IMG/VR virus record: IMGVR_UViG_3300050032_000062
Coordinates: 1 to 37,185 of that record
Reading direction: 5' to 3' (one strand)
DNA length: 37,185 bases
DNA from: a virus
Shown in pieces: positions 1-37,185 of the stretch. The position numbers were made by a program, and so were the translations under genes. The first letter of the stretch is position 1. Each line of letters starts with the position of its first letter. The notes under the pieces were generated by a model. The model ran no database searches. It was given only the letters and a program-made list of their open reading frames with translations, and was not told the origin of the DNA.

Positions 1-114
1 GCAACAGGTTATCTTGAAGCCACAAACAGGTATGACTGCATAAAGATCAGATGTGTGGTTGCAAATGCAGAATGGCAAGTGGTATCTAGTCAAGGCAACA
101 TAACCATCTTTTAA
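1..114 (+). CDS. C-terminal end of a tail-fibre protein (partial)
   Basis: An open frame enters from the left edge and stops at TAA 112-114, giving the last 37 residues of a protein. It ends with WQVVSSQGNITIF, a beta-rich ending often seen in phage tail-fibre and receptor-binding proteins. The next gene follows after 9 bases and is itself a fibre protein, which supports a tail role. The AAGGAG of that gene starts at the stop codon. The start and N-terminal domains lie outside the window. Confidence 0.6.
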   Translation, partial: ATGYLEATNRYDCIKIRCVVANAEWQVVSSQGNITIF

Positions 115-123
115 GGAGATAAC

Positions 124-1143
124 ATGGCTAAAATAAATTCGATAAATAATGCTACAGCTTCGCTGACATCAGATACTAGTCTAACAGCAACTAATGGAGC
201 AATAACGGCAACAAGTGGTAATGTAGTCATATCTAATGGAAATTTAACATTGCCATTTGGTACATCATCTGTTGGTCAAATCACTATGAATGGTGTTCCA
301 TATTTACATGGATCTGGTAATACTACGCAATCCTCAAATTTATTTCTTGGATATAAATCTGGAAATGCAAGTGTAACAGGTACGGAAAACACGGGAATTG
401 GTGGATTAGAGGATGACTCACATCCAGGAGTTTTAGGAAGTTTAAGTTCGGGATCTAGGAATACTGTTGTTGGTGACAGAGCTATGAATGAACTAAGTAC
501 TGGATCAGGGAATAGTGCCTTCGGAATGTGGGCTGGATATCAATGCCTTGGAAGTAATAACGTACTTTTTGGTTACCAATGTGGTTTAAACGGATGCGGA
601 GATCAGAATACTTTAATTGGTGGAAGTTATACTACACCTTATTGGCAAGGTGCTGGAGGAGCATATTCAGGAACAGAAAATAATAACGTATTAATCCAAT
701 CTCCAGGCGTAAATGCTGAATCAAATGTGCTTCGTATAGGACAAGCAACGGGAACTGGAAATGCTGAACTTAATAGTGCATATATTTGTGGTATCTATGG
801 CATAACAGTTACAGGCACACCCGTTCTTATTAGTGCAACTGACCAACTTGGCATAGCAGTATCATCAGCTAAATACAAAAAAGACATCACAGACATGCCG
901 GATATGTCTCAGGTGATCGATAAATTACGACCTGTAACATTCCATTACAAAGACGAGAAACAATCAGCACAGCTCAATTACGGCCTAATAGCTGAAGAAG
1001 TTGAACAAGTATGGCCTGAAATGGTTGCTTATGATAAAGACGGTAACATCTCTACGTTGTACTATCAGTTCTTAGCACCTATTTTGCTTAAAGAGATACA
1101 AGCTCTTAGAAAAGAGATAGAAGAACTTAAAAGGAGAAACTAA
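124..1143 (+). CDS. Short tail fibre with C-terminal S74 intramolecular chaperone
   Basis: This 339-residue protein has a low-complexity beta-rich body (about residues 1-240), full of Gly, Asn, Thr and Ser in repeats such as NTGIGG and NTVVGDRAM, as in trimeric beta-helical fibres. Residues about 248-339 form a peptidase_S74 (endosialidase-type) chaperone: a YKKDI start, an LRPVTFHYK strand, the signature YGLIAEEVEQVWPEMV, and a coiled-coil end. In this family the domain trimerises the fibre and then cuts itself off. The AAGGAG at 113-118 fixes the start. The body matches a single copy of the module repeated in the next gene, so the two genes look like duplicates of different length. Likely role: host recognition at the tail tip. 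Confidence 0.85.
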   Translation: MAKINSINNATASLTSDTSLTATNGAITATSGNVVISNGNLTLPFGTSSVGQITMNGVPYLHGSGNTTQSSNLFLGYKSGNASVTGTENTGIGGLEDDSHPGVLGSLSSGSRNTVVGDRAMNELSTGSGNSAFGMWAGYQCLGSNNVLFGYQCGLNGCGDQNTLIGGSYTTPYWQGAGGAYSGTENNNVLIQSPGVNAESNVLRIGQATGTGNAELNSAYICGIYGITVTGTPVLISATDQLGIAVSSAKYKKDITDMPDMSQVIDKLRPVTFHYKDEKQSAQLNYGLIAEEVEQVWPEMVAYDKDGNISTLYYQFLAPILLKEIQALRKEIEELKRRN

Positions 1144-1144
1144 T

Positions 1145-4100
1145 ATGCCTTTTAATGATTCAGGCCTTAGAGCTTTGGGGGTTAATGCCAAAAACCCCCC
1201 AGATATGACGTGGCATCGTGTTGATCCCACACAAAATGATTACATAATGTTTGATCCTGGGCATTTATGGTATGTAGATTATGGCACCAGTCCAAATACT
1301 TGGTCTTTGTGGTATCTAGCCTCGAAGGCTAACATGATCGCTACATGGCTAAAGATATTTACCGGCACAGGTGGTAATGCCATAACCAACTTAATAGATG
1401 ATAATGGCAATATAGTTACTCCGGATCTAACAACAAATGGAATCACCGTTCATGGTGGTGCTAATATAAACACCGATGGTTCAGTGCCACATATAATTAC
1501 AGTCAATCTAGATACTTCTATATTACAACCTATGACTAATGCGGCTGGAACAACCGGTATATACGCCCTAGGAACAACTGATTACATTACAGATAGATTT
1601 ATGCATGCTTGGGGTACAGCTTCAACGTATCTTGGATATCAAGCAGGTCCTAATCCTAGTCTAGGAGTGGGATCAACAGGAAATGTTGGCATTGGCCTTA
1701 GTGCTTTAACTAATATAACTTCTGCGGGTCATGACAACATAGCAATTGGTCATGGTTCAATGGGTAATTCCATAAGTTCTACAGGATGCGTTTGTGTTGG
1801 TGCAAATGCGGGTTCAGCAATAACAACTTCTTTGGATTGTATTTTTCTTGGTGTAAATGCTGGAAATGTAATAACGACAGGTAGTTATAACATTTTTTTA
1901 AATGCAGGACATACAGTAGACACATTCCCTTTACCAGCAAATACAAGCAATACACTCTACATAGGATCACAAACAGGTACCAATTTATATGAACTTAATG
2001 CTGCTTATATTTGTGGTATTTATAACACAGCATCTGGAGTTGGATACTTGGGAACTGCTCCCAAGATGGTGGCTATTGGATCAGATGACAAGATAACCTC
2101 TTCGCCTAATATATATATGCCATCTACAACAGCAACAACGGGTCAAATTATACAAAATGGATATTGTGTTTGGTCTGACTATGGCACTAATAATCTATTT
2201 ATAGGTGGTGGTGGTAATTTTACAATGAGCGCTTATGCAGGCGAAAATGTGGGCATAGGGCCTAACTGCCTTACGCATCTTGTTGGGACTTCGCCAGGCG
2301 ATGCTGGTGGAAATGTTTGCGTTGGATCATATAGCGGTGATTTTTTGACTGATGGAAATGGGAACACTTTAATTGGACATCAAACCGGAGGTACTTATCT
2401 AACGGGTCTTACAGGTGGTGACAATAATACAATAGTTGGAAGTTCTTGCGGATATAATTATACCGGCAATGAATCTAATAATATTCTTATTGGAGGACTT
2501 GTAGGTGGAACAGTAGGCGAGTCTAATACCTTGCAAATTGGCAATGCAACAGGATCCAGCTTCGGCAATATAAATAAAACATATATTTGTGGTATTAGAA
2601 CTACAACAGCAACTCCACAAGCAAATGCTCTTGTTACATTGGTAGATACCAATGATCTGCTATATGGGTTAACTAATCAAACAATCGGTTATGTGCTAAC
2701 CTCAAATGGCCCATCAAATGCACCAACTTGGCAGATAGCAGGTGGTGGAGGCGGTGGTGGCATAGTAACATTAACTGGTGATACCGGAAGTACAACTGCA
2801 GCATCGACCATTCAAATCGCAGGTGGCAATAATATCACCACATCTGCATCAGGTGGCATTTTAACGGTCAATGTTAGTGGAACGACTAATCATGCTCTCC
2901 AGTGTGGAAACGTTGGCGGTAGCTTAACGTCGTTGGTCGTTGGCACAACCGGCAAGTATTTACGAGCAGCAACAACGGCAAATCCAACTTGGTCTACATT
3001 AACATTGCCTAATACTGTTGCGCTTGGTGATGTTCTAGTAGCCTCATCTACAAACGTAGTTGATGTAGTTAATAATGTTGCTAATGCTGGATATGTGCTT
3101 ACGGTTAATGTTGGAGCGGCACCGTCCTTTCAGGCTCTACCTGCCAGTGCGGTAACTTCTGTTTCTGGTACTACAAACCAAATTACTGTATCGCCAACAA
3201 CTGGAGCAACCGTTGTCTCCCTAGTTACATCACCTACAGTTACTGGCACATGGACAACAACAGCAGGAAATTTATCACTTCCAATAACTTCTAGTACAGC
3301 AGGACAGATTACGCAAGGTGGAAGTTCTATATTTCATACTTATGGACTTAATAATGTATTTATTGGAGATTCATCGGGTAATTTTACCCTTAATCCTATA
3401 GTTGCAGAAGGTAATACAGGCTTAGGTCAATTTACGTTAAATTCTTTAAGTACTGGATCCGCAAATATAGCTGCAGGTAGACAAAGTCTTGGATTGATTA
3501 CGACTGGAACTAATAATGCTGCTTTTGGATATATAGCGGGCTATAATACAACCACTGGATCGTATAATATTTATTTTGGAAGTCAATCAGGATATACCAG
3601 CAACATACCGTTAACCGGAAATTACAATATTTTAATTGGATTTACATCTGGTTCTAATTTCACTGGAGCAGAAAGTTCAAATATTTATATTGGAGCGAAC
3701 CTTATTGGTGTTGCAGGAGAATCTAACACGCTTCGTATAGGAAATGGCGCTGGAACTAGCGATGGTCAAATTAATAAAGTATATATAGCTAATGCATACA
3801 GCAACTATGGTACTGGAAATACATTTATTGGTGAGACAGCAGGTAATTTTACATTTAATACTTTGTACACTAAATACAATACAGGTGTTGGAACTAATTG
3901 TATGCAAGACATAGCGGGAACTATCGGAAGTAATGCATCAAATAATGTAGGTTATGGATATAATTCATTATACGCTCTAACAACTGGTGGAAATAATAGT
4001 GCGTATGGCCAATCTAGTTTAGGATCTTTAACAACAGGAAATTATAATTGTATTTTTGGGCGACTCGCGGCAAGTTCATACATTGGAGCAGAATCAAGTA

Positions 4101-4564
4101 ATATAATTATTGGTTACACTGTTTCGGGTGTTGCTGGTGAAGACAATACACTTCGTATAGGAAATGCAACCGGAGCGAGTACGGGTAATATTAACGCTGC
4201 ATACATAACAGGTATTACAGGAAAAACATCAACGTCGGGCGCAGCCGTTTATTGTAATTCATCCAACAAGCTAGGGACGTCAACATCCTCGATTAGATAT
4301 AAAGAAGATGTAAAGGATATGACTGATACTAGTGATATTATCGCTAAGTTAAGACCGGTTACATTTAAGTTTAAAGAAGATACATTACCTAAGCCATTGC
4401 AGTATGGACTTATAGCAGAAGAAGTTGAGCCTATATGGCCTGAGATGGTTATTTATGGTCCTGATGGATTACCGCAGAATCTGGCTTACCAGTTTCTAGC
4501 TCCTATTTTGCTAAAAGAGATACAGAGCCTAAGAAAAAGGATAGAACAGTTAGAAGCAAGATAA
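1145..4564 (+). CDS. Long modular tail fibre with C-terminal S74 chaperone
   Basis: This 1139-residue fibre starts 1 base after the previous stop, with AAGGAG at 1131-1136. It repeats a module of about 110-250 residues. Each copy has NTxxG-type beta repeats, a GAESSNI or GESN line, and an ending such as NTLRIGNATG followed by INxxYIxGI. Endings are visible near 1945-2030, 2515-2600, 3720-3800 and 4135-4220. A glycine run lies near residues 533-539. The last ~95 residues are an S74 chaperone (RYKEDVKDM, LRPVTFKFK, YGLIAEEVEPIWPEMV, coiled coil). It is the distal gene of the fibre operon and is followed by a strong terminator. The repeat count could vary among relatives. Confidence 0.85.
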   Translation: MPFNDSGLRALGVNAKNPPDMTWHRVDPTQNDYIMFDPGHLWYVDYGTSPNTWSLWYLASKANMIATWLKIFTGTGGNAITNLIDDNGNIVTPDLTTNGITVHGGANINTDGSVPHIITVNLDTSILQPMTNAAGTTGIYALGTTDYITDRFMHAWGTASTYLGYQAGPNPSLGVGSTGNVGIGLSALTNITSAGHDNIAIGHGSMGNSISSTGCVCVGANAGSAITTSLDCIFLGVNAGNVITTGSYNIFLNAGHTVDTFPLPANTSNTLYIGSQTGTNLYELNAAYICGIYNTASGVGYLGTAPKMVAIGSDDKITSSPNIYMPSTTATTGQIIQNGYCVWSDYGTNNLFIGGGGNFTMSAYAGENVGIGPNCLTHLVGTSPGDAGGNVCVGSYSGDFLTDGNGNTLIGHQTGGTYLTGLTGGDNNTIVGSSCGYNYTGNESNNILIGGLVGGTVGESNTLQIGNATGSSFGNINKTYICGIRTTTATPQANALVTLVDTNDLLYGLTNQTIGYVLTSNGPSNAPTWQIAGGGGGGGIVTLTGDTGSTTAASTIQIAGGNNITTSASGGILTVNVSGTTNHALQCGNVGGSLTSLVVGTTGKYLRAATTANPTWSTLTLPNTVALGDVLVASSTNVVDVVNNVANAGYVLTVNVGAAPSFQALPASAVTSVSGTTNQITVSPTTGATVVSLVTSPTVTGTWTTTAGNLSLPITSSTAGQITQGGSSIFHTYGLNNVFIGDSSGNFTLNPIVAEGNTGLGQFTLNSLSTGSANIAAGRQSLGLITTGTNNAAFGYIAGYNTTTGSYNIYFGSQSGYTSNIPLTGNYNILIGFTSGSNFTGAESSNIYIGANLIGVAGESNTLRIGNGAGTSDGQINKVYIANAYSNYGTGNTFIGETAGNFTFNTLYTKYNTGVGTNCMQDIAGTIGSNASNNVGYGYNSLYALTTGGNNSAYGQSSLGSLTTGNYNCIFGRLAASSYIGAESSNIIIGYTVSGVAGEDNTLRIGNATGASTGNINAAYITGITGKTSTSGAAVYCNSSNKLGTSTSSIRYKEDVKDMTDTSDIIAKLRPVTFKFKEDTLPKPLQYGLIAEEVEPIWPEMVIYGPDGLPQNLAYQFLAPILLKEIQSLRKRIEQLEAR

Positions 4565-4613
4565 ACTTCTTTTTTCTCCTACAATAGTCACACCAAGTGG
4601 TGTTCCTATTGAC

Positions 4614-4659
4614 GGGGTATAGCATTAAAACTTACACTAATGTTATACCCCATTTTTTT
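4614..4659 (+). terminator. Rho-independent terminator after the tail-fibre operon
   Basis: A 14-bp stem (4614-4627 with 4638-4651, one G-T pair) has a 10-base loop and is followed by seven T at 4653-4659. It ends the plus-strand fibre transcript and lies at the convergent junction with the minus operon, whose last stop is at 4658. A smaller hairpin (4590-4594 with 4599-4603) precedes it. Confidence 0.9.
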
Positions 4660-4918
4660 ATGTATAAAATGTAACTTTATAGACAGTAATTGGTACAGGA
4701 TCATCGTCAACAAGATCAGCCTCTTCGAAATCATTCATCTCTTTTAGATCTATGGGGCCATCAAGGAAATATCTACCCTTCATCTGTACATCCATCTTGC
4801 CTCTTTTCGGCGCATCATTAGATTTCCCATGGTATTTTTGACAGCCGGTTAAGCTAAAGCAGGCCATAATAAAGACAATGACATATATACCCAACATGAC
4901 TTGTATTAATCTTTTCAT
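4658..4918 (-). CDS. Small phage lipoprotein (possible outer spanin or exclusion protein)
   Basis: The product is an 86-residue predicted lipoprotein. It has a basic start (MKRL), a hydrophobic stretch at residues 5-22, and a lipobox LTGC with the acceptor cysteine at residue 26. A charged, acidic soluble part follows. I chose the ATG at 4918, not the longer frame from 4939, because AGGA lies 6 bases upstream of it and it overlaps the upstream gene by 4 bases. It is the last gene of the minus operon. Small phage lipoproteins are typically outer-membrane spanins or superinfection-exclusion proteins; nothing here separates the two. Confidence 0.7.
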   Translation of the reverse strand: MKRLIQVMLGIYVIVFIMACFSLTGCQKYHGKSNDAPKRGKMDVQMKGRYFLDGPIDLKEMNDFEEADLVDDDPVPITVYKVTFYT

Positions 4919-5181
4919 AGCGCATCCTCTATATCGCACTGCATTACTTCAACAATAGGGTTGGTTAAAATATTATAAGTTGCTAGACAATCTTTGATGA
5001 AAGTTTCATTGCTAAAAGAATCTTTAAAGCAAGCTACAAGAAATGTTCCCATAGTTAACCAGTTGGGATTTTCAGGATCTTTGGAAACTTGAATGAAATA
5101 TTCGCTCTCGTTCCTGTGAATTGTTCCGTAATTCGCTTGAACATGCTTTGTTGGATTATTGTATTTTTCAATGATATCCAT
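4915..5181 (-). CDS. Hypothetical protein, 88 aa
   Basis: I do not recognise this family. The 88-residue product is soluble and acidic, with no signal or membrane segment. It contains an aromatic middle and a likely helical C-terminal half. It starts with AAAGGGG a few bases upstream, overlaps the ligase stop by one base (TAATG) and overlaps the lipoprotein start by 4 bases. It is therefore translationally coupled in the minus operon. Confidence 0.7.
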   Translation of the reverse strand: MDIIEKYNNPTKHVQANYGTIHRNESEYFIQVSKDPENPNWLTMGTFLVACFKDSFSNETFIKDCLATYNILTNPIVEVMQCDIEDAL

Positions 5182-5975
5182 TAATCCCCTTTAAAATCTT
5201 TGACCTTCAATTTCCACATTACTGGACTGGCTTGGTTGTTATTAAATCTAACAAGTGGTTCACTTCTTGCAACTATACCTTCAAGAATGTAATTCGGTGA
5301 TGGTTTAACAATAATTCCGGTACCTGCTGCTGCTATAAATATATTCTTGGGAGTTGTTATAGTATTTGCTCCATACATACCTCTAGGTTTCGATTTAATG
5401 AACGAAATGATCTCGTCTTGAGTCATCATACCAAAATCATGTGGCGTCTCCAATTCTAGCAAATTTGCTAGATGTTTGACTTCTTCTCTTGTTGACCATC
5501 GTCCACCCATATAGACATCAAACAAAATGAAGGATATATCGTTACGGTAAATACCCCCTGATTGTATTCCTGCACCGAAACCTTCACCGAATAGAACGGT
5601 AGAATATACTTCACCATTTATTGGAAAAAGATCTAATTTTGTTTCAAAATGTTTATTCCAAATAAAATCAATTAGTTTTTGGTTTAATTGAGCTTTATTT
5701 GTTCTGCCATGAATTTCAATAGAACATTCAGAGTTAAACATTTTACTAGCTAAATATATATTTTCTTTAGGTTCAAAAGCATTTATTAATGCAGCCTCAG
5801 TTTTATTTTCAGGTTTTCTATATCGATAAATATGGACCCTAACGTTGGTTCCATCTATCTTTTCTTGCACCCTCCATTTGTTGATGGAAGCAAATTCAGG
5901 ACATGAGTAATCACCTTCGATAAAGTTATGATCTTCTGCCCTTTTCCATAGACTGTTTATTTTTGGGTATTCCAT
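5181..5975 (-). CDS. RNA ligase (Rnl2-like nucleotidyltransferase core)
   Basis: The 264-residue protein shows the ordered motifs of ATP-dependent RNA ligases. Motif I is EKIDGTN (K39 would be the adenylated lysine). It is followed by FGEGFG (motif III), FILFDVY (IIIa), LEGIVAR (IV) and MWKLKVKDF (V). It ends right after motif V, so it lacks the extra C-terminal domain of T4 Rnl2. The family seals nicked or broken RNA, often tRNAs cut by host defences. The frame is open to 6050, but I place the start at 5975. AAAGGA lies directly upstream, and the longer version would run through two hairpins (5992-6037). It follows an ERF-type recombinase and starts just after a terminator-like hairpin, so its expression may need read-through. 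Confidence 0.85.
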   Translation of the reverse strand: MEYPKINSLWKRAEDHNFIEGDYSCPEFASINKWRVQEKIDGTNVRVHIYRYRKPENKTEAALINAFEPKENIYLASKMFNSECSIEIHGRTNKAQLNQKLIDFIWNKHFETKLDLFPINGEVYSTVLFGEGFGAGIQSGGIYRNDISFILFDVYMGGRWSTREEVKHLANLLELETPHDFGMMTQDEIISFIKSKPRGMYGANTITTPKNIFIAAAGTGIIVKPSPNYILEGIVARSEPLVRFNNNQASPVMWKLKVKDFKGD

Positions 5976-5985
5976 TTTATCCTTT

Positions 5986-6011
5986 AAAAAAGGGGCCAGC
6001 CTCCTGACCCC
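5986..6011 (-). terminator. Terminator-like hairpin before the RNA ligase
   Basis: Read on the minus strand, an 8-bp GC-rich stem (6004-6011 with 5992-5999) with a 4-base loop is followed by six T (5991-5986). One pair is G-U only in the minus transcript and a mismatch in the plus transcript, which supports minus-strand function. It lies between the recombinase gene and the ligase ribosome binding site. Confidence 0.75.
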
Positions 6012-6019
6012 CGAGAAAG

Positions 6020-6037
6020 TACCCCCAGAAGGAGGTA
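6020..6037 (-). other. Second RNA hairpin upstream of the terminator
   Basis: A 7-bp stem (6020-6026 with 6031-6037, loop of 4) lies directly after the recombinase gene. As with the neighbouring terminator, it pairs fully only in the minus transcript because one position is a G-U wobble. The two tandem hairpins could protect an mRNA end or time expression of the ligase. Confidence 0.5.
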
Positions 6038-6052
6038 TGTAATGAAGCAATG

Positions 6053-6604
6053 TTACTTTTCTGAGCCTGTGTGCAGATTGAAATAAGCACCAAACACATA
6101 TTTTTTCATATAAGTAAGAGACTTGCCATATTCTTGGTTGGGATCTGTATTTGCTTTATAATCAGGTCTTATCTTACAGGTTGAACTTGTCCATTGTCCT
6201 GAGGAATGCCCCAAAACAGAACGTAGATAGTCGCTGTCGCCTTTTTCTATTGGTTCCATACGAAAACTAAGGCCATATTTTGCGATGAATGGCATGGCGA
6301 AATTAGCCAAATCTGTAAGAGTTGCGCAATTACCCCTATTTCCAGTACCTGTTCTTTCAACTCCTTCATCTGAGCCATGCATTTCACCTAGACATTTCCC
6401 TAGAGCGGTTAATAGTTGATCTTGTTCTTTTGATTGTGCTTCTTCAACAAGTATATCTTTAAGTTCATTATTAATTTTCTCAAAAGTAGTTGCTAGATAT
6501 TCAACTTTGGACTTAAGTTGTATATTTTCTTTTGTAAGATCATTTATTACCTGTCTAGCCTTTATATCTTTTACTTCTATTGATTCTTGTACTTGTTCTA
6601 CCAT
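6053..6604 (-). CDS. erf: ERF-family single-strand annealing recombinase
   Basis: The first ~60 of 183 residues are a predicted coiled coil. Residues about 63-180 resemble the ERF core: LLTALGKCLGEM, then TLTDLANFAMPFIAKYGLSF, an SSGQW turn, and QEYGKSLTYMKKYVFGAYFNLHTG, equivalent to the usual GSALTYAKRYAL segment. ERF proteins (P22 Erf) anneal complementary single strands in phage recombination and genome circularisation. The Arg of the usual KRY is KKY here, and the N-terminal coiled coil is extra. It starts with AAGGAAAATTAG before ATG 6604 and directly abuts the upstream gene. The call rests on pattern similarity, so a divergent family is possible. Confidence 0.7.
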   Translation of the reverse strand: MVEQVQESIEVKDIKARQVINDLTKENIQLKSKVEYLATTFEKINNELKDILVEEAQSKEQDQLLTALGKCLGEMHGSDEGVERTGTGNRGNCATLTDLANFAMPFIAKYGLSFRMEPIEKGDSDYLRSVLGHSSGQWTSSTCKIRPDYKANTDPNQEYGKSLTYMKKYVFGAYFNLHTGSEK

Positions 6605-7105
6605 CTAATTTTCCTTACTGAATATTCCCCAGAAGCTTTTGGCATCCTCTGTAGGGTCATAAGTTATTTGATATTGTTTAGCATATATTTTTTGAAGAAC
6701 TGTAAACAACTTTTGCATATGTTCTTCCGGATATAATAATTTCACTCTAAAATCAACTGAGCGCAATGATTCATACATTCCTGACATTTCTACATAGACA
6801 ACCCGTATCTGCTCACGGTTCGCATCCTTGCTGTAAATAGACAACGCTTCTTTGTTTAGTTCTAGTATCTTGTCTACGGTAATAGCTATACGATTATCTA
6901 TGAGTCTTAAAAGCTCAGGTATCTCTAGTTTATCGATGATGTTATTGGTCAGCAATTTGCTGCTAGGTGCATAGATATATGCTTTAAAGAAATCGATGGC
7001 CTTATCTACATTTGATCCACCTTCGGTGTTTCTATTTGAAGCTTCATTTGCTAATAACGGAAAAGTTATCATCATGGTTGAAATTAAGAGTATTTTCTTA
7101 AACAT
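6605..7105 (-). CDS. Exported periplasmic protein of unknown function
   Basis: The 166-residue product begins with a clear signal peptide: MFKK, a hydrophobic core to about residue 17, and probable cleavage near LLA-NEA. The mature part is helical and charged, without cysteines, and I do not recognise its fold. It overlaps the upstream gene by 8 bases and abuts the recombinase downstream. An exported protein in an early-type operon suggests a role in host-envelope modification or exclusion of other phages, but this is inference. Confidence 0.7.
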   Translation of the reverse strand: MFKKILLISTMMITFPLLANEASNRNTEGGSNVDKAIDFFKAYIYAPSSKLLTNNIIDKLEIPELLRLIDNRIAITVDKILELNKEALSIYSKDANREQIRVVYVEMSGMYESLRSVDFRVKLLYPEEHMQKLFTVLQKIYAKQYQITYDPTEDAKSFWGIFSKEN

Positions 7106-7349
7106 TTTTATCTTTCTCTGTTAAGCCGCGAACAAATACTTTGCCTGTCTTTGTATCCATCCACATTGTGCCTGGCATACGGGCTGATAGATCATCAATT
7201 TTCTTATTAAACCCTCGCTCTATTTCAAGATTATGCTTCATTAAGTCATAGTTAATTTTTATTAGTTTCATGTTATATCTCCACATCATTACCATAAAAC
7301 CACAGCTTACAATTGTGGCCACTAGGTGGATTAGAAATATTGAATTCAT
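7098..7349 (-). CDS. Small inner-membrane protein
   Basis: The protein has 83 residues. Residues 4-24 form one membrane helix, followed by a charged helical part and an ending with MWMDTKTGKVFVRGL. The predicted topology is N-out/C-in or the reverse with a cytoplasmic coil. The ATG at 7349 has AGGGGAT upstream and shares one base with the previous stop (TAATG). The partner exported protein follows with an 8-base overlap, so the two may work together at the membrane. Function unknown. Confidence 0.65.
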   Translation of the reverse strand: MNSIFLIHLVATIVSCGFMVMMWRYNMKLIKINYDLMKHNLEIERGFNKKIDDLSARMPGTMWMDTKTGKVFVRGLTEKDKNV

Positions 7350-7540
7350 TAATATCCCCTATCGTGATTTTCGCAATCAACACATTGATAACCACATTTA
7401 CAAGGCCATGCAATATAACCAGATGTTATTTTTTTATCACATTTACAGCAAAAATTTTTATTCTCACTTCTAGTGCCAAGTAGATTGTTTTTAATTTTGT
7501 TTAAAGTGGTGATGATTTCATCCAATTTACTTTCAATCAT
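7349..7540 (-). CDS. Small zinc-ribbon protein
   Basis: The first ~25 of 63 residues are helical. The rest carries paired cysteines (CCKCDKK, CKCGYQCVDCE) typical of a small zinc-binding knuckle or treble clef. It overlaps the upstream gene by 4 bases (ATGA), so it is translationally coupled. It is one of about ten such mini zinc proteins in this window. Target unknown; many phage proteins of this kind bind host RNA polymerase or nucleases. Confidence 0.65.
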   Translation of the reverse strand: MIESKLDEIITTLNKIKNNLLGTRSENKNFCCKCDKKITSGYIAWPCKCGYQCVDCENHDRGY

Positions 7541-7923
7541 TTACATTCCATTCTTATTATCTTGTTGGTTAACTCTTTGGTTAACTCTTCAACTTCATCT
7601 TCCAGTTTCATTATTTTCGAGCTATATGTTAAGGCGTTTTCTTCTAATTCCTTAATACGTGATTCGTAAATGGTAACTTGAGTACACACAGCAATGACAT
7701 CTTCAAGTTTATGTAATCCCAGCCAGAATGTACCATCTTCGTTTATACGAATAGAGACTGAGTCATGTTCATGTTCTTGTTGTTCTGGTGTTAAAGCATC
7801 ATAGCATTCAGTGCATAGATATCTGACACGATTAGGATTAGAACTATTAACTTCAACAAGGGTTTCACCAATTAAAATTTTATGAGTTCGTTCGGTATCT
7901 AGACCGCACTTTCTACAGTTCAT
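7537..7923 (-). CDS. Zinc-finger/coiled-coil protein
   Basis: The 128-residue protein opens with a Zn site (MNCRKCG ... YLCTECYDAL), followed by an acidic middle, and ends with a long coiled coil (about residues 75-125). I chose ATG 7923, not the open frame from 7959, because GGAG sits 7 bases upstream and the start overlaps the previous stop by 11 bases. It is the second consecutive Zn-ribbon gene in the operon. Function unknown; dimerisation through the coil is likely. Confidence 0.65.
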   Translation of the reverse strand: MNCRKCGLDTERTHKILIGETLVEVNSSNPNRVRYLCTECYDALTPEQQEHEHDSVSIRINEDGTFWLGLHKLEDVIAVCTQVTIYESRIKELEENALTYSSKIMKLEDEVEELTKELTNKIIRMECK

Positions 7924-8098
7924 CGCCTCGCTCCATTCTATAAGTTTTATGTTGGGCATCTCTAAAGTCTTGTTTGGTTTTTAATAACAACTCAAGAATA
8001 TGTTCAAGATCACTGCAAGAATACCAGTTGGTATTGTCCAGCTCCATAACATCTAACTTGTCTTTAATAAACTTTATTGCTTCATTTAGATTTTTCAT
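7913..8098 (-). CDS. Hypothetical protein, 61 aa
   Basis: The short protein is charged and helical (MKNLNEAIKFIKDKLDVMEL at the start) and has no known domain. A GGAG sits 9 bases before the ATG at 8098. Both ends overlap neighbours (16 bases upstream with the 24-aa peptide, 11 bases downstream), which supports a real coupled gene. Confidence 0.6.
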   Translation of the reverse strand: MKNLNEAIKFIKDKLDVMELDNTNWYSCSDLEHILELLLKTKQDFRDAQHKTYRMERGDEL

Positions 8099-8156
8099 TG
8101 GCTAATTCTCCGAAAAATAACAAAATTAGTATGATTACGATTAAAAAAACTATCAT
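8082..8156 (-). CDS. 24-aa single-helix membrane peptide
   Basis: This tiny frame begins at ATG 8156, overlapping the previous stop as ATGA. It encodes a peptide that is almost one pure membrane helix (MIVFLIVIILILLFFGEL, then a short charged tail). Its size and the overlaps on both sides match a coupled phage micro-protein. It resembles in design the 25-aa peptide at 29397-29474. A role in membrane disturbance or regulation of a membrane partner is possible. Confidence 0.5.
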   Translation of the reverse strand: MIVFLIVIILILLFFGELANEKSK

Positions 8157-8410
8157 GATTGTTTCTCTTGATTAATCCATTTCGGATAATATTTTTTAAC
8201 ACATGTTTCGCAATAATCCTTTACTAGAGAATAACCACGAGGTAGATACTCATTTGAGTTTCTGGTAATACCCTGGTAGTAATCTGAAATTGCATCAGGT
8301 TGTGGCATATCAACAAAATCGCCTGGCTTTCGGTATTTAGCCGTGCATCTTTCATGACACAAATGACATGTCGCCAGTTCTGCGGGATAAAGCTTATCTA
8401 GGTCAAACAT
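8153..8410 (-). CDS. Small zinc-ribbon protein
   Basis: The 85-residue protein has two cysteine pairs, CHLCHERC near residues 15-22 and YCETC near residues 66-70, the spacing of a zinc ribbon. A GGAG sits 8 bases upstream of ATG 8410. The gene overlaps its upstream neighbour by 8 bases and the following peptide gene by 4. Function unknown; it belongs to the set of mini zinc proteins in this operon. Confidence 0.65.
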   Translation of the reverse strand: MFDLDKLYPAELATCHLCHERCTAKYRKPGDFVDMPQPDAISDYYQGITRNSNEYLPRGYSLVKDYCETCVKKYYPKWINQEKQS

Positions 8411-8753
8411 TGTATTTGCTCCACAAAGCAGCTAGCCTGTCCATTTCTTTTACATTCAATTCACCTTGTTTTTTGCTTTTTGTCTTGGGCATAGCTTTAA
8501 TTGAATTACAAATTTCTCTGACAGAAGTTGATAAGTCTTCAACGCATTCACTTGAAGCGTCATAAGCTGGAAACTGAAAATAAGCATCATAAAATATTGG
8601 AACGGCTTTTAAACATTGTTGTAAACTATAATTAGCCCCATAGCGAAGGGAGTTGCCCCCAACTTCTGGCTTAGGTGTATTTTGAAGAACGCTCCAAGAA
8701 TTAAAAAGCTCTTGCAGTATCTCTTTAAGATAGATTTCAATTCTGTAATTCAT
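8403..8753 (-). CDS. Hypothetical protein, 116 aa
   Basis: The protein is soluble and mostly helical, with two Cys near the middle but no clear metal site. A strong GGGGGAG lies 4 bases before ATG 8753. It overlaps the next gene by 8 bases. The C-terminal part (KSKKQGELNVKEMDRLAALW) is basic then helical. No family recognised. Confidence 0.6.
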   Translation of the reverse strand: MNYRIEIYLKEILQELFNSWSVLQNTPKPEVGGNSLRYGANYSLQQCLKAVPIFYDAYFQFPAYDASSECVEDLSTSVREICNSIKAMPKTKSKKQGELNVKEMDRLAALWSKYNV

Positions 8754-8754
8754 C

Positions 8755-8808
8755 TTACTCCCCCAAATATTCTAGTTTGTAGACATTGATTCTTCTTAGT
8801 TTATTCAC
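8755..8808 (-). CDS. Possible 17-aa GTG-started leader ORF
   Basis: A GTG at 8808 shares one base with the stop of the upstream gene. It is preceded by GAGG about 7 bases away and opens a 17-codon frame (MNKLRRINVYKLEYLGE). The Shine-Dalgarno of the next gene lies inside it. It could be a coupling or leader peptide, or simply chance. Confidence 0.25.
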   Translation of the reverse strand: MNKLRRINVYKLEYLGE

Positions 8809-8975
8809 TATTTAACCTCTAGCTTTATAGAATTATATAAGTTTTTAATACACTCACAGCATAAAACAATCATAAACGGCTTTCTAAAAAGCTTTTGCCC
8901 TGTTGTTGACTTCTTGTACTTGATTTGTATTGTTATGCAATGTTGGGCATCTGCGTTGCATATATGGCAGTTCAT
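8808..8975 (-). CDS. 55-aa zinc-ribbon protein
   Basis: This short gene runs from ATG 8975 to TAG 8808. The product begins MNCHICNADAQHC and carries CCECIKN near residue 39, two knuckles of a zinc ribbon. A strong GGAGG is 7 bases upstream, and the start overlaps the previous stop as ATGA, so support for translation is good. It fills what would otherwise be an unexplained 218-base gap in the operon. Function unknown. Confidence 0.7.
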   Translation of the reverse strand: MNCHICNADAQHCITIQIKYKKSTTGQKLFRKPFMIVLCCECIKNLYNSIKLEVK

Positions 8976-9253
8976 GGTTTGGCCTCCCCGTATATTTCTT
9001 TATCACACTTATTAATAAATGCTTTAGTCTTTTCGATTTCTTCATTGAGATCGTTTTTTATCATCTCTTTAAGTATTTGGGATATAGCGGCTTGGGAAGC
9101 TAAAAGAAAAGTAAACGCTCTTACTTCATGGCAATTGTTATACTCTTCTGCTGTGCTGAATGTGAGTTCATCGGGTTGCATCTCTTGCAATCTAAGAATC
9201 ATAGGTTCTAAAAGCATATACATGGCTCTTAGGTCTTTTGTTGTGGTTATCAT
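8972..9253 (-). CDS. First gene of the minus operon, 93-aa helical protein
   Basis: The promoter-proximal gene encodes a helical, coiled-coil-rich 93-residue protein with no recognised domain. The start at 9253 has AAGGA upstream. Being first after a strong promoter (-10 at 9297-9302) suggests very early expression. It is coupled to the 55-aa zinc protein by a 4-base overlap. Confidence 0.65.
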   Translation of the reverse strand: MITTTKDLRAMYMLLEPMILRLQEMQPDELTFSTAEEYNNCHEVRAFTFLLASQAAISQILKEMIKNDLNEEIEKTKAFINKCDKEIYGEAKP

Positions 9254-9296
9254 TTCATTATCCTTCTATTGGTTAGTACTTTCTTCAACTAAGAAC

Positions 9297-9324
9297 ATTC
9301 TAACACAAATAGTTTGTATGTCAA
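9297..9324 (-). promoter_or_regulatory. Leftward promoter with operator-like dyad
   Basis: On the minus strand a perfect TTGACA (9324-9319) and TAGAAT (9302-9297) are separated by 16 bases. The spacer contains a perfect 13-bp dyad, ACAAA-TAG-TTTGT (9305-9317), well placed as a repressor operator. It drives the 9253-4658 operon and is back-to-back with the rightward promoter at 9336. Confidence 0.75.
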
Positions 9325-9335
9325 CTAATTATTAC

Positions 9336-9364
9336 TTGCTATATAAAAGTATTAATGTTAAGAT
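9336..9364 (+). promoter_or_regulatory. Rightward promoter for the regulatory genes
   Basis: TTGCTA (9336-9341) and TAAGAT (9359-9364) are spaced 17 bases apart. The spacer ends in TTAATGTT, which is also found twice in the repressor promoter region (12459, 12503). The frame upstream of GTG 9388 runs through this promoter, so the gene must start after it. Confidence 0.65.
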
Positions 9365-9387
9365 ATATACATAATAGAAAGGATAAA

Positions 9388-9732
9388 GTGAAAATTAAGA
9401 TATGCCGTAGCCATGTAAAAATTTATGAGTATTTTTGCCACTTAGCCAATGAGGCCAACTTCTTTAAAGTAAAAGACAAGAACGTTGTAGCGATTGATTA
9501 TCACCAGATAAAGAAAGGTACGCATTTAAGTTACCCCATAGTTGTTAAGTGCATACCGCATTTAATAAAGCTTGGGTGTTTAAAGAAGATACAAGACGGA
9601 CGAGGTAGAGAACCAGGTGGCAGCAAATATTTGGTTGATACAATGTTTGAGGTCGTTAAAACCAAAGTCATTAAGGAACGAATTTATAAGATTAAATACC
9701 CTATTATAGTGCTGGAGCTTAGGAAGATATGA
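9388..9732 (+). CDS. Winged-helix-like DNA-binding regulator
   Basis: This basic 114-residue protein starts at GTG 9388, preceded by AAAGGA. An ATG at 9355 in the same frame lies inside the promoter -10 region, so it is excluded. Segments YHQIKKGTHLSYPIVVKCIPHLIKLGCL and the following GRGREPGGSKY look like a helix-turn-helix plus wing. This fits a phage transcription regulator or replication-type winged helix. It is the first gene after the rightward promoter and overlaps the next gene by 4 bases. The target is unknown; its own divergent promoter region is the obvious candidate. Confidence 0.6.
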   Translation: MKIKICRSHVKIYEYFCHLANEANFFKVKDKNVVAIDYHQIKKGTHLSYPIVVKCIPHLIKLGCLKKIQDGRGREPGGSKYLVDTMFEVVKTKVIKERIYKIKYPIIVLELRKI

Positions 9733-10172
9733 GTATTAAAGATTTTTTTGGAATGTTTAAAAAAGAAAATCCCGAGAAAGAATTCTTACAGGAGTTGCAA
9801 CGCGACGCTATTCTGGGTAAGTGTGAAAGATGTAAAGAAATATACGAATGTCTCGAGCTTAAGATAGACAATGAAAAGTTTATCTTATGCCCTTATTGTT
9901 TAGAGCAGGTCAAAAAACATGGAAAGATAATCCCCGAAGTTGTTAGATATGTAAAAAATAGAGTATGCAATAAATGTTCTAAGTTTATAGCACCTCACGA
10001 GTATTTTTATTACTCGCCTGATTGGGAGTTTATAGAAAAATCACTGGGTTATTTTTGTGGGGAATGCTGTAGAGTTATAGATAGTGTCAATAAACAAAAG
10101 GATATTAAAACAATTTGGATAGCTACAAAGTGTTATGAGCATCCGATTTATGTAGATGAGGAAACTAAATAA
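9729..10172 (+). CDS. Multi-cysteine zinc-ribbon protein
   Basis: The 147-residue protein has four CxxC-type knuckles: CERCKEIYEC, CPYC, CNKC and CGECC. They suggest two treble-clef/zinc-ribbon units of about 60 residues each. The N-terminus is basic and helical. It is coupled to the winged-helix gene by an ATGA overlap. Such proteins often bind nucleic acid or host RNA polymerase; no specific family is recognised. Confidence 0.65.
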   Translation: MSIKDFFGMFKKENPEKEFLQELQRDAILGKCERCKEIYECLELKIDNEKFILCPYCLEQVKKHGKIIPEVVRYVKNRVCNKCSKFIAPHEYFYYSPDWEFIEKSLGYFCGECCRVIDSVNKQKDIKTIWIATKCYEHPIYVDEETK

Positions 10173-10274
10173 ATTTTCTGTTTTTGTATCAAAACGATGC
10201 AGTTTGTATGTTTGATTTAATAGCCAATACTATTTTTATTTTATAATTATTAGTCGTTTTGATATTTAAACATG

Positions 10275-10304
10275 AAAAAGGGCAACCGCTATTAACAGTT
10301 GCCC
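10275..10304 (-). terminator. Rho-independent terminator of the small RNA
   Basis: On the minus strand, a perfect 7-bp stem with an 11-base loop (10304-10280) is followed by TTTTT at 10279-10275. In the plus direction no T run follows, so the element works leftward. Confidence 0.75.
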
Positions 10305-10451
10305 AATGTAGTCCTGTTCTAGTAGCCAGCAAGCTAGGAGAAGAGGTTATTGTCGCGATTATAATTACCAGCCCAGAAAGTACGATTGATAACCGTATGG
10401 GTCTGTATCCATTCTATCTAGTTACTATACTTATACTATTACCTACTTCAT
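10275..10451 (-). ncRNA. Candidate small RNA with own promoter and terminator
   Basis: A strong minus-strand promoter (10486-10458) points to a start near 10451. About 150-175 bases later comes a perfect 7-bp GC-rich hairpin (10298-10304 with 10280-10286) followed by five T. No convincing gene lies between: the best frame is 15 codons without a ribosome binding site. The RNA can form further stems, for example CAG-A-CCC with GGGCTG. It is antisense to the gap between two plus-strand zinc-protein genes, so it may act in cis on that mRNA or in trans on the host. Confidence 0.55.
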
Positions 10452-10457
10452 GTACAT

Positions 10458-10486
10458 ATCTTAATACATAAAACTAGTAATGTCAA
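10458..10486 (-). promoter_or_regulatory. Consensus promoter for the small RNA
   Basis: On the minus strand a perfect -35 TTGACA (10486-10481) is followed after 17 bases by TAAGAT (10463-10458). The TAAGAT -10 followed by AT is shared with the promoters at 9336 and 24687. No minus-strand gene lies downstream before the terminator at 10275. Confidence 0.7.
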
Positions 10487-10603
10487 GTAATCTATGTTAT
10501 ATTATTTTAAATAAGATTGAGCGAAAGCGAAATAGGCAAAACTGCTGTTTGCCCTAAATCAAATAAGTTAAAAATTATAAAAAGCAGGAAGCAAAGAAGT
10601 TTT

Positions 10604-10885
10604 ATGAACTTAGAAGAATTCAGCAAAGAGTATAAGCATTTTTGTGGTGAATGGGCCGACTTTGAGGGTTATTCACCAATAAAGCATCTTGATAATGTAA
10701 GCAAATATTCATTTGAGGTTTATTGCTATGAAGATACGGGGTGCTTGTATTTTTGGTGCAGTAGTGAAAATTTACTTTTTTTTGTAGATTATTGCCCGTT
10801 GTGTGGCTATAAAGCCCCAAAGCCAACTAATAGAAATTACTTTCATGCCAAAGATTTAATGGAAGATGTCAAAGAAGTTTTATGA
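10604..10885 (+). CDS. Zinc-knuckle protein with DYCPLCG motif
   Basis: The product has 93 residues from ATG 10604 (GCAAAGAAG upstream). An alternative TTG at 10517 is less convincing. The cysteines lie at HFCGEW, VYCYEDTGC, YFWCSS and finally VDYCPLCGYK. The last motif is nearly identical to that of the 55-aa protein at 18965-19132 (IDYCPLCGFK), and the preceding beta strands also match, so they are paralogues or share a donor family. The function is not known, but the layout is a compact treble clef. Confidence 0.65.
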   Translation: MNLEEFSKEYKHFCGEWADFEGYSPIKHLDNVSKYSFEVYCYEDTGCLYFWCSSENLLFFVDYCPLCGYKAPKPTNRNYFHAKDLMEDVKEVL

Positions 10886-10901
10886 TACTAGAAGGGAATA
10901 C

Positions 10902-11099
10902 ATGATAAAGTACGAAGGTTATTTAACCAAGAACGAAGCGGCCAAACTGTTGGGTGTATGCTGTAATACGCTTATACAATGGGATAAAAGGGGTATTTTG
11001 AAGGCTTACAGACACCCTATAAGCAATTACAGGCTGTATAAGGTAGAAGATTTAGAAGCTTTTAAGGATAAAATAGCTAAAGATATACTGCAAGCTTAA
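10902..11099 (+). CDS. MerR/excisionase-type helix-turn-helix protein
   Basis: This 65-residue protein matches the HTH_17 (MerR-like, excisionase) pattern. YLTKNEAAKLLGVCCNTLIQWDKRGILKAYR gives the helix-turn-helix, NYRLYKVEDLEAF the wing and third helix. I chose ATG 10902 because AAGGGA lies 5 bases upstream; the frame opens earlier at 10866. In phages such proteins act as Xis, Cro-like regulators or architectural factors. No integrase is seen here, so a regulatory role is more likely. Confidence 0.8.
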   Translation: MIKYEGYLTKNEAAKLLGVCCNTLIQWDKRGILKAYRHPISNYRLYKVEDLEAFKDKIAKDILQA

Positions 11100-11171
11100 A
11101 GTCTTCATGTCGCTACGCTCCATGTGTTTGCAGTGAGACTCCTACTAGATATGTGATTACTAAAAACTAAC

Positions 11172-11201
11172 GGCCCACTTTCGTGAGCCTATTTTGTTTC
11201 T
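11172..11201 (+). terminator. Probable terminator after the regulatory genes
   Basis: A 7-position stem (11172-11178 with 11183-11189, one C-A mismatch in the plus RNA) and a TTTC loop are followed by a T-rich run from 11190. It would end the 9388-11099 transcript. The stem pairs better in the minus transcript, so orientation is uncertain. Confidence 0.45.
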
Positions 11202-11207
11202 TCTTAC

Positions 11208-11233
11208 TTTTCGAATCGACATTAATTCGAAAA
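11208..11233. promoter_or_regulatory. Perfect 9-bp inverted repeat in regulatory gap
   Basis: TTTTCGAAT (11208-11216) and its exact complement (11225-11233) are separated by 8 bases. No T run follows in either direction, so it is not a terminator. It is a candidate operator or origin-type element in the 244-base gap 11100-11343, which contains no gene. Confidence 0.45.
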
Positions 11234-11343
11234 TCCTTTAGAGTAAACCTTTAATTTGAATTGTAATTTTACTAACCGAACTTACAAATGCACTCTTTAC
11301 CAGGGACCGCTTTATAAATTCATAAATAAAACTAAATAAATCA

Positions 11344-12120
11344 ATGAAAACAGATTCTAACATAAACCTAGCTCAAGTCAATACAAAACCTACATTAAAG
11401 TGTAAAAGATTCATAGTTGATCCAATAACAGGCAAGGGAATTCCAAACCCTAATTGGACAGAAGAACAAGAAAAGCAAATCATAGCGCTTACTAAGCCCA
11501 AGAAGATACTTTTTAGATTAACAGCTCCTTTAGATAAAATACGTAAATGCCAACGTAAAAAGGAATTACCTGCAATCTTCAAAGGCAAATTAACGCCTAA
11601 ACAAGCTTTAGATAAATTAGATGAATACGCTGAAGCTGGTCAAAATGCAAAGATAAATTCCATTGGATACTTAACCTATCTTGTAGTAATACGTAAGTTT
11701 AAAAAGCTTTTTCCTAGTCAAGGACACATGGCTAAAGTTATTCATATCTCAAGAGGTTGGGAAAATGAAACTTTATCAGCAATCCAAGAAGATGGTTTGA
11801 TTGATTCAGTTTTTCGCTTCTTATGTACAAAATGTTATTCAATTTCGGCTGCTCTTTTAGATCCGGAATTTAGAGATCGATTTGCCAAGCATTTTCCTTG
11901 GATTAAGTATTACGCCAATAAAGCTGCTGTTGCAGAGTTTACATATAATATAAATTTAACTATAAATAAACTAGATATATTAGATAATCTTACACTTTGT
12001 AAGAAAGATAATGACCCAAAAAGGGAAATTCCAAGTAAATTTAGTTCCGAACAGGAAAAAACCAGAAACTTTCTCACCAGTATCACGTCTGTACTCTGTT
12101 CAAAGATGAAAGCCTTCTAA
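11344..12120 (+). CDS. HTH protein, possible replication initiator or regulator
   Basis: The 258-residue basic protein has a central winged-helix segment (about residues 115-160: FPSQGHMAKVIHISRGWENETLSAIQEDGLID) like those of plasmid and phage replication or MarR/GntR-type proteins. The N-terminal 60 residues are basic and low in structure. The C-terminal part is a helical domain without recognised motifs. There is no good Shine-Dalgarno before ATG 11344, so translation may be weak. It faces the repressor gene tail to tail. Known families with this HTH include replication-initiation proteins of low-copy elements, but I cannot assign it. Confidence 0.55.
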   Translation: MKTDSNINLAQVNTKPTLKCKRFIVDPITGKGIPNPNWTEEQEKQIIALTKPKKILFRLTAPLDKIRKCQRKKELPAIFKGKLTPKQALDKLDEYAEAGQNAKINSIGYLTYLVVIRKFKKLFPSQGHMAKVIHISRGWENETLSAIQEDGLIDSVFRFLCTKCYSISAALLDPEFRDRFAKHFPWIKYYANKAAVAEFTYNINLTINKLDILDNLTLCKKDNDPKREIPSKFSSEQEKTRNFLTSITSVLCSKMKAF

Positions 12121-12180
12121 ATTCTTTTCAATCTCTTTTTAATCCCCCCTATTGCGCGCGCCCCCCTTTTTTTTGAAAGT

Positions 12181-12438
12181 TTAATATCTTTTACTTAAAA
12201 CTTTCTCAAACTGCTTGCGTTTACCTTCTTTAGCTAATTCTAAAAGTTGATTTTCATCAATTTCAAGCACTAACGCAATTTTCTTAGTCAATTCTTTGCT
12301 AGGTATTTCGTCGTGAAGTTCTAATTTCGTTACATAAGCCCGCGAAACACTCTCATCTAGCCTTGTTATAAATTCTTTTACGTTTAAATTTAATTCTTTA
12401 CGCTTCTTACGTACTATGCTAGCAAATGTTTCAATCAT
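12181..12438 (-). CDS. Cro/CI-like HTH repressor (Xre family)
   Basis: The 85-residue protein carries a standard HTH_3 domain at residues about 8-62: RKKRKELNLNVKEFITRL, then SRAYVTKLELHDEIPSKEL and a third helix region. A short basic C-terminal helix replaces the dimerisation/cleavage domain of lambda CI, so it is closer to Cro or to small Xre repressors. AAAGGG precedes ATG 12438. It is transcribed leftward from a promoter divergent from that of the 12586 gene, a typical phage switch layout. Its operators are probably the dyads at 12459-12520. Confidence 0.8.
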   Translation of the reverse strand: MIETFASIVRKKRKELNLNVKEFITRLDESVSRAYVTKLELHDEIPSKELTKKIALVLEIDENQLLELAKEGKRKQFEKVLSKRY

Positions 12439-12467
12439 TTTTATACCCTTTCGTTATGTTAATGTTT

Positions 12468-12496
12468 ATTCTATATTGTTTATAAAAAATAATCAA
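12468..12496 (-). promoter_or_regulatory. Repressor promoter (leftward)
   Basis: On the minus strand TTGATT (12496-12491) and TAGAAT (12473-12468) are spaced 17 bases apart, 30 bases upstream of the repressor start. TTAATGTT at 12459-12466 lies just downstream, where a bound repressor would block its own promoter. Confidence 0.65.
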
Positions 12497-12504
12497 TAAA
12501 TATT

Positions 12505-12541
12505 AATGTTGATTGACATTGGTAAAAAAATATTATAGAAT
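12505..12541 (+). promoter_or_regulatory. Rightward promoter with overlapping operator dyad
   Basis: A perfect TTGACA (12513-12518) and TAGAAT (12536-12541) are spaced 17 bases apart. A dyad AATGT-N6-ACATT (12505-12520) covers the -35, and TTAATGTT (12503-12510) overlaps it. This is the likely repressor-controlled promoter for the RusA-terminase region. Confidence 0.75.
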
Positions 12542-12585
12542 GTATAAATATAGTTTATAAATTAGTTATTTGGAAAGGGTTTAAA

Positions 12586-12927
12586 ATGTCTGCTGATGCT
12601 ATACAAATTAAAATAGTCACAAAAATAGAAGAGTTAGAAGATCAGATTCAACTTTTAAAAGAAAAATCATTTAGACGGATTACAATCCCTTCAATTAAAA
12701 ATAAAATAATTTTTCTAGAAAGCTTAGAATTAGTCACAGATCTGGAAGAAATAGAAAAAGTCAAAAAAGAAGCCGAAGAACAATTCGAACTAGTAAATGC
12801 AATGAAAGAAAGCGTTTATCGTGTGCCAACTTTAGATAATTCGCCAGACTATGCTTTTTTTGTTCCCAATGAATTATCAAAAACTTTATCAGAACTTAAA
12901 AAAGAATTACAATATCTTGAAGAGTAA
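12586..12927 (+). CDS. Hypothetical coiled-coil protein, 113 aa
   Basis: This acidic, helical protein is coiled coil at residues about 8-30, 45-75 and 95-113. AAAGGG sits 7 bases before the ATG. It is the first gene after the strong switch promoter at 12513, so it should be made early in the lytic programme. No domain recognised; an anti-repressor or host-takeover role is possible but unsupported. Confidence 0.6.
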   Translation: MSADAIQIKIVTKIEELEDQIQLLKEKSFRRITIPSIKNKIIFLESLELVTDLEEIEKVKKEAEEQFELVNAMKESVYRVPTLDNSPDYAFFVPNELSKTLSELKKELQYLEE

Positions 12928-12944
12928 TAATTATTGGAAAATGT

Positions 12945-13045
12945 TTTATGAACAGCCAACTTAAACGAGTATATCGACAAGACACCCAGGAACACACGAG
13001 TGTGGAAGAACAACTTTACGATATTAAGCACAAAACAGTTCCCCA
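12945..13045 (+). repeat. Direct repeat, copy 1 (shared N-terminal module)
   Basis: This 101-bp segment recurs at 13762-13886 with 2 mismatches and one 24-base in-frame insertion in the second copy. It covers the start codon and first ~33 codons of the 252-aa gene. Confidence 0.85.
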
Positions 13046-13706
13046 TAAATCTAGTATACAGGAATTACAAGTGATATCCAAAGAAGAGATAAAAGCAAAA
13101 AAACAAGCAACAATAAAACGCAACAAAGAAGAAGCCGAGCAAAAGAAAGCATCGGGAATAGATACTTGCCGAGGTTGCAATATAGAATTTCAAAAGATAG
13201 ATACTAAGGCTGCTACTACTTGCTCTTGGGAATGTGCATTATCAGCCTCACAAACAGGAAACTTAAGTTATCTAGGTGGTGGAAAACCCTTTTGGACTAG
13301 AGATAATGGCAAATGTTGGACAAGCCATTTTCTTGAAACAGTTGTACACAAACATCAAGAGCGTGAGCTTAAAGACGTTGCTGATGACTTATATCTAGAA
13401 AAAGAACACCTCAAAGACGTTTGTTCTGCTTTAGGTTGTGAACGTATGAATAGAAAATGCGTTAACTGGCATCATTTTAAAGTATATTCTGATATAGAAT
13501 GGTTATTGCGCGATTCTGAAAAGGAAGATATAGCTTTTTATCTGGAAAAAATGATTAAAAATTCAAAAGATATTATTATAGAATGCTTATCTTATACTCA
13601 CGATGAAGGAAAAGATCTACCTGATAAATTTGATGAAATAGAAGAAGAAAATAAAAAGATTAAAGAATGCCGTGAGATATTAGAAAGAATAAAAGTACAA
13701 AGATAA
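12948..13706 (+). CDS. Cys-rich protein sharing its N-terminus with the next gene
   Basis: The 252-residue protein begins with a module (residues 1-33, MNSQLKRVYRQ ... EEQLYDIKHKTVP) that is almost identical to the start of the next gene. It continues with a basic helix (to about 65), a zinc-like site (CRGCNIEF ... CSWEC), a region with a Gly-rich turn and CVNWHHF, and a C-terminal coiled coil. GGA lies 9 bases before the ATG. The central part could be an HNH-like or DNA-binding zinc domain, but no full motif is visible. The gene looks inserted between the two copies of a repeated N-terminus. Confidence 0.6.
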   Translation: MNSQLKRVYRQDTQEHTSVEEQLYDIKHKTVPHKSSIQELQVISKEEIKAKKQATIKRNKEEAEQKKASGIDTCRGCNIEFQKIDTKAATTCSWECALSASQTGNLSYLGGGKPFWTRDNGKCWTSHFLETVVHKHQERELKDVADDLYLEKEHLKDVCSALGCERMNRKCVNWHHFKVYSDIEWLLRDSEKEDIAFYLEKMIKNSKDIIIECLSYTHDEGKDLPDKFDEIEEENKKIKECREILERIKVQR

Positions 13707-13761
13707 GAAGGCGATACTTGAAAAATGATGCAAAAAATGCAACAAATCTTATGTGTAACCC

Positions 13762-13886
13762 TTTATGAACAGCCAACTTAAACGAGTATATAGACAAGAA
13801 ATAGATGGAGCAGAGCGACATCACACCCAGGAACACACGAGTGTGGAAGAACAGCTTTACGATATTAAGCACAAAACAGTTCCCCA
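13762..13886 (+). repeat. Direct repeat, copy 2 (shared N-terminal module)
   Basis: The second copy of the 12945-13045 segment contains an additional 24 bases (8 codons, EIDGAERH region). The high nucleotide identity between copies points to a recent duplication or gene conversion. Confidence 0.85.
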
Positions 13887-14082
13887 GCATGAATCATCAA
13901 CCTGGAGAAATCCGTTGAACAATCAACAACCTTGGTACGAAAAAGCCCCCAAACAATATACAGAAGTCGAACACATTCAACACCAATTGATCTTCAAGGA
14001 AAATTATCACAAAAAGCTACCCTTTATGGCCGATGCCCTAGTAGTATTAAAAAAGATTATGGAAAGTGAGAAAAAAGAATGA
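13765..14082 (+). CDS. Hypothetical protein upstream of RusA, 105 aa
   Basis: The product is polar and helical. Residues 1-43 match the N-terminus of the previous gene (with an 8-residue insertion). The rest is unique and rich in Gln, Glu and aromatic residues. No convincing Shine-Dalgarno precedes ATG 13765, unlike the previous gene. This suggests the original ribosome binding site was captured by an upstream insertion. The stop overlaps RusA by 4 bases. Function unknown. Confidence 0.6.
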   Translation: MNSQLKRVYRQEIDGAERHHTQEHTSVEEQLYDIKHKTVPQHESSTWRNPLNNQQPWYEKAPKQYTEVEHIQHQLIFKENYHKKLPFMADALVVLKKIMESEKKE

Positions 14083-14567
14083 AACAAAACTGTATCTTAC
14101 CCTATGGTTTCGTTATCTGTATTCCAGGTAAACCCATACCCTGGCACAGAGTCGGCGGCCTAATCCATAGATACGATACCCAGAAAGCAGAAAAACTTGC
14201 CATCGGCCTACTATTTCGTAAACTACTCGGGAATACTCCCCCTTACAAAGGCCCTTGTCATTTAGAAATCAAATTCTATTTCAAACCCCCTAAAAAATTT
14301 AAACCCTCTTCTCCCTATGCTCTCGATTATTATATGCCTCACCGTCCAGATAAAGATAATTTAGAAAAATTTATCTACGACACCATGACCCAAGCTAATG
14401 TTTGGTTAGATGATTGCCAGGTTGTAGATTCTCATGTACAAAAAAGATACCTTAACTACAATTATGATAAAGAACCCTATACAGAAATCATATTCCAAGA
14501 TTTATCTTTATTAGATCAGTATGTACAAGGAGATAGTTATGAGTCCAATAAAAGAAGGCACCAATAG
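14079..14567 (+). CDS. rusA: RusA-like Holliday junction resolvase
   Basis: The 162-residue protein has the RusA signature. HRPDKDNLEKFIYD at residues 88-101 and LDDCQVVDSHVQKRY at 110-124 supply the catalytic aspartates (D91, D93, D112) and the conserved lysine (K122). The family is a Mg-dependent dimeric endonuclease that cuts four-way junctions; in phages it debranches DNA before packaging. Length is slightly above the usual 120-140 residues, with an extra C-terminal tail of about 25 residues. It sits directly before the terminase genes, overlapping TerS by 29 bases. Confidence 0.92.
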   Translation: MKQNCILPYGFVICIPGKPIPWHRVGGLIHRYDTQKAEKLAIGLLFRKLLGNTPPYKGPCHLEIKFYFKPPKKFKPSSPYALDYYMPHRPDKDNLEKFIYDTMTQANVWLDDCQVVDSHVQKRYLNYNYDKEPYTEIIFQDLSLLDQYVQGDSYESNKRRHQ

Positions 14568-15174
14568 AGAAAAAAACGCTATAAACGCCGTCGTAGCCGA
14601 GAATGGACACCAGGTATTACCTGAAACCCCCAATAATAGCACTAAATTAAAAAAAAGACCCAATAGAACTTCCCCCAGTGGCGTAGATAGCATACATGCT
14701 TTCTTTAACTGTAATACGGGATTTCCTGATAACATTTCTGATTCACAACTCTTACAACTTGGCAGAGAGTATATTAAATGGGCTAGAGAGTACAATATAG
14801 AACTAGGCGTACCTTTAAAGCAAACCTTTTGGTTAGACCACGGCATTTCTAGGTTTAACTTACAAACTTTTCGTAAGTCATTACCCGAACTAAATGAACT
14901 GGTAATAACTGGTGATGAATACTGCGGCGAAACTAGAGAGAAAATCATAAGAAAGTACTATCATGGTATATGGGCAAGACAAGCGGTTTATGTCTCTGAC
15001 TATATGGCACATGATGAGCACATGATTGAAGTTCGCGAACGTATCAAACACCAAATAGACAAAGAAGAGGGACTAACACCTCAACAACAACAAACCTTGT
15101 TCTATTCCTTTATGGAACCATTTTTAAAAGACAAGAAGCCAGATATAGATAAGAAAAACGATGCAGGAAAATGA
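14539..15174 (+). CDS. terS: Terminase small subunit (probable)
   Basis: The 211-residue protein starts at ATG 14539, with AAGGAG 7 bases upstream. It has a basic, disordered N-terminus (to about residue 60), a helical centre with LNELVITGDEYCGETREKIIRKYYHG, and a charged C-terminus ending in a Lys-rich tail. Its place between RusA and TerL, with a 14-base overlap into TerL, is the main evidence. Small terminases bind pac/cos sites and form rings; the DNA-binding helices are not obvious here. Confidence 0.6.
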   Translation: MSPIKEGTNREKNAINAVVAENGHQVLPETPNNSTKLKKRPNRTSPSGVDSIHAFFNCNTGFPDNISDSQLLQLGREYIKWAREYNIELGVPLKQTFWLDHGISRFNLQTFRKSLPELNELVITGDEYCGETREKIIRKYYHGIWARQAVYVSDYMAHDEHMIEVRERIKHQIDKEEGLTPQQQQTLFYSFMEPFLKDKKPDIDKKNDAGK

Positions 15175-23123: not shown

Positions 23124-23159
23124 GGGGATAGATTTTAGTTAGACTTTTTATCTATCCCC
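23124..23159 (+). other. Perfect 10-bp inverted repeat
   Basis: GGGGATAGAT (23124-23133) and ATCTATCCCC (23150-23159) form a 10-bp stem with a 16-base loop. They lie after the DUF6496-like gene and just before the ribosome binding site of the next. No T run follows, so it is more likely an mRNA processing or translation-control element than a terminator. Confidence 0.5.
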
Positions 23160-23176
23160 ATTTCAGGAGAAAGAAG

Positions 23177-23695
23177 ATGGGAGAACTAGATAAAACATCA
23201 CTTACAGCAGGTCAAATGTCTGCTGCTGAGATTGATAAATATGTCGAAGTAGATGATGCTGCTGAACATGAGGCATCAGATTATTACTATCAATTAGAAG
23301 TCTGTATAAACAATCATCTCAATCGAGCTGTGTTCAAAGATCGACCTTATTTTTATGTATGTGTTCAATTCAAGAATGAAAAGTTACTTACAGCCCTAGG
23401 AAAGCCCACAATAAGACGTTGGTTTATTGGTTTGTTGGATTGTCCTAAGCCAAATTATCAAATGAATCTGTATAAGTATCACAAAGACCTTGATGCAATT
23501 GAAGAAATCTGGCTATTATCAAATAAACCAACTTGTAAATACCTAGAAGAACATAAAAATAACATCTCAGAAGGCGAGAAGAGATTGTTACACTACTATT
23601 TGGAGAAGAAAAACGGTAACCTTTTTAGGTTAATGAAAAAACTTAATGGTGAAAAAGACGATACCCCTGAACTAGTAAATAGGAGAAAAGACTAA
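23177..23695 (+). CDS. Hypothetical protein before the scaffold gene, 172 aa
   Basis: The N-terminal ~40 residues are acidic and low-complexity. A mixed alpha/beta core (CINNHLNRAVFKDRPYFYV, then RRWFIGLLDCPKP) and a basic helical C-terminus follow. AGGAG precedes the ATG. It shares one base with the next start (TAATG). I do not recognise the family; the position suggests a head-assembly role. Confidence 0.6.
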   Translation: MGELDKTSLTAGQMSAAEIDKYVEVDDAAEHEASDYYYQLEVCINNHLNRAVFKDRPYFYVCVQFKNEKLLTALGKPTIRRWFIGLLDCPKPNYQMNLYKYHKDLDAIEEIWLLSNKPTCKYLEEHKNNISEGEKRLLHYYLEKKNGNLFRLMKKLNGEKDDTPELVNRRKD

Positions 23696-24570
23696 TGTCA
23701 GATGAATCAAGATTAGAAGAACAAATGATTAATGAAGCAATGCAAGAAGATGCAGCAAAGAAGAAAGCTGCAACACCAGTTCCAGCGACACAGGTTGAAC
23801 CTACGCCTAGTGACCATACGAGTATGGACATTCCACTTGTTGCTAATGTTGAACCTGTACAAGTTGCCTCAGTACCACAACCAACGCAGGATAATTCCCC
23901 GCAGGAATCTTGGCGCTATTTACGAGAAGAGCGAGAGAGACTTGAGAAGAAGTTAGAGCAAGAACGTAATGAGAAACAAGAACTAATTAGGTATATGCAA
24001 TCCCAACAAAACCAACAGCAACAAGTACAACAAACCCCAGAAGAAGAAGAATATCAGGCGCCACAAGACGAATACCTTGAGGGTAAACATCTCAACAAGT
24101 ACCAACAACAAACGAAGCTTAGAATTGATCGTGAGACAAAAGCCAGACAAGAATCAGAAAAGAGAATGTATGAGATGATGGTTCAACAACAACTCATGAT
24201 GGATCTTCCTGATTATAGACAGGTCTTTACGGCTGAGAATCTAGATAAACTTGAGAAGATGAACCCTGACCTGGCTAAAAGCATAATCTCCAATCCTGAC
24301 CCATTATCTAAGCGTAAAGCTACATATGAAGCCATAAAGGCATTTGTCATACCTGCTAGAGCAAATGAAGCCAAAGAAGCAGATTTAAGAATGCAAGCAG
24401 AAAAGGTTACTAAGAATTTTAATAAACCCGTTCCTACCAGTTCAACAGCGTCATCACCTTTAAGTAAAGCTAATGCCTTTTCTGATGGTACCCTTACAGA
24501 TGAACGCAAAACTGAACTGTTTGAGGACTGGCATAAGAAATCTACTGCAAGTTATAACTTCAAGAGATAA
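23695..24570 (+). CDS. Scaffold-like protein
   Basis: This 291-residue acidic protein is dominated by coiled coil and Gln/Glu-rich low complexity. It has a disordered Pro/Thr/Val-rich N-terminal third and a long coiled coil at about residues 75-170 (LEKKLEQERNEKQEL, QQNQQQQVQQ). The C-terminus has a basic/aromatic tail, as scaffolds use for coat binding. Size (P22 gp8 is 303 residues) and position directly before the coat gene support the call. The stop lies inside the first unit of a tandem dyad array. Confidence 0.75.
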   Translation: MSDESRLEEQMINEAMQEDAAKKKAATPVPATQVEPTPSDHTSMDIPLVANVEPVQVASVPQPTQDNSPQESWRYLREERERLEKKLEQERNEKQELIRYMQSQQNQQQQVQQTPEEEEYQAPQDEYLEGKHLNKYQQQTKLRIDRETKARQESEKRMYEMMVQQQLMMDLPDYRQVFTAENLDKLEKMNPDLAKSIISNPDPLSKRKATYEAIKAFVIPARANEAKEADLRMQAEKVTKNFNKPVPTSSTASSPLSKANAFSDGTLTDERKTELFEDWHKKSTASYNFKR

Positions 24571-24615
24571 ATCTCGTAGAGATAAATCTCGTAGAGATAA
24601 ATCTCGTAGAGATAA
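24565..24615 (+). repeat. Tandem array of dyad repeats at the scaffold stop
   Basis: Three complete 15-bp copies plus 6 bases of a fourth form this array. Each unit contains ATCTC-GTA-GAGAT. The first unit includes the scaffold TAA. The array can form three successive small hairpins in the mRNA. It is too short and too uniform to be a CRISPR array. Confidence 0.85.
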
Positions 24616-24653
24616 TTGAGAAGACTTCATTACTACTCTCCTTTCTCCTTTTT

Positions 24654-24688
24654 CCGTCATGTATTAAAACCACATGACGGTTTTTCTT
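24654..24688 (+). terminator. Terminator between scaffold and coat genes
   Basis: A perfect 9-bp stem (24654-24662 with 24672-24680) with a 9-base loop is followed by TTTTTCTT. It separates scaffold from coat transcription, leaving the coat gene to its own promoter. Confidence 0.9.
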
Positions 24689-24716
24689 GCATGTAAATTG
24701 AAAAAAGTATTAAGAT
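24687..24716 (+). promoter_or_regulatory. Coat-gene promoter
   Basis: TTGCAT (24687-24692) and TAAGAT (24711-24716) are 18 bases apart, directly after the terminator. The TAAGAT -10 matches the promoters at 9336 and 10486. The predicted start is near 24724, which leaves a leader of about 184 bases. Confidence 0.6.
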
Positions 24717-24723
24717 ATCTATG

Positions 24724-24907
24724 AGCGCAAATCTGGCGGGACATCGCTCCCCTGCCCCGGAGCGAACCGGTAATCAACTATCGACGCAATAGTGACTCGT
24801 CACCACATCTCTTAGACGCAAAAGCAATCTTTAAGTCTCGTCTAGCTTAAAACGTATAGTCGTACCGCTTGGTACAATGTTTACTATATTTTTTAAGGTA
24901 TAATATC
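24724..24907 (+). promoter_or_regulatory. Structured coat mRNA leader with attenuator-like hairpin
   Basis: This region has no gene. It contains hairpins 24744-24765 (7 bp, GC-rich), 24777-24793, 24813-24844 and 24862-24875. The last is enclosed by TATAGT (24855-24860) pairing with ACTATA (24883-24888). Six T follow (24889-24894), then the coat AAGG. This resembles an attenuator just before the ribosome binding site. ACTAT at 24777-24781 could instead pair with the 24855-24860 strand, giving a possible switch. Confidence 0.5.
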
Positions 24908-25216
24908 ATGCAAATAGTTACGACAAGTAATTATAAACCCGCTATAACTGCGCAGGCTGCTGATACTCTATTATCCACACCTACAGCTAGAATGATTCAT
25001 AAAATTCCAGCTCAGATGTCGGTAATGAAATCACGCGCCGGTACGGTACAGCGTAATGTTAGAATCAATAACTTTCCTCTGGCTACTGTAGAAATAGGTA
25101 ACTCGGGCCAAAACCCAGCACCTATTATTGCTACAAAGATCAATATTGACGTAAAGCCACAACTCTACGGTTACACGGCCGTAGTAAAATCCTCTCTGAT
25201 AGTCTTGAACGCCTAA
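24908..25216 (+). CDS. Major coat protein, 5' exon-like part
   Basis: The frame starts at ATG 24908 (AAGG upstream) and closes at TAA 25214-25216 after 102 codons. Residues 1 to about 92-96 (IPAQMSVMKSRAGTVQRNV to QLYGYTAVV) form the N-terminal part of an N4-gp56/P22-type coat protein. The rest of the fold is encoded after a gap of about 200 bases. In homologues the YG-x4-[IV]-x-[DE]-Q segment is continuous; here it is YGYTAV at 25165-25183 and VNEQ at 25411. The last codons before the stop are probably intervening sequence. The full coat would be about 318 or 323 residues, depending on the junction. Confidence 0.75.
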   Translation: MQIVTTSNYKPAITAQAADTLLSTPTARMIHKIPAQMSVMKSRAGTVQRNVRINNFPLATVEIGNSGQNPAPIIATKINIDVKPQLYGYTAVVKSSLIVLNA

Positions 25217-25410
25217 GGTACATGAGTACTATGGTAACAAGGTGGAACCCTTTTATTGGTATAAATAATTGGGACCATGAACGCAGTAAGCGAGAGGACG
25301 TCTTAACAGACGATGCGGTACTCTGAACAACGATCGAAAGACGTTGAGGTAGGCTGAGAAGATCTACCCGCCCTTAGGGGTCATAAAGTAACAGATTGCA
25401 ATTCATGTAT
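25184..25410 (+). other. Structured intervening sequence in the coat gene
   Basis: About 212 to 227 bases interrupt the coat gene. They fold by eye into a closed domain. The closing stem is 25212-25218 with 25372-25378 (7 bp). A second stem is 25224-25230 with 25317-25323 (7 bp, one G-U). Arms are 25231-25235/25274-25278 with inner CCC/GGG; 25299-25303/25308-25312; 25328-25332/25342-25346 capped by a GAAA tetraloop; and 25348-25352/25364-25368. Exon bases 25178-25186 can pair over 9 bp with 25227-25235, competing with two of these stems, as in guide-sequence recognition. I could not place a standard group I P7 core or a group II domain V, so the class is unknown. There is no intron-encoded protein. 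Confidence 0.6.
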
Positions 25411-26091
25411 GTCAATGAGCAAGTAGTTCTCCAGAACGAAGAAGACGTAATACACAATTACGCTATCCGTTTTGGTGTATCTATGAGGCTTTCAGAAGAC
25501 AGATTGATGAGAGATCTTTTGGCCTCTTCAGCTTCGAGATTGAACTGTGTAGGCGGAGTGAATGGCGACACACCTAGTGAAATAACTGCTGCTGACTGCG
25601 TTGACGCAGAAACAACTCTAGCTAGCGCAGATGCACTAACGGTTTTGGACAGTATCGAAGGTGAAAATCGTTACGCTACTGCACCAATTCCTAATTCGTA
25701 TTTCTGTTTATCGCATACGTCGATTATCAGAGATCTGATGGCTATTGGAGCTGCGGATTTCGTGAGAACGATCCGTTATCCAAGTCAGACAAACATTCTC
25801 AAGTCTGAACAAGGATCTGTAGGACGCTTACGATTCTTAACCTCGTCACAAGGTTCGTTAACTCTTAGCTCTAGTAAACTTGGCAGAACAGTTCTTAATA
25901 ACTTCTTTGTTGGTATTGAAGCTATTGCGTGTATCTACGTAAATGAACTATCCAGTGAGTTTATCTATCTGCCTAAAGAGTTTAGCGGTGGGTTGTGTCA
26001 AAACGTTGTACTTGGTATGAAGTTCTTCGAAGCTCCAGCCATATATAACGATTTGTGGGTCGGTAATCTAGCTTCAACCCCATCAAGATAA
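25408..26091 (+). CDS. Major coat protein, 3' exon-like part
   Basis: This 227-codon frame encodes the remaining coat fold: VNEQVVLQNEEDVI, SMRLSEDRLMRDLLASSAS, then IPNSYFCLSHTSIIRDL, RFLTSSQGSL and a C-terminal domain ending NDLWVGNLASTPSR. The pattern matches N4-gp56-type coats, including the conserved RDxLxA helix. The frame is open from 25396, but neither TTG 25396 nor ATG 25405 has a Shine-Dalgarno, so independent translation is unlikely. The two halves together have the size of one coat. The stop TAA is followed at once by a 14-bp palindrome. It is expected to be the most abundant virion protein. Confidence 0.8.
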   Translation, partial: YVNEQVVLQNEEDVIHNYAIRFGVSMRLSEDRLMRDLLASSASRLNCVGGVNGDTPSEITAADCVDAETTLASADALTVLDSIEGENRYATAPIPNSYFCLSHTSIIRDLMAIGAADFVRTIRYPSQTNILKSEQGSVGRLRFLTSSQGSLTLSSSKLGRTVLNNFFVGIEAIACIYVNELSSEFIYLPKEFSGGLCQNVVLGMKFFEAPAIYNDLWVGNLASTPSR

Positions 26092-26105
26092 GAACACGCG
26101 TGTTC
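26092..26105 (+). other. Palindrome at the coat stop codon
   Basis: GAACACGCGTGTTC is a perfect 14-bp palindrome starting one base after the coat TAA. It is another stop-proximal dyad of the head region. Confidence 0.7.
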
Positions 26106-26119
26106 GAAAGGAATATAAT

Positions 26120-27193
26120 ATGTCATATATGGACGTAGTTGGAGGTGTATTTACCTCCACAGGTGTTAGCAAAGTAATACCTATTAAGATTAATTTTGAT
26201 TGGATGGAAACATACAATTGGACAGTAATTAATGCTCAGACCAATAATGCTGCTACAAGAACATATTGGCAGCGTGGAATGGCCGCTAATGACTGTATTT
26301 ATACTTATTTTAATGCTGGTTCTACAGCTATTAATACCGGAACAGCATTGAACTTTCCAGGTGGAGCAATGCCTGGTTATACAGAATATAACTCAGGCAA
26401 TGAAATATATGGTGCTACGAATTACACCAATCTATTACAGCCTATTGCTATTACAGCTATTTCTGGTGCTAATCCAGGCGTAGTTACTACAGCAGATATT
26501 GTAACACCTGCACTTGCTAATGGTGATATTGTTCGTTTTAGCAATACAAATCCACAAGTTGGTCAATTTGGCGGTATCGACTTTACAGTCGGTGCAGTAA
26601 CAAGTACCGGTGGAAACGCTGGAACATTTACAATTGCTTTTGGCCCAGTAGTAGTTGCTGGTGCCGGTATGGCCGGATTCTATCGTAAATTGAAATATGA
26701 TTCTACTTGGTCGCCAAGAAAGAGATACATCTCCAAGATTCGTTCTGTTGGTGTAACAACACAAATCACAATGACCGTAACACATAACTTATTGGTTGGT
26801 GAAATCGTAAGATTCCACATTCCATCAGTTCGTGGATCGGCTGCATTTGGAATGGTTGAATTAGACAATTTAACCGGAACTATTACAGCAATTAATACGG
26901 CAGACGTTGATGGTGTTCTAAATACTATCACAGTTGATATCAATTCATCTGCATTTACTGCATTCCAATGGCCATTAACTGCATTTGATAGATTTACAGC
27001 CCCAACAGTATGCCCAATTGGTGAAGATGCTACCGATACTTTCTCCAGTGACACAATCACTGACGATAAGATTATTAACGTAGCCTCTAAAGGTATCATT
27101 CTAGGTGGTAATACAACAGTTGTATCACCTGTTGGTGCCGCTGGGAACGTAATTTACTGGAAAGCCGGTAACTTCTGGACTCAGAACGGTTAA
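26120..27193 (+). CDS. Minor head/decoration protein with FCCH-like beta domains
   Basis: The product has 357 residues and is almost all beta, with no coils. It has two similar segments: about residues 112-175 (PGVVTTADIVTPALANGDIV ... GTFTIAF) and about 205-285 (TVTHNLLVGEIVRFHIPSV ... NTITVDI). The pattern of a turn before GDIVRF, then a strand, resembles the FCCH-type domain seen in phage decoration and baseplate proteins. It follows the coat gene with AAAGGA upstream. It is probably an abundant head-surface or head-tail protein. It ends at a dyad array. Confidence 0.65.
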   Translation: MSYMDVVGGVFTSTGVSKVIPIKINFDWMETYNWTVINAQTNNAATRTYWQRGMAANDCIYTYFNAGSTAINTGTALNFPGGAMPGYTEYNSGNEIYGATNYTNLLQPIAITAISGANPGVVTTADIVTPALANGDIVRFSNTNPQVGQFGGIDFTVGAVTSTGGNAGTFTIAFGPVVVAGAGMAGFYRKLKYDSTWSPRKRYISKIRSVGVTTQITMTVTHNLLVGEIVRFHIPSVRGSAAFGMVELDNLTGTITAINTADVDGVLNTITVDINSSAFTAFQWPLTAFDRFTAPTVCPIGEDATDTFSSDTITDDKIINVASKGIILGGNTTVVSPVGAAGNVIYWKAGNFWTQNG

Positions 27194-27195
27194 TT

Positions 27196-27240
27196 AACTC
27201 TTCGAGTTGAAAACTCTTCGAGTTGAAAACTCTTCGAGTT
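27196..27240 (+). repeat. Tandem array of dyad repeats after the 357-aa gene
   Basis: Three copies of AACTC-TTC-GAGTT have a 16-bp period (27196-27208, 27212-27224, 27228-27240), starting directly after the stop. A degenerate fourth unit follows. The number, stem and loop size match the array at 24565, but the sequence is different. Confidence 0.85.
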
Positions 27241-27264
27241 ATAAACTCGCATTGAGACAGTGGG

Positions 27265-27293
27265 GTGGGGAACTATCCGTTTTCCTGCCCCAC
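27265..27293 (+). other. GC-rich hairpin in leader of next gene
   Basis: GTGGGG (27265-27270) can pair with CCCCAC (27288-27293), with a 17-base loop, between the dyad array and the next ribosome binding site. No T run follows. Confidence 0.4.
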
Positions 27294-27336
27294 ATAAGAA
27301 CGAATACACGGATACACACTTATAGTAGGAGAAAAA

Positions 27337-27906
27337 ATGACCGAGATTTTAAAAGACACAAGTGTCAACGAGATAACAGGCAAGCCAACAGTAGGTGTAA
27401 CAGATGGTAGTTCTGCTGCAATGACACCACCTGTACAACCAGCAACAGTAGTTAATACAGCGCCAGCACCTTTACGACCTGGTCAAGAAGTTAAAACACA
27501 GCGTGTATTTAAACGTAGACCTGTTGAGAAAGATGTAACTAAGCAAACCAAGGAAGAAGTTGAGTACATCTTGGATGAATACTCTGAGATAGTTTCAGGA
27601 ACTATTATTAACCATGAACAACCTGGTAATCCAGTTGAGTTCTGGTTTAGAGGTAATGGTTGTCCTGATATAACCAAGTTTGAGTTTGCTGACAACAGTT
27701 ATGTAAAGATGCCAGTTGGTGTAGCTGAGCATATAAATAAGAACTGCTGGATAGGCAAAGACCGTGATGGTGTAAATGAAGTTGGCAAGGCAATAATCGA
27801 AGTAGGACGCAAAGTACGCCGCTACTCGTTTATCCCTAGTGGGTACTTTGGATCTATTGATTTGAAGCCCGTGGGCGAAGCGATGTTGCCACTTTACAAA
27901 CAGTAA
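27337..27906 (+). CDS. Hypothetical structural protein, 189 aa
   Basis: The N-terminal ~60 residues are Pro/Thr/Val-rich and disordered. A compact domain follows with EYILDEYSEIVSGTIINHEQPGNPVEFWFRG, then KYNGIGKDRD-like and YSFIPSGYF segments. TAGGAG lies upstream. It sits between a probable decoration protein and the head-completion genes. No family recognised; perhaps a head-surface or neck protein. Confidence 0.6.
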   Translation: MTEILKDTSVNEITGKPTVGVTDGSSAAMTPPVQPATVVNTAPAPLRPGQEVKTQRVFKRRPVEKDVTKQTKEEVEYILDEYSEIVSGTIINHEQPGNPVEFWFRGNGCPDITKFEFADNSYVKMPVGVAEHINKNCWIGKDRDGVNEVGKAIIEVGRKVRRYSFIPSGYFGSIDLKPVGEAMLPLYKQ

Positions 27907-27919
27907 TAGGAAATAGGAA

Positions 27920-28360
27920 ATGTTTTGCATAGAAGCGCCGGATCATCTTATTAGACCATGTACTAAATTGATACAAAATGTGACCAATGCGAATCCTGCA
28001 TTGGTCACGACCATTAACCATCATCATTACAAATCAGGAATAATGGTTCGTTTAGTAATACCGGAGTCTTGTGGGATGCAACAAGCAAATGGATTAGATG
28101 GCGAGATTACTTTTGTAGATGATAACAACTTTACCATAGCTATAGACACCACTCATTTTGATGTATTTGCCATCCCTACGGTGTTTTTACCAACTCCTGG
28201 TGGTATTCCAACTTGGGTTAACACTTGTCCACAGGCCGTTCCTTGTGGCGATACCAGTACCGGAGAACATGCCAAAGAACCAAGCAAATTAGCCCCTAAG
28301 AACATTAATAGGATTCAGCAGGGGTATTATAATCAAGTACCTATGAAAGACTGGAGGTAG
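27920..28360 (+). CDS. FCCH-like beta protein, 146 aa
   Basis: The protein is beta-rich. Its core, about residues 20-95 (NPALVTTINHHHYKSGIMVRLVIP ... NNFTIAIDTTHFDVF), repeats the pattern seen in the 26120 protein and near the end of the 30122 protein. A flexible C-terminal tail carries Cys-Pro and Pro-rich parts. Its ribosome binding site is a doubled AATAGGAAATAGG. It lies directly before the gp4-like gene, so a neck or head-tail joining role is plausible. Confidence 0.6.
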   Translation: MFCIEAPDHLIRPCTKLIQNVTNANPALVTTINHHHYKSGIMVRLVIPESCGMQQANGLDGEITFVDDNNFTIAIDTTHFDVFAIPTVFLPTPGGIPTWVNTCPQAVPCGDTSTGEHAKEPSKLAPKNINRIQQGYYNQVPMKDWR

Positions 28361-28362
28361 TC

Positions 28363-29394
28363 ATGCCAATAATTGATACCGGATTTTCAACTCTGCAAAA
28401 CATTATCCAAAAAGTTAGAACCATTACATTCAGACCATCTGTTAATCAGATATCAGATGACCAGATAAAACATTATATAAATGTTTTTACTCTTTATGGA
28501 TTTCCTGAGGATATTAAGTTATTCAATTTAAAGAAGACTTTGACGTTTTATACCAATCCATACATCGATATTTATGATACTTCAAATCTGTTGCCTGATG
28601 ATCCACTATATAACTTTTACAATACATATACCTTTACGGGTGATCCCGTATATGTAAATGGTTTACAGGCTACGTTTCTACAAGACAGAACGCAGTTCTT
28701 TAATCTATATCCATTTATCTACTCAACTGATACTATTGGCACCGGAGATGGAATTAATGTAAATTTTTCTGGTTTTTTACCCAATCATCCATGCTTGGAG
28801 AATAATGTCATTATAACTTCAACTGATAGTTATGGCGTAGGAATAGTTGTTCAAGATATACCGGATATTAATCCCATAACGGGATACTATTTGCCACATG
28901 GAACTCTAGTAGAACCTAATTTTAAATCTGTAGCTCTAGGAACTATAGATTATGTAACAGGTGCTTACACTGTAACATTACCAACTCCTCCTGGCCCTAA
29001 TGAAAATATAACAGCAAAGACTAGTTACTATAATCCATCAATACCAAGAACAGTTCTATTTTTTGATAAACAATTCACCATACGGCCAGTACCCGACAGT
29101 GTTTATGCTATAAATGTTGAAGTTTATAAACGTCCTGATGCTTTATTGGATACGGCACAAATGCCTGAGTTGGCTCAGCATTGGATGTATATTGCTTATG
29201 GTGCTGCTCTTGAGATCTTTATGGATAATAGAGACATGGATAGTTATAACGAGAAACTAGGTCGGTTTAAAGAACTGGAGCAGGAAGTAAGGACTAAGGC
29301 AGCTATGCAGTTATCACAACAAAAGGTAACAACTATTTATGACATGCCTTACTACTATGGGAACTACAACAACCCATTCGGCTACAGGATTTAG
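28363..29394 (+). CDS. Head-completion/tail-adaptor protein (gp4-like)
   Basis: The 343-residue protein has an N-terminal helix-rich adaptor start (STLQNIIQKVRTITFRPSVNQISDDQIKHYIN), a beta middle, and a C-terminal helix pair. The pair (LAQHWMYIAYGAALEIFMDNRDMDSYNEKLGRFKELEQEVRTKA) is typical of phage head-tail connector proteins. The gene lies between coat-region genes and the gp10-like tail gene, as gp4 does in P22. GGAGG precedes the ATG. It probably binds below the portal. Confidence 0.7.
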   Translation: MPIIDTGFSTLQNIIQKVRTITFRPSVNQISDDQIKHYINVFTLYGFPEDIKLFNLKKTLTFYTNPYIDIYDTSNLLPDDPLYNFYNTYTFTGDPVYVNGLQATFLQDRTQFFNLYPFIYSTDTIGTGDGINVNFSGFLPNHPCLENNVIITSTDSYGVGIVVQDIPDINPITGYYLPHGTLVEPNFKSVALGTIDYVTGAYTVTLPTPPGPNENITAKTSYYNPSIPRTVLFFDKQFTIRPVPDSVYAINVEVYKRPDALLDTAQMPELAQHWMYIAYGAALEIFMDNRDMDSYNEKLGRFKELEQEVRTKAAMQLSQQKVTTIYDMPYYYGNYNNPFGYRI

Positions 29395-29396
29395 AG

Positions 29397-29474
29397 ATGA
29401 TAGAACTAATATTATTTATAACATTCTTTATTGCAATTCTAGCTTCTATGTTTTACGTAATTAAAAGGGATTAA
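29397..29474 (+). CDS. 25-aa single-helix membrane peptide
   Basis: A short frame between two structural genes (AGGA 7 bases upstream) encodes MIELILFITFFIAILASMF and a short basic tail. It is a second tiny membrane peptide like the one at 8082-8156. Its place among virion genes is unusual. It could be a minor virion component, a regulator, or a non-functional frame. Confidence 0.4.
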   Translation: MIELILFITFFIAILASMFYVIKRD

Positions 29475-29476
29475 AA

Positions 29477-30106
29477 ATGGCTTACCAGAGCGCGATTCCG
29501 CAATCTACAGATAAAATTTCAGTATCTCAAGGTGACTTATTGGGTAACTTTACAGAAGTTAATACGGCATGGAATTTAAACCATGTACCTTTCAATCTTA
29601 GTAATGAAGGGCAACACTGGTTTATCAGTATGCCTAATCAGCCAATTACGCCATCCGTAAATCCACCTGCAACAAATGGAACCACCATAGGCTTATATGC
29701 AACTGGTGGAAATCTATATTTCAGACCCGTCAGTCAAACTGCTGGAACAGTAACAAATGACGTAAATTTAACAAATACTACGGCGGGTAATGCTACAAAT
29801 GGCTGGATGCAATTTCTTTCAAGGGTAAAACAGGCATGGGGCATAATTACAGTAGTACCGGCAGGTACTACAGGAACACCAGGACATCAAAAATTAACCT
29901 TAGATAATGCGACTATACCTGGAATACCTACATTCACTACAATTTATAATGCTCAAGTTTCATGTGTACAGCCAGGTGGTTTAGATAAAAATGTATGGTT
30001 GAAAGTTACACAACCAGTTGTTGCACCAGCTACAGCAGGATATGTAACAGTATATAATCCTAATAGTAGCGCCATTGCAGCTTATGTTTTTGTAGTAGGT
30101 AATTAG
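29477..30106 (+). CDS. Structural protein, 209 aa (decoration/tail)
   Basis: The N-terminal part (SVSQGDLLGNFTEVNTAWNLNHVPFN followed by GQHWFISMPNQ) is a pattern common in phage head or tail structural proteins. The rest is a beta sandwich-like part ending in a hydrophobic strand. AAGGGA precedes the ATG. No enzymatic motif is present. It is likely a minor virion protein next to the tail genes. Confidence 0.6.
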   Translation: MAYQSAIPQSTDKISVSQGDLLGNFTEVNTAWNLNHVPFNLSNEGQHWFISMPNQPITPSVNPPATNGTTIGLYATGGNLYFRPVSQTAGTVTNDVNLTNTTAGNATNGWMQFLSRVKQAWGIITVVPAGTTGTPGHQKLTLDNATIPGIPTFTTIYNAQVSCVQPGGLDKNVWLKVTQPVVAPATAGYVTVYNPNSSAIAAYVFVVGN

Positions 30107-30121
30107 CCCTTAGGAGAAGAG

Positions 30122-32776
30122 ATGGCAGATAAATTTCTCATAGCACCACTTGATTCAGGACTAACTTTAGATAAGAAGCCTTTCGCGATCCCAGATCAAT
30201 CTTTCACTGAACTAAAGAATGCTTATGCCTGGCGAGGAAGAATTGTAAAAAGATTTGGTTCTGAACTTTCAGGACATGGAGCAGATAATAACATAGATCA
30301 AGGTCTGTATTCTAAAGGTGCTATAGATTTATCAAGTTATGCCGCTGCCTCTATAGGATACGGTATAGGTGTAACAGATGGTACTGGTTCTTTTACAGGA
30401 ACATTTCCAAACTTTTTGGGTGTTCCAACATCAACATATTATACTGCGACTGGTTTCAAAGTAGGGCAATACTTTCAGGTCGGAACTTATACTTATACAA
30501 TACCCTCATTGTCAACTTCAGTAACGTTGACTGCTAGTGGTGGAGCTGGATCAGCCGTATTAAATATGGTTACGGGTGTATTAACATTAACAAATTTAAC
30601 CGATGGTGGTAGTCCGGCTAAACCTTTAGCTGGATTAACAATAACCTTTTATCCATATGTTGGTTATCCATATTATGGTAAAACAGATGGAGCTGGTGCT
30701 GATGCAGGAAGAGTTCCAGGCAATAAATTCAAGGTTGGTCAACAGTTCTCTATAGGTGATGCTGTATTTACAGTCGTTATTGCTGCGGGTGGAAATCAGA
30801 ACATGCTTAGCACTATAACGTTACCCGTAGGAGACTATGCTACTTTTGATACAAATACCGGAATATACTACTTTCAGATAACTGCTTATCCAAATACAGC
30901 GATATTTTACTACCCTAGTGATCCCATAATGGGATTCTCTCAGTACGAAGTAGTCCCCATTAGTGATGAACCAGCATTTGCATATGACACACAATTTGCA
31001 TATCAATTTAATGGTTCTAGATGGTTATATTCTGGGCCTGGGCCTGCGTCATACTTTCATGGTGATGACTCCCAGTTCTTTTGGTCATGTAACTACCAAG
31101 GAGTTGCCCCAGGTGACACGATAATGATTATCAGCAACTTTAACTATACTGTACCAACTCCTGTCGCTACAGATGATCCTATGTGGTATTACGATGGGAA
31201 GCAATGGAATATCTTTGCCCCCATTAGCATTCCAGGCACTTCAGGAACTCAAAAGACCATAGTACAAGCCAAAATTATATTGCCATATAAAAACCATCTT
31301 ATTTTGATGGATACGGTTGAACAAGTAGCAACTACAAATACAAGATATCAGTCTAGAGCTAGATTTTCATGGATTGGATCTCCAATTGGGGGAGATGCTA
31401 AATCTGGTTATCCATTTTATGAATATGGACAGTTGGGGTATTCAGGAGGGGGTTGGGTGGATGCAGGGACGCAAGAAACTATAAATTCTGCTGAATACTT
31501 AAAAGACAGACTAGATGTTGGATTCGAACGCAGTACTTATGAATTAACATATACCGGTAATGAAACCGAGCCTTTTGAATGGAATAAACTAAATACTGAA
31601 TTGGGTTGTGAGTCGCCATTTGCCACTGTACCATTTGATAAATCTATCTTCTCCATAGGCGTAAATGGTATTACTGCTTGTAATGGTATGAATGTTGAGA
31701 GAATTGATAATGATATTCCCAATTACATTTTTGGTGTTAATGAAAACTCTGCTGGGACATTCCGTATCCAAGGTGTTAGAGACTATAAGACAGAGATGGT
31801 TTACTGGACACTACCAGTACAAGATAAAACTAAGTGGTCATACTTTCCTAATACGGTACTGGTGTATAACTATAAAAATAACTCATGGGCTACAAATGAT
31901 GATTGCATAACAGCTTGGGGTTACTTTGAACAAGCATCAGACAAAACATGGGCTGATATGACAAAACCATGGAGAGAATATAACTTTTCATGGAATTCTT
32001 ATGTAACCATGGCTAAAGAGAGACTGATATTGGCCGGCAATCAGCAAGGATATATTGTTACTATAAATCCTATAATGACATCTAATGCCAATTCAATGTC
32101 CATAACCAACTTTGTTTATGATCCGGTTCTTCTTACTAGTACTATTACAATCATAAATCATACTTTAATGCCTGATGACTTTATTAATCTTTATGATTTA
32201 ACGGGTGTAACTTTAAATCCATTAGATACTGGGATCCATAAAGTGGCAACAGTTATAGATAAAGATACAATTACACTTAATGATGTTCTGGTTACAGCAG
32301 GCGGACAATCACAAACTCCATATCTTGGTGGTGGTACTTGTTCTAGAGTCTCCCGCGTTAGCATGAAAACCAAACAGTGGAACTTTTACCTTAAAGAAGG
32401 TCGTAACTTCTTGGTTAACAAAATAGACTTTCTTGTTGCACGAAGTTCTGGACAGTTAAAAATAGAACAAATGCCAAACTCGACAACCATCAATCTTGGA
32501 ATAGATGCTCAAAATACAGGAACTTCTTTGGGAAACTATCCCTTCAGTATCTCTTTGGGGGAACTGAACGGAGTTTACATGGAGCCTTTCCAGGATCGCA
32601 TATGGCGAACGATTTTCCCCCAGGCTGATGCAAACTTCATCCAACTTAGAATCTATCTGGATGACTGGATGATGAAGAATCCAGCAGATGCTTTTTCTAC
32701 AATTGAGATTAATGCGATAATGTTGACATGCAAACCAACCGGACAGATTTTGGAGGGTTTTACTAGTGGCTATTAA
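30122..32776 (+). CDS. Large tail protein (P22 gp10-like)
   Basis: The 884-residue protein starts MADKFLIAPLDSGLTLDKKPFAIPDQ followed by LKNAYAWRGRIVKRFGS, the standard N-terminus of gp10-type tail hub/DNA-stabilisation proteins. The core has YLKDRLDVGFERSTYELTYTG and ELGCESPFATVPFDKSIFSIG, strands of a beta-propeller-like fold. An insert near residues 660-720 resembles the FCCH-like domain of the 26120 and 27920 proteins. It is about twice the length of P22 gp10 (472), owing to beta inserts at about 75-210. AGGAG lies upstream. It overlaps the next gene by 11 bases. Confidence 0.75.
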   Translation: MADKFLIAPLDSGLTLDKKPFAIPDQSFTELKNAYAWRGRIVKRFGSELSGHGADNNIDQGLYSKGAIDLSSYAAASIGYGIGVTDGTGSFTGTFPNFLGVPTSTYYTATGFKVGQYFQVGTYTYTIPSLSTSVTLTASGGAGSAVLNMVTGVLTLTNLTDGGSPAKPLAGLTITFYPYVGYPYYGKTDGAGADAGRVPGNKFKVGQQFSIGDAVFTVVIAAGGNQNMLSTITLPVGDYATFDTNTGIYYFQITAYPNTAIFYYPSDPIMGFSQYEVVPISDEPAFAYDTQFAYQFNGSRWLYSGPGPASYFHGDDSQFFWSCNYQGVAPGDTIMIISNFNYTVPTPVATDDPMWYYDGKQWNIFAPISIPGTSGTQKTIVQAKIILPYKNHLILMDTVEQVATTNTRYQSRARFSWIGSPIGGDAKSGYPFYEYGQLGYSGGGWVDAGTQETINSAEYLKDRLDVGFERSTYELTYTGNETEPFEWNKLNTELGCESPFATVPFDKSIFSIGVNGITACNGMNVERIDNDIPNYIFGVNENSAGTFRIQGVRDYKTEMVYWTLPVQDKTKWSYFPNTVLVYNYKNNSWATNDDCITAWGYFEQASDKTWADMTKPWREYNFSWNSYVTMAKERLILAGNQQGYIVTINPIMTSNANSMSITNFVYDPVLLTSTITIINHTLMPDDFINLYDLTGVTLNPLDTGIHKVATVIDKDTITLNDVLVTAGGQSQTPYLGGGTCSRVSRVSMKTKQWNFYLKEGRNFLVNKIDFLVARSSGQLKIEQMPNSTTINLGIDAQNTGTSLGNYPFSISLGELNGVYMEPFQDRIWRTIFPQADANFIQLRIYLDDWMMKNPADAFSTIEINAIMLTCKPTGQILEGFTSGY

Positions 32777-33320
32777 CAAACTAGGGTTACAACTCCCAAC
32801 AACTATCATGCTGGATGTAGGTGATCTTAGAAATATGGACGCCTCCAGTGTTGACTTTAAGGAACTTATCATTAGGTTAACTCAGTTCATATCTAATATG
32901 GCTACTGTGGTTAATCTAAAAGAGACGGCCATTTATGATACTAATGAGTTTAAAACCAACAAGATGTACTTTCCAGATGCTGGACTAACGTCACAATCAT
33001 CCAAAACACCTATAAGAAGAGAATCAGCAAGAACAGTAGTTGTATTTCCATCTCTAGCTAGTGCTACATTGAATCAAATGCCTCACAATATACCATTTAA
33101 TTCCGCATATACTGCGACTGTTGTTAGTGCAGCGGCAACAGATACAACTAACTTGCGATATTATCCATTACCTTGGGCGGCAGTTACAGGTGGCAGTGAT
33201 GCTTCATTGAATTACAACATCTCTTTATGGGTAGATGGTACAAATGTAAACATACATAACAATACACACGCTAGGGCAACATGTTCAGCAATTGTAGTAA
33301 TAGAGTATTTAAAATTTTAA
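32766..33320 (+). CDS. Tail or fibre-attachment protein, 184 aa (GTG start)
   Basis: The frame starts at GTG 32766, with GGAGG 9 bases upstream. The N-terminal half is helical (DASSVDFKELIIRLTQFISNMATVVNLKE). The C-terminal half is beta, with YPLPWAAVTGGSDASLNYNISLWVDGTNVNIH and an ending EYLKF, a pattern found in phage tail-fibre tips and adaptor proteins. It is translationally coupled to the gp10-like gene. Likely a small trimeric tail component. Confidence 0.6.
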   Translation: MAINKLGLQLPTTIMLDVGDLRNMDASSVDFKELIIRLTQFISNMATVVNLKETAIYDTNEFKTNKMYFPDAGLTSQSSKTPIRRESARTVVVFPSLASATLNQMPHNIPFNSAYTATVVSAAATDTTNLRYYPLPWAAVTGGSDASLNYNISLWVDGTNVNIHNNTHARATCSAIVVIEYLKF

Positions 33321-33335
33321 ATAGATGGGGAAAAC

Positions 33336-33995
33336 ATGGCAGGGATAAATCAGACGGTACAAGCGGCAGCACCGGCAGCACAAACGGATATGGATAAATA
33401 TATATCATATCAACAAGGTAGAGATGCTGATTTAATGAAACAGCAACAAGCTAATAGACCATGGGCGCAACAAAACCCAGGTTCAGCAATGATGATGGCA
33501 GGTGGACTTGGTGGGTTGGGTGGAACACTTGGCGGCCTCCTTGGTGGTGGTGGAATGTTTGGCAAGAAAGCAAAAACCAACCAGGTTCCGCTATATTCAC
33601 AGGGAATAATGAACCTGAAGGAACAGATGCCCCAGAATATAATGCAGCAATTAATGGGCAACCAGTTTGATTTTCAGCCCATTGAAGATCTGGCCAGGCA
33701 GAACTTCTCTTCTCAAACTATGCCGTCTTTAATGGGTAGATTTAATATGGGTAATAACCGTGCTAGTTCTAATCAATTTGGTGCCGTTAGTAACGCAGGT
33801 CAAGGACTAGATGCTCAACTTGCCGCTATGAGACAAGGATTTGGCCAACAAAGGCAGTCTCTATTGGCTAGTTTGTTGCCTACTTTGATGTCACCTAGTT
33901 TTGAGAATGAAAAACAACCTGCAAAAATGGGTGGATTTGCACAAGGACTAGAAGGTCTTATGTCAATGTTGCCTTATCTGTTACCACTATTATAG
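33336..33995 (+). CDS. Internal/ejection protein (gp7-like position), Gly-rich
   Basis: The 219-residue product has a Gly/Leu-rich, membrane-active stretch (about residues 50-75, GGLGGLGGTLGGLLGGGG), Gln-rich helices, and a hydrophobic end (LMSMLPYLLPLL). Size and position match P22 gp7 (229 residues), the first of three ejection proteins. Such proteins enter the host with DNA and cross the envelope. GGGGA sits upstream. The call rests on synteny and composition. Confidence 0.65.
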   Translation: MAGINQTVQAAAPAAQTDMDKYISYQQGRDADLMKQQQANRPWAQQNPGSAMMMAGGLGGLGGTLGGLLGGGGMFGKKAKTNQVPLYSQGIMNLKEQMPQNIMQQLMGNQFDFQPIEDLARQNFSSQTMPSLMGRFNMGNNRASSNQFGAVSNAGQGLDAQLAAMRQGFGQQRQSLLASLLPTLMSPSFENEKQPAKMGGFAQGLEGLMSMLPYLLPLL

Positions 33996-34003
33996 GAGAA
34001 AAG

Positions 34004-35368
34004 ATGCAGTACAGACCCGAAAATTATGAAGAACGTGGAAAACTTGGTGAAAGTCTGCATGATTCTTTGCAGAAATTAGCTGCTGGTATAGGTGGGCAGT
34101 TACAACAAAGAAGGCAGAGAACAGATACTCAACTAGGATTACAAGCCTTAGGCATTGAAGAACCAAAAGCTAAATTAATGTCTGGATTACCAGATTATGC
34201 ATTAAAAGAAGGTATGCATAGAGAAATGCTTCGTCCACAAGAACAATTAATGTCTATGTTTATTGGTGGTATAGCTAATGGTAAAACACCTCAACAAGCT
34301 ATGCAAGACGCTCAAGAAGCAATGTCTGGCAGACAATCAAATCAAGAAGAAGCACCACAAGAACAACCACAGGAAATGCCATATCAACAACCTAATACAC
34401 AATCTAATGGTTTAATGGAAATGTTAAATCAACCTGGAAGTTCATTTCCAATGATGAATCAAATGCTTCAACAACAATCACCTCAACAACAACCAATGCA
34501 GATGCGCACGCCACAACCAAGACAACCACAACAACAAATGAAAAAGCCACCAATAGGAATGCCTTTGCAGCAGGGTATGGCATTAGCTCAATTTATGGCA
34601 CAAAATCAAAGGCAAGAAGAGGCTAATTTACAAAAAGTAGAAGCAAGAACCCAGAAAAATTATGATAAATGGACTCCTGAATTTAATGCAATGGCCCAAA
34701 GAAGACAGTCAAATGATAATTCTATATCATCTTTGAATAATTCAATTGAAACAGTTAAATCTGGAAAAGTTATTCAAGGGCCAGTACATGCTATGTTGAA
34801 AAAGGCTGGTTTAGAAAATATTATAACTACCGATGAAACACAGTTAGTTGAGAAAATGACTCAAGATGCCTTTAATAATGAATTTAAGGGTATGAAAGGA
34901 CTTATCAGTCGTCCATCAGAAAAGATATTTACTGAAATGGGTAAAGCATTTGCCAATTTAAATAATAAAGTATTAGCAATGGAAGGTGTTGCTCATACTA
35001 AGATAAATGAAAAGAAGATGGACAATTTAATAATAGATAAAACATCAGAATTATCTAAGGCATATCAGACTTTAGGAAAACCTTATCCACCTGATTTAGA
35101 GTTAGAAGCTAGAAAACAAGTACAAGATCAAATAGATAATCTTGCTAAAGATTCTAATAATTTTATCAAGGAATTAGTAATTCGTGCTGCTGGTGGAAAA
35201 ATTGAACAACCTACTGCTACTTTTGATACTAAAACATTCTCTAAAAAAGATATGAGACCTGGTAAGGCTTATGTTTTAGAGAATGGAAATATAATGGCAA
35301 TTGATCCGGATACTGGAAATTCACGTAAGGTTGAAATCATAAATGGCAAAGCTCAATTCAAGGATTAA
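34004..35368 (+). CDS. Internal/ejection protein (gp20-like position), Gln-rich
   Basis: The 454-residue protein is helical at the N-terminus. It has a long Gln/Met/Pro-rich low-complexity centre (about residues 110-190), then a coiled-coil part and a small C-terminal beta domain (TGNSRKVEIINGKAQF). Length and place match P22 gp20 (471 residues). AGGAG sits upstream. The family assignment is by synteny; no sequence motif proves it. Confidence 0.6.
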   Translation: MQYRPENYEERGKLGESLHDSLQKLAAGIGGQLQQRRQRTDTQLGLQALGIEEPKAKLMSGLPDYALKEGMHREMLRPQEQLMSMFIGGIANGKTPQQAMQDAQEAMSGRQSNQEEAPQEQPQEMPYQQPNTQSNGLMEMLNQPGSSFPMMNQMLQQQSPQQQPMQMRTPQPRQPQQQMKKPPIGMPLQQGMALAQFMAQNQRQEEANLQKVEARTQKNYDKWTPEFNAMAQRRQSNDNSISSLNNSIETVKSGKVIQGPVHAMLKKAGLENIITTDETQLVEKMTQDAFNNEFKGMKGLISRPSEKIFTEMGKAFANLNNKVLAMEGVAHTKINEKKMDNLIIDKTSELSKAYQTLGKPYPPDLELEARKQVQDQIDNLAKDSNNFIKELVIRAAGGKIEQPTATFDTKTFSKKDMRPGKAYVLENGNIMAIDPDTGNSRKVEIINGKAQFKD

Positions 35369-35370
35369 TC

Positions 35371-37185
35371 ATGATTAGAGAAATTGATTTGCCTATAGGT
35401 GATAAACCATTAATCAACAGTGTTGTTGGAACTATTCCCGGTACTCTTACTAGACTAACTCAAGCACCTAAACATGCGGTAAATGCAGTAATGGGTGGAT
35501 ATAACTTATTACAATCATTATATAACGATCCTGATTCTCTTGGTGCTGAATTACCCAGAATTCCTCAAGAAGCATTTAAAGCCGTTAAAGAATCTTATCC
35601 TAGTGCAAAAAGCATACAAAAATCCATAGGCCTAGATAGATCTGGATATTATGAAAAATTAGCAGATAAATCTCTTGCTGGAGGATTAGAATGGCTTGCT
35701 ATGGGCGGTAATCCTGGAGGATGGACTTCGGCTGGTAAAAAATTACTTAAATATGCACCCATAGTAGGAGGTGGCTTATTAGCAAGTGATGTGTTAAAAC
35801 CCCTAGGGCCAACTGCTCAAACCGTAGGCCAATTAGGTACTATGGCAGCACTGCCTTGGATGTGGAAAGGTCTGGGTGCGGTTGCATCTAAATTACCTGG
35901 AATAGCTAGCCAATTTGGTAAACAAGCAGTAGAAGGTACAATCCCATTAGCCAAAGAAGTTGGGAAGGTTTTTACAGAAGAACAAAAGTTAGCATTAAAG
36001 CAGATTAAAGAACATGAAAAAAAAGTAGCACAAAATGCAAAAATTACAGCAAAAGAACAAGCACAACATCAAAAGAATCTAGAAGTTTTCAGAGAAGAAA
36101 ATCTAGCAACAAGACAACAAGAATTAGAAACACAACGTTTTAAACAAAAAGAAATGGAACTTAAGGCTAAAGAACATAAAGACCTCATGTCAGAAGTAGA
36201 GTCTTATAATGCAGAGAATGCAAAAGAACAAACTATAGAAGATGTTGTTGCACAAAAAGATCGTGTTCAAGCTTTAACAGAACAACAAAAACAACAAATT
36301 AAATTGCAAAATCAAATAGAAAAATTAAATGCAGAAGCAGATTCTTATGCTTCTAAGGGCGATGCTGCAAATTATAAAACAAAACTTAAAGAAGCAGAAG
36401 AATTAGAATCTCAGCGCACCAAGTTTAATGAAGAGAACATCCCCAGTGAAACAAAAATAGATTCAGAAGTTTTAAAACGCAGAGAACAGACCAAGAAAGC
36501 AATTGATAAATATCAGGCAGAAAATGATGCTTTAATGTCTAAACAAGATGCCGAAGCGCTTAAGGCTAAAATAGATTCTGGCGAGCAAATAACATTACCA
36601 CAAGCAATAGAAGAAGATATCAATAAAGCCAGAAAAGAATTATTTGCTGGTTCAGAAGAAGTAGAAAATCTAAAAACCTTAGAAGACGTGGTATCTGAAA
36701 CCTTTGGAGCTAAGCCAAAAGAGTTAAGAACTAGAATGTCTAATTTGTATAAGTCTTTTAGAGATTCTTTTTCTCCTGAAACAAAAACATCAGCTAAAAA
36801 GATGCAAGCCGTTAATAGTCTATTAAAAGAATCCATTGAAGAGGGTATTCCAACTTCATCTAAAGATTTAATTCTTAAAGAAGTTATACAACCAATAGAA
36901 GCAAAGATACAAAACGGACAGATATCAGTTAGAGATCTTGCTGCAATTAGACAAGATATTAATGAAAAAATTAGAGAGACATACAAAAAGAATGGTTCAC
37001 TTGAAAGATTTGAAAAGAATTTACCTAGATTTAATCATACAGTAGATGAAATGTTAGAAGTAGCATCTAAAGAAAATCCAGGTATGAAACTTGGAGATTT
37101 TAAAGAAGCTAATAAAATAGCAAGAAACATGAGTCAAACATCTAATGCTGCTAGATGGGCGCAGCAATCAATACAGACTGGAAAA
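35371..37185 (+). CDS. Large internal/ejection protein (gp16-like position, partial)
   Basis: The open frame begins at ATG 35371 (AAGGA upstream) and runs off the right edge after 605 codons. A hydrophobic/Gly-rich stretch (about residues 105-165, with LAMGGNPGGW and APIVGGGLLASDVL) is followed by a long coiled coil, rich in Lys, Glu and Gln, to about residue 440. More helix follows. P22 gp16 (609 residues) is the comparable third ejection protein; this one is at least as long. No lysozyme or transglycosylase motif is visible in the part seen. Confidence 0.65.
   Translation, partial: MIREIDLPIGDKPLINSVVGTIPGTLTRLTQAPKHAVNAVMGGYNLLQSLYNDPDSLGAELPRIPQEAFKAVKESYPSAKSIQKSIGLDRSGYYEKLADKSLAGGLEWLAMGGNPGGWTSAGKKLLKYAPIVGGGLLASDVLKPLGPTAQTVGQLGTMAALPWMWKGLGAVASKLPGIASQFGKQAVEGTIPLAKEVGKVFTEEQKLALKQIKEHEKKVAQNAKITAKEQAQHQKNLEVFREENLATRQQELETQRFKQKEMELKAKEHKDLMSEVESYNAENAKEQTIEDVVAQKDRVQALTEQQKQQIKLQNQIEKLNAEADSYASKGDAANYKTKLKEAEELESQRTKFNEENIPSETKIDSEVLKRREQTKKAIDKYQAENDALMSKQDAEALKAKIDSGEQITLPQAIEEDINKARKELFAGSEEVENLKTLEDVVSETFGAKPKELRTRMSNLYKSFRDSFSPETKTSAKKMQAVNSLLKESIEEGIPTSSKDLILKEVIQPIEAKIQNGQISVRDLAAIRQDINEKIRETYKKNGSLERFEKNLPRFNHTVDEMLEVASKENPGMKLGDFKEANKIARNMSQTSNAARWAQQSIQTGK

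Follow-up and report, generated by a model that had tools for sequence, protein, structure and literature searches.

The major coat gene of the virus studied here is almost certainly interrupted by a group I intron, complete in its P3-P9 core, which comparison of related sequences places at positions 25172-25398 of the window, i.e., the whole 37,185-nt stretch of IMG/VR viral contig IMGVR_UViG_3300050032_000062 that was analyzed. In relatives, the family to which this intron belongs is found to invade the same essential gene repeatedly, judging from the sequences, and many of their coat genes also carry much shorter inserts, which we regard as probable satellites of the neighboring full introns. 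The window intron is 227 nt long, lies on the plus strand in phase 0, and has its borders defined by P1 and by a 3' motif.

The coat gene appears in the window as two open frames, 24908-25216 and 25396-26091, which a reading made from the sequence alone (the sequence-only reading) had taken for parts of one protein. This was borne out, as the joined protein could be aligned end to end with intact homologues, giving exon 1 at 24908-25171 (plus strand, 88 codons, ending in QLYG with the U of GGU as its final base) and exon 2 at 25399-26091 (plus strand, 230 codons and a stop, beginning QFMYVNEQ). The spliced coat has 318 amino acids and reads QLYG-QFMYVNEQ across the junction, in agreement with the intact homologues, where this region reads YGQYIILNEQ or YGTYVILNEQ; the intact coats of some relatives have 314-322 amino acids. 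For the second half, PHROG 1357 ("major head protein") gave a match that begins at profile position 116 (1e-10), and Pfam PF25209 (Phage_capsid_4) was matched by two of the three intact homologues tested, once above and once just below the cut-off. As had been read from the window sequence, there is a stop codon inside the gap, and a Shine-Dalgarno stretch before the second part is not evident. An insert with 100% identity is present in three more IMG/VR contigs, which stem from three metagenomes, and an assembly error in a single record is thereby excluded. Its fold is more stable than that of shuffled sequences (z of -2.45). Contig L003 is otherwise nearly identical to window positions 24019-30098 and has 10 bases fewer than the window. 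No match to the coat was obtained among 50,697 named phages with tblastn and blastn, the named phages with similar portals gave coat alignments too poor to locate the junction, and an AlphaFold2 model of the intact homologue L018 (17 sequences) was unusable, with a pLDDT of 45.

For the placement of the borders, about 45 relatives were gathered by a portal search, and the junctions in relatives were first located with a spliced aligner without any splice-site assumption. Many of their coats are also interrupted, at differing positions, and a common rule was found: a U ends exon 1, the insert ends in ..GUAACAGA..G, and the end of exon 1 is complementary to a stretch 6-15 nt downstream, with a G facing the U. 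In the window, the exon sequence CUACGGU (25165-25171) pairs with the guide GCCGUAG (25178-25184) to give a P1 of 7 bp (25165-25184, plus strand), with the wobble U25171.G25178 at the 5' splice site. The conserved 3' end AAAGUAACAGAUUG (25385-25398, plus strand) closes with G25398, a terminal G that is kept in relatives; its motif AGUAA is present in 220 of 243 distinct coat inserts, and a P1 of at least 5 bp in 211 of the 243. The borders were set at 25171 and 25399 because of the 7-bp P1 with its U.G, the conserved GUAACAGAUUG at the insert end, and homologues reading YGQYIILNEQ, so that the spliced junction is CTCTACGGT followed by CAATTC. Thus, of the two junctions offered earlier, 25183/25411 had the removed length right and is displaced by 12 nt downstream, whereas 25195/25408 is wrong. 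Likewise, the 9-bp pairing once proposed between 25178-25186 and 25227-25235 differs from the P1 that the family uses. P10, which is common and non-obligatory, has one base pair only in the window intron and at least three in 154 of 215 relatives. An exact-match scan for a P1 hairpin at this insertion site (the YG site) returned matches that are mostly due to chance.

The core was delineated with a hand-written structure including a P3/P7 pseudoknot, applied to a covariation set of 73 compact introns; all of its elements lie on the plus strand. P3 (25190-25298) is formed by UCCUCUC (25190-25196) and GAGAGGA (25292-25298), with 98.6% of cells paired and two-sided changes in seven of seven pairs across the 73 introns. 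Within the P4-P6 part, CUUG (25204-25207) pairs with CAAG (25238-25241) as P4 (25204-25241; 100% paired), GCC (25211-25213) with GGU (25233-25235) as P5 (25211-25235), and UGG (25243-25245) with CCA (25275-25277) as P6 (25243-25277; 100% paired, two-sided changes in three of three pairs in the 73 introns). P7 (25283-25323; 100% paired) consists of G25283-C25323 and of AGUA (25285-25288) with UACU (25319-25322). The former is by position the guanosine-site pair and is invariant in 73 of 73 introns (columns 138 and 209), and between the two parts the window has an extra bulged C25284, which is unusual and is shared with a minority of the introns in alignment A3. The P8 hairpin CGUCU/AGACG (25299-25312) was assigned from the sequence, its outer pair alone being well aligned across the set, and it is followed by the P9 hairpin CAACG/CGUUG (25328-25346; 100% paired) and the P9.1 hairpin GGUAG/CUACC (25348-25368; 79.8% paired). 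Over the 73 introns, 89.7% of cells are paired versus 70.0% in shuffles, and the covariation score is 0.510 versus 0.161 when shuffled and at most 0.154 with slid partners. The strong covariation extends over P3, P4, P6, P7, and P9, and both the P4-P6 and the P3-P9 domain, with the P3/P7 pseudoknot, are present in the window element.

The earlier statement that a standard group I P7 core is missing therefore has to be withdrawn, as P7 and P3 were both found in the window and both covary. Of the two options then left standing, a divergent ribozyme or excision by another route, the ribozyme holds and the other route does not, the element being a compact group I intron whose P3-P9 core is complete. 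Group II introns are recognized by a 5' GUGYG, a domain V, and a 3' AY; the window insert starts with UACAC and ends with UUG, and the Rfam group II models were unmatched, in line with the earlier reading, in which no domain V was found. P1, P10, and the terminal G are parts of the group I architecture as described in PMC3984707. In the window, exon 1 would pair with the intron guide as P1, with the U.G at the cut; guanosine would be bound at P7 of the P3-P9 core, which would cut after U25171, and the terminal G25398 would then serve exon joining to yield the 318-aa coat. The expectation that the intervening RNA needs to be removed from the coat mRNA is strongly supported by the comparison with relatives, and splicing of the window intron in the cell is very likely. 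Group I introns join their exons by themselves, and for this reason an RNA ligase is unneeded; the suggestion that the phage's own enzyme seals the exons found no support. An RNA ligase is encoded at window positions 5181-6050 on the minus strand (PF09414, 3.7e-12; PHROG 548), with no tie to the intron. A homing endonuclease gene is absent from the window intron, and longer introns of the family hold LAGLIDADG frames on either strand.

A covariance search, which had been named as a check, points the same way: with model R2, whose building did not include the window, 25186-25398 scores 127.3 bits (E of 1.9e-31). The same model had no further significant match elsewhere in the window and none in 364 kb from 30 relatives with uninterrupted coats. 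Rfam gave no match on the window, either at the gathering threshold or at E values up to 10, and among the relatives' introns scanned, RF00028 matched one, below threshold (30 bits versus a gathering threshold of 50; E of 9e-4). The missed RF00028 threshold is a limit of the Rfam model and not of the class; a widespread phage group I family escapes Rfam's group I model. With R2, introns were also recognized at 141-142 bits in podovirus ctn9Y15 (MW202674), where the CDS on either side is annotated as P22 coat protein, and in Desulfovibrio phage 7757 (OR395405), downstream of a long open frame and with an HNH-like frame further downstream. Judged from the neighboring frames, the long open frame is probably an anaerobic ribonucleotide reductase. 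A search of 22 records for a stand-alone catalytic core returned matches that, where checked, were all in the coat gene, and those of the 22 records without coat introns gave none.

The intron load was assessed in 56 distinct full-length coats; as these had been sampled by way of the portal gene, the state of the coat played no part in their selection. Full introns are absent from 26 of them, and the remaining 30 carry one (11 coats), two (11 coats), three (3 coats), four (2 coats), or five (3 coats). Over all loci, 243 distinct inserts of at least 150 nt were collected from many positions along the coat gene, and of the 122 complete coats with introns, 118 are left with an open frame by excision from after the U up to and including the G. 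As many relatives share descent, these counts are not independent events. The coat is needed in quantity by every virion, yet its gene tolerates up to five ribozyme introns, and the 26 intron-free relatives from the same sample allow a comparison.

Besides full introns, the relatives hold 28 distinct mini-inserts of 29-59 nt, 22 of which sit at the insertion site of the window intron (YG) and six at amino acids 82, 91, and 102; the weak small inserts of L324, L344, and L351 were excluded, and a small insert of L315 at amino acid 99 was rejected as belonging to a full intron. All 28 start after a U and end in G, and all have a P1 of 6-9 bp with a U.G at the cut and a P10 of 3-6 bp. Since their borders were picked among nearby alternatives for these features, this boundary rule is partly built in, which leaves the covariation unaffected. 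At the YG site, exon 2 begins with ACN (Thr), and the base N forms a Watson-Crick pair with the guide in 22 of 22 cases, in four combinations (C-G 11, G-C 5, U-A 4, and A-U 2), a match that 20,000 shuffles never equaled. Glycine is encoded by GGU at every YG mini-insert versus in 45 of 216 coats uninterrupted at this site. A full core does not fit in any of the mini-inserts, 23 of the 28 being 29-41 nt long, and no P7 was seen by eye in the listed sequences, most of which are too short for one. All 18 complete coats with a mini-insert regain their frame once it is removed.

A full intron lies downstream of every mini-insert, at a distance of 27-92 nt. Outside the portal sample, most mini-insert loci were found via an intron motif, so that this company is not independent evidence there; within that sample, short inserts occur in 10 of the 30 coats with full introns and in 0 of the 26 without (Fisher 0.001), the 10 being nine mini-inserts and one 4-nt insert, and the nine mini-inserts alone give a Fisher value of 0.002. 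After the guide, the tail of the mini-insert pairs with the exon in a helix, of 8-12 bp in most cases, that ends about 7-8 nt before the 5' splice site of the next full intron and thus abuts its P1. The best contiguous tail match is exactly at this docking site in 16 of 28 mini-inserts versus about 0.1 expected over some 900 spliced-coat positions, and most of the remaining ones have bulged or slightly shifted helices there. The docking site shifts according to where the neighbor lies, be it at amino acid 96, 103, 104, 116, 120, 122, or 123, and for the 14 mini-inserts whose neighbor is at amino acid 96, the tails fit their own exon with a summed -141.4 kcal/mol versus -61.0 +/- 9.2 when swapped. 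From the docking match and the own-exon fit together it follows that the mini-insert and its neighbor are coupled. The aa-96 introns of L034, L211, L330, L349, L353, and L371 have an unusually long P1 loop (e.g., UAAUAAAUAGAUCUUUGAAAU..GGUUUUGUAG), and a YG-site mini-insert accompanies each.

What the YG site holds in many relatives would thus be a remnant of 29-59 nt from which the core is gone and in which P1, P10, and the terminal G persist, and the remnant's exon-pairing tail beside the P1 of the next intron suggests excision by the neighbor's ribozyme, which is what we infer for the mini-inserts. On the whole, we consider it rather probable that they are core-less satellite introns, docked by an 8-12-bp helix and cut by the ribozyme of the next intron, with the window intron representing the full state and a possible source. 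Possibly, such satellites would be as small as 4-5 nt: frame-breaking inserts of this size are found at amino acid 117 in four coats (L057, L273, L349, and L199), with UACG, UUCG, UAUG, or UAAUG after the exon's U, and full introns occupy amino acid 117 in L030, L248, and L369. Here, the exon end ACUCCGU can pair with the exon sequence GCGGAGU, ending 7 nt before the next intron, at amino acid 143; these are small numbers from related loci. We know of no case of neighbor-catalyzed group I splicing, and in the open-access literature nothing was found on group I introns that lack a core and depend on a neighbor. The 34-kb record of L024 contains one full intron and one mini-insert of 38 nt, both within positions 18700-19250.

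Other explanations of the gap leave the RNA intact. Ribosomal bypassing as in T4 gene 60 could appeal to the glycine codon GGU ahead of the gap, which resembles the T4 take-off site; however, the last codon of the gap is UUG, unlike the take-off codon GGU, the last three bases of mini-inserts vary except for the final G, and the gap encloses a covarying group I core, so that we give bypassing hardly any credence. Synthesis of the coat as two polypeptides, one from each frame, is very improbable as well. Some mini-inserts (e.g., L024/L230, L033, and L194) do have a Shine-Dalgarno-like stretch together with an ATG in the exon 2 frame, but the window lacks an evident Shine-Dalgarno ahead of exon 2, and 8 of the 22 YG-site mini-inserts have no ATG, GTG, or TTG ahead of the conserved NEQ motif. 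Moreover, two polypeptides would leave the obligatory U.G, the terminal G, the P10 covariation, and the docking unexplained. A split coat gene with its own start was for these reasons (the startless cases, and the covariation of P10 and docking) dropped for the mini-inserts too.

Two further readings concern the mini-inserts only. They could be functionless, dead scars of lost introns, and the full intron at the YG site in the window and in L369 is compatible with an origin by deletion. Such scars would nonetheless disrupt the coding of an essential gene, P10 matches a synonymous base of the exon in 22 of 22 cases with four base combinations, and the tails fit their own exon far better than those of others (sums of -141 versus -61 +/- 9 kcal/mol), which makes this reading very improbable. 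A less remote proposal, if still an unlikely one, is self-splicing in the manner of the Phialophora rRNA introns, with the docking helix substituting for the missing core helix. In those introns (63-75 nt), too, P1 and P10 are found and the middle of the intron pairs with the 3' exon; in vitro splicing has been reported for the 67-nt PaSSU intron (PMC3160393). Against this stand the length of 29-31 nt, which leaves P7 no space, the docking site, which tracks the position of the next full intron, and the count of zero mini-inserts in the 26 coats without a full intron. Docking to and excision by the neighboring intron is the reading that we favor.

Some further features were observed in the window and its relatives. 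The large terminase gene (window 15161-16544) is split by a +1 shift at ACA CCC CCG, with a C5 run near 15661. As record G003 and L015, a relative with 85% identity, show the C5 run and the frame relation as well, the split may be a programmed +1 frameshift and not a sequencing error. Near-identical peptides (MNSQLKRVYRQ..) are encoded at 12849-13046 and 13660-13890, and within these regions the opposite frames GNCFVLNIVKLFFHTRVFLGV occur at 12948 and 13765, which suggests a local duplication. The coat relatives L186, L189, and L192 (genome_contigs) come from MAGs labeled Simkaniaceae, Parachlamydiaceae, and Parachlamydia, and the same introns are present in two of them, a hint that chlamydiae host some of these tailed phages, although the binning may be in error.

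Introns in phage capsid genes are already known, as in mycobacteriophage LittleE, where the removal of a group I intron from the major capsid gene was shown by RT-PCR, and in lactococcal phage Tuc2009, cited in the same study (PMC3706429). Like the window, LittleE has an insert in a capsid gene, with a U ending exon 1 and a G ending the intron (PMC3706429). LittleE, however, has a single 819-nt insert with an endonuclease frame, whereas the window intron has 227 nt and a resolved core, and the relatives of the window, unlike LittleE, carry up to five introns per coat gene. The introns of ctn9Y15 and phage 7757 belong to the ribozyme family of the window, known here by similarity alone, that of phage 7757 being located in a different gene. 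The interest of the family lies in the repeated invasion of one essential gene and in the probable satellite introns. A further parallel is provided by the Phialophora SSU rRNA introns (PaSSU, 63-75 nt), which have P1, P7, P10, and exon pairing (PMC3160393). The mini-inserts resemble them in a P1 with a wobble, in P10, and in the pairing of the intron with the downstream exon, but the PaSSU introns retain P7, end in U, and are sited in rRNA, whereas the mini-inserts have 29-59 nt, lack P7, end in G, interrupt a protein gene, and pair with the exon beside the neighbor's P1. A loss of the catalytic part is also seen in the group III introns of Euglena chloroplasts, for which machinery supplied in trans is thought to be needed (PMC4424553). 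These are derived from group II introns and their helper is not identified, whereas the mini-inserts have a candidate helper, the group I intron next to them on the same transcript. The mini-inserts thus resemble natural introns with splice-site guides only that depend on a neighbor's catalytic RNA. Spliceosomal introns have been proposed to originate from group II introns by way of core-less introns sharing a catalyst (PMC4424553), and a group I counterpart in phages with defined docking rules, if true, would make this kind of step testable in a small in vitro system.
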